DNA of 64,000 nt from Cohnella sp. SGD-V74 (GTDB lineage: Bacteria; Bacillota; Bacilli; Paenibacillales; Paenibacillaceae): contig NZ_PVYW01000017.1 in NCBI RefSeq assembly GCF_003001675.1, forward strand, positions 62,001 to 126,000, written 5' to 3'. Of the stretch, positions 1-64,000 are shown piece by piece (the first letter of the stretch is position 1; each line of letters begins with the position of its first letter). A program made the position numbers and the translations under genes. Below the pieces are notes generated by a model. That model had not been told where the DNA came from. It worked only from the letters and a program-made list of their open reading frames with translations, and did not search any database.

Positions 1-353
1 GACGGCGGCGCGGCAAGCAGCTCATGCAACGGATAGTCGGAATCGCCGAAATGGAACACGATCGAAAGGCAGACATACGGTTTGCCGGGTCGCGTGCGGA
101 CGCTGTGGTCCTCGCCAGGCCCCTGGAACAGCAGGTCGCCCTTCCCCGTGACGTACGGAATGCCGCTGATTTCGTAATCCGCGACGCCCTCGACGACGTA
201 TTGCAGTTGATACTGCTTCAATACCCTCGGCTTGAGCGACCACCCCTCCGGAGCGTGAAACATATGCGCAAGCGTAATATACGGAGGAAAATAAAACTCC
301 TCCAAATCCTCCAGTGTCTCGGAAGGATCGAGAATGTACAGCTTTTTGTCCAT
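1..353 (-). CDS. AraC-family regulator, N-terminal cupin part (cut by window edge)
   Basis: Reading from the ATG at 353 toward base 1 gives about 117 open residues with no stop. The segment has the look of the N-terminal sugar-sensing cupin (AraC_binding) domain: a VVEGVADYEISG strand run, a GKGDLLFQGPGEDHS turn and a final FHFGDSDYPLHELL stretch. A good ribosome binding site (AGGAAGG) precedes the ATG. The C-terminal helix-turn-helix half would lie outside the window, so DNA binding is inferred from family architecture. It follows the desaturase gene by 122 bases on the same strand and could be cotranscribed with it. It may instead be a simple cupin protein if no HTH follows. Confidence 0.7.
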   Translation of the reverse strand, partial: MDKKLYILDPSETLEDLEEFYFPPYITLAHMFHAPEGWSLKPRVLKQYQLQYVVEGVADYEISGIPYVTGKGDLLFQGPGEDHSVRTRPGKPYVCLSIVFHFGDSDYPLHELLAAPP

Positions 354-475
354 GGTCGCCTTCCTCCCCCCCGGGGCTATCGTTGACGTAAATTTCCTCG
401 GCACACGCCGAGACGGAATACTCGATTGCTTGAAGGTTGCATCTAAATCTACTCTGCGAGTTACAAGGCGTTTTG

Positions 476-1597
476 TCAACGCATCCCGGATGGTCGTATC
501 CGCTCCGCATCTCCCGGCACTTCTGCGTTCGCCGGCTTCGGTCCGTATTGATAAGGCTGCGCCGTCGGCGGCAGCTCCCGCTGTATCGTATAATTGCGAT
601 CCTTGCGCTGCTTCAGCAGGGCGTATATCACTTCCCTGAACGCTTCCCACGTGCTGCGGTTCGGACGCGGGCAATCCGCCTTCATCTCCTCGTGCAGCGC
701 AGGCAGGGCGTGGTAAGGCACCATCGGGAACATGTGATGCTCGATATGGTAATTCATATTCCAGTACAGGAATCGGAACAGCGGATTCATGTATACCGTC
801 CGGGAATTCAGCCGATGATCGAGCACGTCCTCATGCAGGCCTAGATGCTGGATCATCCCGAAGACGACCATCAGGCCCGCTCCATAGAAGGACGGAAGAA
901 TAATGAACATCGCCGGCAAAATGCTGGACGTGTACACGCAAGCCGCGATTACGCCGACAAAGATGAGCACGTACACGCGGGATTCCCAGAACGACTTGCG
1001 AAATTCCGCTTCCGGAATGAAATCTCTCTCTTCCTTGCCAACGATGCCGAACGCGTGCATAAACATCCGCTTGATGTCCTTCGGCCCCCCGACCAGGTGG
1101 GCGAATTGCATAATAATGACGCGCCACACCGGCGGACGCGGCTGGTTGATCTCGGGGTCGCGGCCCACGACGTAAGTGTCGGTATGATGGCGGGCATGGC
1201 TCCAGCGCCACGGCGTCGCCGGTCTTAAGACGAGGAACGATGCGAATTGATAGACGACCTCGTTCATCCAATGCGTCTTGAACGCCGTGCCGTGACCGCA
1301 CTCATGCCAGCGGGAATCTCCCGGCGAAGTATACAAAATCCCGTAGACGAGAAACGCCGGTATCGCCCACCACGTCCCCCAGGACAAATAGGCCAGAACG
1401 CCCGCTCCCGCCAGAAGCGCCAACCATACAATCGTATCCCGTATTGCCGGACCGTCCTTGCGCTTCATCAGCTCTTTCATTCGCTTGCGGGGAATCGGCG
1501 TCGCGTACCATTCGGCCGCCACCAGCCCCCGCTCCTGAGCTCTCTTGCCCTCGGGCCCCGTAAGACTGTAATCCCTTTTCGCTTGCGAGGAACTCAT
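476..1597 (-). CDS. membrane fatty acid desaturase family protein (MocD-like)
   Basis: A 373-residue integral membrane di-iron enzyme. The three histidine clusters of the family are visible: HECGH at about 98-102, HARHH at about 134-138 and HIEHH near 286. Hydrophobic segments lie at about 55-90, 115-125 and 210-255. The family inserts double bonds or hydroxyl groups into lipids or other hydrophobic substrates using O2 and an external electron donor. The wide spacing and the hydrophilic C-terminal tail resemble desaturase-like proteins annotated MocD rather than delta-5 acyl-lipid Des. The ATG follows an AGGAGGT site at good spacing. No ferredoxin or reductase gene is adjacent, so the electron donor is unknown. 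Neighbours are a YesN-type regulator upstream and an AraC-type gene downstream. Confidence 0.8.
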   Translation of the reverse strand: MSSSQAKRDYSLTGPEGKRAQERGLVAAEWYATPIPRKRMKELMKRKDGPAIRDTIVWLALLAGAGVLAYLSWGTWWAIPAFLVYGILYTSPGDSRWHECGHGTAFKTHWMNEVVYQFASFLVLRPATPWRWSHARHHTDTYVVGRDPEINQPRPPVWRVIIMQFAHLVGGPKDIKRMFMHAFGIVGKEERDFIPEAEFRKSFWESRVYVLIFVGVIAACVYTSSILPAMFIILPSFYGAGLMVVFGMIQHLGLHEDVLDHRLNSRTVYMNPLFRFLYWNMNYHIEHHMFPMVPYHALPALHEEMKADCPRPNRSTWEAFREVIYALLKQRKDRNYTIQRELPPTAQPYQYGPKPANAEVPGDAERIRPSGMR

Positions 1598-1702
1598 TCG
1601 TTAACCTCCTCCCACAACTCACTCAGCTTTGTATTTGCTTTTCGGCGTCGCCAAAGAAACGGAATCGGAAGTCGATTCCGTTCGGAAGAAATATCGATTG
1701 GT

Positions 1703-2497
1703 CTAATCCTCCGATTTGTCGTCCCCTACAGCGACCGAATTTTTCTCGCGATACACTCCGGGCGTTACTCCCGTAAACTTCTTGAAAACCTTAAAAAACT
1801 GGCGGCTGTTCTCGTAGCCGACTTTAACGGCGACTTGTTCGACCGCAACATCGGGATTTTCTACCAGCATCGCCTTCGCTTTCGACGTTCTCACCCGATG
1901 AACGTATTGAACGAACGTCGTTCCCGTTTCCTTATGAATGAGTCCGCTGACATAGTTCGGATTCAAACCTACCGATTCCGAAACTTCCTGCAGCGAAATA
2001 TCCTTCATATAGTGTTTCTTAATATACTTCTCGATCTGAGCGATTTTCTTGCTGCTTCTCATCGCATTGGCCATCCCGACCGGCGCGGAGTCTGCCTGCT
2101 CCTGCTCGGCAGCGACTATCGCGTTCTCGATCCGGTCCTGCATTCGACCAACCGCTTGCAATAGCTCGGCTTGGTTAACCGGCTTCAAGAAGTAATCGAC
2201 CACTCCGTACCGAATCGCCGTCTGCGCATATTCGAATTCCCCGTATCCCGTCAGAATCATGCATTGTTCGCACAGATTGCGCTCTTTCGTGTGGCGGATC
2301 AACTCCAAACCGTCCATCTCCGGCATGTGAATGTCCGTAATAAGCAAGTCGGGGCGCACCGTTTCCATTAGTCTCAGAGCCTCGATCGCATCGTACGCGG
2401 TTTCGATTTGCGTGGGTCTGTCATACTCGTGAGCGATCATATTGGCCAACCCTCTGACGATCAGCGGTTCGTCATCCACGATCAACAGCCTAATCAT
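1703..2497 (-). CDS. YesN-type response regulator (receiver + AraC HTH)
   Basis: 264 residues. The receiver domain (about 1-120) has the acidic pair DDE at 8-10, the phosphoacceptor Asp55 in the TDIHMP motif and a Lys in FLKPV. The C-terminal 100 residues form a double HTH of the AraC type (SLQEVSESVGLNPNYVSGL, then VAVKVGYENSRQFFKVFKK). I chose the ATG at 2497, which begins MIRLLIVDDE, rather than the longer upstream reading, because receiver domains begin with this strand and the ATG overlaps the end of the kinase gene by 8 bases. It is the output of the adjacent YesM-like kinase and is expected to activate the sugar transporter operon just upstream. Confidence 0.93.
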   Translation of the reverse strand: MIRLLIVDDEPLIVRGLANMIAHEYDRPTQIETAYDAIEALRLMETVRPDLLITDIHMPEMDGLELIRHTKERNLCEQCMILTGYGEFEYAQTAIRYGVVDYFLKPVNQAELLQAVGRMQDRIENAIVAAEQEQADSAPVGMANAMRSSKKIAQIEKYIKKHYMKDISLQEVSESVGLNPNYVSGLIHKETGTTFVQYVHRVRTSKAKAMLVENPDVAVEQVAVKVGYENSRQFFKVFKKFTGVTPGVYREKNSVAVGDDKSED

Positions 2498-4286
2498 CTC
2501 TATCACCGCCCTTTGCCAAGAGTACCAGCGTAAACGTGCTGCCTTTATCGACATGACTGACTACAGACAACCCGGAACCTTCGCCGTAGAAAGCTTTTAT
2601 TCTCTCGTTCACGTTGTGCAGTCCGATTCCTCCCTCGATTTGCAGCAGGGGAGAATCGAGCCTGGAGCGCAATTTCCAAAGCTCATCCTCAGCAATGCCT
2701 ACACCGTTATCGGAAATGGAGATCGTAATCCTCGGTCCTTCCTGAGCAATCTCAAGACGAACGATTCCCGTTCTTCTAAGTCCTGATATTCCATGAATGA
2801 TGCTGTTCTCGACAATGGGCTGCAGCAGAAATTTCGGACAGATCAAGCTCCCCAGATCGGCTCCGTTATCTTCATATTCGAAAATAAGCCGCGATTCCAT
2901 CCGAATCTTCTGTATGGCGATATAACGCTGCAAGTGGTCGACCTCATCCTGCAGGGTCACTGGATTTTTCTTCGTAATACTGTACCGCAGCAGCTCTCCC
3001 AGCGTATAGGCCATGTCCGCAACCTGATGGTCCCCGTTGATCTTGGCCAGCATCCGCATCGATTCCAGCGTATTGTACAGGAAGTGCGGGCGGATTTGAG
3101 CTTCGAGCATTTTGTACTCCGCGTCTTTTTTCATCATTTCCAAACGGTGCGCCTTATGGAACAGCTCGTTGTTCAGTTCGATCATCGCATTGTAGGAGCG
3201 GATCAGCCCGCCGATCTCATCGTTGCCCGTCTCTCCCTTAAAAGTCGCAGGACGCCCCGGATTCAGCCGTTTAATATGTTTCGTCAGCCGAATAACTCTC
3301 TTCGCCATGGAAGCCGCAAATTTATAATAGACGAGGGATAACGCGACAAGCAGCAGAACGCCAACGCCAATGTAGATGCCCTCCCTGCCTTGCATGCCGT
3401 TGAACAGAGAGTGTACGGGAGTAACCAGAACGCTGTCCAATCCGAAGGTTCCCAAGTGGATGCGATTCAGCAGCACTTTCTTGTCGCTCAAATAAACATA
3501 CTCGGCATCGCTTGCCGCCAGTTTCCCGATTTCGCTCGCAAGCGCCGGATCGTCGGGGAAATTATCGCTTCTGTACACGAGCTTGGCCGTCTGATCGACA
3601 ATCACATAAGACGAACCTTCGGCCAGGCTGACCGTTTCATAAAATTCCCTGAGGGCATCGGGCTTTAACGCGATTTCGATCAGACCGAGCTCATGGGAAT
3701 ACTGGTTGTTGAATATTCTGCTGTAATAGCTGAACGTCGGAAATTCGTCTTCCGTCCCCGCGCTGTAGAACCACTTCCCTTTTCCCGGAGGAATCCCCCG
3801 CAGTTGCTCCCATCTCTCCGGATCGGCAATGCTCCGTATGAGCTGGGAAATCGGCTGAATGTCAGGCGGAAGCGGAAGCTGCTCCTCGTTGTTATTGTAG
3901 ATCGACAGTCTGCCAATTAACGGATTGCCGGTCACCGCGTACGTAATCGTAGGTTCGATGTCCTTCAAGTACGTGAATACCATATCGGCGTCCGTCAGCT
4001 GTCTTCGCGCCAAATACTCGATAATGCTATCGTTATTCTGAAAAAGTTTGGTTGCCGCCTCGGACTGCGCCAGACTAATATTCAAATTCCGGTTGGATTG
4101 CTCCAGGAAGTTCTGTCTGCCTCTCGAGTACTCGTCCAGCACGTTCTGCACGATAAGGTTATAGAATACGAACCCGAAAATGATAAACGGAATGCAGATG
4201 ATGACGACATATCCGATAATCATTTTATGAACGATTCTCATTCCTCTGAACTCCGCTAAGAGCGCTTTCACTGAACGCAGCACCAC
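2490..4286 (-). CDS. YesM-type sensor histidine kinase
   Basis: 598 residues. A membrane segment at about 20-45 and a second near 305-325 bracket an extracellular sensor region. A HAMP linker follows, then the His_kinase domain with the phosphorylatable histidine in RPHFLYNTLES. The ATPase domain shows an N box (QPIVENSIIHG), a G1 box (SDNGVGI) and a G2 box (GIGLHNV). This architecture is the LytS/YesM group that pairs with YesN regulators and senses extracellular carbohydrate or the binding protein that carries it. The start is a GTG with an AGGGG upstream; the ATG 15 codons later is an alternative. It lies 124 bases after the transporter lipoprotein gene and overlaps the regulator gene. Confidence 0.92.
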   Translation of the reverse strand: MVLRSVKALLAEFRGMRIVHKMIIGYVVIICIPFIIFGFVFYNLIVQNVLDEYSRGRQNFLEQSNRNLNISLAQSEAATKLFQNNDSIIEYLARRQLTDADMVFTYLKDIEPTITYAVTGNPLIGRLSIYNNNEEQLPLPPDIQPISQLIRSIADPERWEQLRGIPPGKGKWFYSAGTEDEFPTFSYYSRIFNNQYSHELGLIEIALKPDALREFYETVSLAEGSSYVIVDQTAKLVYRSDNFPDDPALASEIGKLAASDAEYVYLSDKKVLLNRIHLGTFGLDSVLVTPVHSLFNGMQGREGIYIGVGVLLLVALSLVYYKFAASMAKRVIRLTKHIKRLNPGRPATFKGETGNDEIGGLIRSYNAMIELNNELFHKAHRLEMMKKDAEYKMLEAQIRPHFLYNTLESMRMLAKINGDHQVADMAYTLGELLRYSITKKNPVTLQDEVDHLQRYIAIQKIRMESRLIFEYEDNGADLGSLICPKFLLQPIVENSIIHGISGLRRTGIVRLEIAQEGPRITISISDNGVGIAEDELWKLRSRLDSPLLQIEGGIGLHNVNERIKAFYGEGSGLSVVSHVDKGSTFTLVLLAKGGDRDD

Positions 4287-4410
4287 TTCCAGGACCCCTT
4301 CGAATTACGTCTGGTTGCGTACGAGAATAACCCGAATGTCCCGCATTCGTCAATCGGAAGCTTTCCCCTCCGATCGGCGGAAGGACATTCGAGTCGTTCC
4401 CGTTAAGTCC

Positions 4411-5979
4411 TTAGTTGGGTTTTACTTCGTTATACTTCTCGTTTGCCCACTTCTCGTAATCCGCCAATCCCATGTCTTCCGCTTTCTTAAGCATTTCATT
4501 GTAGGCTTGAACAGCTTCCTCTTCGGTCTTGGCCAAGTACACCTTCGCTTCCTGATTTTCCAACATATCGCCGATATTGGTCAGAATGACTTGTTCTCTG
4601 GAGTCCGGATCCGGCTTTACTTTGGAAATATACGGATTATATACTTTGATCTTCGCTTGGTCGACTTCCGCTGCGGCCGTCTGCGTTCCCGGCGTATAGT
4701 AGAACAGTCCTTCGTTCACCGCTTTACCGACGAGATTGGCCCACCAGTAGATGCCGAGCTTGTTTTGAACTTCGGGATTGAGTTTATCGTAAGTCATCTC
4801 CGGGAACCCTTGCTCGTTCCAGTTCCAATGCTCGCCTTCAATGCCCCATTTCGCCAGCCGATCCCCTTCTTCGGAAAACAGGAACTGCATCAGCTTGATG
4901 GATTTTTCGGGATTTTTGTTATTCTTCGTAATGAACGTTCCGGACCAGCCCGCGGAATTTTTGTAGATAGCCGCTTGATCGTTCAATTGATTGACGATCT
5001 GCGTATAGCTGTAATCTCCGCCATTCGCCTTAATTTGAGCGTTAAACGTCTCAGCACCGTTCGTCGTCCATTCGTACGCGAAAGCTTTGCCGGACAGCGC
5101 CAATTGCTTGGCCTGATCCTCGTTCTTGTAAGCGAAGTTCTCGGCCGTAATCAGCCCTTCTCTGTACAGGCTGTTCATATATTTGTACGTTTCCAGCAGC
5201 TCCGCCTGTCTCAGGAAGTGGATCAGTTGTCCGTCCTTCTCGACAAGACCGTCGTTCGCCGCTCCGAATTGCGAAGAGAAATACGTGCGAATCCAACCTG
5301 CGGGATTCATGACGAGCGGAATTTGATCTTTGTACTCATTCTTGACGCGAATGAGGACGTTCTTGAAATCCTCCAGCGTGTTCAACGGCGGATTGCCCAT
5401 CTTGTCCATGATGTCCTGTCTGACCATCACTCCCGGTCCCATGTCCGTAGCAAGCGGATACTGGGCCCACTCCTCGGGAGTGGAATACGCGCCCAATACC
5501 GTATAGATCTTGCCGTCATTGGCCGTATTCAGCTTGATTCTTTCCTCGTCCACGACAAAGTCCGGCGCGTATTGCGAGATCAGGTCGTCCCAAGGCAGAC
5601 TCAGCTTCGGATCGGACATTCTGACGATCTGATTGCTGGTGAACACCAGGTCCGGCAAATCGCCCGAAGCGATCATCAGCGGCAGCTGCTTCTCGTCGGT
5701 GGCCACCGTGATATTCAGCTTAACTCCCGTTCTCTTCGTAATCTCCTCCGGAATCGGGCCGGACCAATCTTTGGTTGGATACCAGGAGTGGTCGACGAAC
5801 AGCGAAAGCTCCACCAATTCCTCATTCGACGACGGATTGGCCGCCGACTCGGTCGACGTTGCCGAAGGCGATGCCGCCGGCTCGTTCCCCTTCGTATTCC
5901 CGCTGCTGCAGCCGACCACGCCAACGGTCAGTGCCGCCAGCAACAACAGCATCCCCTTAACACTCTTATTTCTTCTCAT
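4411..5979 (-). CDS. carbohydrate ABC transporter substrate-binding lipoprotein (LplA type)
   Basis: 522 residues with a lipoprotein signal peptide: positively charged MRRNKSVKG, a hydrophobic core and the lipobox VVGC, so Cys24 would be lipidated and anchored outside the membrane. A low-complexity Ser/Ala/Thr linker follows. The body is a family 1 extracellular solute-binding fold of the large LplA/YtcQ kind usual in Paenibacillus. A GGGAGGG site precedes the ATG. It is the third transporter component downstream of two permeases. No ATPase gene is present; such systems normally share an MsmX-type ATPase encoded elsewhere. The substrate is probably an oligosaccharide released by or fed to the DUF5703 enzyme of the same operon. 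Confidence 0.92.
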   Translation of the reverse strand: MRRNKSVKGMLLLLAALTVGVVGCSSGNTKGNEPAASPSATSTESAANPSSNEELVELSLFVDHSWYPTKDWSGPIPEEITKRTGVKLNITVATDEKQLPLMIASGDLPDLVFTSNQIVRMSDPKLSLPWDDLISQYAPDFVVDEERIKLNTANDGKIYTVLGAYSTPEEWAQYPLATDMGPGVMVRQDIMDKMGNPPLNTLEDFKNVLIRVKNEYKDQIPLVMNPAGWIRTYFSSQFGAANDGLVEKDGQLIHFLRQAELLETYKYMNSLYREGLITAENFAYKNEDQAKQLALSGKAFAYEWTTNGAETFNAQIKANGGDYSYTQIVNQLNDQAAIYKNSAGWSGTFITKNNKNPEKSIKLMQFLFSEEGDRLAKWGIEGEHWNWNEQGFPEMTYDKLNPEVQNKLGIYWWANLVGKAVNEGLFYYTPGTQTAAAEVDQAKIKVYNPYISKVKPDPDSREQVILTNIGDMLENQEAKVYLAKTEEEAVQAYNEMLKKAEDMGLADYEKWANEKYNEVKPN

Positions 5980-6063
5980 GTTCTGTTACCCTCCCTGAAT
6001 GAATGATGACACGTTTGAAACATATATTAAAGCTTATCGCTCTAATATTGCCTGAAGGGGCAT

Positions 6064-6945
6064 TCAGCCTTTGACCGAGCCCAGCATGATCCCCTTGACG
6101 AAATACTTCTGAAGGAACGGGTACACGCATACGATCGGAGCTACGGAGATGACCATCGCGGTGACCTGTACAGAGAAGCCGGTGACCTGACGCATCGCCG
6201 CATATTGACCGGACGCATTGTCCGTGGGAATCATCGATTGGTTAATGATCTGTATCATCCGGTAGGACATCGTCCTCAGGTCGTCGTTCTGAACGAAATA
6301 GGCCGAGTCCAGCCAGGAATTCCATTGTCCCGCTCCCATGAACAGCGCCATCGTGGCGATCAGAGGCGAGGATACCGGCAAGATGATCGTAAAGAAAATT
6401 TGCAGCTCCTTGGCCCCGTCGATGCGTGCCGATTCCCCGATCTCTGCGGGAATTTCCCGAAAGAACGAAATCGCGACCATTAGGAAGAAAAGATTGAGCA
6501 TGGACGGGATGACGTATACGCCGAACGTATTGAGCAGCCCCAGCCCTTTCAACAAGACGTAATAGGTAATGAGGCCTCCGGAGAAATTCATCGCGACAAT
6601 GAAGAAGATGAAATAAAACCGGCTGAACAGCAGTCCTTTCTGGCTGAGCCCGTAAGCGACCAGACAGGTGAATAGTACGGTCAAGCCGGCTCCGACAACC
6701 GTTCTTGCAAGCGTCACCACGAATGCGCTCGACCACTTGCCATCGTTGAAGATGTACGTGTAGTTGTCCAGAGTAAAGGCTCTGGGCCATAAATAGATGC
6801 CTCCGAAAGCCGTATCGGTTCCCTGGTTAAAAGACAAAATGAGAATATAGTAGAACGGGTAAAAGGTGCAGAGGCCGATTAACGCCAGCGCGACATAATT
6901 CAAGCTGTCGAGCACCCTGTCCTCTGTCGTTCGTTTTCTGCGCAC
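6064..6945 (-). CDS. carbohydrate ABC transporter permease (LplC/YtcP type)
   Basis: 293 residues, about six membrane segments. It shows the binding-protein-dependent permease EAA loop around residue 190 (EIGESARIDGAKELQIFFTI) that docks with the ATPase. The C terminus KGIMLGSVKG is the stereotyped ending of LplC-type permeases. It starts 12 bases after the end of the LplB-type permease gene and is followed after 84 bases by the binding lipoprotein, so the three form one transporter. The 84-base gap contains an imperfect hairpin (around 6048-6068) that could stabilise or partly terminate the message. Confidence 0.93.
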   Translation of the reverse strand: MRRKRTTEDRVLDSLNYVALALIGLCTFYPFYYILILSFNQGTDTAFGGIYLWPRAFTLDNYTYIFNDGKWSSAFVVTLARTVVGAGLTVLFTCLVAYGLSQKGLLFSRFYFIFFIVAMNFSGGLITYYVLLKGLGLLNTFGVYVIPSMLNLFFLMVAISFFREIPAEIGESARIDGAKELQIFFTIILPVSSPLIATMALFMGAGQWNSWLDSAYFVQNDDLRTMSYRMIQIINQSMIPTDNASGQYAAMRQVTGFSVQVTAMVISVAPIVCVYPFLQKYFVKGIMLGSVKG

Positions 6946-6957
6946 AGGTCGTACCTC

Positions 6958-7941
6958 CTAGAAAAGACTGGATCCGGATACTTTCTTGGCGATATAGTTG
7001 CTGCTAAGAATGAGAGTCAGCGCGATCACGGATTGAATGAAATCGATCGCGGTCGCGAAGGCGAACCTTCCTTGTGCCAGTCCAACGTTAAAGGCGTACG
7101 TCTGCACGATTTGCGAAGTATCGCTGTTCAAAGGATTCCCGAGCAGGAACGACTGCTCGAAGTTGGAGCCGACCAGACCTCCGCCCAGAATGTTGCCCAA
7201 AGATAAAATGAGCACGACGATGATGGAGCCTTTAATTCCCGGGACCGTTACGTGCCGAATGCGCTGCAGACGAGTCGCCCCGTCGATTTCCGCCGCTTCG
7301 TAGAGCGAAGGATCGAGCCCCGCGATCGACGCCAGGAAGATGATCGTCCACCATCCGGCTTCTTTCCAGATCGAGCTCGCGACCGCCAGGCCCCAGAAGT
7401 AGTTCGGATCGGTCAAGAGGTCGAGAGGCTTGTCGATGATGCCGAGCTGCATCAGCATATCGTTAATGATTCCCACATCGGTAGAGAAAAAGGCGTATAA
7501 AATGCCGGTTACGACGACCCAAGAAATAAAATGAGGCAAGTAGCTGACGGTCTGAACGATTCTCTTAAACACTTGACTTCGCATCTCGTTAAGCATAATC
7601 GCGAACAGGATAGGCACCGGAAACGAGAAGAAGAGCTTGAGAAAGCTGAGAATCAGCGTATTCTTCACCAACGTCTCGAAATTGTAATCGGTTACGAAAT
7701 CCTTGAAATGGCGCATCCCGATCCACTCGCTCGTGAAGATGCCGCCCACTCCGTCTACGATGCGATAGTCTTTGAATGCCATCAGAATACCGACCATGGG
7801 ACCGTAGGAGAAGACGAGAAGGAATAGCATCCCGGCCAGGACGAAAAACTGAAAGGCCTTCTGTTTCTTGAACGTCGTCCAGACGGATGATCCATGAGAG
7901 ACCCGGGGTCGCTCCGATGCCGGCTGCGCTTCGGGTTTCAT
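6958..7941 (-). CDS. carbohydrate ABC transporter permease (LplB type)
   Basis: 327 residues. A charged cytoplasmic N terminus of about 30 residues precedes six membrane segments. The EAA loop reads SLYEAAEIDGATRLQRIRHV near residue 220. Its ATGA start overlaps the stop of the upstream DUF5703 enzyme gene by four bases, which implies translational coupling and links the enzyme to this transporter. It forms the heterodimeric membrane pore with the permease encoded immediately downstream. The sugar substrate cannot be read from the sequence. Confidence 0.93.
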   Translation of the reverse strand: MKPEAQPASERPRVSHGSSVWTTFKKQKAFQFFVLAGMLFLLVFSYGPMVGILMAFKDYRIVDGVGGIFTSEWIGMRHFKDFVTDYNFETLVKNTLILSFLKLFFSFPVPILFAIMLNEMRSQVFKRIVQTVSYLPHFISWVVVTGILYAFFSTDVGIINDMLMQLGIIDKPLDLLTDPNYFWGLAVASSIWKEAGWWTIIFLASIAGLDPSLYEAAEIDGATRLQRIRHVTVPGIKGSIIVVLILSLGNILGGGLVGSNFEQSFLLGNPLNSDTSQIVQTYAFNVGLAQGRFAFATAIDFIQSVIALTLILSSNYIAKKVSGSSLF

Positions 7942-10223
7942 TCGAACTCCCCCTTCTTGCCGTTCATTCGCACGATGTCTTTGCTCCGGGATTCAGGCGT
8001 CACGATCAGCGATTGCCATTGCCCGTCGCGGTATTCTCCCTCTACGATCGTGTTCATCGGCGCATGAAGCTTGAATCTCACGTCCCAATCGTCCGGCCAA
8101 GCCGGCAGCAAGTAAATCCGGTCGCCGTGCGTCTGCATGAGCATCTCCTGCAGGCCGATCATTCCCGAGCCGCCCCAATTGTGATCGGGCGTCCAGTCGT
8201 GTCCCGGTCCCCAGAATGCGGGGAACCTGAGGTTGCCGTCCGCCAGCTTCTTCACGGCGTATTCCGACGCTTCTTCCGTTAATCCGAGCTGCGCGGTGAA
8301 GATCCCGCCTTGATGCCAACTGACATGACTCTTCTGATTGTCGTGGTACAGGCTGTAGTTCCACGTATTCTTGGCCGTGATCAGCTCCGGTCTCCCTATA
8401 CCGAACACCCCGAACGGAAACAGCGGGTACAGCTGGGGAATTTCCTGATTCTGCACATGAGACCACGATACCGCCGGCGCGATCGTTCGTTTGCCTTCCT
8501 TCTCCTCGTACGGCAGAGGAGGAATGCGCTCCAGCATGTCGAGCCACTCGCGCTTCTTCGCGGACTCCGCAATATCGTCGGGCAGAGCGAGCAGCGCAGT
8601 GAGGACGGCCAGCAATCCGGAGATAACGTCTGACGGGTTGGTCGCGTTCTTGAACATCTCGCAAGCGGTCGAAGGAGAGATGACCAAGTATCCGTTCGCG
8701 TCGAACGGCTCGCCCGTCAGCTGAATGCCGCGGAAACGATAATGCTCGTAAAAGAAGCGCACAGAGCTCTCCACGAAAGGCATATACTGTCCGATATCCT
8801 TCGCGCTGTAACGATAGAATTGCAAAATCATGAAGGCGAAATCCAGTTGATGAACGTATTGATAGCTGACGTATTCCGAATCCTCCACTCCGGGTTCGCA
8901 CTGCTCGCTCCGCTTCCAGCCGTATTCCCGGCTGCTCGGAAGCCCCGTATTGTTTAGCTGTTCGGCGAAGGCCGCTCCCCTGTGTCCCCAATAAACTTCG
9001 CTTCTGCATTCCGCGGTGGACAACGCCCGCTTGTAGAACTCGAACTGCGGCGTCATCATTTCGAAATCCCCGGACTTCAGCATCGGCCAGTAGACCAGCC
9101 TTTGATTTTGCGCGGTGAAGGTGCCTCCGCCCCAACGCCGGAAATCGGGCGTCTCGTCGTCGTATTTCGGATGAACGTGCTTCGGATCAAAGGTGAACAA
9201 TCCTCCGTTGAACTTGGTCGGATCGCTTCCATAAGCGTTGCAGGCCAGCATGAACCGGAAGAGCTGGTAATTGCGGCCGACTTGCCAGACCGGATCGTCC
9301 TCATCCTTCTTCTCTGCCCTGATCGTGATATAGCCCCGCTCCCAGAAGCTGCTCCACCATTCCGCGTTTCTCCGCCAAGCCTGTTCCGGGCTTGCCGCCT
9401 CGGCAATCGCCTGGAGCGCCCGTTGCTTCCAGTCGGCCGGTTCCGCGTATCGGCCTTGATGCAGCAGCAGGTTCAAGCGATGGGAGGTATTCACGGCGGC
9501 GCTGGCCAGTGACCAGCGGACATAGCCGGCGCCTTCGTACTCGCCCTGCTGCGTACCCGAGTATACAAGCCCTTCTCCCGACATCCGCCCCCCGAAGATG
9601 AAATCCCGCAATGGATCATAGATCCGGTCCTTATGCTCGCTTAGCTGCTGCAGCTCGATCTCCAGGTCCGTCACGAGGCGTTCGTTATCGTTCCGGTGAT
9701 AAAACCAGATTTCGTTCCCGTCGACAGTTACGATGTCGGGCGACGTGAACACCTCGCCGGGATAATCGATGAGCGAAGCGCAAGGGTCCCGATCGATTAC
9801 GACGCGACGCTCCGTTCGCCAGCTCTCGTAACCGGCTTCGACCTTGAGCGGCTGCTCGGAGTCGATTTCGATATGAACGCGAGGCTCGTGCACCTCGACC
9901 CACAGCTTCGCTTTCAGTTGCCCCCGCTCCGGATGGACGGCCTCAATCTCGATTGCCCCCTGCTCCAACCTCAACGTCTGTTTGAACGTATCGCAGCCGT
10001 CGAACGGATTGGGCGTCAGTCTGATGCGAAACCTTCCCAGCTTAAGAAGCTGGTTGTTCTCGTCCAGCGCTCCGCTTCTGCCGGCATAAAACCTAATTTC
10101 ATGCTCCTGAACCCATACGTTAAGCCCTATATCTCCTCCGCCAACGGGCATCGATTCGGAGCTGCTGCCGCTCTCCGAAGTCCACTCGACGTCGTACTCC
10201 CGCAGGAACGGTTGAATCGCCAT
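7938..10223 (-). CDS. DUF5703-type glycoside hydrolase (GH95/GH65-like fold)
   Basis: About 761 residues with no signal peptide, so probably cytoplasmic. The N terminus (WTSESG, then SMPVGGGDIGLNVWVQ) is typical of DUF5703 proteins, which pair a beta-sandwich with an (alpha/alpha)6 barrel related to alpha-L-fucosidase GH95. Tryptophan-rich barrel segments such as FRRWGGGTF, HQLDFAFMILQFYR and GPGHDWTPDHNWGGSGM are visible. I took the ATG at 10223 rather than the GTG at 10235 because that GTG lies inside the AGAGAGGTGG ribosome binding site. It is the first gene of the transporter operon and probably degrades the imported oligosaccharide. The exact linkage cut is unknown. Confidence 0.8.
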   Translation of the reverse strand: MAIQPFLREYDVEWTSESGSSSESMPVGGGDIGLNVWVQEHEIRFYAGRSGALDENNQLLKLGRFRIRLTPNPFDGCDTFKQTLRLEQGAIEIEAVHPERGQLKAKLWVEVHEPRVHIEIDSEQPLKVEAGYESWRTERRVVIDRDPCASLIDYPGEVFTSPDIVTVDGNEIWFYHRNDNERLVTDLEIELQQLSEHKDRIYDPLRDFIFGGRMSGEGLVYSGTQQGEYEGAGYVRWSLASAAVNTSHRLNLLLHQGRYAEPADWKQRALQAIAEAASPEQAWRRNAEWWSSFWERGYITIRAEKKDEDDPVWQVGRNYQLFRFMLACNAYGSDPTKFNGGLFTFDPKHVHPKYDDETPDFRRWGGGTFTAQNQRLVYWPMLKSGDFEMMTPQFEFYKRALSTAECRSEVYWGHRGAAFAEQLNNTGLPSSREYGWKRSEQCEPGVEDSEYVSYQYVHQLDFAFMILQFYRYSAKDIGQYMPFVESSVRFFYEHYRFRGIQLTGEPFDANGYLVISPSTACEMFKNATNPSDVISGLLAVLTALLALPDDIAESAKKREWLDMLERIPPLPYEEKEGKRTIAPAVSWSHVQNQEIPQLYPLFPFGVFGIGRPELITAKNTWNYSLYHDNQKSHVSWHQGGIFTAQLGLTEEASEYAVKKLADGNLRFPAFWGPGHDWTPDHNWGGSGMIGLQEMLMQTHGDRIYLLPAWPDDWDVRFKLHAPMNTIVEGEYRDGQWQSLIVTPESRSKDIVRMNGKKGEFE

Positions 10224-10241
10224 CTCTGTGACCACCTCTCT

Positions 10242-10267
10242 TGTGTGCGCTTACAAGGCCGATTATA
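10242..10267 (-). promoter_or_regulatory. TATAAT -10 box with overlapping CcpA cre site
   Basis: A perfect TATAAT lies at 10262-10267 on the minus strand. Just downstream, at 10242-10255, TGTAAGCGCACACA fits the cre consensus TGWAANCGNTNWCA at 13 of 14 positions. The site would cover the transcription start of the DUF5703/transporter operon, the usual place for catabolite repression. No good -35 hexamer is seen, which fits an activator-dependent promoter. Confidence 0.6.
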
Positions 10268-10383
10268 CTCCCGTCGACTTTGAACTTTATACGGTTTATT
10301 CTTCATACTAACCGTCCGAATTTCATATTTGCCCGTGCCCTTGGCTACCTGTTCGAAGCGCCTTGGCGCAGCTTGCGCAGCGC

Positions 10384-10407
10384 AAAAATCCCTCGCGGCC
10401 GCGAGGG
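10384..10407 (-). terminator. intrinsic terminator of the ABC-2 exporter operon
   Basis: On the minus strand CCCTCGCGGCCGCGAGGG forms a self-complementary stem followed by five T residues. It lies 70 bases after the last exporter gene and before the promoter of the DUF5703 operon. Confidence 0.75.
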
Positions 10408-10474
10408 ATAATCGGTACGATAGGGTCAAGCCTGCATACTCCGCCTTCCAGTCAGGGACAGGCCCCCCGACCGC

Positions 10475-11275
10475 TCAACTCCGCATCGCAATCGTATTGC
10501 CCGAAGCGTATCTGCGCAGCCCTCTGCGGAAGAGCAGCGCTCCCGCGAGCGTTAATCCGCAGGCGGCGGTCACCGCGCCGGCCGCGAACAGCGGGTCGAA
10601 GTCGCGCAGCAGGCCGATCGGCAAGTAGCTGATAAAGCCGGCCGGCACAAGCGAGAACAGCGCCAGCTTCACGAAACCCCGGAAGATGTCGGAAGGATAC
10701 GTCGTCAGGGCGATGAAGCTGTTGAACAGCTGCTGCGTCATTCCCTCCGCGTTGCCGATCCAGAAGGCCGAGCAGCCGGCGACGACCATCACCGCGATGA
10801 ACAGCATGCCGCTGATCAGCAGCCCGAGCGCGAACAGCAGCATGCCCCGAGGCGACGTATCCCCGACCATCAGGTACACGGCGATTCCGAACAGGAAATC
10901 GCCCGCCGCCGTTACTGAGCAGCGGCTGACGAGCACGCTCAGCAGCACCGGTCTCGGCTGCGACAGGTAGACGTCCAGATGCCCCGTCGCCACGATGCCC
11001 GCGATTCGCGGGAAGTTGCCGAACAGCATCGCCGCCCAGCCGAAGCCTCCCGTGCTGACCGCCCACAGCAGCATCACGTCGTGAAGCTCCCAGCCCTGCA
11101 CGACCGGAAACCGGCCGAAAAACAAGCTCCAGAAAAACAGCCAGATCGCGTTGTTCACGAACATCATCCCGGCCAGCAGCAGGAAGCTGAGCCTGTACTC
11201 CATCGCCGCCAGATTGACCTTCCAGCAGGTCCATACGTACCGGGCGTTCGCCATGAGTTTATCCGCCGTTGACAT
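10475..11275 (-). CDS. ABC-2 family transporter permease, second subunit
   Basis: 266 residues and six predicted hydrophobic segments with a conserved-looking FLLLAGMMFVNNAIWLFFW opening. It resembles the ABC2_membrane_6 (DUF990-like) family whose members occur as a pair of permeases with one ATPase. Its start overlaps the preceding permease gene by 17 bases, so translation is coupled. The complex is most likely an exporter, since no binding protein is encoded. Substrate is unknown; the ykkC-like leader upstream hints at a small nitrogenous or nucleotide-related signal. Confidence 0.85.
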   Translation of the reverse strand: MSTADKLMANARYVWTCWKVNLAAMEYRLSFLLLAGMMFVNNAIWLFFWSLFFGRFPVVQGWELHDVMLLWAVSTGGFGWAAMLFGNFPRIAGIVATGHLDVYLSQPRPVLLSVLVSRCSVTAAGDFLFGIAVYLMVGDTSPRGMLLFALGLLISGMLFIAVMVVAGCSAFWIGNAEGMTQQLFNSFIALTTYPSDIFRGFVKLALFSLVPAGFISYLPIGLLRDFDPLFAAGAVTAACGLTLAGALLFRRGLRRYASGNTIAMRS

Positions 11276-12077
11276 GCAGCTTGCTCACTCCTCTCCGGTA
11301 CATTCGGCTTACGGCCAGCGCCAGCAGGACGATCCAGCCGATCTGGATCGCAAGCTGCTTGGCGAGCAGCGCCGCATCGAAATGCACGCCCATTCTCGCC
11401 GGGAAATAGAGCGCGGCCTGGAACGGCAGCCAGGCGCACACGCGCTGCAGCCATTCCGGCATCAGGTCGATCGGCAGCAGCATGCCCCCGATCGTGAATT
11501 GCAGCTTCTGCAGGACGAAGTACAGCCCGCTCGTCTCCTCGACCCAGAAGGCGCACAGCCCGACCAGCATCAGCAGCAGGAACGTCACCGTCAGCGCTCC
11601 CGCGCTGAGCGCCAGCAACCCGAGCCAGCCGTAGCCGAACGCCGGAGGTCCGACGAACGGCCAGGCGATGGCGCTGCCGATCGCCAGATGGACGATGAAG
11701 CGGGTCAGCGCCTCGGACGCGAAGACGGAGAAGTGATAGCCTGCGTAAGACTGCGGCCGAATCAGCCGAATCGCGACATCGCCGTTCTTCACTTCCTCCT
11801 CGATCCGGGAACACAGCGGCGGAGCCGCCAGCGTCAGCGCCTCGGTGAAGACGAGATACCAGACGATCTGCTTCAGCGTGAAGCCGGAGATCGACTTGGA
11901 GAAATCCCCTTCATATGCGGCCGACCAGAGCTGAATGAAGACGAATAGGATGAAGAGCAGGAAGAAGCCGCGCATGGCGAAGTCCGTCTTGTACGCCAAC
12001 TGGTGGCGGAACGCGATTCTGCCGACCGCGGCCGCCTTGCGTCCCGCGACCGCCCACCGATTGCTCTCGCCGTCCAT
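11259..12077 (-). CDS. ABC-2 family transporter permease, first subunit
   Basis: 272 residues. After a basic N terminus (AGRKAAAVGRIAFRHQLAYK) there are about six hydrophobic segments, including FFLLFILFVFIQLW near residue 38. It belongs to the same ABC2_membrane_6-like group as the next gene, with which it should form a heterodimeric pore. Its ATG immediately follows the stop codon of the ATPase gene. Confidence 0.86.
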   Translation of the reverse strand: MDGESNRWAVAGRKAAAVGRIAFRHQLAYKTDFAMRGFFLLFILFVFIQLWSAAYEGDFSKSISGFTLKQIVWYLVFTEALTLAAPPLCSRIEEEVKNGDVAIRLIRPQSYAGYHFSVFASEALTRFIVHLAIGSAIAWPFVGPPAFGYGWLGLLALSAGALTVTFLLLMLVGLCAFWVEETSGLYFVLQKLQFTIGGMLLPIDLMPEWLQRVCAWLPFQAALYFPARMGVHFDAALLAKQLAIQIGWIVLLALAVSRMYRRGVSKLHVNGG

Positions 12078-13073
12078 CTAGTCCGCCTCCCCTTTCATGC
12101 CGTAGATGTGCTTGATGATTTCCTCGAGCGGCGGGTCCTCGACGTTGACGTCCGTGAACCCGACCCGGCCGATCAGTTCGCCCAGCACGCGCTCGATCGT
12201 CGTGCGCTTCAGATCGACCGCCAGCCGACAGCCTTCCTCTTCCGTCTCCCAACGGGTTCCGGCAATAAGCGGCAGCGCAGCCGGATCAGCCCCCTCGGTC
12301 AGCTTCAGCGTGACGATCTTGCGGCTGAGCACCTCCCGCTTCATCCGCTCGACCGGCTCGTCGACGAGCACGCCGCCGTGATGGATAACGACCGCCCGCG
12401 AGCAGAGCGTCTCTACGTCGCCCGCATCGTGCGAGGTCAGAAACACGGTCGTTCCTTCCACGCGGTTTCGTTCGCGAATCAGCTCGCGGATGCGCTGCTT
12501 GACGACGGCGTCCAGACCGATCGTCGGTTCGTCCATGAACAGCAGGCGGGGCCCGTGCAGGAACGAGGCGGCGATCTCGCAGCGCATCCGCTCCCCGAGC
12601 GACAGCTTGCGCACCGGCGTATGCAAATACGGGCCAAGCTCGAACCGTTCGATCAGCTCATCCTTGCGCCGGACGTATTCGTCCCGCTGCAGCTCGTAGA
12701 TGCGGCTGATCAGCTCGAACGTATCGATCGGCGGCAGATGGTACCACAGCTGCGACTTCTGTCCGAACACGGCCCCGATCCGATAAGCGAGCCGCTCGCG
12801 TTCCTTCCACGGCGTCAATCCGAGCACTTCCGCCTCCCCGAAGGAAGGATGCAGAATGCCGGTCAGCATTTTGATCGTCGTCGACTTGCCGGCCCCGTTC
12901 GGACCGAGGAAGGCGACCGTCTCCCCTTCCCGCACGGTCAGATCAATGCCCCGCACGGCCTCCTTCGTCTCCCAGTTCGGTTTCCAGAGCGAGCGGAAGC
13001 TGCCGGACAGCCCGGCTTCTTTTCTTTTCACGCGAAACGTCTTGCCCAATCCCCTGGTCTGCAAAGCCAGCAT
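12078..13073 (-). CDS. ABC-2 type exporter ATP-binding protein
   Basis: 331 residues. Walker A is GPNGAGKST near residue 57, the Q loop lies at GAVFGQKSQLW, the signature is LSLGERMR and Walker B is LLFMDEPT with the D loop IGLDA. A C-terminal extension of about 90 residues follows the H-loop His in FLTSHDAGD. The ATPase drives the two permeases encoded directly downstream in the order ATPase-permease-permease. Its leader carries a ykkC-like aptamer and terminator, so expression is likely set by premature termination. Drug-export ATPases of the DrrA group are relatives, but the partner permeases point to the DUF990 system. Confidence 0.92.
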   Translation of the reverse strand: MLALQTRGLGKTFRVKRKEAGLSGSFRSLWKPNWETKEAVRGIDLTVREGETVAFLGPNGAGKSTTIKMLTGILHPSFGEAEVLGLTPWKERERLAYRIGAVFGQKSQLWYHLPPIDTFELISRIYELQRDEYVRRKDELIERFELGPYLHTPVRKLSLGERMRCEIAASFLHGPRLLFMDEPTIGLDAVVKQRIRELIRERNRVEGTTVFLTSHDAGDVETLCSRAVVIHHGGVLVDEPVERMKREVLSRKIVTLKLTEGADPAALPLIAGTRWETEEEGCRLAVDLKRTTIERVLGELIGRVGFTDVNVEDPPLEEIIKHIYGMKGEAD

Positions 13074-13108
13074 CTCGATTCCCCCTCATCTCTCTGCCTT
13101 GGTAAAGC

Positions 13109-13165
13109 AAAAAAGACCTCCGGCCCGCCCCGCCACATAGTAGCGGAACTTGCCGAAGGTCTTTT
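13109..13165 (-). terminator. leader terminator (riboswitch expression platform)
   Basis: Minus-strand GACCTTCGGC (13152-13161) pairs with GCCGGAGGTC (13115-13124), ten pairs with one wobble, extended by AAAA/TTTT and followed by a six-T run at 13109-13114. It sits 36 bases before the exporter ATPase ATG. Its 5' arm includes the 3' strand of the aptamer closing stem, so the two structures exclude each other. Confidence 0.75.
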
Positions 13166-13267
13166 ATCCCTCGCGGTGTAACGCGGCCCTTGCCGCAGCC
13201 GGTTTCGCTCGGTTCGGCGAGCTCGGCGCTGCGCGCCCTTCGCTCCCGGCTCCCTAGAAACCCTTCC
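13155..13267 (-). ncRNA. ykkC-class riboswitch aptamer (ligand not assigned)
   Basis: The minus strand holds the landmark segments of ykkC RNAs in the right order: TCTAGGG (13252-13258), a CCGAGCGAAACCGG region, then GTTACACCGCG and GGGATAAAAG (13162-13171). The ends pair as GAAGG (13262-13266) with CCTTC (13155-13159), giving a closing stem. Ligand binding should hold this stem and release the exporter genes from the terminator, an ON switch. ykkC subclasses bind guanidine, ppGpp, PRPP or nucleoside diphosphates. Which one applies cannot be decided by eye; an exporter target would fit guanidine. Confidence 0.65.
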
Positions 13268-13372
13268 GTTTGATGTAAGATTTTACTCCGGACGTTCGGG
13301 AATGGCAAGACATTTTTATAGTGGTTGTTCAGAAAGTCCGCTCTTGATCGCGAAGCCTCTCGGGAAGCGGAC

Positions 13373-13401
13373 TCGACATCGAATCATCGATCGTCTATAA
13401 T
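13373..13401 (+). promoter_or_regulatory. sigma-A promoter of the btr-like gene
   Basis: TCGACA (13373-13378), a 17-base spacer and a perfect TATAAT (13396-13401). The Fur box begins 8 bases downstream, so bound Fur would block transcription start. Confidence 0.75.
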
Positions 13402-13408
13402 CTCCATA

Positions 13409-13427
13409 TATAATGATAATCATTCTC
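13409..13427 (+). promoter_or_regulatory. Fur box upstream of btr-like gene
   Basis: The 19 bases match the Fur consensus (GATAATGATAATCATTATC) at 17 positions. Location at the transcription start predicts iron-dependent repression of the regulator gene. Confidence 0.8.
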
Positions 13428-13451
13428 ATTCTCATTCAAGGAGAGAAAAGC

Positions 13452-14657
13452 ATGAGTCTCACGAAACGCGCGGAAAACGATACGGCTGCGGATTCGATAC
13501 GGAGCTCACTTGAAAAAATTCGCGAATACGTGGCCGAGCATTACGACGAGCCGCTGACGCTGGATCAGCTGGCCGGAATGACGTCGCTCAGCCCCAAATA
13601 TTTCGGAGAGCTGTTCAAGAAACACTTCGGCCAAAGCGTAACCGACTATTTGACAGAAGTTCGAATCTATCAGGCCAAACGATATTTGCGGGACACGGAC
13701 GGGCTGCTGCGGGATATCGCGCGCAAGGTCGGCTACAACGACGAGTTTTATTTCAGCCGCAAATTCAAGAAGGAAGTGGGCGTCCCCCCGTCCGCATATC
13801 CGCGCAGCGCGACGAGGCGCATCGCCGCCCTTTCCCCTTCCTCGGTCGGATATTTGCTCGCGCTCGGAATCGTGCCGGTGGCCGCTCCGGTCGACGCCAA
13901 GTGGACGCCTTACTACTATAACGCCTACTTCTCCCGCATTCCGATCCACCTCAAGCAGGGTGAAGCCGATTCGGGAGAGACCGGCGACGAGCTGCTGAAG
14001 GGCCGTCCCGATGCCGTGATCGGTTCCGAGCAGCCGCGCAACCTTCGTCTGCTCTCGGCTCTTGAGCGGCGCTCCCTCCCCTTGTTCGTGCCGGATCGTC
14101 AGCTCGGCTGGGAGGCCCAGCTTCGTCAGATCGCCGAGTTCCTGAACGCGCAGGGTCGCTGCGAGGCCTGGATCACGGCTTACCGCCGCAAAACCGAGCT
14201 GGCGCGCAATCTCGTCGGCCAAGCGGTCGGCATGGATTCGTTCGTCGTCTTGCGTCTGTGCGGGAACAGCATTCATCTTTACTGCAATCGGGGCATTCGC
14301 GACGTCGTCTATCACGATTTGCAGCTTCATTCAGCCTGCCTGAAAGCCGACGTATACAACGACAAAATCAGTCTGCAGCAGCTTCGCCAGCTCGATCCCG
14401 ACCGCATTCTGATGCTCATCTGTCCAGACGCCGAGACTCGGACGGCTTGGCTGGCCCTTCAGCATTCGGCGGAATGGCGTTCCCTCCCCGCGGTGAACGG
14501 CGGCCGGATTTATCCGATCCCTTCCGATCCCTGGTTCGAATACTCCGCCTTCTCGATCAACCGCATGCTGAATGAAATGCTGATGATGTTTACCGGAAAA
14601 TGTCCAAACGACGATCTGGAATACGTCCATGGAGACGGGAGGTTCTCTGAATTATAA
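13452..14657 (+). CDS. btr: Btr-like regulator: AraC HTH + siderophore-binding domain
   Basis: 401 residues. The N-terminal 110 residues carry a double AraC HTH (LTLDQLAGMTSLSPKYFGEL, then IARKVGYNDEFYFSRKFKK). The remaining 270 residues form a Fe3+-siderophore periplasmic-binding-protein fold (PF01497-like). This is the architecture of B. subtilis Btr, which senses Fe-bacillibactin in the cytoplasm and activates the Feu uptake operon. I start at the ATG after AAGGAGAG, not the ATG at 13413, which lies inside the Fur box. It precedes a siderophore-binding protein and an esterase on the same strand, matching the btr-feu neighbourhood. Confidence 0.88.
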   Translation: MSLTKRAENDTAADSIRSSLEKIREYVAEHYDEPLTLDQLAGMTSLSPKYFGELFKKHFGQSVTDYLTEVRIYQAKRYLRDTDGLLRDIARKVGYNDEFYFSRKFKKEVGVPPSAYPRSATRRIAALSPSSVGYLLALGIVPVAAPVDAKWTPYYYNAYFSRIPIHLKQGEADSGETGDELLKGRPDAVIGSEQPRNLRLLSALERRSLPLFVPDRQLGWEAQLRQIAEFLNAQGRCEAWITAYRRKTELARNLVGQAVGMDSFVVLRLCGNSIHLYCNRGIRDVVYHDLQLHSACLKADVYNDKISLQQLRQLDPDRILMLICPDAETRTAWLALQHSAEWRSLPAVNGGRIYPIPSDPWFEYSAFSINRMLNEMLMMFTGKCPNDDLEYVHGDGRFSEL

Positions 14658-14678
14658 TCATTCAGTGAGAATGATTAT
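14654..14678 (+). promoter_or_regulatory. Fur operator between btr and the binding-protein gene
   Basis: ATAATCATTC and GAATGATTAT form a perfect 10-base inverted repeat around AGTGA, and an overlapping window matches the Fur consensus at about 14 of 19 bases. It overlaps the TAA of btr and lies 20 bases before the next start codon, so it could repress a second promoter or block readthrough. Confidence 0.7.
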
Positions 14679-14697
14679 CACTTTGAGGAGGATTTCT

Positions 14698-15771
14698 GTG
14701 TTTTCCTTTTATCGAAACAGGGCTGCCCGGCTCAAGAGAGTCGGCCTGCCTGCCTTGCTCGTCGCGGTCGTCGCCCTGGGTATGCTATCCGCCTGCGGCT
14801 CCGATAACGCCTCCGAGCCTGAAGCGTCCGCCGGGGCTTCGTCTCCCGCGGTCTCCGCATCTCCGTCTTCAGAGAGCGCGGCTGCTCCTTCGGCGGAGAC
14901 CGCCGCTTCCCCATCGCCGGAAACTGCCGCAGCAGCGGCGTACCCGCAAACCTTCCAGGACGAATTGGGCCACGAAGTGACCCTTCCGGCCGCTCCGACA
15001 ACAGTATTCGCGCCGGCCATGGAGGATTCCCTGCTCGTGCTCGGCGTTAAGCCCGTCGCGCAATGGGCCAACGGCGATATCGTGCCCGCCTATCTGCAGG
15101 AGCAGCTCGGCGGCGTGGCGAAGGCGGATTTCTCCGCGGGGCTGCCGTCTCCGGAAACCGTCGCTTCGTACAAGCCGGATCTCATCGTACTGAGCAACTC
15201 CTATTACGCGGAGAACGGCGTATACGAGCAATATGCGAAAATCGCGCCGACTTACGCCTTCAGCCAGTCATCGGCCGATCTCGACGGCTCCCTGCGCAAG
15301 CTCGGCGAGCTGCTGGGCAAGGAGCAGGAAGCGGAGCGGGCGCTGAGCGACTATAAGCGCAAGGTTGAAGCAGCTCGGACGAAGCTCGCTCCGGTCACAG
15401 AAGGGAAAAAGGCGTTGATCATCCGCATGAACGCCAGGGGCATGTTCCTGATGGGCGGGGATTATTACGGCGGCTACGTGCTTGCGCAAGAGCTCGGCTT
15501 CGGCAAGAGCAAGCTGGTCGAGAAGGAAAGCAGCGCGGACTTGTCGCTGGAGCTGCTGCCGGAGCTGGACGCGGATTATATTTTTATCGCGAACCATGCC
15601 GGCTCGGGGGACGCGTTCCACAAAGAATTGACGGACAGCCCGCTATGGAAAAACATTCCGGCGGTCAAAGAAGGAAGAGCGTTCGAGGTCGCGGACGACT
15701 CCTGGCTGAACGGCGGCTTGATCGCGGGCGGCAACGTAATCGACGAAGTCGTCCGGCTGCTTGCGCCATGA
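14698..15771 (+). CDS. iron-siderophore ABC transporter substrate-binding lipoprotein (FeuA-like)
   Basis: 357 residues beginning at a GTG 9 bases after GAGGAGG. A basic N terminus and hydrophobic core lead to the lipobox LSAC, then an Ala/Ser/Pro/Glu linker of about 55 residues. The PF01497 fold follows (TFQDELGHEVTLPAAPTTVF, YKPDLIVLSN, ending FEVADDSWLNGGLIAGGN). It captures ferric siderophore at the membrane surface. The permease genes FeuB and FeuC that normally follow are absent here, so the protein must use a pore encoded elsewhere. It overlaps the esterase gene by four bases (ATGA). Confidence 0.9.
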   Translation: MFSFYRNRAARLKRVGLPALLVAVVALGMLSACGSDNASEPEASAGASSPAVSASPSSESAAAPSAETAASPSPETAAAAAYPQTFQDELGHEVTLPAAPTTVFAPAMEDSLLVLGVKPVAQWANGDIVPAYLQEQLGGVAKADFSAGLPSPETVASYKPDLIVLSNSYYAENGVYEQYAKIAPTYAFSQSSADLDGSLRKLGELLGKEQEAERALSDYKRKVEAARTKLAPVTEGKKALIIRMNARGMFLMGGDYYGGYVLAQELGFGKSKLVEKESSADLSLELLPELDADYIFIANHAGSGDAFHKELTDSPLWKNIPAVKEGRAFEVADDSWLNGGLIAGGNVIDEVVRLLAP

Positions 15772-16577
15772 GCCAAGCGAATGAACTGCGCCTCGGCGCA
15801 CACGAGGAGCACCGTCTTCAGGCGCGGAGCAACGGACGCGAATACCGGATTCTGATCGCAAGTCCGAAGGAGCCTCCCCCGCCCGGCGGTTATCCGGTCC
15901 TCTATGCGCTGGACGGCGACGCGACCTTCCTGACGATGGCGGAAGCGGTGCGGCTGCAGACGCGCAAGCCGCATGGCTTCGATCCCGCCGTCGTCGTCGG
16001 CATCGGCTACCCGTCGGGCGAACCATTCGACATGAGCCGGCGCTGCTACGACTTCACGATGCCCGCCGCCGAAGGGACGCTGCCTGCGCGTCCGGACGGG
16101 CGGACGTGGCCGGAGCATGGCGGAGCCGATCTGTTTCTGGACTTCCTGGAACAGGAACTGCTTCCGTTCGTGGGAGAGCGATTCCCCGTCGACCCGGCCA
16201 AGCATACGCTGTTCGGCCATTCGCTCGGTGGACTGTTCGTGCTGCACGCCCTGTTCTCCCGTCCGGCGCTATTCGCTCGGTATGTCGCGGGCAGCCCGTC
16301 AATCTGGTGGGGGGACGGCGCGATTCTGGAGGAATACGACTCCTTCGTCCGCCGCTTCGATGGCAAGCTGCCGCCCGCTCGCTTGCTGTTCACGATTGGG
16401 GCCGAGGAGCTTCCCGACATGGTCGAGGACGCGGAGCAGCTGTTCGCCAAGCTGCGGCCGCTCGCGGACGAAAGCGTAAGCTTCCAGGCGGGGCTCGCCA
16501 AGTTTCCCGAGGAGGAACACGTGAGCGTGCTTCCCGCGGCCATCAGCCGCTCGATCCGGTTCGGGTTGAAGAGCTGA
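15768..16577 (+). CDS. siderophore esterase-like alpha/beta hydrolase (YbbA/IroE type)
   Basis: 269 residues, cytoplasmic. The nucleophile elbow GHSLGG lies at about residues 149-154, the oxyanion segment YPVLYALDGD near 42 and a probable catalytic His in EEEHVSV near 249. These features fit the esterase D/IroE/Fes group, which linearises ferric trilactone siderophores so iron can be reduced. The ATG overlaps the stop of the binding-protein gene, so coupling is certain and supports a siderophore role. It parallels ybbA in the B. subtilis feu operon. Confidence 0.85.
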   Translation: MSQANELRLGAHEEHRLQARSNGREYRILIASPKEPPPPGGYPVLYALDGDATFLTMAEAVRLQTRKPHGFDPAVVVGIGYPSGEPFDMSRRCYDFTMPAAEGTLPARPDGRTWPEHGGADLFLDFLEQELLPFVGERFPVDPAKHTLFGHSLGGLFVLHALFSRPALFARYVAGSPSIWWGDGAILEEYDSFVRRFDGKLPPARLLFTIGAEELPDMVEDAEQLFAKLRPLADESVSFQAGLAKFPEEEHVSVLPAAISRSIRFGLKS

Positions 16578-16743
16578 ACGAGAGATCCACGTCAAAAACC
16601 TGCGACTGCTCAATTGACCTACGGAGGAGCCCTTCACCAGGACGCCTCGTCTAAGCGCCAATGTTGGATTGTTAGAACAACGCCCCCGTTGAGCCTATTC
16701 AATGGCATGTGTCTATGTAAGAGAGCTAATCACTCGCAGAAAA

Positions 16744-16960
16744 GGGGCTATCCCATAAGTAGGGTTGTACAAGATTATCGATGAAAAAAGAAGGGCATCT
16801 ATCTCCCGGAGACTGCCTCATACGGTCCTGAAATCACCTTTTAACGGGTTTACCGTTCTCATTTCAGGATCGTATAGCAGCGGAGGGAGATAGATGCCCA
16901 TTACCCTGCATCCATCGATAATCGTTCAGTACAACTCTGTTTACTTGTGGGGCAACCCCT
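16744..16960. mobile_element. MITE-like inverted-repeat element, copy 1
   Basis: About 217 bp with terminal inverted repeats GGGGCTATCCCATAAGTA and its near complement at the right end. Inner inverted arms such as ATACGGTCCTGAAAT make the whole element a long imperfect hairpin. It encodes nothing, and a second copy about 85% identical lies at 35283-35501. The ends (GGCTGTCCCATAAGT type) resemble ends of transposons such as the IS1182 group, which could mobilise it. No clear target duplication was seen. Between 16578 and 16743 I see no gene. Confidence 0.75.
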
Positions 16961-17025
16961 TTGGAGAGATTCACGACGGCCGTTCGGCCGTATTTTCGGG
17001 TCATGCGAGGCTGGCAGCCGTACGG

Positions 17026-18003
17026 CTAACCTTCCCCGCCAACAAGCGAGACAGCCGCTTCATAATCCAGCGCTACGTCCGCAGCCGACAGGCTCTCCAG
17101 CAGATGATCCTTCTTCTTGCTGCCGATGATCGGGAAGACGGGAAACGGATGGGTCAGCAAGTAAGCGAGCGCGACCTGCGTCGAAGTGGCGCCGAGCTCG
17201 CGGGCCAGCCGCTCGGCACGTTCGAGACGGGCAAAGTTCGTCTCGCTGTAATAGGAACGGACGACTCCGCTGCCGGAAAATTCCGCCGCCGTGTCCCGGC
17301 GATGCCGCCCGCTGAAGAAGCCGTTTGCCTGCGAGCTGTACGGAATAGCGGCGATTCCCGTTCGGCGATGCCATTCGACGAATTCGGGGTCGGAGACGAC
17401 TTGCGTCGGGTCCTGGATCGAGCCGGGGTTGACCTCCGCCAGATTCCACAGATTCTGCACGGCGACGAACCCGGTATAGCCGTGACCGCGGGCGTACTCA
17501 TTCGCCTGCTCGATGCGCTCGATCGTCCAGTTCGAGCAGCCGTAATACCGGATTTTGCCCTCGCGGACGAACTTCTCCAGCGTCTCCACGATCGTCTCGA
17601 CCGGAACGCTCGGATCGTCTCTATGCAAGTAATAGAGATCGATATGATCGACGCCCAATCTGCGCAGACTGCCTTCCACGTCGGCGGCGACGTCCGCGGG
17701 AGCGAGGCGTCCGACAGCCGGCTTGTCCAGCCGGGGATGCCCTCCTTTGGTCGCCACGACAAGCTCGTTGCGGTTCTTCCGCGACTTCATCCATTTCCCG
17801 AGAAACCGTTCACTGCTGTGAGGCTCGATCGGCAGCCAGTTCGCGTACACTTCGGCCGTATCGACGAAGTTGCCGCCCCGTTCCGTATAGAGGTTCAGCA
17901 GCTCTTCCGACTCCTTCTCCGGAACGGTCGCTCCCAGATCGGCGGTTCCCAAACAAATGACGGAAGCGATAAGATCGGTTCGATTAATCGCGCTCAGCTT
18001 CAT
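17026..18003 (-). CDS. aldo/keto reductase
   Basis: 325 residues, a TIM-barrel NADPH-dependent oxidoreductase. The catalytic tetrad is visible: Asp48 and Tyr53 in FVDTAEVYANW, Lys in VVATKGG and His in LYYLHRDDP. The NADP-binding end GSKKKDHLLESL is present near residue 298. Family members reduce aldehydes and ketones or oxidise sugars. It starts 24 bases after the arylsulfotransferase gene and likely shares its transcript. Without a closer match the substrate is open. Confidence 0.9.
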   Translation of the reverse strand: MKLSAINRTDLIASVICLGTADLGATVPEKESEELLNLYTERGGNFVDTAEVYANWLPIEPHSSERFLGKWMKSRKNRNELVVATKGGHPRLDKPAVGRLAPADVAADVEGSLRRLGVDHIDLYYLHRDDPSVPVETIVETLEKFVREGKIRYYGCSNWTIERIEQANEYARGHGYTGFVAVQNLWNLAEVNPGSIQDPTQVVSDPEFVEWHRRTGIAAIPYSSQANGFFSGRHRRDTAAEFSGSGVVRSYYSETNFARLERAERLARELGATSTQVALAYLLTHPFPVFPIIGSKKKDHLLESLSAADVALDYEAAVSLVGGEG

Positions 18004-18027
18004 ACGATAGACAGCTCCTTCTTGATG

Positions 18028-19416
18028 TTATGATTCGGCGTTCAGCCTTACGGTCGTCTCCGGTCCGCGCCCCGCGGCGCCCGGAACTCGCCAATCCGCG
18101 ATGTCCGGCGGAACGATCGGCGTCTCCCGCGGACGGGCAAGCTGCGGCAGCCATTCGTAGGGAACCCGGTACGCCCGGTCGACGGGATTAGATCCGCGGC
18201 TGTTCTTATAAGGCGATATGTACTCCCATACGAGCTCGTGCTCTCGCGTCACTTCGAAGATGCGCCCGCCGCCCCCTTCGGTAATAAGCGTGTTGCCGTT
18301 CGGAAGCCGCTGAGCGGAGCCCAGATACGGGCTGTAAAACCGGTTGGCGTCCTGCGGCATCGCGTGGCCCGCCTCCGCGGGGCCGTACTGCCAGACGATC
18401 GCGAAGGTGACGGGGTCGAGCTCCAACACTCGGGAATAGTCGCGCAGCGCGGTTTTCAGGCCGTCCGCGGACGAAGCGTGCGGAGCGCCGTAACCCGCCC
18501 AGCCGCCGTTGTCGAACAGCAGCAGATTGCCCTCCCCGGGCAGCCCCCTGGGAATCAGATGCGGATGATGCGCTCCGATGATCCAACCGAGCGCATGCCA
18601 CCGCGACGATTCGTAATTCGGTCCGAGCCGCCAGACGACGGCTCCCGTCGCCCGGTCCGTAATCGCGATAATATTGGCCTCGCGGGCGGACCATAGAACG
18701 TTCGCCGGGTGGAACCGGGCGTCTCCCCCGTCGTAGTGGCGGTTGGGCCCGAGTCTGGAAGCCGCGTTCATGTGCAGCCACAGCCCGGGATCGACGCCTT
18801 TGCGGCGCACGTTCGGATTGCGCCGGATGACGCGGCGCGCGTCGGCGCCGAAGCCCAACTCGCCGACATGATCGCTGGCAAGCCACTCCCAGACGATGCG
18901 GCCGGATTCGTCCACCTCCAGCAGCGCGTCGTCCGCCAGCGGCTGGTCGGAGATCTCTGGCACGGAGACGGTGCGGCGGGCCAGAATCAGCGTCGTCCCC
19001 TCCTTCTCCGAATCTTGGAGCTCGTGAGGCGAATAATAGACGGGGTCTCCGCCGCGCTGATAATCATGATGCGCCCGCGCCATCCATCGGGCAGGATAGC
19101 CGGGATCTTCGATATATTCGCAGCGGTCGAACCTCCAGACGATCCGTCCGTCCCAGTCGGCTTCCACGACGTCCGCCTGATCCTGCATGCCGTATCGGGG
19201 ATCGCGCAGCGCCGTGCTGCCCAGGACGCTTCCGCCCGGGCGCATTTTGTTAGGCTGGCCCTTCAGTCCGCTCCACAGCCGGACCTCCCTGCCGTTCATA
19301 TCAATCAACAAGGCGCCGAGTCCCGGCGCCTGATAGAAGGTATATCCGCTCCAGGCGCGCCCGGGATCGTAAAAAGTCGCGCCGGTCGGATAGATGGTCG
19401 GTCTTCCCATGCGCAT
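18028..19416 (-). CDS. arylsulfotransferase (ASST) family protein
   Basis: 462 residues. The protein is built of repeated WxFD/WEW-type beta-propeller blades (VEADWDGRIVWRFDR, LEVDESGRIVWEWLASD, ITDRATGAVVWRLGP, FEVTREHELVWEYIS), the pattern of PF05935/PF14269-type arylsulfotransferases, which move sulfate between phenols through a sulfo-histidine. Candidate histidines occur in ARAHHDYQRG, WLHMNAASR and GAHHPHLIPRG. There is no signal peptide, whereas classical AssT is periplasmic, so the location and reaction are uncertain. It sits between a MarR regulator and an aldo/keto reductase. Confidence 0.78.
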   Translation of the reverse strand: MRMGRPTIYPTGATFYDPGRAWSGYTFYQAPGLGALLIDMNGREVRLWSGLKGQPNKMRPGGSVLGSTALRDPRYGMQDQADVVEADWDGRIVWRFDRCEYIEDPGYPARWMARAHHDYQRGGDPVYYSPHELQDSEKEGTTLILARRTVSVPEISDQPLADDALLEVDESGRIVWEWLASDHVGELGFGADARRVIRRNPNVRRKGVDPGLWLHMNAASRLGPNRHYDGGDARFHPANVLWSAREANIIAITDRATGAVVWRLGPNYESSRWHALGWIIGAHHPHLIPRGLPGEGNLLLFDNGGWAGYGAPHASSADGLKTALRDYSRVLELDPVTFAIVWQYGPAEAGHAMPQDANRFYSPYLGSAQRLPNGNTLITEGGGGRIFEVTREHELVWEYISPYKNSRGSNPVDRAYRVPYEWLPQLARPRETPIVPPDIADWRVPGAAGRGPETTVRLNAES

Positions 19417-19438
19417 CCCCTCCGCTGAGTCGCATCGT

Positions 19439-20008
19439 TCAGTAAGTCAGGAAACGGCCCGTTCCCGGCACGGACTCGTCCTCCGGCTCTCTTCCGGAGG
19501 CTGCGGCTTCCGCATTCTCCTTGGCTAGCGCGTTAATGGTCTCGGAATAATGGCCGAGGTTCGCCATCATGCGATGCAGCATCTCGATCTGTTCGATCAG
19601 CTCCGGCTCCTTGACCCCGGAGAACAGCACCTCCGCGCAGCGGGAGCCGATATTGCGATTGCGGCGCACCATCTCCCTGCCTTGCGGCGTAATATCCAGC
19701 GTCACGGATCTTCGGTCCTCTTCCTTCCGGCGGCGGACCGCCAAGCCTTCCCGCTCCAGCTTGTCGCATAGAGCGGTGACCGCTCCGGACGTAAAGTCCA
19801 GCTCCTCCGCCAAATCTCCCAGCCGCTGCTCGCCTTCGCGAATGATTTTCTGCAGAATCAGCAGGCCGGGCAGCGAGACGCCTTCGACCGAGATCCGGTC
19901 TCTTTCCTTCACGAATCTTCGCACGACCCGGCGGAACAGCCAATCCGCTTCCTCCAGCAACTCCGCATAGGGCCTCTCCGCACGAAAGGGTTCCCGCTCG
20001 TCTGTCAT
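19439..20008 (-). CDS. MarR-family transcriptional regulator
   Basis: 189 residues. The winged helix-turn-helix occupies the middle: LPGLLILQKI, LGDLAEELDFTSGAVTALCDKLEREGLAVRRRKEEDRRSVTLDITPQG. The ATG at 20008 follows a GGGAGG site. MarR proteins are dimeric repressors relieved by phenolic or other small ligands. It lies immediately upstream of the ASST and reductase genes and is probably their repressor and its own; a palindrome downstream of its -10 box supports this. The C-terminal 40 residues are longer than usual. Confidence 0.9.
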   Translation of the reverse strand: MTDEREPFRAERPYAELLEEADWLFRRVVRRFVKERDRISVEGVSLPGLLILQKIIREGEQRLGDLAEELDFTSGAVTALCDKLEREGLAVRRRKEEDRRSVTLDITPQGREMVRRNRNIGSRCAEVLFSGVKEPELIEQIEMLHRMMANLGHYSETINALAKENAEAAASGREPEDESVPGTGRFLTY

Positions 20009-20057
20009 TCTACCGATTGCCTCCCTTAGCCTGCACAACCCAAATCCCGTACCGATT

Positions 20058-20083
20058 GGGAATGTCCCGTTCCCACCATTATA
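20058..20083 (-). promoter_or_regulatory. -10 box and candidate MarR operator
   Basis: A perfect TATAAT (20078-20083, minus strand) is followed by GGGAACGGGACATTCCC (20058-20074), with GGGAA and TTCCC arms. The placement over the transcription start suits autorepression. No convincing -35 was found. Confidence 0.5.
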
Positions 20084-20160
20084 TCATTTCCCCTCTGCCG
20101 CCGCATCCGAATGGCGGCGGGGGCCCCTCCGCACGGACGTCCCGCCTCCGAAGACGGTTC

Positions 20161-20194
20161 AAAAAGCACGCGGCGGAACTCCTCCGCCGGTGCT
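20161..20194 (-). terminator. intrinsic terminator after the Ssu-type operon
   Basis: On the minus strand AAGCACCGGCGGA and TCCGCCGCGTGCTT form a long stem with a short loop followed by TTTTT. It separates the transporter/flavoprotein operon from the MarR-ASST-reductase unit. Confidence 0.8.
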
Positions 20195-20215
20195 TCTCTT
20201 TTGTTCGCCGTCCCT

Positions 20216-21289
20216 TTACTCGGCTTTCAGAACCCAATCCTCGATCGCGAAGTCGTTCTTCGCCAGTTTCTCCTCCACGAGGAAGTTTTTCGTGCCTTCC
20301 AGCAGCTTCAGACCGTCGTCGGTGAACGCCGTATCTTTGATGTCCTCGATCGGGCTCAGCTTCTTCACGATGTCGACCGTCGTCTTCTGGAAATCGGCCA
20401 GGAATTGATAGTATTCCTCCGGATTCTGCTGCAGATCGGCCAACGCCTTCTCGCGGGCCTCGTTCCACACTTTCGGAAAATCCGGAAACTTCTTCAGATA
20501 GTCCTCGGACACGACCGTAGAACTCGTTCCGAGCAGCTCGGGATGGTCGGAGGAGACGTCCAGTTGAACGTTGCCGCTCTCAATGGACTTAAGCGCCGTC
20601 AGGCCGACATCGGTCATCGCGTCCACGCTTCCGTTGGCCAGAGCGGCCTGAGCGTCGGGAATCAGCATGTGCACGAGCTTGTAGTCGGTCACGCCGGCTT
20701 CCTTCAGCAGGCCGACGACGTAACGGTGCATGAAGGAGCCTTTCTGAATCGCCAGCGTCTTGCCTTGCAGCTCCTGAATCGTCTTCGGACCGTTCGGGCC
20801 CGCGATTACATGACCGATCGTCCGGGTGTTGGGCTGGGCGATCAGCCTCGTCTTGGCCCCGCCGGCCCGCGCGATGATTGCCGGAGTGTCTCCGAGACTG
20901 CCGATGTCCAGCCGGCCGCTGATCAGGGATTCCGTCTGATCCGGCCCGTTCGGGAAGCCCGTCAGCTTCACTTCCTTGATGCCGTATTTTTTCAATTCCT
21001 CTTGAATGATTCCTTTGTACAAACCCCAGCCTTCCGCTCCGGGCGCATGATTCTTATCGTTGAGGCCGATGTAGCCGTAGTTCAGCACCTCGGGTACGTT
21101 GCGCGCCGGCTCTCCGGACGAAGCGGAAGCCCCGCCCGCCGAAGGCGCGGACGCCTGCTTCTCTTCCTTGGCGCCGCAGCCTTGAATGACCAGCGCCAGC
21201 GCGATAACGCCCGCCAGCAGCGCCCCCGTCCACCCCCGTTTGCCCATCTCCTTGCGCGTCTTGCTCTCGTCTCTCTCCCACATCTCCAT
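20216..21289 (-). CDS. sulfonate/nitrate-type ABC transporter substrate-binding lipoprotein (SsuA-like)
   Basis: 357 residues. The N terminus has a basic region, a hydrophobic core (GALLAGVIALALVIQGC) and a lipobox with Cys near residue 31. The mature part matches the SsuA/TauA/ThiY fold (LNYGYIGLNDKN, KEVKLTGFPNGPDQTESLISGRLDIGSLGDTPAIIARAGG). These proteins bind alkanesulfonates, taurine, nitrate or similar. The ATG at 21289 is five bases after GGAGGAG, and a second ATG is two codons on. The gene follows the ferredoxin gene by 17 bases, so enzyme pair and transporter are coexpressed. Confidence 0.9.
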   Translation of the reverse strand: MEMWERDESKTRKEMGKRGWTGALLAGVIALALVIQGCGAKEEKQASAPSAGGASASSGEPARNVPEVLNYGYIGLNDKNHAPGAEGWGLYKGIIQEELKKYGIKEVKLTGFPNGPDQTESLISGRLDIGSLGDTPAIIARAGGAKTRLIAQPNTRTIGHVIAGPNGPKTIQELQGKTLAIQKGSFMHRYVVGLLKEAGVTDYKLVHMLIPDAQAALANGSVDAMTDVGLTALKSIESGNVQLDVSSDHPELLGTSSTVVSEDYLKKFPDFPKVWNEAREKALADLQQNPEEYYQFLADFQKTTVDIVKKLSPIEDIKDTAFTDDGLKLLEGTKNFLVEEKLAKNDFAIEDWVLKAE

Positions 21290-21306
21290 TTGCTCCTCCC
21301 AGGAAG

Positions 21307-21639
21307 TCAGAATCCCGATCTGACCGATAATTGATACATATAATCGTGCTTGGCGACCGGAACTCTGCCCCTGCCCCAACCGACCTTCTCGCGATAACCG
21401 CCCAGCAGCCCTTGCTGCTCCAATTCCTCCTCGGTCACGCCCATGACGCCTTCCGAATCCGGAGAAACGTACAGGGCGTCTACCGGGCAATACAGCTCAC
21501 ACATGAAGCAAGTCTGGCAATCGTCCTGCCGGGCGATGACGGGAATGCCGTCCTCGCCTTTATCGAACACGTTCGTCGGACATACCGATACGCACTGATT
21601 GCAAGACACGCAGCGAGACTGGCTGACGACCTCGATCAT
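21307..21639 (-). CDS. 2[4Fe-4S] ferredoxin, AprB-like
   Basis: 110 residues. Two clusters are visible: CVSCNQCVSVCP at 10-21 and CQTCFMCELYCP at about 42-53. The C-terminal half continues as a charged tail with EKVGWGRGRVP. This length and layout fit the beta subunit partner of APS-reductase-like flavoproteins rather than an 80-residue soluble ferredoxin. Its ATG overlaps the stop codon of the flavoprotein gene, so the two are made in fixed ratio and probably form one enzyme. Confidence 0.85.
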   Translation of the reverse strand: MIEVVSQSRCVSCNQCVSVCPTNVFDKGEDGIPVIARQDDCQTCFMCELYCPVDALYVSPDSEGVMGVTEEELEQQGLLGGYREKVGWGRGRVPVAKHDYMYQLSVRSGF

Positions 21640-23282
21640 GCTGTCACACTCTCCTTAACCGGCTGCCGCTCCTGCGAGGCCGCATCGTCCGCGACCCGCT
21701 CCGTGCTCACCCACACTTCGTCGAGCCCGCCGCTGATCAGCCGATGGCGCTGGCCGCCGTCGATCGTCGGGAAATCCTCCCGCTTATGCATACCCCGCGT
21801 CTCCTTGCGAGCGAGCGCCGAATGATACATCCATCTGGCCGTCGCCGTCATCGCCGCCGCCTCGCGCGCTTTGACGCCCTCTGCGCTGACGGACACGGCG
21901 TTCTCGCGCTGGGCTTTCCACAGGCCGTCGAGACGTCCGATGGAATCGGACAGCCCTTGCTCCGTCCGGAACAGATTGCGGTCGTACGGCTTCACCTCGT
22001 CCTGAACCGCCTGCACGTATTCTTGCGTGCGGGATTGGGAAGCGCCGCCGTCCGCGGAAGCGCTCGTCAGCGATTGCGACGACAGTCCTCTGAGCGAACG
22101 GGATTTCGCGGAATCGCCCAGCTTAAGCACATATTCCGCGGCTCCTTCGCCGGCGAACGAACCGGAGGACATCGCCCAGGCCGAGTTATGGCTTCCGCCT
22201 CCGGTAAAGCCGCCGCAGATCAGTTCGCGCGTCGCGGCGTCTCCGGCCGCGTACAGGCCCGGCACCTTCGTCGCGCACGTCTCGTCGACGATGCGGATGC
22301 CTCCCGTTCCGCGCACCGTGCCTTCCAGTCGCAGCGTTACCGGGAACAGATCGCGGAACGGATCGATGCCGCGGCGGTCGAACGGAAGGAAGAAGTTCGT
22401 CTGCGCCACCCGCAGCAGCGGCTTAAGATCCTCCGGCGCTTGATCGAGCTTGGCGTACACTTGACGTCCGGCCAGCAGATTGCGGGCAATGACCGAGCGG
22501 CCGCGCTTGGAGCCGGCTCCCTCGACGACCGTGCCGTCCTCGTAGTAGAAGCTTGCGTAGCTGTAGTACGCTGTCTTCGTCACGGAGGAGAACGTCGGGC
22601 AGATCGCGTAGGCGTTGGAGAACTCCATCCCCGACAGATCCGCGCCCGCTTCCGCCGCGAACAGGTAGCCGTCGCCGGTCAGCACGTTGCAGCCGAGCGC
22701 CCGGCTCAGGAACGCGCAGCCCCCGGTCGCAATCACGACCGCTCCCGCGCGGATGCTCCAGGCGTCGCCGGTCTGCGTATTGACGCCGGCCGCGCCTCCG
22801 ACGCCGTAATCGTCCGCGAGCAGCTCCAGCACCGGGCTGTGATCGAGAATTTTCACGCCGGACTTCTGCACGAGCTTGCGCATCAGCTTCATGTATTCCG
22901 GGCCTTGCAGGCCGCGCTTGTGCGGCTTGCCGCTAGGATCGACCGGGAACGGATAGCCAAGGTTGCCCAGCTTGTTCATATTCTCGTACGTCCGGTCCAG
23001 AACGCGGTTCATCCATTCGTGCTCGGCCAGCTGTCCGCCCATCGCATATCTGCTGGCTTTGGCTTCCTCTCTTTTCTCCCGCTCGGGATCGATGTACCAG
23101 ACGCCCGTCCCGGACGGGGCAGTCGCGCCGCTGGAGCCGCAATAGCCTTTGTCCACCAGAATCACTTTCGCCCCTTTGGCCGCCGCCGAGATCGCCGCCC
23201 ACGTTCCCGCGGGGCCTCCGCCGATGACCAGCACGTCCGTCTCCAAGCTTAATTGTCCCCTTGCCGTTGCTTGAATCGCCAT
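21636..23282 (-). CDS. FAD-dependent oxidoreductase, AprA/fumarate reductase-flavoprotein-like
   Basis: 548 residues. The FAD-binding motif VIGGGPAGTWAAISAA begins near residue 19 with the acidic LVDKG at the second strand. A second FAD contact GLYAAGDAATRELICGG and the helical C-terminal domain (ARKETRGMHKREDFP) identify the succinate dehydrogenase/fumarate reductase/APS reductase flavoprotein family. A coupled two-cluster ferredoxin supports the AprA-like branch. Context inside an Ssu-type transporter operon suggests it acts on an imported sulfur compound or passes electrons for its oxidation. No APS-specific residue could be verified by eye. A strong AAGGAGG site precedes the ATG. Confidence 0.85.
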   Translation of the reverse strand: MAIQATARGQLSLETDVLVIGGGPAGTWAAISAAAKGAKVILVDKGYCGSSGATAPSGTGVWYIDPEREKREEAKASRYAMGGQLAEHEWMNRVLDRTYENMNKLGNLGYPFPVDPSGKPHKRGLQGPEYMKLMRKLVQKSGVKILDHSPVLELLADDYGVGGAAGVNTQTGDAWSIRAGAVVIATGGCAFLSRALGCNVLTGDGYLFAAEAGADLSGMEFSNAYAICPTFSSVTKTAYYSYASFYYEDGTVVEGAGSKRGRSVIARNLLAGRQVYAKLDQAPEDLKPLLRVAQTNFFLPFDRRGIDPFRDLFPVTLRLEGTVRGTGGIRIVDETCATKVPGLYAAGDAATRELICGGFTGGGSHNSAWAMSSGSFAGEGAAEYVLKLGDSAKSRSLRGLSSQSLTSASADGGASQSRTQEYVQAVQDEVKPYDRNLFRTEQGLSDSIGRLDGLWKAQRENAVSVSAEGVKAREAAAMTATARWMYHSALARKETRGMHKREDFPTIDGGQRHRLISGGLDEVWVSTERVADDAASQERQPVKESVTA

Positions 23283-23313
23283 TTTTGAACAGCCTCCTTA
23301 TTGGTTTGCGCGC

Positions 23314-24195
23314 TCAGCCTTGATAGCTGTCCCGCCAATGCAGCCATCTGCTCTCCAGCAGCCTGACGGCGGAGTCGACCAGCTTGCCTACGACCGCGAA
23401 GATCAGAATGCCGACGAAGATAACCTCCGGCTGGCCGTTCTGCTTCGCTTCGTTGATGAGAAACCCGATCCCGCTCGTCGAACCGACGAACTCGGCGACG
23501 GCCAGCCCGATCCAGGAGACGGCCAGCGACAGCCGCAGTCCCATCAGAATGTTCGGCAGCGCCGCGGGCAGCACCAGCCTCAGCAGCCGCTTCGTCCGGC
23601 TGAATTCCAGCGAACGCGCGACTTCGAACAGTTGGCCGTCGACGTTGCGGATGCCCAGGAACGTATTGACGTACAGCGGAAAAAACGAACCGCTCACGAT
23701 AATCGCCACCTTGGACGTCTCGCCGAAACCGAACCACAGTATGATCAGCGGCGCGATTGCCAGATGCGGCACGAGCCGAAGCACCTGCAGGCTTGGATCC
23801 AGCAAATATTCCAGCCGCCGGATCATCCCGGTCGCGATGCCGAGCGCAAGCCCCAGTCCCCCTCCGACGACAAAGCCGAGTCCGGCCCTGCCCGCGCTTA
23901 CGCCCAGATGATGCAGCAGCTCTCCCGAGCCCGCCAGCCCGGCGAACGACTCGGCGATCGTCAGAGGCGAAGGCAGGAAGTCGCGGGATATCCAACCAAT
24001 CTCTCCCCCGATTTGCCAGACCAGCAAAATCAACAGCGGAATGAGCGCCCCCTGCCCGAAATCCTTAAGCAGCGTCAGCCGCCAATCCGGCCGTTTGCCG
24101 GCTCCCTGCGCGGGCTCCAATGGAGGCTCGGCCGCCTCCTTCGCGTTCTCCCTGCGGCCCGCCGGCCGCGCCAGAGCTTCAACTCGATTGCTCAT
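23314..24195 (-). CDS. ABC transporter permease (SsuC/TauC type), second copy
   Basis: 293 residues with six membrane segments after a 55-residue polar N terminus. The EAA loop reads FEVARSLEFSRTKRLLRLVLPAALP. It is clearly homologous along its length to the next upstream permease, sharing the same order of helices and the ending RLLESRWLHWRDSYQG versus RVIEGWLLRWKDRYKG. The pair could form a heterodimer. A GGGAGGG site precedes the ATG. Confidence 0.92.
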   Translation of the reverse strand: MSNRVEALARPAGRRENAKEAAEPPLEPAQGAGKRPDWRLTLLKDFGQGALIPLLILLVWQIGGEIGWISRDFLPSPLTIAESFAGLAGSGELLHHLGVSAGRAGLGFVVGGGLGLALGIATGMIRRLEYLLDPSLQVLRLVPHLAIAPLIILWFGFGETSKVAIIVSGSFFPLYVNTFLGIRNVDGQLFEVARSLEFSRTKRLLRLVLPAALPNILMGLRLSLAVSWIGLAVAEFVGSTSGIGFLINEAKQNGQPEVIFVGILIFAVVGKLVDSAVRLLESRWLHWRDSYQG

Positions 24196-24231
24196 CGTTT
24201 TCCCTCCCGAGCAGCCAGCATTTTCGGCCGC

Positions 24232-25044
24232 CTATCCTTTATAGCGATCCTTCCAGCGAAGCAGCCAGCCCTCGATTACGCGAATGAGCGTATCGGTAGC
24301 CAGACCGGCCGCGGCGAAGACGAATATTCCGACGAAGACGACCGGCGTATCGGCGAACTGGCGAGCGTCGGACATCATGTACCCAATGCCTTCCGTGGAA
24401 GCGATCAGCTCCGCGACGACGAGCCCCAGCCAAGCCAGCCCCATCGATATCCTCGCTCCAAGCAGAATGTTGGGAACCGCAGCCGGCAGCACCAGCCTGA
24501 CGATCTGCTTGATGCGGCTGAAGCCGAGAACCCTCGCGACCTCGAACAGCTTGTTGTCGACGTTGCGAATGCCCATGAACGTATTGATGTAGATGGGGAA
24601 AAATGCGCCCTTGGCGATTAACAGCACCTTGGATTGTTCTCCGATCCCGAACCAGAAGATGAATAACGGAACGACGGCGAGACTCGGAATCATGCGAATC
24701 ATCTGGAAGGAAGGATCGAGCAGCTTCTCCGTCCGGCGGAACAGCCCGACCGCCACGCCGAACGCCAGCCCCAATCCTCCTCCGAGGACGAACCCCGTCA
24801 GCGCCCGCCACACGCTGATTTTGAAATGGGCCCACAAATCTCCCGAAGCCGCCAGATCGACGAACGATTGCGCGATGACGGCCGGGGTCGGAAACATCAG
24901 ACTCGAGATGTACCCTAAATCTCCGAACAGCTGCCACAGCGCCAGCACGAACAGCGGCACGATCAGCGCCAACCCCGCCAGCGTCCACTTGCCCGGCCTT
25001 TCTCCGTAGCCGCGACCGGTTCGAACGACGGCTCGACCGTTCAT
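24232..25044 (-). CDS. ABC transporter permease (SsuC/TauC type), first copy
   Basis: 270 residues from the ATG at 25044, nine bases after AAAGGAGGG; a TTG at 25065 would lie inside that site. Six membrane segments; EAA loop FEVARVLGFSRIKQIVRLVLPAAVP. It is the first gene of the minus-strand operon permease-permease-flavoprotein-ferredoxin-binding protein. Its promoter faces that of the matching ATPase gene. Confidence 0.91.
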   Translation of the reverse strand: MNGRAVVRTGRGYGERPGKWTLAGLALIVPLFVLALWQLFGDLGYISSLMFPTPAVIAQSFVDLAASGDLWAHFKISVWRALTGFVLGGGLGLAFGVAVGLFRRTEKLLDPSFQMIRMIPSLAVVPLFIFWFGIGEQSKVLLIAKGAFFPIYINTFMGIRNVDNKLFEVARVLGFSRIKQIVRLVLPAAVPNILLGARISMGLAWLGLVVAELIASTEGIGYMMSDARQFADTPVVFVGIFVFAAAGLATDTLIRVIEGWLLRWKDRYKG

Positions 25045-25105
25045 TTCCATCCCTCCTTTTCCCAAAAATACTTTAGCGTTAATTTAATTAGCATTGATTA
25101 ATCGA

Positions 25106-25134
25106 ATAGTAATCCAATAATACCTACCTGTCAA
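25106..25134 (-). promoter_or_regulatory. promoter of the Ssu-type minus-strand operon
   Basis: Minus-strand TTGACA (25129-25134), 17-base spacer, TACTAT (25106-25111). Good sigma-A match 62 bases before the first permease start. Confidence 0.7.
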
Positions 25135-25170
25135 GTGGGATTTTTAAAAGAAAAGTTGCTACATGCCTTG

Positions 25171-25199
25171 TTGACAGTCGAGAAAGAAGATGTTACGTT
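25171..25199 (+). promoter_or_regulatory. promoter of the divergent ABC ATPase gene
   Basis: TTGACA (25171-25176), 17-base spacer, TACGTT (25194-25199). It fires away from the operon promoter, leaving 36 AT-rich bases between the two -35 boxes for a shared regulator. Confidence 0.6.
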
Positions 25200-25249
25200 A
25201 TTTCCATTAATCTCATCGGTATAGTAATAATTATGAGGAGGATGTTTCT

Positions 25250-26026
25250 ATGACTAACCCGCTGCTGGAAATAAAAGCGCTGAGCAAGCGGTTCGTCGGC
25301 GCCAAAGGTACGGTTACCGCTCTGCAGAACATCGATCTGTCCGTAAAGGAAGGAGAATTCATTACGATCATCGGCCCGAGCGGATGCGGCAAAAGCACGC
25401 TGCTGCGGATCGTGGCCGGACTCGACACGCAGTATGCGGGTTCGGTCGAACTGGAAGGTTCGCCGATCGACAAGCCGGGCATCGACAAGGGCTTTATTTT
25501 CCAGGAGCATCGCTTGTTCCCTTGGCTGACGGTGGAGAAAAACATCGCTTCGGATCTGTCGCTTGCCAACAAGGAAGTCAGGCGCAAGGTGGATGAATTG
25601 ATTGAATTGGTGCGGCTGCAAGGCTTCGAGAAAGCCTATCCGCGGGAGCTGTCGGGGGGAATGGCGCAGCGGGTCTCCATTGCCAGGGCGCTGCTGCGCA
25701 AGCCGAAAATTCTGCTGCTCGACGAGCCGTTCGGCGCGTTGGACGCCTTCACGAGGGCGCATATGCAAGAGGTGCTGCTCGACGTGTGGCGCAACAACAA
25801 GACGACGATGCTGTTCGTCACGCACGACATCGACGAAGCGGTGTTCCTGGGCGAGCGCGTCGTCATTCTGAAGCCGCGTCCGGGCGAGATCAGCCGGATC
25901 GTGCCGATCGAGATGGCTTATCCGCGCAAGAAAACGAGCCCGGACTTCCAGAGCGTGCGCCTGAAGGTGCTGAGCCAGTTCGAGTCGGTCGAGGAGCCGG
26001 TATTCTCGCAAGGGGCGGGCATCTGA
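25250..26026 (+). CDS. ABC transporter ATP-binding protein (SsuB/TauB type)
   Basis: 258 residues. Walker A is GPSGCGKST near 44, the Q loop [11 protein letters not shown] near 83, the signature LSGGMAQR and Walker [15 protein letters not shown]. The sequence [16 protein letters not shown] is the standard SsuB/TauB/NrtD form. It should energise the two permeases encoded on the opposite strand. A GAGGAGG site precedes the ATG. Splitting the ATPase onto a divergent transcript is unusual but common promoter control would keep the parts together. Confidence 0.93.
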
Positions 26027-26045
26027 TCCGCGACGCGGCCAAACA

Positions 26046-26112
26046 AGAAAAACGGGATTGCCCGCAGAGCGAGGGTCGTTGATGACCCACAGCTCGGCGG
26101 CAATCCCGTTTG
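26046..26112. terminator. bidirectional terminator between converging genes
   Basis: ACGGGATTGCC and GGCAATCCCGT form a perfect stem with an inner GGGTC/GACCC hairpin. On the minus strand TTTTTC follows, so it best serves the GH4 gene; it can also stop the ATPase transcript. Confidence 0.75.
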
Positions 26113-26132
26113 CGTTCAACAAGGCGCTTCGA

Positions 26133-27431
26133 TTAATGCAAGTCCGGAAGCATCGGACGGTTCGCCTCCAGCAGCTCGTCGACCAGCGCTTTGATCCGGT
26201 CGATCGGCAGCTCGGCGGACGTATGCGGATCGAGCAGCGCAGCGTGGTAGACGTACTCTTTCTTGCCGGTCAGAACCGCCTCCATCGCCAGCAGCTGCAT
26301 GTTGATATTCGTGCGGTTCAGCGCGGCCAGCTGCGGCGGGAGCGCGCCGAACCGGGTCGGCGTAATGCCGTTGGCGCCGACCAGGCACGGCACTTCCACG
26401 CACGCCTCCTCCGGCAGATTCGAGATAAGGCCGCCCGTATTGAGCACGTTGCCCGCGATCGAGAACGGCACGTTCGTCTCCATCGCCTCCATGATGTAGG
26501 AGGCGTATTCGTGCGTCCGCTCGTGCGTAATCGACCGGTCGTTCACCAGCCCGTTCATCACCTTGTCCCAATACTCCTGCCTGCTGCTGCCCCAGCCCTT
26601 GTAATTTTCCGTCGGAATGTTGTAGCGCTCGAGCAGCTCCGGGTAGGCGTTCTTGAGAAAATAAGGCACGTATTCGGCGCCGTGCATGCTCGATTCCGTC
26701 ACGTAATAGCCGAACGTGTTCATGATCTCGTAGCGAACCATGTCGTCGTGCGGTCCCGGCCGCGCCGCCGCCCGCCGCTTGATCTCCGGATACAGATCCT
26801 CGCCGTTCCGCGTAATATCCAGCAGCCAGGCTTGATGGTTGATGCCGGCAATCCGCCAGCGCACGCCTTCGGCGTCCATGCCGAGCCCTTCCAGCAGCTC
26901 CTTCGCGCATACTTGCACGCTGTGGCACAGCCCGACCGTCTTGACTCCCGTCCCCCGCAGCATCGCTCCGGTCAGAATCGCCATCGGATTCGTATAGTTC
27001 AGGAACCACGCGTCCGGACACAGCTCCTCCATGTCCTTCGCGAACTCCAGCATCGGGCCGGCGGTGCGCAGCGCCCGCATCAGGCCGCCGACGCCGAGCG
27101 TGTCGGCGTACGTCTGCTTGATCCCGTATTTGCGCGGAATTTCGTGATCCCCGAGAATGTACGGCTCGAACGCGCCGGCCGTAATCGCGTTGACGACGTA
27201 GGTCGCGCCCTTCAGCGCCTCCCGGCGGTCGGCGTACGCTTGCACCGTCGCCCGGCCTCCGAGGTTCGCGTTCAGGTTCTGCAGCATCGTCTCCGATTCC
27301 TTGAGCCGCTGGAGATCGATGTCGTGCAGCGCGAAATGCGCGTCCGCCAGAGCCGGCGTCAGCATGCAGTCTCCGATCACGTTTTTGGCGAAGATGGTGC
27401 TGCCCGCTCCGATAAAGGCGATTTTCAGCAT
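26133..27431 (-). CDS. alpha-galactosidase-like glycoside hydrolase family 4
   Basis: 432 residues. GH4 enzymes are NAD+ and Mn2+-dependent glycosidases. The Rossmann start KIAFIGAGS (3-11) binds NAD, NYTNPM lies at 145-150 and the metal-binding/catalytic motif CHSV is at 169-172. In published GH4 comparisons CHSV marks alpha-galactosidases (MelA), while the alpha-galacturonidase LplD has CHEV, so I favour alpha-galactosidase. It is the last gene after a binding protein and two permeases and would cleave the imported alpha-galactoside in the cytoplasm. Confidence 0.9.
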   Translation of the reverse strand: MLKIAFIGAGSTIFAKNVIGDCMLTPALADAHFALHDIDLQRLKESETMLQNLNANLGGRATVQAYADRREALKGATYVVNAITAGAFEPYILGDHEIPRKYGIKQTYADTLGVGGLMRALRTAGPMLEFAKDMEELCPDAWFLNYTNPMAILTGAMLRGTGVKTVGLCHSVQVCAKELLEGLGMDAEGVRWRIAGINHQAWLLDITRNGEDLYPEIKRRAAARPGPHDDMVRYEIMNTFGYYVTESSMHGAEYVPYFLKNAYPELLERYNIPTENYKGWGSSRQEYWDKVMNGLVNDRSITHERTHEYASYIMEAMETNVPFSIAGNVLNTGGLISNLPEEACVEVPCLVGANGITPTRFGALPPQLAALNRTNINMQLLAMEAVLTGKKEYVYHAALLDPHTSAELPIDRIKALVDELLEANRPMLPDLH

Positions 27432-27465
27432 AGTTTCTCTCTGCTCCTTTAGGGTTGAATAATAG

Positions 27466-28347
27466 TTATCCTTTCACGCTTCCCATGACGATCCCTTCGG
27501 CAAAATGCTTCTGCAGGAACGGATAGACGAGCAGCACCGGCAGCATCGCGACGAACACCTGCGCCGCCTTCGACGTGCGGTCGGAAATTTCCGCCCATCT
27601 GGCGACATCCGCCGCCGTCATCAGCGCCATGTCGCGCCCGACGATGACGGTCTGCAGGTAGCTCTGCAGCGGGTAATGCTCCGGCCTGTTCATGAGAATG
27701 AGTCCCTCGAACCACGAATTCCAGTGCGTGACGATGCAGAACAGCGTCAGCGTGGCGATCGCGGGAGCCGACAGCGGCACGGCGATGCGCCAGAGCGCCT
27801 GCCAGCGGCTCGCCCCGTCGATCTCGGCCGCCTCCTCGATCTCGTCCGGCAGCGACTTGAAGAAATTAAGCAGCAGGATCACGTTGAACACGGGAACCGC
27901 GCTCGGCAGAATCAGCGCCCAGAACGTATCGAGGATGCCGGTCATTTTAATCGTCATAAACCATGGAATGAGTCCGCCGCTGAACAGCATCGTCAGCACG
28001 AAATACCAGGCGTACGCGTTGCGGAAGCGAAAATGCTTCCTGTCCTTGGACAGCGGATACGCGATCAGAATCGTCAGCAGCATGTTCAGCGGCATGCCAA
28101 CCGCGACCCGCAGCACGGAAATGAGAAACGCATTGCCGAATTCCGGCTTGCCGATGACGAATTCGTACGACTTCAAGCTGAAGTCGACCGGCCACAGCGT
28201 CACTTGCCCCGCGGCCACGGCCGAGCTGGAGCTGAAGGAAATCGCCAGCACGTTCACCAGGGGAAGCAGGCAGGCGGCCGCCGTCGCCGCCAGAAACAAA
28301 TAGTTAAGAACGACGAACAGCCTCCTGCCGAATGATGCCCGAACCAC
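27466..28347 (-). CDS. carbohydrate ABC transporter permease (LplC/YtcP type)
   Basis: 293 residues with six membrane segments. EAA loop near residue 190: DEIEEAAEIDGASRWQALWRI. It ends in GIVMGSVKG like other LplC permeases. It follows the LplB-type permease gene by 16 bases and precedes the GH4 gene by 34, so all belong to one operon for alpha-galactoside uptake. Confidence 0.92.
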   Translation of the reverse strand: MVRASFGRRLFVVLNYLFLAATAAACLLPLVNVLAISFSSSSAVAAGQVTLWPVDFSLKSYEFVIGKPEFGNAFLISVLRVAVGMPLNMLLTILIAYPLSKDRKHFRFRNAYAWYFVLTMLFSGGLIPWFMTIKMTGILDTFWALILPSAVPVFNVILLLNFFKSLPDEIEEAAEIDGASRWQALWRIAVPLSAPAIATLTLFCIVTHWNSWFEGLILMNRPEHYPLQSYLQTVIVGRDMALMTAADVARWAEISDRTSKAAQVFVAMLPVLLVYPFLQKHFAEGIVMGSVKG

Positions 28348-28363
28348 GACGTCTCCCCCTTTC

Positions 28364-29260
28364 TTAGAAAATCCGGTAGCCCGTCAGCCGGTAAGCCAGC
28401 ATGTAGGACGCGCCGACCATGACGAACGATACGACCGATTTGAACAGTCCAACCGCGGTCGCCACGCCGTAGTTGGCGTTTTCGATGCCGATCCGGTACA
28501 CCAGCGTGTCGATGATGTCGCCGGTCTCGTATACCTGCGGGCTGTACAAATTGAAAATCTGGTCGAAGCCCGCGTTCAGCACGTTACCGAGGCTGAGCAC
28601 CGACATGAGCACGATAATCGGCAGCAGGCCGGGCAGCGTCACGCTCACCGTCTGCCGGATTCTGCCCGCTCCGTCCATCTCCGCCGCCTCGTATAGCGCG
28701 GGGTTGATGCCCGCCAGCGCCGCCAGGTAGACGATTGTGCCGTAGCCGAACTCCTTCCACGTATCGGAGATCGCCATCGTGAACGGGAACCAGCCGGGAT
28801 CGCCGAGAAAATAAACCGAAGGCAGCCCGAGCCAGCCCAGCAAACCGTTGACGATGCCCGTAGACGGCGACAAGATGTCGATGAGAATGCCGCTTAAAAT
28901 AATCCACGACAGAAAATGCGGGAAATAGACGATCGTCTGCACGCCGCGCTTGAACAGCCGGTTTTTCGCCTCGTTCAGCAGCAGCGCGAACGTCACCGGA
29001 ACGACGATGCCCGCCGTCATCTTCATCGCCGCGATGAAGAACGTATTCCCCAGCACCCGGGCGATGCCGGGCATGCGCAGCATATATTCGAAGTTCGCCC
29101 AGCCGACCCAAGGGGACAGGAACATCCCCTTGGACGGTACGAGCCGTTCGAAAGCCATGATGATGCCCGCCATCGGAATGTAGCTGTAGATGAACACCAG
29201 CACGAATCCCGGCAAGATCATCAGGTGCAAAGGCAGTTCCCGGAAGCTTCTGCTTTTCAT
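28364..29260 (-). CDS. carbohydrate ABC transporter permease (LplB type)
   Basis: 298 residues, shorter at its N terminus than the other two LplB-type proteins of the window. Six membrane segments; EAA loop PALYEAAEMDGAGRIRQTVSV. It begins 40 bases after the binding-protein gene and partners the next permease. Confidence 0.92.
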   Translation of the reverse strand: MKSRSFRELPLHLMILPGFVLVFIYSYIPMAGIIMAFERLVPSKGMFLSPWVGWANFEYMLRMPGIARVLGNTFFIAAMKMTAGIVVPVTFALLLNEAKNRLFKRGVQTIVYFPHFLSWIILSGILIDILSPSTGIVNGLLGWLGLPSVYFLGDPGWFPFTMAISDTWKEFGYGTIVYLAALAGINPALYEAAEMDGAGRIRQTVSVTLPGLLPIIVLMSVLSLGNVLNAGFDQIFNLYSPQVYETGDIIDTLVYRIGIENANYGVATAVGLFKSVVSFVMVGASYMLAYRLTGYRIF

Positions 29261-29300
29261 GCGTTATCCGCCTCTTCCTTGCCGAGCGTTCGCGGCCGTC

Positions 29301-30974
29301 CTAGCGGGACGCCTGCCACTCGTTTACTTCCCCGGCGATCGTGCCGCCGCCCAGATTGCTCCATTGCGCCGCGAAATCGTCGAACTCATCGATCGAGCCG
29401 CTCATGATAATGCGGGTGAACGCCTGAAGCTGGAGCTTCTGCAGCGTCGCGTTGTTGTCGGTCATTCCCTGCGTCGGAGCGCCGAAGTAGGCGTCGTCCA
29501 TCAATTGGCCGTTCGTCTCGTAACCGTTGATCACGGCCAGCGAGCCTTCCTCTCCGTACATGCGCTCGTTGCCCCACAGGCCGACGTCTCCGCCCCGGTA
29601 AGCGACGATATTGTCGTAATAGCCTTTCTCTTCCGCATTCAGCTTCGACGAATCGTTCGAGGCGAGCGCCTGGACGACGTTCAGATGCGCGTCCAGATTT
29701 TTGCGCGGCGCCTCGCCGTAGAGCAGCGCGTAATCGAACGTGGCCAGACCGCTGGCGTCCACGTTGTAGACGTCCGGCTGCGCGGTTTCTCCCCACAGCT
29801 TCTCCAGGCCGAAGTTGAGCAGCTTGACGGCGGCTTCCGGGTTTTTCGCGCCTTTCTTCACGACGTAATACTTGCTGATCGCGAACGGCACCTGCGCCTT
29901 GGCCGGCTGATCGTCCACGGAAGGAAGCGGCAGCGCCTTCCACTGCATATTCGGATCGGCGTTCTTGGCGTCCTGCAGCCAGCCTACGTTCCAGAAGAAG
30001 CCGTAGAACAGGCCGAGCTTGCCGGAAGTGGCGGATTCGTTCACCTTGGAGGCGTCCTTCGTGCCGAATTCCTTGTCGATCCACCCGTTCTTGTACATCT
30101 CCTGCAGCTTGGCGAGCGCCGCCTTCGTCTCCGGCTGGACGCTCCCGTAGACCAGCTTGCCTTCCCCGTCCTCCACCCAGATGTTCGGATAAGCGTGGAA
30201 ACCGTTAAAGAAGCCCTCCATGCCGGCATAGAAGCCGAAAATATCTTTGTTGATCCCGAGACCGTGTGTATCGGCTTTGCTGTTGCCGTCCGGATCGCGG
30301 GTCACGAAAGCTTCGGCGGTCGCGACGACGTCGTCGATCGTCTTCGGCTCGGGCAAGCCCAGCTTCTCCAGCCAGTCGGTGCGCACCCACAGCACGTGCG
30401 TCTGTCCGAGACCCGAGCTCATGTTCGGAAGCGCGTACAGCTTGCCGTCGAAGGTGGCGGATTTCAGCGCGTTGCCGCCGTCCTCGTTCAAGATTTTCTT
30501 CGTAAAATCGGAACCGTATTGCTCGTAGACCTGCGTCAGATCCTCGACCTGTCCGTCCTGGACGAGCCGCTTGAGCTGCGAGGCGTTGACCGGCATAATA
30601 TCCGGCAGATCGTCGGAGGCGATCGCGATATTCAGCTTCTGGTCGTACTGCGCCGCCGGCGCCGTCCACACATAGTCGATGCCCAGCCCGAGCTCGCTCT
30701 CGTAAGCGCGCGACCAGACATTGTTGTCGATCGACTCTCCGTCATTGAATTTCAATCCTTCCGATATCGCCCGCACGGCGGATACCCGGATCGGCGGGTC
30801 GTACTTGCCCAGCGGGTCCGCCGGGGCGGATGGCGCGGCCGACGCGCTCGGCGAGCCGGCCGAAGAGGGACTCGCCTCTCCCGACGGTCCGTCGTTGCCG
30901 CCGCTGCAGGCGGACAGCAAGGTCAACAGAAGCGCGGAAGCGGTAATTGCCGATAATCCTTGTTTAAGGTTCAT
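29301..30974 (-). CDS. carbohydrate ABC transporter substrate-binding lipoprotein (LplA type)
   Basis: 557 residues from the ATG at 30974, six bases after GGGGAG; a longer reading upstream lacks a site. Lipobox LLSAC with Cys near 23, then a Ser/Ala/Pro linker. The mature protein is a large family 1 binding fold with the calcium-loop-like DPDGNSKADTHG segment near 185. First gene of the alpha-galactoside operon, whose promoter lies just upstream and which would be controlled by the adjacent YesM/YesN pair. Confidence 0.92.
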   Translation of the reverse strand: MNLKQGLSAITASALLLTLLSACSGGNDGPSGEASPSSAGSPSASAAPSAPADPLGKYDPPIRVSAVRAISEGLKFNDGESIDNNVWSRAYESELGLGIDYVWTAPAAQYDQKLNIAIASDDLPDIMPVNASQLKRLVQDGQVEDLTQVYEQYGSDFTKKILNEDGGNALKSATFDGKLYALPNMSSGLGQTHVLWVRTDWLEKLGLPEPKTIDDVVATAEAFVTRDPDGNSKADTHGLGINKDIFGFYAGMEGFFNGFHAYPNIWVEDGEGKLVYGSVQPETKAALAKLQEMYKNGWIDKEFGTKDASKVNESATSGKLGLFYGFFWNVGWLQDAKNADPNMQWKALPLPSVDDQPAKAQVPFAISKYYVVKKGAKNPEAAVKLLNFGLEKLWGETAQPDVYNVDASGLATFDYALLYGEAPRKNLDAHLNVVQALASNDSSKLNAEEKGYYDNIVAYRGGDVGLWGNERMYGEEGSLAVINGYETNGQLMDDAYFGAPTQGMTDNNATLQKLQLQAFTRIIMSGSIDEFDDFAAQWSNLGGGTIAGEVNEWQASR

Positions 30975-31014
30975 GCGAATGGCTCCCCTTTGTGTGATTC
31001 GTAACTTCCTCGTC

Positions 31015-31023
31015 ATTATAGCA
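31015..31023 (-). promoter_or_regulatory. extended -10 promoter of the alpha-galactoside operon
   Basis: TGCTATAAT on the minus strand is a perfect TATAAT with an extended TG. No good -35 is present, as expected if the YesN-like regulator activates it. The rest of the 360-base gap 30975-31334 holds no gene, only a terminator and a short repeat. Confidence 0.55.
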
Positions 31024-31234
31024 AGCGGCTGAGGCTGGGCGAGAGCGAGGCTTTTCCTCGCATGGTGGGAGTATCGTCCTTCTTTTGCCCGTCCTCCGGA
31101 TCGTCGTCCTACCGTTTTCGAACGCGATTCCGACTAAGCCAAGCAAAAACGCCTTCGGCGTCCTCTGGACGATGAATGCGTTTTGTCGGAGACGATTCAG
31201 ATAAGGATAGCGGATTTTATACTTGCTGAATCGC

Positions 31235-31273
31235 GAAAAAAGGAGCGGACCGCTTCGTCCCGGTTCCGCTCCT
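31235..31273 (-). terminator. intrinsic terminator of the second YesMN operon
   Basis: Minus-strand AGGAGCGGA and TCCGCTCCT pair around a short loop followed by a seven-base T run. It lies about 60 bases after the response-regulator stop. Confidence 0.85.
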
Positions 31274-31334
31274 TCCCCTCCGTCGGGCCTGCCGTTGCTT
31301 TCCTTCGTCAGGTCCGTCCGCCCCTTCCCCTTGG

Positions 31335-32369
31335 TCAAGTCCGTTCCGAGAACCGCTGCCGGTATTCGGAGGGAAGCAGGCCCGTCTGCTCCTTGAACAT
31401 TTTGCTGAAATAGCGCTGATCCGAGAAGCCGCATCTCTCCGCAACGATATAGACCGGATAGTTGGTTTGCAGCAGCATGTCCCGCGCCGCATAGACGCTG
31501 ACGTGCTGCAAAAACTGCGTGAACGTCATCCGGGTAATATCCCGGAAGCAGGTGCTGAAGTAGCTTTTGCTCAGGTTGACGCTCTGGCTGACCTCTCCCT
31601 GCTTCTCGTGGCTGCCCGGACGTTCCGCGATGCGGTCGACGGCTTTGAGAATCGCCTGAATGACGTCCTCCGAGTATTGGGAGCGGCGCAGCCAGCGCAG
31701 AATCGCGTCCCTCAGCCGCTCCAGCCATGCCGGAAGGAGAGCGGCCTCCGGCTGCGGATGCTCGCTCCAGGCGAACATGGGCAGCCGGATACGCCAGCCT
31801 TCGACCGCCGCCGCCATCGCGCGTTCCAGCTCGGGAGCGGCGTCTCCGCCAGCCTCGCGCACGGACTCGGCCAATGCGGCGAAGCGCGCTTCGTCCGCGA
31901 TCCAGCCCAGTCCCGCGCTCGCCTCCCCGACTTTGCGGAGCGCCTCCGCGGGCAGCGCGGAGGACGGAAGTGAGGCGCGCTTGCCTTCCCGGACCGCCTT
32001 GCAGATCCGCTCCATCGCGGCGCTCAGGTCCATGTCCTCCAGCTGCGTTTTCACAATGTAATCGATCGCTCCGAGACGGAGCGCTTCCTGAATATAATCG
32101 AAGTCCTGATGACAGGTCAGAATAACGACTTTGATTCCGGGATACTCCTGCCGGAGACGCTTCGTCAGCTCCAGTCCCGACATGCCGGGCATCGTAATAT
32201 CCGCCAGCAGCAGATCGACCGGCTCGCCGCGGACGAATTCGAGCGCCTTCTCCCCGGTTGCCGCTTCCCCCGCGATCTCGATGCCGTAGTCCTCCCATGG
32301 AACGGTCAGCCTGAGCCCTTTGCGAACGAGGCTCTCGTCATCCACGATCAGCGCCCGGATCATGCTCAT
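31335..32369 (-). CDS. YesN-type response regulator (receiver + AraC HTH)
   Basis: 344 residues. Receiver domain with DDE at 10-12, phosphoacceptor Asp57 in LADITMPGMSG and KTQLE after the fourth strand, where many relatives have KP. A linker of about 110 residues follows. The C-terminal AraC HTH is VNLSKSYFSTCFRDITRM and VAERCGFSDQRYFSKMFKEQTG. The ATG at 32369 is seven bases after GGGAGGG. The gene overlaps the kinase by 32 bases. Target is most likely the alpha-galactoside operon next to it. Confidence 0.92.
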   Translation of the reverse strand: MSMIRALIVDDESLVRKGLRLTVPWEDYGIEIAGEAATGEKALEFVRGEPVDLLLADITMPGMSGLELTKRLRQEYPGIKVVILTCHQDFDYIQEALRLGAIDYIVKTQLEDMDLSAAMERICKAVREGKRASLPSSALPAEALRKVGEASAGLGWIADEARFAALAESVREAGGDAAPELERAMAAAVEGWRIRLPMFAWSEHPQPEAALLPAWLERLRDAILRWLRRSQYSEDVIQAILKAVDRIAERPGSHEKQGEVSQSVNLSKSYFSTCFRDITRMTFTQFLQHVSVYAARDMLLQTNYPVYIVAERCGFSDQRYFSKMFKEQTGLLPSEYRQRFSERT

Positions 32370-34104
32370 CGCGTTGCCCTCCCTTCATCTCGTCCGGCAG
32401 ACGAATCGTCACGCGGGTACCCTCGCCCGGCGCGCTCTCCATCGTCAGCTCCGCTTCTCCTCCGTAATAGACGGCCAGCATCTGCTTCACGTAGCGCAGG
32501 CCGATGCCGAGTCCGGTTTTCCGGTCGCCGTCACCCTCCAGCATATCGGCCAGCCGGTCGTCGGGAATACCTTTGCCGTTGTCGCTCACCCGCAGCAGCA
32601 GCGTCCGGCCCTCCCTGGAGATCGTCACGTCGATTGCGCCTCCCTCGTCTCCGTCGAAGCCGTGATACAATGCATTCTCCACGAGCGGCTGCAAAATAAA
32701 CCTCGGTATCGGAATGTCGAGCGCTTCCTCGTCGATGTCCAGACGCACGTTGAAGGAATGGTCGTAACGGATGTTTTGCAGCTCGATATAGTCGCGGATC
32801 GCCTCGGCTTCTTCGCGCACGGTGACGATGATCGTTTTTTTGCCGAGATTGTAATGCAGCACGCGGGTGAATACCGACACGAGCTTCGCGATATTGCTCT
32901 GGCCCTGAATACGGGCAAGCCATTGGATCGTGTTCAGCGTATTGTGCAGGAAGTGCGGATTGATCTGCACGAGCAGCTTCTCCACCTCGAGCTGTCCTCT
33001 GCGCTTCTCCTTGTCCTCGATATCGAGAATCAGTTCGGCGATGCGCCGCCCCATCGACTGAAAGTTGTCGAGTATGCGGTCGAACTCGGGAAGCCCCGTA
33101 GCCGCCGTCTCCGCCGGCGTCTGATTGTAGCTGAACCTGGAAATCTCGCGGTTGATGATCCGGATCGGCCGGTACACCATTCGCCAGATCAGCCACGCCA
33201 GGGAAATGCCGGCGAGCAGCGACAGCGAGGCGAACAGCGCGAACTGCTTCAGCCACTTGTTCATCTCCCGGTCGTAATCGGACCTCGGAATGAGCTGATA
33301 CAGCGTCCAGCCGTGCCGCCCCTCCGTCCGGAACGTCTGGTATTGCTCCGCGGGCTCGCGGAACGGTTGTCCGACGGCGACGGCTTCTTCACCGAGATTG
33401 CCGTAGACGACGCGGCCGTCGGGATCGACGAGCGCATGGTAGACCGGGAAAGCTCTGCCCGAATCCCCTCTCGGCTCCGTCTCGAACAGAGACTCCAATC
33501 CGCCGATTCCCGTCTCGATGTAGGCGTACAGAACTCTCCCCTGGCCGTAGTCCAATTTCCTCAGCAGAGAAAACACCGGCTGCCCGTCCCTTTCTTCCGC
33601 CATGGAAGGATGGGGGCCGTAATACGTAAACGCTTTCTGATTATAAAAAGGAATCAACGCTTCCTCGACGAACGAGATCGGACCGGCCGAGTTGGGAAAC
33701 AGCAGCGGCTCCTCCAGGCCCGGCGCGTAGAAAAACATGGCGGCGAGGTTCGGATTGGAAAAGTTGACGTTGGCGATCGAATCGGTAATATCCCGATACA
33801 GCATCGAGCGCTCGTAGGAATCGTCGCTGGAGATAAAACGGACGACTTCGCGCCCGATCCCTCCTTCGACGTCCAGCAGCTGCGAGACGCGGGCGAGCTC
33901 CTCCAACTTGCGTTCCAGCTCGTCTCGTTCCCGCTCCGCCTTCTCCACCCATTCGGTTTCGATTTTTTCCGTCTGGACGATATAGATCCACCGGTATGAA
34001 ATATAGCCGATCAGCACGATCGGAATGACCGTGGCGACGATCAGCAGCAGCGCGAGCCTCGATCTAAGGGAACGAAACGGAATTCGGCGCAATGCGGCAT
34101 TCAT
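32338..34104 (-). CDS. YesM-type sensor histidine kinase
   Basis: 588 residues. Membrane segments at about 15-38 and 285-307 enclose an extracellular sensor. HAMP linker, then the phosphorylatable His in NPHFLHNTLNTIQW, N box PLVENALYHG, G1 box SDNGKGIPD and G2 box TGLGIGLRYVKQ. It pairs with the overlapping YesN-type regulator. Compared with the first YesM of the window, the sensor region is unrelated at the sequence level visible, so the two detect different sugars. Confidence 0.92.
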   Translation of the reverse strand: MNAALRRIPFRSLRSRLALLLIVATVIPIVLIGYISYRWIYIVQTEKIETEWVEKAERERDELERKLEELARVSQLLDVEGGIGREVVRFISSDDSYERSMLYRDITDSIANVNFSNPNLAAMFFYAPGLEEPLLFPNSAGPISFVEEALIPFYNQKAFTYYGPHPSMAEERDGQPVFSLLRKLDYGQGRVLYAYIETGIGGLESLFETEPRGDSGRAFPVYHALVDPDGRVVYGNLGEEAVAVGQPFREPAEQYQTFRTEGRHGWTLYQLIPRSDYDREMNKWLKQFALFASLSLLAGISLAWLIWRMVYRPIRIINREISRFSYNQTPAETAATGLPEFDRILDNFQSMGRRIAELILDIEDKEKRRGQLEVEKLLVQINPHFLHNTLNTIQWLARIQGQSNIAKLVSVFTRVLHYNLGKKTIIVTVREEAEAIRDYIELQNIRYDHSFNVRLDIDEEALDIPIPRFILQPLVENALYHGFDGDEGGAIDVTISREGRTLLLRVSDNGKGIPDDRLADMLEGDGDRKTGLGIGLRYVKQMLAVYYGGEAELTMESAPGEGTRVTIRLPDEMKGGQRDEHDPGADRG

Positions 34105-34141
34105 GGTGCGAGCCCCCCAGGCAAGTCAAGCTATTCCTCCA

Positions 34142-34147
34142 ATTATA
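34142..34147 (-). promoter_or_regulatory. candidate -10 box of the second YesMN operon
   Basis: Perfect TATAAT on the minus strand, 38 bases before the kinase ATG. The -35 region is poor. Confidence 0.4.
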
Positions 34148-34422
34148 GCGCATGCGGGTTCGGCCGTCGTTCGGTCATTTTCTGGAATTGGGGGGAGTAC
34201 GGTCCGAAGAATGAAGCAAAAACGCTTCGGCATCTTTGGACTCCTGTCTTTGCGGCTCTTGCAAAGCAAGCTGTTCCAAAGAATCGGTCATCGCCTCCCT
34301 AATTGCGCTCAAACGGAAGGCGATGTTCTGAAGATTCGGCTATCTTCTCCCGAAATGCGCTCAATTGGAAGGCGTTGTTCTAAAGATTCGCACATCGGCA
34401 CTCGGACGAGGCTCCGGCGAAG
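34148..34422. repeat. gene-free spacer with a 52-bp direct repeat
   Basis: No gene seen. GCGCTCAAACGGAAGGCGAT (34305) recurs 52 bases later as GCGCTCAATTGGAAGGCGTT (34357) with matching flanks ending in AAGATTCG. A 25-base stretch starting GCAAAAACGCTTCGGC near 34210 resembles one near 31142. Confidence 0.5.
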
Positions 34423-34464
34423 AAAAAAACCGGAGAACTCCTCTCTGTCGAGAAGTCTCCGGTT
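34423..34464 (-). terminator. intrinsic terminator of the flavodoxin operon
   Basis: Minus-strand AAACCGGAGA and TCTCCGGTTT pair and are followed by a T-rich run, five bases after the small-protein stop. Confidence 0.85.
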
Positions 34465-34468
34465 TCGA

Positions 34469-34642
34469 TCAGGCCGTTCCCTTATTCTCGCCGGCGGCTC
34501 TGCCGATCGGGTTGGCCAGCAGATGCACCAGCGAGACGGGAATATCGCCTGCTTCCTCTTGCCCGCTCAAGTCGTCCGACGCTTCGCGTTCGCGCTCTTG
34601 ACCGTCTTGCACGGATTGATAAATCGTATACAACAGTCCCAT
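34469..34642 (-). CDS. 57-residue acidic protein of unknown function
   Basis: The ATG at 34642 follows an AGGAGG site by eight bases, and a terminator follows the stop directly. The sequence begins MGLLYTIYQSVQDGQ, has an acidic middle (EREREASDDLSGQEEAGD) and a short hydrophobic patch (VSLVHLLANPIG). No membrane segment or known domain is seen. It lies 37 bases downstream of the flavodoxin stop, so it is probably made from the same iron-controlled message. Function not recognised. Confidence 0.65.
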   Translation of the reverse strand: MGLLYTIYQSVQDGQEREREASDDLSGQEEAGDIPVSLVHLLANPIGRAAGENKGTA

Positions 34643-34679
34643 TGCCTGGTCCTCCTTGTTTCTTATCGATGAATCGCGT

Positions 34680-35141
34680 CTAAGGTTGAGATACTCCGCC
34701 CGCGACAAGCTTAACGAACTCGCTTCCGAAGCTCCGGCAGGCTTCCGCGTCCTCTCCGGAAGGGGACAGTTCGACCTTCAGGCCCGGCAACGCGACGTCC
34801 GCTCCCGTCGCCTTCAGCTTGTCGATCAGCAGATCGACCGCCGCTCCGTATTCCGGATAGCAGGAATCGCACGAACCGAACACCGCCGCTTTGCGGCCGG
34901 CCAGCTTAATGTCGTCCATCTCCTCGTAAAAATCGAGAAATTCGTCGGGCAGCTCTCCGTCTCCCCATGTATAGGCTCCAAGCAGTATGCCGTCGTATCG
35001 TTCCAGCTCCGAAGCGTTCGCGTCCACGACCGATTTGACGACTACTTCGGCGCCTTGCGAGCGAATGCCCGAGACGATTGCGTCGGCCATTTCCTCCGTA
35101 TTGCCCGTCAAGCTCGCGTAAATCAGAACGATGTCCGCCAA
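34680..35141 (-). CDS. flavodoxin
   Basis: 153 residues. The FMN phosphate loop IYASLTGNTEEMAD is at 7-20; GAYTWGDGELPDEFLDF and FGSCDSCYPEYGAAVD give the two loops that cover the isoalloxazine ring. I start at a TTG nine bases after GAGGAG, because the longer upstream reading is low in hydrophobic residues and begins inside that site. Short-chain flavodoxins replace ferredoxin when iron is scarce, and a Fur box lies 85 bases upstream. Confidence 0.88.
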   Translation of the reverse strand: MADIVLIYASLTGNTEEMADAIVSGIRSQGAEVVVKSVVDANASELERYDGILLGAYTWGDGELPDEFLDFYEEMDDIKLAGRKAAVFGSCDSCYPEYGAAVDLLIDKLKATGADVALPGLKVELSPSGEDAEACRSFGSEFVKLVAGGVSQP

Positions 35142-35225
35142 AGCCGCTGTCTCCTCTCTCTCCGCCTCCGCGCGTAAGCGCAAGGACAGTCGTCTATTCT
35201 TGTTTTCCTCATCACCATATTAATT

Positions 35226-35244
35226 GATAATGATTCTCATTGTC
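35226..35244 (-). promoter_or_regulatory. Fur box upstream of flavodoxin gene
   Basis: GATAATGATTCTCATTGTC matches the 19-base Fur consensus at 16 positions. It predicts derepression of flavodoxin and the 57-residue protein under iron limitation. Confidence 0.75.
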
Positions 35245-35282
35245 AATCCATGGACGTAAGATTTCTTATTTACGTATGCAAA

Positions 35283-35501
35283 GAGGCTGTCCCATAAGTA
35301 AGGGCGTACAAGATTATCGATGAAAAAAGAAGGGCATCTATCTCCTGGAGACTGCCTCATACGGTCCTGAAATGACCCCGTTACGGGTCTATCCATTCAA
35401 AATTTCAGGATCGTATAGAAGCGGAAGGAGATTGACGCCCATTTCCCTGCAGCCATCGATAATCGTTCGGTACACCTTTGTTTACTTATGGGACAGCCCT
35501 T
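35283..35501. mobile_element. MITE-like inverted-repeat element, copy 2
   Basis: About 218 bp. The ends GGCTGTCCCATAAGTAA and TTACTTATGGGACAGCC are perfect inverted repeats, better preserved than in the copy at 16744-16960. ATTATCGATG and CATCGATAAT continue the inverted symmetry inward, and ATACGGTCCTGAAAT pairs with ATTTCAGGATCGTAT in the centre. Non-coding. The better ends suggest a younger insertion. It lies between the flavodoxin Fur box and the Sm-like small gene. Confidence 0.8.
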
Positions 35502-35513
35502 GTCGGAGATGCT

Positions 35514-35753
35514 TCAGATCAGGAAGATCGCCAGCAGCGTAAACAACGACAACGTCAAAAGGCCGAAGCCGTAACCCGGGCCGAAGCCGAAGCCAGGACC
35601 GAACCAGCCCGAAATTCTCGCGTCCCCCGAAGCCCTCAAGTACACATTGTCCCTGTCCACGTTCACAATGACGCCTTCGTAGCATTCCCCGCAGCGCGTC
35701 TGTATCCTGACTCTGCGGTTCATATGTTGTCTGCACGCTTGATACATGTCCAT
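35514..35753 (-). CDS. 79-residue protein: Sm-like N terminus plus hydrophobic tail
   Basis: The first 40 residues (RVRIQTRCGECYEGVIVNVDRDNVYLRA) show the strand pattern of an LSm/YlxS-like small barrel. A glycine/phenylalanine-rich linker (GWFGPGFGFGPGYGFG) and a C-terminal hydrophobic segment (LLTLSLFTLLAIFLI) follow, so the protein is probably membrane-attached by its tail. The ATG lies eight bases after GGGAGG. Similar short proteins occur in Bacillales without a known role. Function is not recognised. Confidence 0.7.
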   Translation of the reverse strand: MDMYQACRQHMNRRVRIQTRCGECYEGVIVNVDRDNVYLRASGDARISGWFGPGFGFGPGYGFGLLTLSLFTLLAIFLI

Positions 35754-35851
35754 GCTTCGAACCTCCCGGTTGAATAATGCTCACTTCCCTACAGCGTATG
35801 TGAGACATGCAACCGGGGATTGTACAAAACCAGGAATGTGCTTATGCCGCG

Positions 35852-36385
35852 TCAGATCAACGGCTTCTCGAGACGCACGCTGACGAGCTCGCCGTCCGTC
35901 CGGATCCAGCCGTTATTAAGCTGCACCGTCTGCGGCTCGCTGCCGCCCGTGATGGCGGCGAGCCGCTCTTCGGCCAAGCCGTTCTCGGAAAATACGGTCA
36001 AAATCCGGGCGACCGCATGCGCCGCCTCCGCGTTATGTCCCGGGAACGCGACGTCGAGCACGAGCAGATTGCCTCTCACGCCGACGACGCCCTCGACGCC
36101 GCTGGCATTGGAAAATCCGATCCCGTTCTCCCGGAACGACAGCTTATAATCCAGCTCCCCTAACAGAGAGAGCATCTCTTGCGTCGACGAAGCTACGCGT
36201 TCGTTGACTCCTTCGAGCGATCCGACCTGTCTTCCGGCCCAATCCTTCACTTCGTCCAGAGCGCTCCCCAGACTCTGCCGGGCTTCGTCCAGACTGCTCG
36301 GAACCGCGTTGCCGCAAGCCGCGATCAGCATTGCGAGCACCCCTGCTGCCGTCGCTTTCGCCATCCATTTCACGGACCTCCCCAT
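35852..36385 (-). CDS. hypothetical lipoprotein
   Basis: 177 residues from the ATG that follows GGGAGGG by ten bases. MGRSVKWMAKATAAGVLAMLIAAC is a lipoprotein signal, with lipobox LIAAC. A helical stretch (SLDEARQSLGSALDEVKDWAGRQVGSLEGVNERVASSTQEMLSLL in sections) is followed by a mixed alpha/beta part ending in VSVRLEKPLI. No known domain. Stands alone between the Sm-like gene and nasC. Confidence 0.75.
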   Translation of the reverse strand: MGRSVKWMAKATAAGVLAMLIAACGNAVPSSLDEARQSLGSALDEVKDWAGRQVGSLEGVNERVASSTQEMLSLLGELDYKLSFRENGIGFSNASGVEGVVGVRGNLLVLDVAFPGHNAEAAHAVARILTVFSENGLAEERLAAITGGSEPQTVQLNNGWIRTDGELVSVRLEKPLI

Positions 36386-36432
36386 CGTCTCATCCGCCCT
36401 CCCGTTCCGTTTCTCTTTCATACGCAGCGGAG

Positions 36433-36473
36433 GGCGCAAGGTAACGAAAAATAAGCCGTTATCCGCTTGCGCC
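36433..36473 (-). terminator. long hairpin over the nasC stop codon
   Basis: Minus-strand GGCGCAAG and CTTGCGCC, continued inward by TAACG/CGTTA, form a stem of about 14 pairs with a ten-base loop containing the T run. It covers the nasC stop. It may end or stabilise the transcript; it is not a classical terminator because the T run is in the loop. Confidence 0.35.
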
Positions 36474-38600
36474 GCGGCCCAAAGGCACGACGCGCACGGC
36501 GCTCACCTTGAAGTCGGGCATGCGGCAGTAAGGATCGAGCGCGGGGTTGGTGACGAGATTCACGTTCTGCGCGCCGCCCCAATGCATCGGAACGAACACC
36601 GTATCTTCCCGGATATCTTCGGTCACCTTGCTGCGCACGACGACGCTTCCGCGGCGAGACGTCACCTGCACGAGCACTCCGTCGGTAATGCGATACCTGT
36701 GGGCCGTACGGGGATGAATTTCCATGACGTTCTCGATTTCCCTGGCAGCCAGAGCGGGACTGCGGCGCGTCTGCACTCCGGTCAAGTAATGGGAAAGCAG
36801 GCGTCCGTTCGTCAGCAGCAGCGGATAATCTTCATCCGCGTCCTCTTCCGGCGGGCGATTGTCCACCGCGGCGAATACCGCCCGTCCGTCGCCGTGGGCG
36901 AAGCCGTCCTCGAACAAGCGCTTCGTGCCGGGATGATCCGGAGAAGGGCAGGGCCAGTACACGCCTTCCTCTCTCCGCAGCCTGTCGTACGTAATGCCGT
37001 AATAATCCGCCACCCCTCCGCGACTCGCGGCGCGAAGCTCGTCGAACACTTGCTCCGGCTCATGAAACGCGAATTTGTCTCCGCAGCCCAACGCCTCCGC
37101 CAGCTCGCACAGAATCCGCCAATCGTGCCGGGATTCTCCCGGGGCGGGACGCGCCGCCTCCCGGAGCAGCACTCGCCCCTCCAGGTTGGTCATCGTCCCC
37201 GTATTTTCCATATAGGACGTCACGGGGAGCACGAGATCGGCCAGCTTCGCCGTCTCCGACAGGAACATATCCGCCACGGCCAGAAAATCGAGCCCGGCCA
37301 GCCCTTCCTCCACGAGCGCCGCGTTCGGATTGGACACGATCGGATTCGAGCCCATGATCAGCATCGCTCGAATCTCCTTGTCGTACGTCAGCTTCATCAT
37401 CTCGTAGGCGGATACTCCCTTGCCGGGCAGATCGGCCGGATCGATCCCCCATACCCCGGCCACGTATTCGCGGTCCCGGGGGTTCTCGATCAGCCGATAA
37501 CCGGGAAGCTGATCGGCCTTCTGTCCGTGCTCCCGGCCTCCCTGTCCGTTGCCCTGCCCGGTCACCGCGCCGTAGCCGCAACTGTCCCGTCCGATCTTGC
37601 CCGTCGCAAGAATGAGATTGAGAAAATTGCGCACCGCCATATGTCCGTCGCTATGCTGCTCGACGCCTCTCGCCGTAAAAATCATGCCCGTGCCCGCCTT
37701 GCCGTAAGCGATCGCCGCCCGGCGAATGTCGGCCGCCGCGACGCCGGTCAGCTCCGCGATCTCCTCCAGGTCGAGCTTGGAGACATGTTCTCGCAGCTCT
37801 TCGAATCCGGTCGTGCGCTGGCGAATGAAAGCTTCGTCCGTCAGCCCTTCTTCGAACACGACTTTCAGCAAGCCGTTCGCCAGAGCCGCGTCGGTACCCG
37901 GCTTGACCCGCAGATGCAGATCCGCCAGAGCCGCCGTTCCCGTCGTCCGCGGATCGATGACGATGATGCGCGCGCCGTTCTCTTTCGCCTTCGTGAAGTA
38001 GGGCATAAGCGTAGGCTGACACTCCGCGATGTTTGTTCCGGCGAGGATGATGCATTCCGCTTGCGGAATTTCCGAAAGCCGATTCGTCAGCCCGCGGTCG
38101 ATGCCGAACGTCTTCACCCCCGCCGAGGCGGCCGCCGACATGCAGAAGCGTCCGTTATAGTCGATATACCGGGTACGCAGCGCAATCCTCGCGAACTTCC
38201 CCAGCAAGTAGGCGGATTCGTTCGTAAGCGATCCGCCCCCGTAGACGCCGACCGCGTCCGGGCCGTGCATCCACCGTACGGCGAGCAGGCGCTCGCGCAG
38301 CACGCGATACGCCTCGTCCCAAGAGATGCGAACGAAGCCGCCGTCGACTTTCAGCAGCGGATACAGCAGCCGCTCCCGGCTCGCCGCATGCTGATGGGCA
38401 TTTTTGCCCTTGACACACAAGCGCCCCTCGGAAGCCGCGTTCGGCGCCCCTTCCGCCCGGTAGACCGTACGTCCGCCGAACGGACTCGCCGCCTCCTCGA
38501 CCGTCATTTTGCACTGGACGCTGCAGTACGGGCATTGCGTCAGCGCGCTTCCCGTCCCTGCATTCGTCGCCAAAGCGTCCTTTTCGACTCCGGTTTCCAT
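36459..38600 (-). CDS. nasC: assimilatory nitrate reductase catalytic subunit
   Basis: 713 residues, close to B. subtilis NasC. The [4Fe-4S] motif CPYCSVQC (23-30) plus CVKGKN near 58 opens the protein. Molybdopterin oxidoreductase domains follow (GVYGGGSLTNESAYLLGKF, CIILAGTNIAECQPTLMPYF), then the dinucleotide-binding domain (HPRTAHRYRITDGVLVQVTSRRG). It reduces nitrate to nitrite in the cytoplasm with electrons from NasB. No Tat signal is present, which excludes the periplasmic Nap and formate-dehydrogenase types. It follows nasB by 27 bases. Confidence 0.9.
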   Translation of the reverse strand: METGVEKDALATNAGTGSALTQCPYCSVQCKMTVEEAASPFGGRTVYRAEGAPNAASEGRLCVKGKNAHQHAASRERLLYPLLKVDGGFVRISWDEAYRVLRERLLAVRWMHGPDAVGVYGGGSLTNESAYLLGKFARIALRTRYIDYNGRFCMSAAASAGVKTFGIDRGLTNRLSEIPQAECIILAGTNIAECQPTLMPYFTKAKENGARIIVIDPRTTGTAALADLHLRVKPGTDAALANGLLKVVFEEGLTDEAFIRQRTTGFEELREHVSKLDLEEIAELTGVAAADIRRAAIAYGKAGTGMIFTARGVEQHSDGHMAVRNFLNLILATGKIGRDSCGYGAVTGQGNGQGGREHGQKADQLPGYRLIENPRDREYVAGVWGIDPADLPGKGVSAYEMMKLTYDKEIRAMLIMGSNPIVSNPNAALVEEGLAGLDFLAVADMFLSETAKLADLVLPVTSYMENTGTMTNLEGRVLLREAARPAPGESRHDWRILCELAEALGCGDKFAFHEPEQVFDELRAASRGGVADYYGITYDRLRREEGVYWPCPSPDHPGTKRLFEDGFAHGDGRAVFAAVDNRPPEEDADEDYPLLLTNGRLLSHYLTGVQTRRSPALAAREIENVMEIHPRTAHRYRITDGVLVQVTSRRGSVVVRSKVTEDIREDTVFVPMHWGGAQNVNLVTNPALDPYCRMPDFKVSAVRVVPLGRGASG

Positions 38601-38627
38601 CGTCCTTCCCCCTTATGCGGTTCCCGT

Positions 38628-40688
38628 TCAAGCGTTAGCCGCGGCGCCGAGCTGCGGCCGCCGGCCCATGAGCCAGTATTCCCTGCCGTCCGGATCCAGC
38701 AAAGTCTCCCGAACCGCCGTCAGTCCTTCCCGCTCCAGCCACTGCCACACCGCCTCGCCGTAGAACGCGTTCATCCTGTACCCGTGCAGGCAGGAGACGA
38801 CCATCTCGACCGCCTCTTCTTCGGTCTGAGCGACGACGAGCAGTTGTGCCTGCTTCACCGGACGTCCCGCATATCCCCCCGCGTAGATTTCCCAGCCCGC
38901 CGGCGCTTCGGCCAGTCCGAAATCCCGCACGAGCAGCATACTCCCTTCGGCCACGGCAGAATCGACGGCGATGCGGACGTCGCCCGGCATTCGGACAGCG
39001 GGCAATCTGCGCTCCAGTTCGGCGCCGACGCGCGCCGCGGCTCCTTCAGCCCCTCCTCCTTCGCCGATGAACAGCTTTACCGGCCGGCCGGCGTCCGGGG
39101 CCGCCGAATAATACCGGACCGCTCCCTTGCACAACGCGCAGCCTTCGGGCCGTCTCCATCCCAGCTTAGCTGCCGTCAGCTCGAACGAAGCGAAGCCTCC
39201 CTCGGCGACCGCTTCCTTGAGCGCCGCATGCCCCAGCTTCGTGCAGCCGCATACCGGAGGCTCGCTCTCCGGCTCTCCGCCCGCTCCGCCGAGCGCCAGC
39301 TTCAGAACCGCCGCCACCATCGGCTTGCAGCCGCCGCAGGAGCCGGACGCCTTCGTCCGGTCTCTGACCTGTTCGACCGTACTCAGTCCTTCTTCGCGAA
39401 CGGCGGCCAGAATCGCTCCCTTGGTCACCCCGTTGCATTGGCAAACCGTCTCCCGCTCCGGCATCGCCGCCGCTGCCGCGGACGGTCCGCCGCTCTCCGT
39501 ACGCGCTTCGACGCGCTCCAGCGCGGATACGTCGGCTCCCCGCTTCAGCAGACTCAGCAGCGAGTTGCTCTCTTCTACGTCGCCGAACAGGATCGCCCCC
39601 GACACTTTGCCGTTTCTCGCGATCACTTTCTTGTACGTTTTGCGAATGCCGTCGTACTGAAGAAGCGCGGTGTCCGAATCCCGCTCGTTCACGCCGCCCG
39701 CGGAAAAGACGTCGACTCCCGACACCTTAAGCTGCGCATAAGGAATCGAGCCTCTGTACGGCTCTGTCTCAAGGCCGCACAGCTTTCTCGCCAGCACCTT
39801 GCCTTGCTCGAAGAGCGGAGCGACGAGTCCGTACACCGTCCCCTCGTGCTCGGCGCATTCTCCGACCGCGTATACGCCCGGCACGTTCGTCTCCATCCCG
39901 CCGTCGACGACGAACGCGCGGTTCGTCCAGATGCCTCCGGACTTCGCCAGCTCGATGTTCGGCCGAATGCCGACGGCCATCACGATCAGGTCGGCCTGCA
40001 GCCGAGAACCGTCGGAGAAAGCGATTCCTTCCGCACGCTTGCGCCCGACGATTTTCTCGGTCGTTTTGCTGAACAGGAACCGCATGCCCTGGTCTTCCAG
40101 CTCGGCGCGAAGCAAATCCGAAGACATCGCGTCCAGCTGCCGATTCATCAGATAAGGCGCGTTGTGGACAACCGTCACATCCATTCCGAGGTTGAGCAGC
40201 CCGCGCGCCGCCTCCAGGCCGAGCAGCCCTCCCCCGATGACGGCCGCTTTCCGGAAGATCGTCGCCGCTTCCATCATCCGCTCGCAATCGTCCACGCTGC
40301 GAAACCCGATCACGCCCGGCTTTCCCACGCCGGATAACGGCGGAATATAAGCGGAAGACCCCGTCGCCAGAATCAGCTTGTCGTAATCCGCCCTCATTCC
40401 CGTCGCCGTCTCCACCTTGCGGGATTGCGCATCGATCCGGACGACGGGATGGCCCGCGTGCAGGCGAATTCCCTTCTCCTCGTACCAATTCCAGTCGTGG
40501 GTAACGATATCGTTCAAGGACGCGTCGCCTTGCAGCACCTTGGACAGCATGATCCGGTTGTAATTCGGGCGCGGCTCGCTTCCGAAAATCGTGATCTCGT
40601 ACAAATCCGGCGCCAGCGCGCAAATTTCTTCCACGCATCTGACACCCGCCATGCCGTTGCCGATCATAACAAGCTTCGGTCTGCTCAT
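38628..40688 (-). CDS. nasB: nitrate reductase electron-transfer subunit (NADH/FAD, BFD-type Fe-S)
   Basis: 686 residues. FAD/NAD domain: VMIGNGMAGVRCVEEI near 6 and AAVIGGGLLGLEAARGL near 148. Two BFD-like [2Fe-2S] regions follow with CQCNG...GSCGGC and CGC...CALC. The last 110 residues resemble the ferredoxin-like half-domain of nitrite/sulfite reductases, but no siroheme cysteine motif is present, so it is NasB rather than the NirB nitrite reductase. It passes NADH electrons to NasC. The ATG at 40688 opens MSRPKLVMIGNG; the ribosome site GGGAG is 13 bases away, so weak. Confidence 0.87.
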   Translation of the reverse strand: MSRPKLVMIGNGMAGVRCVEEICALAPDLYEITIFGSEPRPNYNRIMLSKVLQGDASLNDIVTHDWNWYEEKGIRLHAGHPVVRIDAQSRKVETATGMRADYDKLILATGSSAYIPPLSGVGKPGVIGFRSVDDCERMMEAATIFRKAAVIGGGLLGLEAARGLLNLGMDVTVVHNAPYLMNRQLDAMSSDLLRAELEDQGMRFLFSKTTEKIVGRKRAEGIAFSDGSRLQADLIVMAVGIRPNIELAKSGGIWTNRAFVVDGGMETNVPGVYAVGECAEHEGTVYGLVAPLFEQGKVLARKLCGLETEPYRGSIPYAQLKVSGVDVFSAGGVNERDSDTALLQYDGIRKTYKKVIARNGKVSGAILFGDVEESNSLLSLLKRGADVSALERVEARTESGGPSAAAAAMPERETVCQCNGVTKGAILAAVREEGLSTVEQVRDRTKASGSCGGCKPMVAAVLKLALGGAGGEPESEPPVCGCTKLGHAALKEAVAEGGFASFELTAAKLGWRRPEGCALCKGAVRYYSAAPDAGRPVKLFIGEGGGAEGAAARVGAELERRLPAVRMPGDVRIAVDSAVAEGSMLLVRDFGLAEAPAGWEIYAGGYAGRPVKQAQLLVVAQTEEEAVEMVVSCLHGYRMNAFYGEAVWQWLEREGLTAVRETLLDPDGREYWLMGRRPQLGAAANA

Positions 40689-40723
40689 GCGGCATGCCAA
40701 CTCCCTTCCGTAAAAAAGAACAT

Positions 40724-40790
40724 AAAAAGCCCACCCCATACAGAAGAAGGGAGCGGGCGTCGTCGCCGGTTTTGGGCACGCCGTTGTGCC
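40724..40790 (-). promoter_or_regulatory. ANTAR-type dual-hairpin antiterminator and terminator, nasB leader
   Basis: On the minus strand hairpin 1 is GGCAC-AACGGC-GTGCC (40775-40790): a hexaloop with A at 1 and G at 4. Hairpin 2 is GGC-GACGAC-GCC (40756-40767), G at 4 but G at 1. Hairpin 2 shares bases with the 5' arm of a terminator, GCCCGCTCC (40750-40758) pairing with GGGGTGGGC (40729-40737), then TTTTT. This order is that of NasR/EutV-controlled leaders. Confidence 0.65.
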
Positions 40791-40808
40791 TCTGTCGAGC
40801 CTTTCGAT

Positions 40809-40837
40809 ATTATCAGCTTAATTTCGTCGATCATCAA
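40809..40837 (-). promoter_or_regulatory. nasB promoter
   Basis: Minus-strand TTGATG (40832-40837), 17-base spacer, GATAAT (40809-40814). Start would fall near 40802, giving a leader of about 115 bases that contains both hairpins and the terminator. Confidence 0.55.
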
Positions 40838-40854
40838 TGTCAAGTATAGTTACA
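40838..40854. promoter_or_regulatory. GlnR/TnrA-type box 1
   Basis: TGTCAAGTATAGTTACA fits TGTNA-N7-TNACA. Its centre is about 44 bases upstream of the inferred nasB start, close to the position from which TnrA activates. Confidence 0.7.
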
Positions 40855-40900
40855 CTAAGTTAGTTTAATTCCCGTGAATTCGATATCGAAATATTTTATA

Positions 40901-40917
40901 TGTTAAGTTTATTGACA
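40901..40917. promoter_or_regulatory. GlnR/TnrA-type box 2
   Basis: TGTTAAGTTTATTGACA fits TGTNA-N7-TNACA. Its last six bases are the narK -35 hexamer, so binding could activate or block that promoter. Confidence 0.7.
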
Positions 40918-40940
40918 TATAGTTTGCATTTTTTTATAAT
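40912..40940 (+). promoter_or_regulatory. narK promoter
   Basis: Perfect TTGACA (40912-40917), 17-base spacer and perfect TATAAT (40935-40940). Such a strong core promoter fits control by downstream termination as well as by the overlapping nitrogen box. Confidence 0.85.
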
Positions 40941-40980
40941 GTGAATCGGGTTCACAATGTCGTGACCGAAATACATTTCC

Positions 40981-41053
40981 GGCGCACACAAAGAAGTGTC
41001 GCCTTCCGGCAACGAGGCCGCAAAGCTCCCTGTAGGGAACTTGCGGCCTTTTT
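40981..41053 (+). promoter_or_regulatory. ANTAR-type dual-hairpin antiterminator and terminator, narK leader
   Basis: Hairpin 1: GGCGCACAC-AAAGAA-GTGTCGCC (40981-41003), one bulged C, hexaloop with A1 and G4. Hairpin 2: CGGC-AACGAG-GCCG (41007-41020), hexaloop with A1 and G4. Terminator: GGCCGCAA (41016-41023) with TTGCGGCC (41041-41048), inner TCCC/GGGA, then TTTTT. Hairpin 2 and the terminator share GGCCG, so an ANTAR protein holding hairpin 2 would prevent termination before narK. Confidence 0.8.
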
Positions 41054-41100
41054 CGCGCATTGCGATGCTGATCTATAACTCGTCTTCCGAAGGAGCGATG

Positions 41101-42336
41101 ATGCAGATGGAAAATAAAAGTTTCTGGCAAAGCGGGCACAAGCCCACTCTCTTCAGCTCGTTTATGTACTTCGACATGAGCTTCATGGTCTGGGTGCTGA
41201 TCGGACCGCTCAGCGTCATCATCATGCAGGATTATCCGATGGACCCGATTCAGAAAGCGAATCTCGTCGCGCTCCCCGTGCTCGGTGGTTCGATTCTCCG
41301 GCTCGTGTTCGGTTTCCTTACCGATTATATCGGTCCTAAGCGAACCGGTCAGCTCGGTCTGATCCTGACTACGATTCCTCTCGTCTGGGGATGGCAGTTC
41401 GTCAGCTCCCTCGACGATCTGTACATCGTGGCGCTGCTGCTCGGCGTCGCCGGAGCGTCGTTCGCCGCCGCTCTGCCGCTGGCCAGCCAATGGTATCCGA
41501 AGCAGCATCAAGGCTTGGCGATGGGCATCGCGGGAGCCGGCAACAGCGGCACGGTGTTCGCCACGCTGTTCGCCAACCGGCTCGCCGGCCATTACGGCAG
41601 CTGGGAGGCCGTGTTCGGCCTGGCGCTCATCCCGATCGTCGCCGTCCTGATCGGCTTCTCGATCTTCGCCAAGGACAGTCCGAACCGCCCCGCTCCGAAG
41701 AAGCTGTCGCAATACGCCAATGTGCTGAAGCAGCGCGACGCTTGGCTGTTCTGCATTTTGTACAGCGTCACGTTCGGCGGATTCGTCGGCATGTCCAACT
41801 ACTTGACGATCTTCTTCAACTCCCAGTACGGCCTGTCCGCCGTCAGAGCCGCGGACTTCACGACGATCTGCGTCATCGCGGGCAGCTTCTTCCGGCCGAT
41901 CGGCGGCTTCCTCTCCGACCGGATCGGGGGCGTGCGCATGCTTACCTTTCTGTACGCCGGAGCGTTCGCCATGTTCGCCTGCGTCTCTACGCTTCCTTCA
42001 CTCCCCATGGTCATCGTCTACCTGTTCGCCGGCATGATGTGCCTCGGCGCGGGCAACGGCTCGGTGTTCCAGCTCGTTCCGCAGCGTTTCGGAGCGGAGA
42101 TCGGACTGGTCACCGGCATCGTCGGAGCCGCGGGAGGCTTGGGCGGATACGCCCTTCCGCTCTTGCTCGGCAGCTTGTACAAATCTTCGGGCTCCTACAC
42201 TCCCGGCTTCCTGGTCATCGGGGGCGTCGCGCTCGCCTGCGTCGCTTTGCTGCTGATCGTGCAAGGCTCCTGGAAGCGCACATGGAACGCCAGAGGCGCC
42301 GCCGCCAAAGTCGAGAACGTCGGCCAGGCGACTTGA
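41101..42336 (+). CDS. narK: nitrate/nitrite MFS transporter (NarK/NasA family)
   Basis: 411 residues and about 12 membrane segments. The nitrate-porter signatures are present: FMVWVLIGPLSVIIMQDY in the first helix, GSILRLVFGFLTDYIGPKRTG, and AGAGNSGTVFATLF with the glycine-rich helix 5. It imports nitrate for the NasBC reductase on the opposite strand, as nasA does in B. subtilis. Three ATGs follow AAGGAG; I took the middle one because its spacing is best. A perfect 16-pair terminator follows the gene. Confidence 0.9.
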   Translation: MQMENKSFWQSGHKPTLFSSFMYFDMSFMVWVLIGPLSVIIMQDYPMDPIQKANLVALPVLGGSILRLVFGFLTDYIGPKRTGQLGLILTTIPLVWGWQFVSSLDDLYIVALLLGVAGASFAAALPLASQWYPKQHQGLAMGIAGAGNSGTVFATLFANRLAGHYGSWEAVFGLALIPIVAVLIGFSIFAKDSPNRPAPKKLSQYANVLKQRDAWLFCILYSVTFGGFVGMSNYLTIFFNSQYGLSAVRAADFTTICVIAGSFFRPIGGFLSDRIGGVRMLTFLYAGAFAMFACVSTLPSLPMVIVYLFAGMMCLGAGNGSVFQLVPQRFGAEIGLVTGIVGAAGGLGGYALPLLLGSLYKSSGSYTPGFLVIGGVALACVALLLIVQGSWKRTWNARGAAAKVENVGQAT

Positions 42337-42388
42337 CGACAGGAGCTTTCCCGTATGCCGGGCAACATCAACCACAGAAATAGAGGTA

Positions 42389-42440
42389 GGGGTATGTATC
42401 TTCTTCTGATTCGCTCTCCAGAAGATACATACCCCTGCTT
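42389..42440 (+). terminator. intrinsic terminator of narK
   Basis: GGGGTATGTATCTTCT and AGAAGATACATACCCC are perfectly complementary over 16 bases, 15-base loop, followed by TGCTTT. Confidence 0.8.
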
Positions 42441-42477
42441 TAACTTACAGAATCTACACCGATTGAGTCAGATTGAG

Positions 42478-43143
42478 TCGGGTTACAGCAGCAAACTACG
42501 GGTCTGCGCGGCTCCAACCTCGCTCAGCCGGGTTACAGCAGCAAACGGCGGGTCTGCGCGGCTGCAACTTCGCTCAGTCGGGTTACAGCAGCAAACTGCG
42601 GGTCTGCGCGGCTGCAACCTCGCTCAGTCGGGTTACAGCAGCAAACTGCGGGTCAACAAGGCTCCAACCTCGCTCAGCCGGGTTACAGCGACAAACTGCG
42701 GCTCCGCGCGGCTGTAACCTCACTCAGTCGGGTTACAGCAGCAACTGCGGCTCCGCGCGGCTGTAACCTCACTCAGCCGGGTTACGGCGGCAAACTACTG
42801 GTCTGCGCGGCTCCAACCTCACTCAGTCGGGTTACAGCAGCAAACTGCGGTTCAACAAGGCTGCAACCTCGCTTAGCCGGGTTACAGCGGCAAACGGCGG
42901 GTCTGCGCGGCTCCAACCTCGCTCAGCCGGGTTACAGCAGCAAACGGCGGGTCTGCGCGGCTCCAACCTCGCTCAGCCGGGTTACAGCAGCAAACTGCGG
43001 CTCCGCGCGGCTGTAACCTCGCTCAGTCGGGTTGCAGCAGCAAACTGCGGGTCTGCGCGACTGCAACCTCGCTCAGTCGGGTTACAGCGGCATACTGCGG
43101 TTCAACGAGGCTGCAACCCCACTCAGCCGGGTTACAGCGGCCG
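42478..43143. repeat. 50-bp minisatellite, 13 units plus a partial
   Basis: The start GGTTACAGC recurs at 42481, 42531, 42581, 42631, 42681, 42731, 42780, 42831, 42881, 42931, 42981, 43031, 43081 and 43131, so the period is 50 with one unit of 49. In several units GGTTACAGC is matched by GCTGTAACC near the unit end, so each can fold into a hairpin. Units vary at scattered bases. Open frames crossing it are repetitive and have no ribosome site; I see no gene in 42441-43215. Confidence 0.9.
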
Positions 43144-43215
43144 CGTAGAGAATGTCCTAGCCGCAGGTAGGCTGCATCGGTCTCGTTCGCGGTCGCATCT
43201 TATTTCCGGAATGCC

Positions 43216-44601
43216 CTACCGAGTCAATATCCGAATCGCGTGCGCGATCGGAGCCTCGCCTGCACCGGCGGCGAATCCGTCGGGCAAGCGAACCTTGATC
43301 CCCTCGTCGCAGCGCTCCAATGCCAATCTGCGATTCGTGCCGAGCTCCTCCGCGCCTACGGCTTCCCTTGCATACGGAATGACCAACTCCGCCGTTACCG
43401 GCTCCTTTTCATCCCGATACAGCCTGAAACCATAGACGTTGTCGCCCTTGCTCGTAAACGCCCACTCCCCGGTGAAGAACGGCTCGCACATCCGCGTTCC
43501 GTAGATGCCCTCGCCATATTGCTCCAGCCATGCGCCAAGCTCTTTGATCCGCTTGATCGCCCCTTCCGGGAGCCGGCCGTCCGGCTGCGGACCGACGTTC
43601 AAGGCCAAGTTGCCGCCCTTGGAGACGATCTCCAGCAGCATATGAACGAGCCGCCGCGTCGATTTGTATTCGTCCTCGTAGCGGAACGAGAACGACGTCC
43701 CCATCGTAATGCAGCTCTCCCACGGAATGTTCATCGGACGGTCCGGAATCGATTGCTCCGGCGTGACGATGTTCTCATAAGGTCCGCCGACGGTGCGGTC
43801 GGCGGCGAGCAGCCAAGGCTGCGTCCGCCGCGCGCGGTCCACAAATTCGCCCAAGCGGATATCCTGGTTCACCCGGCCGCCGGAGCGAACCCATCCGGCG
43901 TCCAGCCACAGCACGTCGATGCGGCCGTAGCGAGTGAGCAGCTCCGCAAGCTGATCGTGGGTGAACTGCACGAACTTCTCCCACAGCCACGGATATTCGG
44001 CCGGATCGTACGACGGTCCGCGCCACATCTCCCGCCCGCGGGCATGGCCCGGAGTCCAGTAATACGGCGTGTGCCAGTCCGCCTTGGAGAAGTAAGCGGC
44101 AATGGCCAGCCCCTCCTCGCGGAAGGCGTCGAACAGCTCCCGGCAAATATCGGCATGCCTGTGCGTATGGAACGGGCAGTCCGGCCCCGTTACGCGGTAA
44201 TCGGTCGTATGCGTATCCCACATGCAGAACCCGTCATGGTGCTTCGTCGTGAACAGCAAATACTTAAAGCCCGAGTCCGCCGCCAGCTTCGCCCAAGCCC
44301 GGGGCTGAAGCCGAATCGGGTTAAATGTCCGGTTAAGCCCGAAGTACTCCCGCTTGAGCTGTTCCCCGTCCGTCTCCCAGTCGATTCCTTCTCTCGACCA
44401 GTCGGCATCGTCGTCGCTCAGCGCCCAGGACTCGACGATGCCGAGCTGAGAGTAAGGCCCCCAGTGCATCATCAAGCCGAGCTTCTGGTCCTTGAACCAT
44501 TCCAGCCTCTCGAGCAGCAGCGGGTCCTCCTGCTTCACCCACTCGTCTTCCTTGCTGAAATGATGGACTCCCGCCTCTACAACCTGCTCCTCGTCGGCCA
44601 T
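43216..44601 (-). CDS. alpha-L-fucosidase (GH29)
   Basis: 461 residues without signal peptide. GH29 landmarks: KLGLMMHWGPYS near 40, FTTKHHDGFCMWDT at 117-130 and the nucleophile Asp234 in IDVLWLDAGW. A beta-sandwich C-terminal domain follows (FTGEWAFTSKGDNVYGFRLY). It removes terminal L-fucose with retention. It follows the binding-protein gene by 11 bases and would act on the fucosylated sugar imported by that transporter. The acid/base residue could not be assigned by eye. Confidence 0.9.
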   Translation of the reverse strand: MADEEQVVEAGVHHFSKEDEWVKQEDPLLLERLEWFKDQKLGLMMHWGPYSQLGIVESWALSDDDADWSREGIDWETDGEQLKREYFGLNRTFNPIRLQPRAWAKLAADSGFKYLLFTTKHHDGFCMWDTHTTDYRVTGPDCPFHTHRHADICRELFDAFREEGLAIAAYFSKADWHTPYYWTPGHARGREMWRGPSYDPAEYPWLWEKFVQFTHDQLAELLTRYGRIDVLWLDAGWVRSGGRVNQDIRLGEFVDRARRTQPWLLAADRTVGGPYENIVTPEQSIPDRPMNIPWESCITMGTSFSFRYEDEYKSTRRLVHMLLEIVSKGGNLALNVGPQPDGRLPEGAIKRIKELGAWLEQYGEGIYGTRMCEPFFTGEWAFTSKGDNVYGFRLYRDEKEPVTAELVIPYAREAVGAEELGTNRRLALERCDEGIKVRLPDGFAAGAGEAPIAHAIRILTR

Positions 44602-44612
44602 CTTCCCGTCTC

Positions 44613-46334
44613 CTAGCGAACGGCAATCGCGTTCTGATAGATTTGGATATATCTCTCGATCTGCAAGCCGTCAAACCCTTTTGCGTAACTGTCCCAATCT
44701 TTGTCGATGTCCTTGCTGCCGGTAATGAACTGGGCCATGTTGCTCTTGATGTAGTCGCGGATCGTCGTCCTGAGCTGTGCGGCGATCTCCGTATCCTCCA
44801 ACGCAATGAACACGCTGCTCGGATACAGCTCGTCGGAAGCGTACGCCTCGTATTTCTGCGACTCCCGCTTCAGCCTGACCTCGTAAGCGCCCTCGGCGAG
44901 CGGATCCTGGGGAGCCATCCACGAATCGCGGTACTGGTACGTGCGCAGCGACGGACCGATCTGCTCCCAGCCGTCGTTATGCGTCGTCTTCTCGGCGGCC
45001 TTCGGAATAAACGCGTATTTCGCCGGCTTGCCGTCCATGCCCAATTCGCCATCGGTCGCCTTGCGCCAGCTGTTGCCTTCCGGACCGTGCTCCTGCAGGA
45101 CGATCGCTTCCTCGGTGAACAGGAAGTCGACCAGCCGGATGGCGGCGATCTGCTGTTCCTTCGTCGCTTTGTTCGTCAGCGCGAACTGCGACCGGCTGAC
45201 GCCCGCGAAGTTCAGCGACTGCTGCAGGCCGTTCGGCCCTTTCAGCGGCGGCAGCGTCACGTAGTCCTTATGCCGCGGATGCTTGTCGTCCGGCGATACG
45301 GCGTAGCTGATCAGAGCGGTCGTGATCGCGCCCATGATGTTGTCCGGCTCGCGGTTGCCGAGCTGCTGGATGGCGTCGGCGTTCTGCGTGAAGGCGGCGG
45401 GATCGATCAGCCCTTCCTCGTACAGCTTGTTGAGGTACTGAAGCCCTTGCTTCCACTCTTCCTTGTTCGCGGCCAGGTCGACCTTGCCGTCCCGAACGAA
45501 CAGGAAGTTGCCGCTGTCCTTGTCCACATAGTCGTCGGTAATAAAAGCGTTCATCAGAAACGCCGCGATGTTGCCGGCCCACATCTCGTCGGAACCGGTG
45601 AGCGGAATTTCGTCCTTCTTGCCGTTGTTGTTCGGGTCGCGCTCCTTGAACGCCTTCAACACTTCGTAAAATTCGTCCGTCGTCGTCGGCATCTGCAGCC
45701 CGAGCTGGTCCAGCCACGCCTTGTTGATCCACAGCTTCATCGCGTAGTTGCAGTGGTAGCACTCGTTGATCTGCGGAAGCGCGTAGATGTTGCCGTCCGG
45801 CGCGGTGATCGAGCCTTTCAGGTATGGCAAGTCCTCGATCGCCTTCTTGATGTTCGGAGCGTATTGCTCGATCAGATCGTTCAGCGGCAGGAACACGCCC
45901 TGCTTGCCGTATTTCATCTGCTCGTCTTTCGTCAGGTTGCCGTGCAGGATGACCTCAGGGTAGTCGCCGCTCGCCAGCATGAGCTGCTTCCGGTCGTTCA
46001 GCGCGTTGTCCGGCACCAGATCCCATTCTATGTTGATGTTCGTTTTCTCTTCGACGTATTTCGTATACGTGTTCGTGTCCATATTCTCGATGCTGGCGTA
46101 CTGCGGCGCGAACATCTTCAGCGTCAGCGGCTTGGTCACGATCGGATACGTCCCGACGGGCGTAAACAACTCCTCCTGAGCCGGAGACTGGGAAGCGCTC
46201 GCTTGCGGAGATTGACTCGAACTGCCGGCCGGTGCGGAGGGATTGCCGGATTTGCTGCTGCATGCGCCCAGAATAAGCGTGCTCAAAAGCATGAATGCCG
46301 TCACGAAAGCGATTCGACGATTGCGTCTCTTCAT
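44613..46334 (-). CDS. carbohydrate ABC transporter substrate-binding lipoprotein (LplA type)
   Basis: 573 residues. Signal peptide with lipobox ILGAC (Cys near 25) and a Ser/Pro/Gln linker to about residue 55. The body shows LKMFAPQYASIENMDTNTYTKYVEEKTNINIEWDLVP in parts, and a calcium-loop-like DPNNNGKKDEIP near 233. It is the extracytoplasmic receptor of the two permeases encoded just upstream. Coexpression with GH29 suggests a fucosylated oligosaccharide. Confidence 0.92.
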   Translation of the reverse strand: MKRRNRRIAFVTAFMLLSTLILGACSSKSGNPSAPAGSSSQSPQASASQSPAQEELFTPVGTYPIVTKPLTLKMFAPQYASIENMDTNTYTKYVEEKTNINIEWDLVPDNALNDRKQLMLASGDYPEVILHGNLTKDEQMKYGKQGVFLPLNDLIEQYAPNIKKAIEDLPYLKGSITAPDGNIYALPQINECYHCNYAMKLWINKAWLDQLGLQMPTTTDEFYEVLKAFKERDPNNNGKKDEIPLTGSDEMWAGNIAAFLMNAFITDDYVDKDSGNFLFVRDGKVDLAANKEEWKQGLQYLNKLYEEGLIDPAAFTQNADAIQQLGNREPDNIMGAITTALISYAVSPDDKHPRHKDYVTLPPLKGPNGLQQSLNFAGVSRSQFALTNKATKEQQIAAIRLVDFLFTEEAIVLQEHGPEGNSWRKATDGELGMDGKPAKYAFIPKAAEKTTHNDGWEQIGPSLRTYQYRDSWMAPQDPLAEGAYEVRLKRESQKYEAYASDELYPSSVFIALEDTEIAAQLRTTIRDYIKSNMAQFITGSKDIDKDWDSYAKGFDGLQIERYIQIYQNAIAVR

Positions 46335-46448
46335 ACGGATGACTCCTCCTCTTCATCTACATTAATGGTCGTGCTCTATCACACTTGCGATGCCAACAAG
46401 CCCGCAGCCCTCTGTTCCGGCCTCACCTCCTTTACGGCGCCGGATTCG

Positions 46449-47348
46449 TCAGCCCTTCAGGGAGCCGATCATGACGCCTTTGACGAAATATTTTTGCACG
46501 AACGGGTAGATGATCAGCACCGGCAGGCTGGCCACGACGATCAGCGAATATTTCAACAGATCCTTCAGCCCCTGCTGCGCCAGAAAAATGTCCACGTTCG
46601 ACACCATCGTCGGATCGATCGTATTCAGAATGAGAATGTTGCGAAGCACGATCTGCAGCGGGAACAAGTCGGCCGACCTTAGGAAAATAAGCGCATCGAA
46701 GTAAGCGTTCCAGTGGCCGACGGCGTACATAAGCGACATGACGGCGAGAATCGGCTTGGACAGCGGCAGGACGATGCGGAGAATGAAGCGGATGTCGTTG
46801 CACCCGTCCAGCTCGGCCGCTTCGGCCAGTTCGTCCGGAATCGTCGTCTGGAAGAAGGTTCGGGCCACAATCACCTGAAACACCGCCAGCGCCCCCGGCA
46901 AAATCATCGCCCATCTCGTATCGAGCAGCTGCAAATTTTTGACGAGCAAATAGTAAGGAATCAGACCGCCCTCGAAAATCATCGTAATGATCAGCAGCAC
47001 CATGATGACGTTGCGGCCGTAGAACGTTTTTCTGGCCAGCGGGTACGCCAGCATGACCGTCATGACGACGTTGATCGTCGTCCCGGCGACCGCATAGATC
47101 AGCGAGTTCATATACCCGGTGCCGATCTGCGGATTGCGGAACACCGCCGTGTAGCCGTCGAGCGTGAATTCGACCGGGAACAGCCATACCCGGCCCGAGA
47201 TGACGGCTTGGGGCGAGCTGAAGGAAGAGCTGACGATGTACAGGAGGGGAAGCAAAATAACGAGCAGCACGGCCGTCAGCAGCGCATAGATTCCAAGGAT
47301 GAACAACCGGTCGCCCTGCGATTCGCGAATCTTGGATGATCTGAACAT
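46449..47348 (-). CDS. carbohydrate ABC transporter permease (LplC type)
   Basis: 299 residues with six membrane segments. EAA loop near residue 195: DELAEAAELDGCNDIRFILRI. Ends in GVMIGSLKG. It follows the LplB-type gene by 16 bases and precedes the binding-protein gene by 114. Confidence 0.92.
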   Translation of the reverse strand: MFRSSKIRESQGDRLFILGIYALLTAVLLVILLPLLYIVSSSFSSPQAVISGRVWLFPVEFTLDGYTAVFRNPQIGTGYMNSLIYAVAGTTINVVMTVMLAYPLARKTFYGRNVIMVLLIITMIFEGGLIPYYLLVKNLQLLDTRWAMILPGALAVFQVIVARTFFQTTIPDELAEAAELDGCNDIRFILRIVLPLSKPILAVMSLMYAVGHWNAYFDALIFLRSADLFPLQIVLRNILILNTIDPTMVSNVDIFLAQQGLKDLLKYSLIVVASLPVLIIYPFVQKYFVKGVMIGSLKG

Positions 47349-47364
47349 CTTTTCTCCCTCCCCG

Positions 47365-48333
47365 CTACCATAGACTGGTGCTCGACAGCCTTCTCGCCAA
47401 GTAGTTGACGGATATGAGCAGAATCAGATTGATGACCGAGTTGAAAAATCCGATCGCCGTCGAGAAGCTGAAGCTGGAGCTGAGCAGCCCCACCTTGTAC
47501 ACATAGGTCGAGATGACCTCGGACGTCTGCAGGTTCAGCGGGTTCTGCATGAGGTACACCTTCTCGAAGCCGAGCTTCATGACGTTGCCGAGGTTCAGGA
47601 TGAGCAGAATCGTCGATACGGGAATGAGGCTCGGAATGTCGATGTTGATGATTTTCTGAATCCGCGACGCGCCGTCGACCTTGGCCGATTCGTAGAGCTC
47701 GGGATTAACGCCCGCCAGCGCCGCGATGTAGATGATCGCCCCGTACCCCGTATACTGCCACACATCGGACCAGACGTAGATCGATTTGAACAGACCCGGC
47801 ATACCCATGAAGTTTGTATTTTCGACGCCCATCCATTGAAAAAACTTGCTGACGATGCCCACGTTCGGCGACAGCGTCATAATGATGATCGACACCATGA
47901 TGACGGTCGAGATGAAGTAGGGCGCGTAGGTGACGAGCTGAACGCTTTTCTTGAACAGTCCGTTGCCTACCTCGTTCAGCATCAACGCAAGCAGGATCGG
48001 CGCCGGGAATCCGATGGCCAGACCGTACAAGCTGATGCCGAGCGTGTTGTTGATGTACAGCCAGAAGTTGGGAGATTCGAAAAACTGATTAAAGTATTTG
48101 AATCCTACCCAAGGACTGCCCCAGATGCCCTGAACGACGTTGTAATCTTTGAAGGCGATCAGAATGCCGGCCATCGGGACGTACTTGAACGTGATCAAAT
48201 AAAGGATCGGCAGCGCGATGACCGCGTACAGCTGCCAGTGACGCCTGATTCTTTTGTAAGCGGATTTGCGGACGGGTTTCTTTCTCCCCGGTAGTCGGGG
48301 AGCCGCGATCGATTGCTCCGTAATGCCGGTCAT
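47365..48333 (-). CDS. carbohydrate ABC transporter permease (LplB type)
   Basis: 322 residues. A 35-residue basic N terminus (GRKKPVRKSAYKRIRRHW) precedes six membrane segments. EAA loop: PELYESAKVDGASRIQKIINI. First gene of the fucoside operon, with its own promoter after the AraC gene terminator. Start supported by GGAAGGAG. Confidence 0.92.
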   Translation of the reverse strand: MTGITEQSIAAPRLPGRKKPVRKSAYKRIRRHWQLYAVIALPILYLITFKYVPMAGILIAFKDYNVVQGIWGSPWVGFKYFNQFFESPNFWLYINNTLGISLYGLAIGFPAPILLALMLNEVGNGLFKKSVQLVTYAPYFISTVIMVSIIIMTLSPNVGIVSKFFQWMGVENTNFMGMPGLFKSIYVWSDVWQYTGYGAIIYIAALAGVNPELYESAKVDGASRIQKIINIDIPSLIPVSTILLILNLGNVMKLGFEKVYLMQNPLNLQTSEVISTYVYKVGLLSSSFSFSTAIGFFNSVINLILLISVNYLARRLSSTSLW

Positions 48334-48378
48334 AGCTCGTTGCTCCTTCCCCTGTCGAGTCGGCGGTTGCTTAGTGCC

Positions 48379-48408
48379 ATTCTAGGCGGCTTTCGGCGGG
48401 AGCGGCAA
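48379..48408 (-). promoter_or_regulatory. promoter of the fucoside transporter operon
   Basis: Minus-strand TTGCCG (48403-48408), 18-base spacer, TAGAAT (48379-48384). A moderate promoter 45 bases before the permease start, suited to activation by the adjacent AraC protein. Confidence 0.5.
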
Positions 48409-48452
48409 GCAACAATAATCGAGGGCCGAACGATTTTCGCCGCGCCGGACGC

Positions 48453-48485
48453 AAAAGGCAGCCCGGGCCGTCGCCCGGGCTGCCT
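48453..48485 (-). terminator. intrinsic terminator of the AraC sensor gene
   Basis: Minus-strand AGGCAGCCCGGGC and GCCCGGGCTGCCT pair perfectly around GACG, then TTTT. It separates the regulator from the transporter operon. Confidence 0.85.
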
Positions 48486-48532
48486 CGCATGGAAGCTGGT
48501 CCGCCAAACCGTTTTCCACCGCCATACGATTT

Positions 48533-50773
48533 TCACTCCGCCCTCCGTCTGGCAAGGTCTTCGCGGTATTCGCTCGGCGAGCAGCCGGCGACCCGGCGGA
48601 ACACGCGGCTGAACGAGATCGCGTTCAAGTAGCCGACCCGGTCGGCGATCTCCTGCACCGAGAGAGACGTCTCCTCCAGCAGACGGCGGGCGTGCCCCAT
48701 TCGGACGTCGATGAGGAAGTCGACAAATTTGCCGCCGGACTGTTCTTTGAACAGCTTGCTGATATATTTCGGACCGATGCCGAACTTGTCTCCCAAATAT
48801 TCGAGCGACAGGTTCGGATCTTGATAGTGGTTCTCGATATATTTGCGCATTTCCCGAATGATCGCGGCATGCTGGCGCTTGTCCTGCTCCTCCTGCAGCT
48901 TGGCGGCCAGCTCGGTCAGAATACGTCCGCCCTCCTCCTTCATCCGCTCCAGCGAATGGCAGGCTCCGACGATTTCGTTAAGCCCCGGCAGGCCGTCCGT
49001 CTCCCAGATGTCCTGGAACTCCTTCGGCGTCGCCGCCATCTCGCGCTTCATATAATAGAGGAAATAGTTCATCAGATTGACGATCTCGTCCTTCGTCAGC
49101 AAGCCCTGCTTCATCTCGTCGAACCAGGCGTCGAACCGCCCTTTCCAATCGCCCTCCAGCAGCCGGTACGACTGCGCGATGGAGCGGATCGTGCTCAGGT
49201 GCGCGAACACCTCGACCTGGCCTTGGGTCGACGTCTGCCCGCAGTCGATAAGCCGGTTCTGGCCCAGCGTCATTTTGTACTTCAGCGCTTCGAGGGCGCT
49301 CTTGAACGATTGCGGAATATCGGAGAGCTGCTTGGCCGAAGTGCCGATGCCGATCGTCACCGTGAACTTGAGATGCTGCTCCGTCCAGCTCCGGACATGG
49401 TCGAGGAAGTCGAGCATCGCCTGCCTCTGTTCCTCGTCATCCCCTTGCTTCAGGAACGCCATCACGCTGAGCTGGAGCGCCGACGTCCATTCCGTCCACA
49501 GCTCGCAATCGTGCTTGGAGGCCATCTCCTGGATGACGCTGCGCAAGGAAAACTTCAACAGATTCTGGTCGCGGTGCGAATATTTGCGGCAAAATTCCGC
49601 GTAGTCGTCCATCTCCACGACGAACACGAGCTGCTCCCCCGAAGGCGCCGGAAGCTGAAGGCGGTCGGCCTCGTTCTTCCAACTGTCGAGCGTTAGCTCG
49701 GGATGGCCGTCGATCAGCCTGTGGAACAGGTTGCTCGTATGCAGATGACGATCCTCCTTGTGCTTGCGTTGATAGCGGTTGGACTGCTCAATAATATTTT
49801 CCAGCGCCGTCTCGATGAACGTGAACTCGTCGCCTCCCCCTTCCCGCGAAGCCCCGCCGGATACGGAGGCCGCATAGCCGCGGACGCGCGATGCGATCTG
49901 CTCCAGCGGCCTGGAGTTGCGCCTCGTCACGTAGACGAGCCAAATGAAGCTCAGCGCGATCATCAGCAGACCGACGACGAACCAGACGTTGTACAGGGAC
50001 GAGACCAACTGCACGAGCCTTCCGTTGATCAGACCGCTCTCGTACGACCAGTCCGTATAGCTCGATATGTGCTCGGCGAACACTGTCGCCGTCTTCGCTT
50101 CCGGCTCCTCGCCCGGGAACAGGGGATTGCCCTCGGAGTCGCGAATGCGGATGAAGCTCGACTCGGGGTCGTAGAGACTCGACACCATGCTGCGCAGCGC
50201 GGTCGTCGACACGTTGACGACGATCATCCCCTTGTTGCTGGCGATGAACGGCACGCCTCGGACCAGACTGACGACGGGCTTGCCGTCCAGCAGGGAAAAT
50301 TCCTTGAATTCCCGCGGTCCCGTCCATTTCTTCGCCAACGTGCCCCGATGCCGCTCGATAAACGGACGATCCTTGTAGTCGTCGAGATTGTCGCTCGTCG
50401 ACGTGCTCAGCACGAATTCGTCCTCGAAGCGGTACAAGTAGATCGAATCAATGATCGGATACGACAGAATGAGCCCTTTCATCTGATCGACGGCGCTGAT
50501 GTTCAAATACGCGTTGCTGCCCGATCGTCCGTCGAAGAAACCGGTCAGCTGCTTGTTGTAGATGATCTCCAGCATAATCGCGCTGTCGATCGCCTTCAGC
50601 GACGTATCGATTGAGCGCATCGCCTGAATTGAAAGCTGGTTGTTCGCATTGGCCGCCTGCTTGCGGTTCTGCTCGCTCAGCAGCTGAAAAAACACGAAGA
50701 ACGAGAACGTCACCACGATCAGAAAAATCGGCATATAAGACAGCAGCAGCCGGACAAACCACGTTTTCCGCAT
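48533..50773 (-). CDS. membrane-spanning AraC-family transcriptional regulator
   Basis: 746 residues. Membrane helices near 10-30 and 265-290 flank an extracellular sensor of the Cache-like kind (DSIYLYRFEDEFVLSTS, GVPFIASNKGMIVVNVST). The C-terminal 100 residues are an AraC HTH (LSLEYLGDKFGIGPKYISKLFKEQSG, VQEIADRVGYLNAISFSRVFRRVAG). Such one-component sensors are frequent beside Paenibacillus sugar transporters and combine signal detection and DNA binding in one chain. Of three close ATGs I chose the one after GGGGA; the others add two or four residues. It most likely activates the fucoside operon. Confidence 0.88.
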   Translation of the reverse strand: MRKTWFVRLLLSYMPIFLIVVTFSFFVFFQLLSEQNRKQAANANNQLSIQAMRSIDTSLKAIDSAIMLEIIYNKQLTGFFDGRSGSNAYLNISAVDQMKGLILSYPIIDSIYLYRFEDEFVLSTSTSDNLDDYKDRPFIERHRGTLAKKWTGPREFKEFSLLDGKPVVSLVRGVPFIASNKGMIVVNVSTTALRSMVSSLYDPESSFIRIRDSEGNPLFPGEEPEAKTATVFAEHISSYTDWSYESGLINGRLVQLVSSLYNVWFVVGLLMIALSFIWLVYVTRRNSRPLEQIASRVRGYAASVSGGASREGGGDEFTFIETALENIIEQSNRYQRKHKEDRHLHTSNLFHRLIDGHPELTLDSWKNEADRLQLPAPSGEQLVFVVEMDDYAEFCRKYSHRDQNLLKFSLRSVIQEMASKHDCELWTEWTSALQLSVMAFLKQGDDEEQRQAMLDFLDHVRSWTEQHLKFTVTIGIGTSAKQLSDIPQSFKSALEALKYKMTLGQNRLIDCGQTSTQGQVEVFAHLSTIRSIAQSYRLLEGDWKGRFDAWFDEMKQGLLTKDEIVNLMNYFLYYMKREMAATPKEFQDIWETDGLPGLNEIVGACHSLERMKEEGGRILTELAAKLQEEQDKRQHAAIIREMRKYIENHYQDPNLSLEYLGDKFGIGPKYISKLFKEQSGGKFVDFLIDVRMGHARRLLEETSLSVQEIADRVGYLNAISFSRVFRRVAGCSPSEYREDLARRRAE

Positions 50774-50798
50774 AGACATCCCCATTCCACTTCGAATG

Positions 50799-50813
50799 TA
50801 AGCGCTTCACAAA
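50799..50813. promoter_or_regulatory. imperfect cre-like palindrome
   Basis: TGTAAGCGCTTCACA has one perfect cre half and an AAGCGCTT core, but the other half is shifted by one base. It lies between the AraC sensor gene and the protease gene. Confidence 0.3.
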
Positions 50814-50911
50814 GAGGTTGTTATGTTATTCGGCATTGGCCCCGCATTTTCCTACAACGGCGTATGTTACAATAACTGGACAAGAGTAGAGAAACCGAGG
50901 AGGGGAAGCTC

Positions 50912-51706
50912 ATGGATAAAAAACCTTACGACGATCCCGAGACGGAAGATTGGGAATGGGAAGAGGACGAGGAGGAATCCGCGGAAGCTCAGCGGGCGGC
51001 CGCCGCCCGGCGCAGGAAGATCCGGAACGTCGTCGTCTCCCTGCTCGTGCTTGCCCTGCTCGGCAACGTGCTGGCGTTCTGGCCGCAAATCTACAACAGC
51101 ACGACGCTGCCCTTCCTGTTCAAATCCAAGGAGCTGTCGACCCGCGAAAACGTGCAAAGCTACAAGGAAGCGGTCGTGCTCGTCAGCACGGATAAAGGAA
51201 AAGGAACCGGCTTTCATGTGGATGGGGGATACATCGTCACCAATCATCACGTGATCGAGGGAGGCGCGTATACCGCGGTTAAATTCCCGGGAAATGATCG
51301 GGCGTTCGAGGCCACGCTCGCCGGCTCCGATCCGGGACTCGACATTGCGGTGTTGCGGGTGGATACGGGCGAGTACGAGCAGCCCTCCATCGCCGTCGAT
51401 CGAGAGTGGAAGCCCGGCGAGCACGTCTATATTATCGGCAACCCGCTCTATTTCACGCAAATCGTGAACGAAGGCAGCGTACTGGAGCTCGTACCGATCC
51501 GGGGACGGGACAAGCCCGCCCTGGCGATCGACGCGCCGGTGTTCAAGGGCAACAGCGGAAGCCCGGTCATCAACGGGGAGGGCAAGGCGATCGCCGTCAT
51601 CTACGCTACGACGGAGCTGGCCGAGGAGAACGGCGCAAGCCGGACCGTCGGCCTGGCCGTGCCGCTCGCCGACCTGGGCGGTCTGCTGGACTCGATCGGC
51701 GATTGA
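50912..51706 (+). CDS. membrane-anchored trypsin-like serine protease (HtrA-like, no PDZ)
   Basis: 264 residues. An acidic N terminus (ETEDWEWEEDEEE) precedes one membrane helix at about 40-60, so the catalytic part faces outside. The triad is visible: His in TNHHVIEGG near 111, Asp in DPGLDIAVLRV near 143 and Ser in GNSGSPV near 216. HtrA/DegP relatives normally carry one or two PDZ domains; this chain stops right after the protease domain. A GAGGGG site precedes the ATG and a TACAAT -10 lies near 50867. Role in envelope stress is an inference. Confidence 0.88.
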   Translation: MDKKPYDDPETEDWEWEEDEEESAEAQRAAAARRRKIRNVVVSLLVLALLGNVLAFWPQIYNSTTLPFLFKSKELSTRENVQSYKEAVVLVSTDKGKGTGFHVDGGYIVTNHHVIEGGAYTAVKFPGNDRAFEATLAGSDPGLDIAVLRVDTGEYEQPSIAVDREWKPGEHVYIIGNPLYFTQIVNEGSVLELVPIRGRDKPALAIDAPVFKGNSGSPVINGEGKAIAVIYATTELAEENGASRTVGLAVPLADLGGLLDSIGD

Positions 51707-51728
51707 GCGGCTTTGCGTCGAGACGGTC

Positions 51729-51925
51729 GACTAGTGTGCGGCGGTTGATGGACGTGTGCGGACGTTTGGGTGATACGTGGATTAGGGCGGTTGATGAGGC
51801 GTGTGCGGGCGTTTGGACGATGCGTGGATTCGGTCGGCTAATGAGGCGTGTACGGGCGTTGGGCGATGCGTGGATTCGGTCGGCTAACGAGGCGTGTACG
51901 GGTGTTTGGGCGATGCGTGGATAAG
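51729..51925. repeat. 47-bp tandem repeat, about four units
   Basis: Units start near 51753, 51800, 51847 and 51894, each of the form GCGTGTGCGGGCGTTTGGAC then GATGCGTGGATTCGG with substitutions. A partial unit precedes. Non-coding spacer between the protease and IclR genes. Confidence 0.75.
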
Positions 51926-51954
51926 CTCGGCTACTGTGGTGCGTAGCCGAGCTT
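51923..51954. terminator. perfect 12-pair hairpin at the IclR gene end
   Basis: AAGCTCGGCTAC and GTAGCCGAGCTT around an eight-base loop. It overlaps the IclR stop codon. No T run follows, so termination would be inefficient or factor-dependent. Confidence 0.45.
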
Positions 51955-52719
51955 GCGGGAAACGTTCATGGCCGCCTCGCGAACTTGCGCGGAAATTTCC
52001 GGGAGCCGCTCGGCCTTGAACCGGTGCATCGCCCCGGACAGACTAATCGCCCCGACCGGCCTGCCGTCCGGGTCCAGCACCGCGGCGGCGACACAGCGCG
52101 CGCCTTCGACGATCTCCTCGTCATCCAGCGCGCAGCCCTGCTCGCGGATTCGCTGCAGCTCTTCGGCGAAGCGTTCCGGCGATTGGATCGTATTCGGGGT
52201 GAGCGGCTTTAGGCCGTATCTGCCGGCCAATCTGCGCGCCTCGTCGGCGGGAAGCTTGGCGGCGATCGCCTTGCCGATCGCCGTCGCGTGAAAGGGAGAG
52301 CGCGAGCCGATCGAATCGGTCATCCGCAGCGGATGGGTGCTCTCGATGATCTCCACGTACAGCACCTGGCCGTCCAGCAGCACGCCGAGATTCACCGTGT
52401 CGCCGTACTGCTCGGACAGCTTCTTCATCTCCGGCAGCGCCGCCGCGCGCAGCGAACTGCGTTCCAGCAAATTGCGCGTCAGCATCAACTGCTTGTAGCC
52501 GAGGCAGTACTTGCCGTCCTCGTCGCTGCGGCTGATGAACCCGCGGTTCTCCAGCGTCAGCACGATCCGGTACGTCGACGACTTCGGCTGCTCCAGCAGC
52601 TCGGTCAGCTCGATCAGGCTGAGCGTGCCGTGCTCGGCGAGCAGCTCAAGCAGATCGAGCGCCTTGTCGATCGACTGGATCGTATATCGTTCCGTTTTAT
52701 CCGTGACATCCTGGTTCAA
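51931..52719 (-). CDS. IclR-family transcriptional regulator
   Basis: 262 residues. N-terminal winged HTH (ALDLLELLAEHGTLSLIELTELLEQPKSSTYRIVLTLENRGF) and C-terminal IclR ligand domain (DGQVLYVEIIESTHPLRM, HATAIGKAIAAKLP, GARCVAAAVLDPDGRPVGAISLSG). Starts at a TTG after AAGGGGG. It follows the aminotransferase and MlrC genes on the same strand and probably controls them in response to a small acid. Confidence 0.92.
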   Translation of the reverse strand: MNQDVTDKTERYTIQSIDKALDLLELLAEHGTLSLIELTELLEQPKSSTYRIVLTLENRGFISRSDEDGKYCLGYKQLMLTRNLLERSSLRAAALPEMKKLSEQYGDTVNLGVLLDGQVLYVEIIESTHPLRMTDSIGSRSPFHATAIGKAIAAKLPADEARRLAGRYGLKPLTPNTIQSPERFAEELQRIREQGCALDDEEIVEGARCVAAAVLDPDGRPVGAISLSGAMHRFKAERLPEISAQVREAAMNVSRKLGYAPQ

Positions 52720-52749
52720 GACAATTGCCCCCTTAATGCCCCTGTATCT

Positions 52750-54066
52750 CTATGAATGCAGACCGGCCATAACCCGATCGATGGCGGCCAACGTTGCCCG
52801 CGTCTCGTCTTCTCCATGTACGGCCGAAACATACCACAATCCGCTGGGCCGAATCAAGACCCCTTCCTCCAGCATCCGTTCCGCGAACCTCGCGTATTTG
52901 GCCGCATCCCTTTTGTTGAACGCGTCGAAATCCTCCACTTTCTCTTCCCCGATAAACATCATATGGAAGACCGGACCGGCCTGATTGACCAGACCGGGGA
53001 TTCCGTGCTTCGCGAGAAGCGAGCGGATGCCTTCAACCAACCGGTCGGCCGTCCTCTCCATCCGCCCGTAGGCGCCGCCTCCGTCTTTGGCCAGCTCGCG
53101 CAGCGTGGCGAGGGCTGCCGAAGTCGCTGCGGCGTTGCCGTTCAGCGTACCCAGATGGCCGACCGCGCCGTTCTCGATCAGCGCCATAATGTCCGCCTTG
53201 CCGGCTACGCCGCTGATCGCGATCCCCCCGCCCATCGCCTTGCCGATCGTCACCAGATCCGGCTTGAGGCCGAACTTGCCGTGCGCGCCGCTCAAACCTA
53301 ATCTGAACCCGGTAATGACTTCGTCCAAAATCATGACGATGCCCAGCTCCGCGGTCAGCTCGCGCATTTTCTCCAAATAGCCCGGCTTCGGACGAATGCA
53401 TCCGTTGTTGCACATGATCGGCTCCGAGATGACGGCGGCGATCTCGTCCTTGCGCTCGCGCAGCGTCCGCTCCAGCGCATCGAAGTCGTTCCAGGGAAGA
53501 AGCACGACGTCCTGTAAGCTGAGCTCGCTCTGCCCTCCCGTTCCGGGCGGCACGCCTCCCGCTGCGGCTGCGGCGGCGGCCTGCTTCATATCCGGACTCG
53601 GGAAAGAAGTGAAGATCGCGTCGGACCAGCCGTGGAAGTGACCGTGGAAGCGGACGACCTTCTGCCGCCCGGTATACGCTCGGGAGAGGCGCAGTGCCAG
53701 CATGACCGCTTCCGTGCCGGAGCCGCTCAGCGCCACCCGGTCGGCACACGGGAGCGCTTCGACGAGCAGCTTGGCGAGCTCGATCTCGCCGGTGTGCTGC
53801 AACCCGAACGTCGCGCCGCGCTTAAGCGCCTCGCCTACCCCTTCGGCCAGCGACGGATGGGCATGGCCGAGAATGAGCGGTCCGTACGCCAGCAAATAAT
53901 CGATATACTCGTTGCCGTCCTCGTCCCGGACGCGCGGACCGCTGCCCGATACGGCGAACAAAGGCGTCGGCTTCATCGCCGCCCGAAGAGACGACGCAAC
54001 GCCTCCGGCCAAATAAAGCTTCGACTCGGCAAGCAACTGACGAGACCTATCCGTTTGAATAGACAT
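52750..54066 (-). CDS. class III PLP-dependent aminotransferase (GSA aminomutase-like)
   Basis: 438 residues. The cofactor phosphate motif SGSGTEAVMLALRLSRAYTGR near 113, DEVITGFR with the pyridine-binding Asp near 240, and the Schiff-base Lys in LVTIGKAMGGG near 265. Closest subgroup by motifs is glutamate-1-semialdehyde 2,1-aminomutase, but the context (MlrC, IclR, no hem genes) argues for a catabolic aminotransferase on an amino acid or amine. It overlaps the MlrC gene by 20 bases. Confidence 0.9.
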   Translation of the reverse strand: MSIQTDRSRQLLAESKLYLAGGVASSLRAAMKPTPLFAVSGSGPRVRDEDGNEYIDYLLAYGPLILGHAHPSLAEGVGEALKRGATFGLQHTGEIELAKLLVEALPCADRVALSGSGTEAVMLALRLSRAYTGRQKVVRFHGHFHGWSDAIFTSFPSPDMKQAAAAAAAGGVPPGTGGQSELSLQDVVLLPWNDFDALERTLRERKDEIAAVISEPIMCNNGCIRPKPGYLEKMRELTAELGIVMILDEVITGFRLGLSGAHGKFGLKPDLVTIGKAMGGGIAISGVAGKADIMALIENGAVGHLGTLNGNAAATSAALATLRELAKDGGGAYGRMERTADRLVEGIRSLLAKHGIPGLVNQAGPVFHMMFIGEEKVEDFDAFNKRDAAKYARFAERMLEEGVLIRPSGLWYVSAVHGEDETRATLAAIDRVMAGLHS

Positions 54067-55597
54067 GAACGATTCCTCCCCCTATTTCGTACGCTTCGTT
54101 GTCTGTATCGGCCTTGCCCAAGCTGCCCCCGCTCTTGTTGCCGAAATCCAGCGGATAAATCGGCCTGCGGACGCTGCGGTACTCGAAATGCGCAAGGTTT
54201 GCGCTGCAGCATCCGGGCGAATCGACGTGAATGGCCCTTTTCGCGAATGGGCCGAAAGCGGTCTGCCAAGCGATCGCCGACTTGGCGACAAGGATATGGA
54301 AATCGTCCGGGTGCAGGCCAACGCTGCGAATGTGACCCAAATCCCAGGGCGCGACCCGCTTCTCCGTCAGCACGATCGTCAGCCGCCCGCATTCAAGCAC
54401 AGCGGTGCGGCCCATGTCGGCCTGCTGGCCGGTCATGTAAGGCCCGATGTGGCGATACCTACCGTCGAACAGAAGCCTTACCGTTCCCGCTACCTCCACA
54501 GGACTGCCGTGAAGATCGTCGCTCTTCCCGCCGACCGCGCCTCTGAACGCCGCTCCGACTCCCGCTTCGTACGCGCGGCCGACCGCCTCTTCGTCGCGGA
54601 TGACAATCAGCGCCTTGCGCGGAACGTTCGTCAGCCGCGCCAGCAGATGGGTGGCGTCGCCCGGCGCGCCGCCGCCGACGTTGTCCGAGCCCTCGGCCAG
54701 CACGATCGGTCCCTCCGGCTCGGCCAGCGCCGCCTCAATCGCATCCCGCGGCGGCAGATGACGCAGCGCGAATTCGTCCTTCAGGCGGACGGCCAGTTCG
54801 GCCAATTCCGCCGCGCAGCGCTTCGCCAGTCCGGGATCGCCGTCCGTCGTCACGACGAACGCCATCCCCGCGTCCGGCACATCGCTGTAAGGGAATCCTC
54901 CAGCCACAGTAACGTTCAGCACGCCGGGAGCGCCCTCCAGTTCGAACGCCCTGTCCATCAGCCGCTTCATGGCGCCTTCTTCCGTCATCATCGCCTGCGG
55001 CACGACGAGCATTCCGCTATGCGCATAGGCTCGCACTGGGGAAATCTCTCCGCGAATCCTGCGGACGAGCAGTCCGAACGCCTCCACGGCCCGCTCGTGC
55101 ATATCGATGTGCGGATACGTGTCGTAACCGACGATCATGTCGGCCAGGCGCGCCATCTCCGGACTGATGTTGCCGTGCAGATCGATCGTCATGGCAATCG
55201 GATAATCGTCGCCAAGCCTTGCCCTCAGCCTTGCCAGACACTCGCCCTCGAAATCCGCGTACTGCTCCGACGCCATCGCCCCGTGCATAATCAGCACAAG
55301 CCCATCCGCGCCGGGATCGATCGAAGCCGCGACGTCCCCGATCAGCGCCTCGGCCGCCGCCGACTCGACCATCCCGCTCGGCGTAGCCGCCGTATACAGC
55401 CCGGGCGCAAGCGTCGCCCCGTGCTCCCGGGCCGCGTCGATGACGCCGCCCATCGAGGTGCGCGTCCCCCCGTACCGCAGACGGAACGCCTCCTCGCCAA
55501 CGACTCGTTCGCCCGCAAAATTCGCGAGTCCCGTCCGTCCTGGGGCGAACGTATTCGTTTCATGATAAATCCCCGCCACGGCAATCCGCAGAGCCAT
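54047..55597 (-). CDS. M81-family MlrC-like metalloprotein
   Basis: 516 residues from the ATG at 55597. MlrC motifs: RIAVAGIYHETNTFAP at the start, IMHGAMASEQYADFEGECL, MTIDLHGNISPEM and IVGYDTYPHIDMHERA hold the zinc-ligand Asp/His residues; VLAEGSDNVGGGAPGDATHLL opens the C-terminal domain. MlrC itself hydrolyses linear microcystin products, but most homologues lie in amino-acid catabolic operons and their substrates are unknown. Coupled to a class III aminotransferase, it may hydrolyse an amide or cyclic intermediate. Confidence 0.87.
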   Translation of the reverse strand: MALRIAVAGIYHETNTFAPGRTGLANFAGERVVGEEAFRLRYGGTRTSMGGVIDAAREHGATLAPGLYTAATPSGMVESAAAEALIGDVAASIDPGADGLVLIMHGAMASEQYADFEGECLARLRARLGDDYPIAMTIDLHGNISPEMARLADMIVGYDTYPHIDMHERAVEAFGLLVRRIRGEISPVRAYAHSGMLVVPQAMMTEEGAMKRLMDRAFELEGAPGVLNVTVAGGFPYSDVPDAGMAFVVTTDGDPGLAKRCAAELAELAVRLKDEFALRHLPPRDAIEAALAEPEGPIVLAEGSDNVGGGAPGDATHLLARLTNVPRKALIVIRDEEAVGRAYEAGVGAAFRGAVGGKSDDLHGSPVEVAGTVRLLFDGRYRHIGPYMTGQQADMGRTAVLECGRLTIVLTEKRVAPWDLGHIRSVGLHPDDFHILVAKSAIAWQTAFGPFAKRAIHVDSPGCCSANLAHFEYRSVRRPIYPLDFGNKSGGSLGKADTDNEAYEIGGGIVHVYSNG

Positions 55598-55790
55598 TTC
55601 TCCCCACTCCCCGGCCACATTCATGTCTCCCACTTGGTTTTATTCATTAAAACCAATGTTTCATTATAGTGAACATATCATAGCCTCCATCCGCTTGTAA
55701 ATGCTCATTTAACAAAAAAGCGGTCGACCATTGGAGAGTATCTACTCGCCGTGGACGCGGCCTATCCGATGTTTAATCTCCCATGGATAG

Positions 55791-55823
55791 AAAAACGCTC
55801 CGCAAGTCGAGCTTACGGAGCGA
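55791..55823 (-). terminator. intrinsic terminator after the SGNH hydrolase gene
   Basis: Minus-strand CGCTCCG and CGGAGCG pair around a 13-base loop that contains the stop codon, followed by TTTTT. Confidence 0.75.
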
Positions 55824-56925
55824 TCGATTCGTCAAGTATTCGATTAAGCGCGGGCTGAAGACGGTCCGCAATCGTCTGGAACCCGAGGTCGGTCGGATGG
55901 ACGCCGTCGACCGTATAATCGGCCTCCCGCTCTCCCAGCAGCTCCTCGCCGTCCTGAAAGTAAATCCGGTCGTCACCTTGCGCGCGCAGCAGCCGCACCG
56001 TCTCCGACGCGAACGCTCTAAGCTCCATCCTCTCGCGAAAATGCTCCGGCTTCTCGCCCTCGAACCCGTAGCGGATTTTGGATACGACCAGCACGGGAAC
56101 CCGCGCATGCCGCTCTCGATAAATCCGGATAAACTCGGGAAGCGCAGCCTTGTACTCCGCAATAGAAACGTTGGCCTCGTAATCGAGCACGAGCAGCCCC
56201 GGGTTGTCGATCTCGGCGATCAGACGGGCAAGCTCCGACTCCCCTTTGCCGTTGCCGGAAAAACCGAGATTAATGAACTCGTACGGAAGCCTGCGGCTCA
56301 AAATGTTCGGATAAGCCATGCCCGGCCTGGAGGCGCAGCCTCCCTGGGTAATCGAGGTGCCATAGCAGATGATCCGCTTGTTCAACCGATAGGCGGAAGG
56401 GACGATCGCTTCCGCATCGGGATCGAGGCCGATCCAAACCTCTTCCACGCCTTGGTAGAGAGGAAAATGAATCGCCACGCTGCGCATCCGCCGATCAAGC
56501 CCTTCGTAAAGAATGCTCTCATACTCCCTCTGCGACGGGTCGAAAGAGGCGACGGAAATGAACGTCCGGCTTCCGAACTCTCCTGTATAGCAGTCGAAGC
56601 CGTTCTGGCCGGTCGCCGGCATATGGTACATATTGGCCGGTCCGGCAAGCCGGGTGCGGATGGAGAGCCGGGTCGAGTCCGTCCGGAAATGGATTTGGCC
56701 GCCGGCCGTGCAGTCCGCCAGCAGATCGACCGCCTCGCGAAGCGGCAGCCGGGAGTCGCCGGGCAACCGACGATACCTTCTCTCCTCCCCGAACCATGCA
56801 AATCCGGTCACCTCGAACGGTTGCTGCAGTGGAGACAACCAGCGCAATCGATCCGAACTTTGCTCCTTCAGGCTCATGTTGGGGTCCAGCCGAATCGCGT
56901 CGATCGGATGATCGGGCACGCCCAT
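55813..56925 (-). CDS. SGNH/GDSL-type hydrolase
   Basis: 370 residues without signal peptide. A beta-rich N-terminal domain of about 180 residues precedes the catalytic domain. Block I is CYGTSITQGG (catalytic Ser), block II is NLGFSGNGKGE (Gly/Asn of the oxyanion hole), and block V is VDGVHPTDLGF (Asp and His). The two-domain form is typical of GDSL_3 family esterases, many acting on acetylated sugars. It follows the FMN reductase gene by 21 bases. Confidence 0.87.
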   Translation of the reverse strand: MGVPDHPIDAIRLDPNMSLKEQSSDRLRWLSPLQQPFEVTGFAWFGEERRYRRLPGDSRLPLREAVDLLADCTAGGQIHFRTDSTRLSIRTRLAGPANMYHMPATGQNGFDCYTGEFGSRTFISVASFDPSQREYESILYEGLDRRMRSVAIHFPLYQGVEEVWIGLDPDAEAIVPSAYRLNKRIICYGTSITQGGCASRPGMAYPNILSRRLPYEFINLGFSGNGKGESELARLIAEIDNPGLLVLDYEANVSIAEYKAALPEFIRIYRERHARVPVLVVSKIRYGFEGEKPEHFRERMELRAFASETVRLLRAQGDDRIYFQDGEELLGEREADYTVDGVHPTDLGFQTIADRLQPALNRILDESIAP

Positions 56926-56946
56926 CCGTGATCACCTGCTCCATGT

Positions 56947-57501
56947 TTATTTTTGCGGAACGCGAGCAGCCGGCCGAAGCTTGGACGTCAAGTCCGTAAG
57001 CGCGTCGATAACGCGGACAACCCGCTGCCTTACTCCGGCATCCGTCGGAGAGCCGTCGGCTCCGAACTGCCGCGCGCTTCCGCCGAGGGACAGCCATTCG
57101 GGACTGTTGATGCCGTGCAGGTTGCGAACGATCGCTTGCAGCTGCGTCAGCGAGCTGACGCCGACCGCCCCGCCGGACGAGCTGACGGACAGCACCGCCT
57201 TGCCCCCGACTTCGTTCGAACCTAAATAATCAAGCGCGTTCTTGAGCACGCCGGAGATCGATCCGTGGTACTCCGGGGTCCCCAGAACGATGGCGTCCGC
57301 TTCCGCCACGGCGCGGATCATGAAGGATGCGCGCTCGTCCGGCGTCTCGTCGTCCGGGCAATAGAGCGGCACCGGTTTGTCGTAAAGGTCCACGAACGTC
57401 GTTTCGACGTTTTTGCTTCTGAACACGTCCTCCATATGTTTCAACAAGAGCGTGCTCGTCGCGTTTTTTCTGTTGCTTCCTGCGATCAGTACGATTTTCA
57501 T
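56947..57501 (-). CDS. NADPH-dependent FMN reductase family protein
   Basis: 184 residues, flavodoxin-like fold. FMN phosphate loop IAGSNRKNATSTLLLKHM at 6-23 and the ring-contact motif LGTPEYHGSISGVLKNALDYL near 78. Family members reduce FMN, azo dyes or quinones. It might supply reduced FMN to a monooxygenase, but none is adjacent. A palindrome lies 109 bases upstream of its ATG. Confidence 0.9.
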   Translation of the reverse strand: MKIVLIAGSNRKNATSTLLLKHMEDVFRSKNVETTFVDLYDKPVPLYCPDDETPDERASFMIRAVAEADAIVLGTPEYHGSISGVLKNALDYLGSNEVGGKAVLSVSSSGGAVGVSSLTQLQAIVRNLHGINSPEWLSLGGSARQFGADGSPTDAGVRQRVVRVIDALTDLTSKLRPAARVPQK

Positions 57502-57609
57502 CCTGCATCCATCCTTATTCTGCGATTTGGAAGTTCTTGCTTACAGATTACCATTCGCAAGAGCGTCGCAAATCGGCTGATCGTAGCTTGGCGCGTCCTT
57601 AATCCGTCG

Positions 57610-57625
57610 TACGACTTTAGTCGTA
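57610..57625. promoter_or_regulatory. palindromic operator candidate TACGACT-TT-AGTCGTA
   Basis: Perfect seven-base arms around TT in the gap between the NarL-type regulator gene and the FMN reductase gene. The shape suits a dimeric NarL/LiaR-class regulator. No gene lies in the 154-base gap. Confidence 0.5.
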
Positions 57626-57655
57626 GATTCGTCGATTAGATCGGGTCAGATCAGA

Positions 57656-58303
57656 TCATGCCAAGCCGTTCTTGACGGCGAACAGCGCAGCCTGGGTGCG
57701 GTCGGCCAGCCCCAGCTTGGACAAGATGTTGCTGACGTGCGTCTTGACCGTTTTCTCGGAAATGCCGCAAGCGGCGGCGATCTCCTTGTTGGACTGCCCC
57801 TGGGCGATCAAGCCCAGCACCTCCGCCTCCCGCTCGGTCAGCTTGTCGGGCATGGCAGCCGAAGGAGAAGCCGGCGCGGCGACATGGGACATCAACTGGA
57901 CGGCCGCGTTCGGATCCAACTGCGGCACTCCTTGGGCCGCTTGGCGAATCGCCTCGGCGATCCGCTCGGGGTCCGTGTCCTTCAGCAAATATCCGTTTGC
58001 CCCCGCCCGGATGGCGGATACGACGTAATCCTTCTCGGAGAACGTCGTGAGCACCAGTACGGTCATCCCCGGATGCTCGCCGCGGATTTGCTCCGTCGCT
58101 TCGATTCCGTTCATGACGGGCATGATCAGATCCATCAGCACGACGTCGGGATTCAGTTCCCGCGCCAAAGCTATCGCTTCCCGGCCGTTGGCGGCCTCCC
58201 CCACAACCTCCAGATCGGGCTGCAAATTCAGAAAATATTTCAGCCCTTGGCGCACGATCGCATGATCGTCCGCCAAAAGCACGCGCCGCTTGGAGCCGGA
58301 CAT
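57656..58303 (-). CDS. NarL/LuxR-type response regulator
   Basis: 215 residues. Receiver domain with ADDH at 11-14, phosphoacceptor Asp58 in VVLMDLIMP and Lys in LLKDTDP. C-terminal LuxR HTH (LTEREAEVLGLIAQGQSNKEIAAACGISEKTVKTHVSNIL). It starts 25 bases after the GAF kinase stop, so both come from one message. It may act on the FMN reductase-SGNH operon immediately downstream through the palindrome there. Confidence 0.93.
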   Translation of the reverse strand: MSGSKRRVLLADDHAIVRQGLKYFLNLQPDLEVVGEAANGREAIALARELNPDVVLMDLIMPVMNGIEATEQIRGEHPGMTVLVLTTFSEKDYVVSAIRAGANGYLLKDTDPERIAEAIRQAAQGVPQLDPNAAVQLMSHVAAPASPSAAMPDKLTEREAEVLGLIAQGQSNKEIAAACGISEKTVKTHVSNILSKLGLADRTQAALFAVKNGLA

Positions 58304-58328
58304 CGCGCTTGCCCCCCTTTCTTCTTCA

Positions 58329-59939
58329 TTATATGGGAAGCCTGACGATTACCTTCGTCCCTTGACCGGGTCTGCTCTTGATCGTCACCGTTCCTCCCAC
58401 GGACTCCGCTCTTTCCTTCATGGTCAGCATGCCGTATTTCAACGGGCTTGTCGACTCGCCCGCTTCCATTCCCGGGCCGTCGTCCGAAATCGTCATGCAC
58501 GCTTCCCATTCGTTGTTGGACAGCTCGATCGAAGCCGCGGACGTGCCGGAATGCTTGCTCACATTGTTCAGCGCCTCCTGTCCGATGCGCCAGAATACGT
58601 TCTGCAATCGTTCCGGCAGCTCCTGGAACTCTCCGCAGCGATAAGACACGCGCAGTCCGATCTGTTCGCCGTACCGCTGCAAACCGGTGAGGAGACCCTC
58701 CTCGATCCCCGCCGGTCTGAGCTGACGGATCATTGACCGCATCTCTCCGATCGCCGATTGCGACAATCGTTGAATCTGCTCCAAAGCCTCCCGCGTCCCT
58801 TCGGAAGCGTCGGGAAGCGCTTGAGTCAACCCGCGGGCATTCAAGCTTAAAGAGAACAGCATCTGGGAGACCGAATCGTGAAGGTCCCTGGCGATGCGGT
58901 TGCGCTCTTCCCAGCGGGTCAGCTCACGGCTCTTCTCGTTCAGCCACATCGTCTCCAGCGTGAGCGCGATGTGCGCGGCCAGCGCCTCCAGCGCCCCCGC
59001 GTCGATCTCGTCGAATGCGTCGTATTCCGGACTGCCGGACGCCAGAACTCCCCATACCCTGCTTTTCAGCAAAATGGGCACCGCCGCTCCGCTTCGCCAT
59101 TTTCCCCCGAACCGTCTGCCGGATTGCGACATATCGCCCCACATCATCGGCCGATGATGGTCGAGCACGCCCCGGATCGCTTCCTCGGGTACGACTTCCG
59201 GTCTTCCTTTATCCTCTCCGACTGCCCCTTCGCCCGCGTATACCGCGCCGCGCTTAAGGACGGAAGCTTCGTCGATATACAAAACAAGACCAGGCCACCC
59301 CATCCGCTCGCCGGACAACCGGATCATTTCCTCGATCGAGTCCTCCGCCGGCTGCATCGCCGCGAACTTCCGGGAGACCTCCCCCAGCCTGGTGAACAGA
59401 TCCGCCCTTTTCCGCTCCTTGCCGAACAGGCGAATCCGGTGCAAAGCCGTCCCGATCTGATAAGCGATCCCCTGCAGCAGCTCAAGCTCCTCGTCAGTAA
59501 AACGGACCTTGCCGGGCGAAGCGACGTTGAGAATGCCGAACAGCTCTTCGCCGCTTCTTAACGGAATGGAAGCGTGATGGGTGATGCCGGCGGTATCCCC
59601 GCGGCGCAGGCGGATCGAGTCCTCGATTCGCTTGCAATTAAGTATGTTCACGGCCTGCCTCAGGCGCCCGTCGCGAAACTTTTCCACGCACCAGCAGGTT
59701 CCGCTTCTCATCGGTTTCCGGTCCTGAACGAGCAGCGCCGGAGGCAGATTGGCGTCCGCCGCGAACCGGTAGCGCCTCGCTTCCGGCTTCATCAGGAAAA
59801 TCCAGCCCGTCTCCAGCCCCGTCAATTCCAGCAGCTTTCTCAACACGATGTCCAGCATAGGTTCCATCTCGTACGCGCCGTTAATCGTCTCCGCGATTCC
59901 TCTCAGCAGCTCAAGCCTCCGAATCGGAGTATGCTCCAC
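58329..59939 (-). CDS. cytoplasmic GAF-domain sensor histidine kinase (HisKA_3)
   Basis: 536 residues with no membrane segment. Two GAF-like domains span about 15-170 and 190-335. The dimerisation domain has the phosphorylatable His in ERNRIARDLHDSVSQML, and the ATPase domain ends with SDDGPGM and GMLTMKERAESVGG. Cysteines in the first GAF (SGTCWCVEKF, NILNCKRIE) could hold a heme, metal or Fe-S ligand, hinting at redox or gas sensing. Start is a GTG eight bases after AGGAGAG. Partner of the NarL-type regulator. Confidence 0.91.
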   Translation of the reverse strand: MEHTPIRRLELLRGIAETINGAYEMEPMLDIVLRKLLELTGLETGWIFLMKPEARRYRFAADANLPPALLVQDRKPMRSGTCWCVEKFRDGRLRQAVNILNCKRIEDSIRLRRGDTAGITHHASIPLRSGEELFGILNVASPGKVRFTDEELELLQGIAYQIGTALHRIRLFGKERKRADLFTRLGEVSRKFAAMQPAEDSIEEMIRLSGERMGWPGLVLYIDEASVLKRGAVYAGEGAVGEDKGRPEVVPEEAIRGVLDHHRPMMWGDMSQSGRRFGGKWRSGAAVPILLKSRVWGVLASGSPEYDAFDEIDAGALEALAAHIALTLETMWLNEKSRELTRWEERNRIARDLHDSVSQMLFSLSLNARGLTQALPDASEGTREALEQIQRLSQSAIGEMRSMIRQLRPAGIEEGLLTGLQRYGEQIGLRVSYRCGEFQELPERLQNVFWRIGQEALNNVSKHSGTSAASIELSNNEWEACMTISDDGPGMEAGESTSPLKYGMLTMKERAESVGGTVTIKSRPGQGTKVIVRLPI

Positions 59940-60010
59940 ATCGATCTCTCCTAGATTAAGACTACTTGCAGTATTCGCGAAAAGAGCGGGTTAATCCTCC
60001 CGGACATGCG

Positions 60011-60043
60011 AAAACGCCTCCCCGGACAAGTCCGGGAAGGCGC
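60011..60043 (-). terminator. intrinsic terminator of the mannan binding-protein gene
   Basis: Minus-strand GCGCCTTCCCGGAC and GTCCGGGGAGGCGT pair around TT, then TTT. It lies 21 bases after the stop. Confidence 0.85.
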
Positions 60044-60064
60044 GAAACCGTTAGCGGCAAACGT

Positions 60065-61387
60065 TCAATAACCGAGCGCTTTGCGGGCTGCCGCCCATTT
60101 TTTGTTCAGCGCGTCGTAGGCGGCTTGCAAGTCTTTGGCGACGATCAGCTCTTGAATATACTTGCCTCCGAAGAAGTCGATCTCCGCTTTGTTGGCGATT
60201 TCGTTGAATTTCGGATCTCCGGCGACCTCCTCGAGGAAATTCGGATTGTGCGATTTGAATTCGGCCAGCTGCGGCACTTCCGGAACCGCGTTTTTGTCGA
60301 CGGGCATGAAGCCGTTGGAGCCGACGTAGCCGGATTCCTTCACGAAAAACTCGATGTATTTGAATGCGAGCTCCTTGTTTTTGCTGTTTTTGCTGACTCC
60401 GATAAAATAGTCCGGACCGAGCGGCGCGTTAAGCTTGCCGCTGTTGTCGTACGGGAAAGGGAAGAAGCCGATGTCCTCGGACGCCGCTCCCGCTCCGATG
60501 ACTTGCGGGATCGCCCAGTTGCCGAGGAAGTACATCGCGGCTTTGCCGGACGCCACCTCGCCTTTGGACATCTCCCAATTGTTCGTCGCGAGGTCTTTTT
60601 CCACCCAGCCTTCCTGCACGAACTTGCGCGCGATGTTCATCAATTGTCCCCAAGGACCGTCGATCGCGAACACTTCGTCTTTCGTCACGAACTGATCGAA
60701 GTAGAGCATGTCGCCGGCCACATATTTGACCGAGCCTTCCGCCCAGCTGCCGATCGGCCATTGCGCCCCGTAGTTCATGTACAGCGGGATGATGCCAGCG
60801 TCTTCGAGCTTCTGCGCCGCCGCGTAGAACTCGTCGAGTGTTGTCGGCGCTTTGTCGACGCCGGCTTGCGCGAACGCCGTTTTGTTATAGATGATACCCT
60901 GCGTGTTGACGCCTGTCGCAAGACCGTACCGCTTGCCTTCGTGCGCCTTCAAGTCCGCGAAATACATATCCTGCGTCAGTTCGTCCGGCAGCGGCTCGTA
61001 GTAGTTGGCCAATTCGCTGTTCGGCAGCGAGGCGTCGAGCATGTTCACGTCCCCGGCTTCTCCCGTCGTCAGGCGCACCTTGATGTCCTGCGCGTAGTTC
61101 GTCATCGCCTCGTATTCGATTTCCGCTTTCGGATACTTTTCCTTGAACTTCTCGGCGTACCGATCGAGCGTTCCGTCATTCAGCAAGTCGGTGCGATGGG
61201 TCAGCACTTTGAGTTTGCCGCCCAGCTCCTCCGCCGCTTGGCTCGGGCTGGCTTCGGCGCTCTTGCTCGGACTGGCGCTCGGAGAAGCCTGCGTCTCCGA
61301 ATTGCCGCTTCCGCCGCCGCACGCGGCAAGAAGACCGGCTGCCAGAACGAACGTCAACCCCGTCGGGATCGCTTTTTTCATCTTCAT
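60065..61387 (-). CDS. sugar ABC transporter substrate-binding lipoprotein (CUT1 type)
   Basis: 440 residues. Signal peptide with lipobox LLAAC (Cys near 23) and a Ser/Ala/Pro linker. The mature fold is the MalE/UgpB kind (LKVLTHRTDLLNDGTLDRYAEKFKEKYP, AAMYFLGNWAIPQ), smaller than the LplA-type proteins elsewhere in the window. No permease gene lies in the visible part. Neighbouring GH130 and epimerase genes suggest manno-oligosaccharides. The ATG at 61387 was chosen over a GTG 18 bases upstream. Confidence 0.9.
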   Translation of the reverse strand: MKMKKAIPTGLTFVLAAGLLAACGGGSGNSETQASPSASPSKSAEASPSQAAEELGGKLKVLTHRTDLLNDGTLDRYAEKFKEKYPKAEIEYEAMTNYAQDIKVRLTTGEAGDVNMLDASLPNSELANYYEPLPDELTQDMYFADLKAHEGKRYGLATGVNTQGIIYNKTAFAQAGVDKAPTTLDEFYAAAQKLEDAGIIPLYMNYGAQWPIGSWAEGSVKYVAGDMLYFDQFVTKDEVFAIDGPWGQLMNIARKFVQEGWVEKDLATNNWEMSKGEVASGKAAMYFLGNWAIPQVIGAGAASEDIGFFPFPYDNSGKLNAPLGPDYFIGVSKNSKNKELAFKYIEFFVKESGYVGSNGFMPVDKNAVPEVPQLAEFKSHNPNFLEEVAGDPKFNEIANKAEIDFFGGKYIQELIVAKDLQAAYDALNKKWAAARKALGY

Positions 61388-61456
61388 CTTTCGTTCTACC
61401 CCCACTCGAAATGGTTTTGCGGCGGTCCGGTCCGGCTAAGGTCGTCCGGTCCGCGG

Positions 61457-61470
61457 TGTTATCGCTTACA
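61457..61470 (-). promoter_or_regulatory. CcpA cre site
   Basis: TGTAAGCGATAACA on the minus strand matches TGWAANCGNTNWCA at all 14 positions. It lies just downstream of the -10 box, so it predicts catabolite repression of the binding-protein gene. Confidence 0.85.
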
Positions 61471-61477
61471 TTTCCTA

Positions 61478-61483
61478 ATTATA
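61478..61483 (-). promoter_or_regulatory. -10 box of the mannan binding-protein gene
   Basis: Perfect TATAAT on the minus strand. Upstream TTTCCA and TGGAAA form an inverted repeat in the -35 region, a possible activator site. Confidence 0.55.
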
Positions 61484-61589
61484 AGCACTTTCCACTCAAT
61501 GGAAATGTACTCTATTTGCTTTTATTGTCGCACTTTATGCTAACAAATGACTAAAATAGGGTGACAAATGAGGATGGGGGACACATGCT

Positions 61590-61926
61590 CGTGGGGCGGG
61601 CTTATTGGGTGAGCCTGCGGGGCGGCGGGGGCAATACGCACGCGGGACGGGCTTATTGGGCGAGCCTGCGGGGCTGCGGGGGCAATACGCACGTGGAACG
61701 GGCTTATTGTGAGAGCCTGCGGGGAGACGGGGGCAATACGCACGTGGGACGCGCTTATTGCGCGAGTCTGCGGGGAGACGGGGGCAATACGCACGTGAGA
61801 CGAGCTTATTGCGAGAGTCTGCGGGGCGGCGGGGGCAATACACACGCGGGACGCGCTTATTGCGCGAGCCTGCGGGGCGGCGGCGGCAACATGCACGTGA
61901 GACGAGCTTATTGCGAGAGTCTGCGG
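61590..61926. repeat. 51-bp minisatellite, seven units
   Basis: CTTATT recurs at 61601, 61652, 61703, 61754, 61805, 61856 and 61907, an exact 51-base period. Because 51 is divisible by three, long repetitive frames stay open on both strands (17-residue unit AYCASLRGGGGNTHVGR type), but there is no coherent gene. It fills the gap between the mannan binding-protein and GH130 genes. Confidence 0.9.
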
Positions 61927-61956
61927 GGCTTTTGGGTCTCTAACATCTTCAGACGA

Positions 61957-61994
61957 GAAAGCCCCCTCCATCGGACGAGGTCCGGGAAGGGGCT
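61957..61994 (-). terminator. intrinsic terminator of GH130 operon
   Basis: Minus-strand AGCCCCTTCC and GGAGGGGGCT pair with an inner CGGAC/GTCCG hairpin, then TTTC. It lies 22 bases after the stop. Confidence 0.75.
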
Positions 61995-62015
61995 CTGCGA
62001 GGAAGCGATGATGAA

Positions 62016-63215
62016 TCAGCGATTCAGAAACGCGTATTCCGGGCGCTTCATCAGCTCCAGATTGCGTTCGATCAGCTCGGAGCGCTGCTCGACGCAAGCG
62101 CGGGAGCGAAGCGGATCGGAAGGCGTGTTCACGCAATAGTCGACGAGTTGTTCGACCGACGTCTCCGCGACGTGGCAGCGAGTGTCGGAGGACGCGTAAT
62201 AAATGTAGACTTTGCCGTCGTCGTCGGCAATGACGCCGTTGCAGAAGATGACGTTCGACACGTCGCCGACGCGTTCGATTCCTTCCGGAGCGATCAGATG
62301 TCCGCCCGGCGCGTAAGTGACTTTGTCCGGCGCCGCCAGATCCGTCATGAACGCGTAGACGACATAGCGCAGTCCGGCCGCCGTATTGCGCACGCCGTGG
62401 GCGATGTGCAGCCAGCCCCGATCCGTTCTGATCGGCGCCGGTCCTTGCCCGTTCTTCACTTCCTTGATCGTATGGTACGCTTTCGCGTCGACAATCGTCT
62501 CGCGGTCGATGACCGCCGGATTCATGCTATCGGACAACCCCCAGCCGATGCCCCCGCCGGCGCCCGTATCGATGAAGCCGTCCTGCGGCCGCGTATAGAA
62601 TGCGTATTTGCCGTTCACGAACTCCGGATGAAGCACGACGTTGCGCTGCTGCGGGGACGGCGTCTTCAGGTCGGGCAGCCGCTCCCACGACTCCAGATCC
62701 TTCGTGCGAACGATGCCGCCCTGCGCGACCGCGCTCGACGTGTCGCCCTTCGGAGCGTCCGGATCTTTGCGCTCGGTGCAGAACAGGCCGTAGATCCAGC
62801 CGTCTTCATGCTGCACGAGCCGCATGTCGTACACGTTGATGTCCGGATCTTCCGTCTCCGGAAGCAGCACCGGGTATTCCCGGAACCGGAAGCCCCCCGT
62901 CGGCCGGTCGCTCTCCGCGACGGCGAAAAACGATTTGCGGTCGGCGCCTTCCACCCGCGCCATCAGCACGTACTTGCCGTTCAGCTTGATCGCGCCCGGA
63001 TTAAAAGCGGCGTTGACGCCGAGACGCTCCAGCAGCAGTGGATTCGTCTCCGGATTCAGATCGTATCGCCAATGGATCGGCGCGTGCGCCGCCGTCAGCA
63101 CCGGCAGCTCGTACCTCGCATAGACGCCGTTGCTAGCTGCGGGGCGGTTCTCTTGATGAATCAGCGCTTCGTATTCGGCTGCCGTCTCTTTCAACTTGGA
63201 CATAAATTCGCTCAT
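62016..63215 (-). CDS. GH130 beta-mannoside phosphorylase
   Basis: 399 residues, five-bladed propeller. Landmarks: [19 protein letters not shown] near 70, the catalytic Asp likely in [12 protein letters not shown] near 123, and phosphate-pocket residues in [23 protein letters not shown]. Length and the full C terminus fit the subgroup that phosphorolyses 4-O-beta-mannosyl-glucose, giving mannose-1-phosphate and glucose. The adjacent epimerase would make that substrate from mannobiose. Confidence 0.88.
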
Positions 63216-63261
63216 GATACCGATTCCCTTCTATTATGAGGATTGCGATTTCTTCAAGCGA

Positions 63262-64000
63262 TTAAAGCACGCGCTCCAACCGCTCCAACGCTTCCATGCA
63301 GGCTCGGGCGTTGTGGTACGGACATTTCCAAGGACCGGCTTTGTCGTGACCCGGCACCGGCTCGCCCGTCCGCATTACCTGCCAATGCCATTCGCCATGC
63401 TCGCCGTCCCGGATAAAGCCGCGAATGAACGCCCAGCTCGCTTTCGCCGCATCGAGATACTTCTGTTCTCCCGACAACTGACAGGCGTTCAGGAATCCGA
63501 CCATCGCTTCGGCTTGCGGCCACCAGTCCTTCGAGTCGTCGAGACGTCCGTCTCCGTGCAGTTCGTTAAACACGCCTCCGTCTTGATCCACGCCTTGCTC
63601 CAGCGTTGCCCGCGCCATTTCGAGCGCTTCCCGCCGAACCCGCTCCGTTCGCAGCGAATCGCCGAGCACGTCCGCGGCTTCGCACAGCAGCCAGCTTCCT
63701 TCGATGTCGTGCCCGTACGAGACGTCTCCCGACTTCGACACCCACTCATCGTCGAAAAAGAGCCGGAAATGGTGCGTACCCTTATCCACGATTTTGTCCA
63801 GATGAACGTCGATCAGCTCCGCCAGCTTGACCCGCAGCCCTTCCGGCTTCCATACCCGGTACAGGTTCGTGTACGCTTCCAGCACGTGCAGATGCGTGTT
63901 CATCGACTTGCGCTCGTTCAAGTCCTTGCCGCTGAGCGACAGGTCGGCCGTCTCCGTCCAATCCCGCGCGAGCGCTTCGACATAGCCGAGGCGAACCGGA
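63262..64000 (-). CDS. cellobiose 2-epimerase-like protein (AGE family), cut by window edge
   Basis: The frame stays open from 64000 to the stop at 63262, about 246 visible residues; the N terminus is outside. The (alpha/alpha)6 barrel motifs of the AGE family are present: SGKDLNERKSMNTHLHVLEAYTNLYR with a catalytic His, SYGHDIEGSWLLCEAADVLG with another, KDWWPQAEAMVGF, and GEWHWQVMRTGEPVPGHDKAGPWKCPYHNARACMEAL. It would convert beta-1,4-mannobiose to mannosyl-glucose. It precedes the GH130 gene by 46 bases on the same strand. Confidence 0.9.
   Translation of the reverse strand, partial: PVRLGYVEALARDWTETADLSLSGKDLNERKSMNTHLHVLEAYTNLYRVWKPEGLRVKLAELIDVHLDKIVDKGTHHFRLFFDDEWVSKSGDVSYGHDIEGSWLLCEAADVLGDSLRTERVRREALEMARATLEQGVDQDGGVFNELHGDGRLDDSKDWWPQAEAMVGFLNACQLSGEQKYLDAAKASWAFIRGFIRDGEHGEWHWQVMRTGEPVPGHDKAGPWKCPYHNARACMEALERLERVL

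Follow-up and report, generated by a model that had tools for sequence, protein, structure and literature searches.

A narK leader in Cohnella sp. SGD-V74 with the layout of an ANTAR antitermination target

Introduction

How is narK, which encodes a nitrate/nitrite MFS transporter, controlled in Cohnella sp. SGD-V74, where hairpins with six-base loops and an intrinsic terminator lie between the promoter and the start codon? The locus is part of a 64 kb stretch (64,000 nucleotides) that was analysed as a whole and is called the window here; coordinates are those of the window unless a contig (C1, C10) of the 8.24 Mb draft genome is named. Antitermination by ANTAR proteins is an established mechanism in other bacteria. 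In the eut leaders of E. faecalis, EutV acts by dual-hexaloop antitermination; according to published work, a single ANTAR dimer touches one hexaloop after the other, and the spacing of the loops matters (PMC3369931, PMC8934654).

With a probability of about 0.88, the narK leader is a site of antitermination under ANTAR control, at which the ANTAR protein of this genome, P0001, would open expression of narK, nasBC, and nirB in response to nitrate or nitrite. The core of this finding is a new example of a known mechanism; new are a third hairpin, a predicted pseudo-receiver protein for which neither a NIT domain nor a neighboring NasS was found, and a constant TrpD2-like neighbor. In a search of the open literature, none of the papers listed described ANTAR control of nitrate genes for either Paenibacillus or Cohnella; neither genus is named in the main text of PMC3369931, whose supplementary genome tables may list some of these leaders.

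Table 1. Coordinates of the regulatory features and genes considered in the text.
Feature	Position	Strand	Details
nasC, assimilatory nitrate reductase catalytic subunit	36459-38600	-	NF047855, 1161.5 bits
nasB-like nitrate reductase electron-transfer subunit	38628-40676	-	N-terminal part NirB-like
nasB leader terminator	40724-40758	-	GCCCGCTCCC..GGGGTGGGC + T5; overlaps P2
Covariance-model match, nasB leader	40752-40794	-	
nasB leader P2	40756-40767	-	GGC / GACGAC / GCC; loop position 1 is G, not A
nasB leader P1	40775-40790	-	GGCAC / AACGGC / GTGCC
GlnR/TnrA-type box	40838-40854		Upstream of divergent nasB promoter-like site
GlnR/TnrA-type box	40901-40917		TGTTAAGTTTATTGACA; overlaps narK -35
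narK promoter	40912-40940	+	-35 TTGACA 40912-40917, 17 nt, -10 TATAAT 40935-40940; 12/12 consensus bases
Box-like sequence	40940-40956		TGTGAATCGGGTTCACA; overlaps expected transcript start and 5' arm of hairpin 1
Hairpin 1	40947-40968	+	CGG-gt-TCAC / AATGTC / GTGACCG; loop 40956-40961, A1 and G4
Hairpin 2 (P1 of dual motif)	40981-41003	+	GGCG-c-ACAC / AAAGAA / GTGTCGCC; loop 40990-40995; from sequence and folding
Covariance-model match, narK leader	40981-41023	+	
Hairpin 3 (P2 of dual motif, putative antiterminator)	41007-41020	+	CGGC / AACGAG / GCCG; loop 41011-41016
Intrinsic terminator	41015-41053	+	Stem 41015-41048; T run 41049-41053 (five T); excludes hairpin 3
narK, nitrate/nitrite MFS transporter	41098-42336	+	ATG at 41098 or 41101; AAGGAG 41090-41095
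Covariance-model match, nirB leader	C1:201860-201904		Outside window
TrpD2/YbiB-like gene (345 aa)	C1:202710-203747 (L002:12711-13748)		Outside window; directly downstream of P0001 gene

The narK Leader

The original prediction placed two six-base loops, AAAGAA and AACGAG, upstream of narK, each with A at position 1 and G at position 4 (A1 and G4), and sequence and folding agree on both. It further held that a terminator follows directly 3' of the hairpins and is rivalled by the second of them. This is borne out: the 3' arm of P2 (41017-41020) lies within the 5' arm of the terminator and, because these four bases are common to both stems, hairpin 3 and the terminator are mutually exclusive. 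By folding, the terminator is much more stable than the antiterminator hairpin and is favored in the complete leader; while its 3' arm is absent, the three leader hairpins, including the upstream hairpin 1 considered below, co-fold at -25.4 kcal/mol. Compared with its own shuffles, 40980-41058 has the more stable fold (z -3.94). A rule scan that called for two A..G.. hexaloops at a spacing of 18-26 nt, a minimum of four pairs in the first stem and three in the second, and a terminator overlapping the second hairpin returned a single match on both strands of the window, the narK leader; the same scan gave no match in 20 dinucleotide shuffles of the window and, when the intergenic stretch alone was shuffled 1000 times, a match in two of the shuffles.

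The loops of hairpins 2 and 3 are 21 nt apart, compared with 22-25 nt in 29 nirB leaders picked by rule and 24 nt (A29 to A53) in the eutP leader as given in the EutV papers. The linker between the two hairpins measures 3 nt when the whole stem of hairpin 2 is counted and 7 nt when only its inner four pairs are counted; for the E. faecalis eut leaders, PMC3369931 gives linkers of 5-12 nt and strongly reduced induction of eutP with linkers of 3 or 14 nt. Rfam gave nothing in the window at the gathering threshold, and relaxing the threshold brought up nothing but weak matches that fall far short of the cut-offs (RF00627, 22.9 versus 70 bits; RF02098, 14.6 versus 50 bits); the tests for ANTAR targets are therefore based on models built in this analysis. 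The narK product itself scores 304.5 bits against TIGR00886, slightly below the cut-off of 311.7, and its nearest match among the named genomes found is from Cohnella xylanilytica (85%; Paenibacillaceae).

Related Leaders in the Genome

The nasBC operon, divergent from narK, has its own leader of the ANTAR-target type (40724-40794, minus strand). The G at the first loop position of its P2 is also present in four of the six related Cohnella nasB leaders shown, and P2 folded alone prefers a four-base loop. A dual-hairpin covariance model built from 39 seed leaders (40 stretches minus L024) finds three leaders in the draft genome, those of nirB (E 7.1e-8), nasB (E 1.2e-5), and narK (E 1.8e-4), all three of which are among the 39 seeds; the next match has an E value of 0.21. 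In a less circular test, a model made from 24 nirB leaders of other genomes only has the nasB leader as its best match in the window (E 0.0034) and the narK leader as its third, where the 10.8 bits (E 0.9) of the latter are level with a partial match and not significant; the narK type is poorly matched by a nirB-only model because its linker is shorter and its P1 is bulged. Since the leaders of this type found in the genome all stand before genes for nitrate or nitrite transport or reduction, we infer that the signal is nitrate or nitrite.

Conservation and Co-occurrence among Relatives

Conservation of the loop bases in related leaders, on which the original prediction had staked itself, was found: among 129 hexaloop hairpins in narK leaders, 89 have both A1 and G4, against a background of 269 of 2697 counted over the full length of these loci on the corresponding strand. 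The 129 hairpins come from 39 leaders, each taken from promoter to start codon and picked blind to loop sequence, at loci that are related and not independent; 14 of 53 distinct leaders, having no promoter match, were left out of the count. P1 has two-sided changes in five of its seven pairs, and its covariation score and share of paired cells exceed those of all 500 shuffles, both in rows that were picked for pairing; the count of five such pairs, by contrast, is nothing unusual, being reached by 237 of the 500 shuffles.

The protein and the RNA were cross-tabulated in 148 genomes of the family, with E < 1e-30 to P0001 taken to mark a full-length ANTAR homologue. At an RNA threshold of E <= 0.001, 97 genomes have both, two the ANTAR protein alone, one the RNA alone, and 48 neither; removal of the 26 genomes that gave seeds changes these counts to 71, 2, 1, and 48, and at E <= 0.01 they are 98, 1, 4, and 45. 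The genome with the ANTAR protein and no RNA match at 0.01 is G104, and those with the RNA and no full-length homologue are G070 at 0.001 and additionally G005, G027, and G096 at 0.01. Another ANTAR protein, matching P0001 in the domain only, is present in 18 of the 49 genomes scored as lacking the homologue, and six of these 18 have RNA matches between 0.009 and 0.1.

Gene order follows a recurrent pattern. At each of the 30 best ANTAR loci, nirB and the ANTAR gene are divergent, and a leader with both hairpins lies between the two in 29 by rule, with a similar arrangement in L012 by eye. Among 36 named narK loci, 17 bear an ANTAR gene, and in 10 of the 17 it is directly upstream of narK on the same strand; Paenibacillus species such as P. 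cymbidii and P. darwinianus have the ANTAR gene directly before narK and its leader. Some species occur both among the family genomes and among the named records, and the counts from the two sets are thus not independent. From these sequence comparisons, recognition of the leader RNA by the ANTAR protein is strongly supported.

The ANTAR Protein and Its Signal

An ANTAR regulator with a nitrate sensor had been foreseen, and the first half of that expectation stands: P0001 (208 aa; PF03861, E 6.5e-17), whose gene is beside nirB and divergent from it, is the sole ANTAR protein found in the genome. The second half does not, as no NIT domain was found; a profile search of the genome for NIT (PF08376) gave no matches, and the control genomes gave none either. 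P0001 matches the ANTAR family alone in Pfam and, with no NIT domain found, is not a NasR. A NasS-like gene was not found beside the ANTAR gene. The genome encodes seven PF13379 proteins, none of them adjoining; NasS is a cytoplasmic NrtA-like sensor, and a distant NasS is unlikely because what looks by eye like a signal or lipoprotein sequence is present in all seven matched frames. One further frame on C10 (near 215000, plus strand; locus L009) appears by eye to fuse a short excisionase-like DNA-binding N-terminus to a substrate-binding-protein part, and it adjoins a binding-protein gene.

The AlphaFold model of P0001 has a pLDDT of 88.3 and a pTM of 0.69, and the best solved structures matched to it by Foldseek are EutV with RNA, EutV, Rv1626, and AmiR (TM 0.41-0.59 by query length). 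The protein is accordingly predicted to consist of a pseudo-receiver followed by ANTAR, with a fold closest to that of EutV. Residue 60, which the strand order of the model suggests is equivalent to the phospho-acceptor, is Q in 2, H in 12, D in 5, and N in 5 of 24 aligned homologues, and a conserved phospho-acceptor aspartate of the EutV kind is thus absent at this position in the 24. Because the aspartate position is not conserved in the receiver-like N-terminal part, P0001 is probably an unphosphorylated pseudo-receiver; AmiR is one also. Other residues are invariant in all 24 homologues: W83, W84, C85, S93, C97, D104, G105, M111, and W118.

This invariance bears on the identity of the signal. 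A rather unlikely alternative is that the leader is an ANTAR target whose protein answers to something else (nitric oxide, redox, or the general nitrogen status), with C85 and C97 of the pseudo-receiver as one possible route; the unchanging WWC (83-85) and C97 would suit such a sensor, as would the failure to find a known nitrate sensor domain or NasS partner. The company that the system keeps argues otherwise, for the three leaders found in the genome all precede nitrate/nitrite transport or reduction genes, and distant ANTAR relatives at two alphaproteobacterial plasmid loci also lie beside nitrate/nitrite genes, together with a substrate-binding protein. Nitrate or nitrite remains the preferred signal.

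A TrpD2-like Neighbor

The gene next to that of P0001 encodes a TrpD2/YbiB-like protein (Table 1). TrpD2-like matches (E <= 1e-40) are present in 73 of the 148 family genomes, and a closer type of ANTAR protein (E <= 4.7e-52) is present in 73 of 148, exactly those that bear the TrpD2-like gene. In 73/73 the pair lies side by side on one strand, with a gap of -1 to 86 bases; the other 26 genomes with a full-length ANTAR protein have no TrpD2-like match at that threshold. The pairing is also found at 5 of the 17 named ANTAR-bearing narK loci (L128, L132, L133, L143, and L145), two of which belong to another family, Thermoactinomycetaceae. On plasmids, TrpD2 relatives among the matches listed are all below 60% identity, with the named ones mostly annotated trpD, and two annotated ANTAR loci have no TrpD2-like neighbor; because the plasmid searches gave no linked pair, the ANTAR-TrpD2 linkage rests on the family genomes and the five named loci.

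The strict pairing provides a concrete candidate for the sensor. Tentatively, and with the odds against it, the TrpD2/YbiB-like protein may be an ANTAR partner that replaces NasS or AmiC, sensing nitrate/nitrite or a nucleotide signal and holding or releasing the ANTAR protein. If true, this would be a new kind of antitermination sensor and would give a function to an orphan phosphoribosyltransferase-like family.

GlnR/TnrA-type Boxes and an Upstream Hairpin

The position of the narK promoter places the expected transcript start near 40947. Perfect copies of TGTNA-N7-TNACA, which we take to be a GlnR/TnrA-type motif, occur three times in the window (0.17 expected), all in the nasB-narK intergenic region. 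The box over the narK -35 has the strict consensus in six of ten narK leaders and one mismatch in the other four (by eye). These boxes suggest additional nitrogen-status control at initiation, with GlnR as a candidate regulator judged from the motif; the claim of a second regulatory layer in the original prediction fits these boxes, the only ones in the window. Binding of GlnR to a Paenibacillus nif promoter is mentioned as unpublished data in PMC4774088.

Hairpin 1, at the expected transcript start, was absent from the original prediction and recurs in many relatives; taken alone, its fold is just moderately more stable than those of its shuffles (z -1.9). A three-hairpin screen was applied to 20 narK leaders (that of the window, those of three loci, and 16 of the 36 of a second locus set), and its rule was met by 18, L124 and L128 failing. 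In the alignment of the 18, hairpin 1 keeps CACAA.G..GTG in every row, an invariance that is not independent of the screen, whose rule already demanded A1, G4, and the closing C-G pair in hairpins 1 and 2 and G4 in hairpin 3. Two-sided changes are found in four of the eight pairs of hairpin 2 and in none of hairpin 1. Left out of the screen were Cohnella sp. OV330-type leaders (L047-L049, L061, L129, L130, L142, and L144), plain dual leaders (e.g., L051-L055 and L131), tandem leaders (L050 and L132-L135), named-species duplicates, and loci without such a leader (e.g., Anoxybacillus, Geobacillus, L121, L125, L127, and L138-L141).

The leaders outside the screen differ in architecture. The OV330-type lineage keeps hairpins 1 and 2 and has no third hexaloop, and any working pair in these leaders would have a loop spacing of 35 nt. 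By eye, two units of dual motif plus terminator stand in tandem before narK at L050 and L132-L135, and in other relatives the narK leader has a plain dual motif.

In the narK leader of the window the loops of hairpins 1 and 2 are 34 nt apart and, because this is not near the spacing in eutP, the favored reading of hairpin 1 is an additional loading site, probably one that recruits the ANTAR protein early. It is less likely still than a different signal that hairpin 1 is no ANTAR site at all and only reflects half the palindrome of a GlnR/TnrA operator lying over the transcript start. Its 5' arm does overlap a perfect TGTNA-N7-TNACA box, and its pairs lack two-sided changes in the 18 aligned leaders; but of the ten narK leaders compared by eye, only this one has the full box at that position, and the nine others have an incomplete box and retain hairpin and loop, so that hairpin 1 is present in 10/10. 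The loop also follows the ANTAR rule, with AA.G and the closing CAC/GTG unchanged in 18/18 chosen leaders (A1, G4, and the closing C-G pair being part of the selection rule). A loading site for the ANTAR protein remains the preferred role of hairpin 1.

Proposed Mechanism

Transcription would begin at the strong-looking promoter just upstream of the leader, with the terminator before narK as the default fold. The 208-aa ANTAR protein would bind the leader at its hexaloops as the RNA is being made, recognizing A1 and G4, with hairpins 2 and 3 as the working pair; by holding hairpin 3 it would block the terminator and let the polymerase pass, as for EutV. The same protein would control nasBC and nirB through their leaders of the same type, and its activity would be set by nitrate or nitrite.

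That the narK leader is an ANTAR antitermination target, the central claim of the original prediction, is supported: an ANTAR protein is encoded in the genome and the loop bases are conserved in related leaders. A plain attenuator, in which a constitutive terminator trims narK expression and the upstream hairpins are idle, would suit the greater stability of the terminator but is very improbable in view of the strong enrichment of A1 and G4 in hexaloops picked blind to sequence, the covarying stems, and the almost perfect tracking of the ANTAR gene by the RNA, a co-occurrence that nearly refutes it.

Comparison with Known Systems

A close parallel is EutV, which shares with the narK system two A1/G4 hexaloop hairpins and a P2 that overlaps the terminator (PMC3369931, PMC8934654) and is the best match to the modeled fold of P0001. 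The narK system differs from it in being associated with nitrate rather than ethanolamine genes, in the third hairpin upstream, in a receiver-like domain without a conserved phospho-acceptor, and in having a TrpD2-like gene rather than a kinase next to the regulator.

NasT-NasS of Paracoccus and rhizobia likewise joins a receiver-like plus ANTAR protein with nitrate/nitrite genes (PMC3795266). Alignments of P0001 with the listed ANTAR proteins from alphaproteobacteria cover 82-94% of its length and show 26-29% identity, and on two alphaproteobacterial plasmids the ANTAR relative is followed by the substrate-binding protein, as NasT-NasS would be. Unlike at these two plasmid loci, the next gene in the systems described here is TrpD2-like (in 73/73 genomes with the closer ANTAR type) or narK (at 10 named loci). 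Klebsiella NasR, a NIT-ANTAR protein acting on the nasF leader, is also concerned with nitrate assimilation through leader hairpins and a terminator (PMC3369931); unlike NasR, P0001 has no NIT domain that could be found, nor does its genome. AmiR of the Pseudomonas AmiR-AmiC pair is among the best matches to the predicted fold of P0001, receiver-like domain included; unlike AmiR-AmiC, the system has a TrpD2-like neighbor rather than an AmiC-type binding protein, and the genes controlled are others.

Significance

The regulon found in this genome, three leaders and one protein, is small enough for full testing. The third hairpin is relevant to the question whether, as modeled in PMC8934654, an ANTAR dimer first loads on a single hexaloop and passes from there to the next. 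More broadly, RNA antitermination very probably governs nitrate assimilation across a large group of soil-dwelling Gram-positive bacteria, and control of the GlnR/TnrA type may lie beneath this RNA layer.
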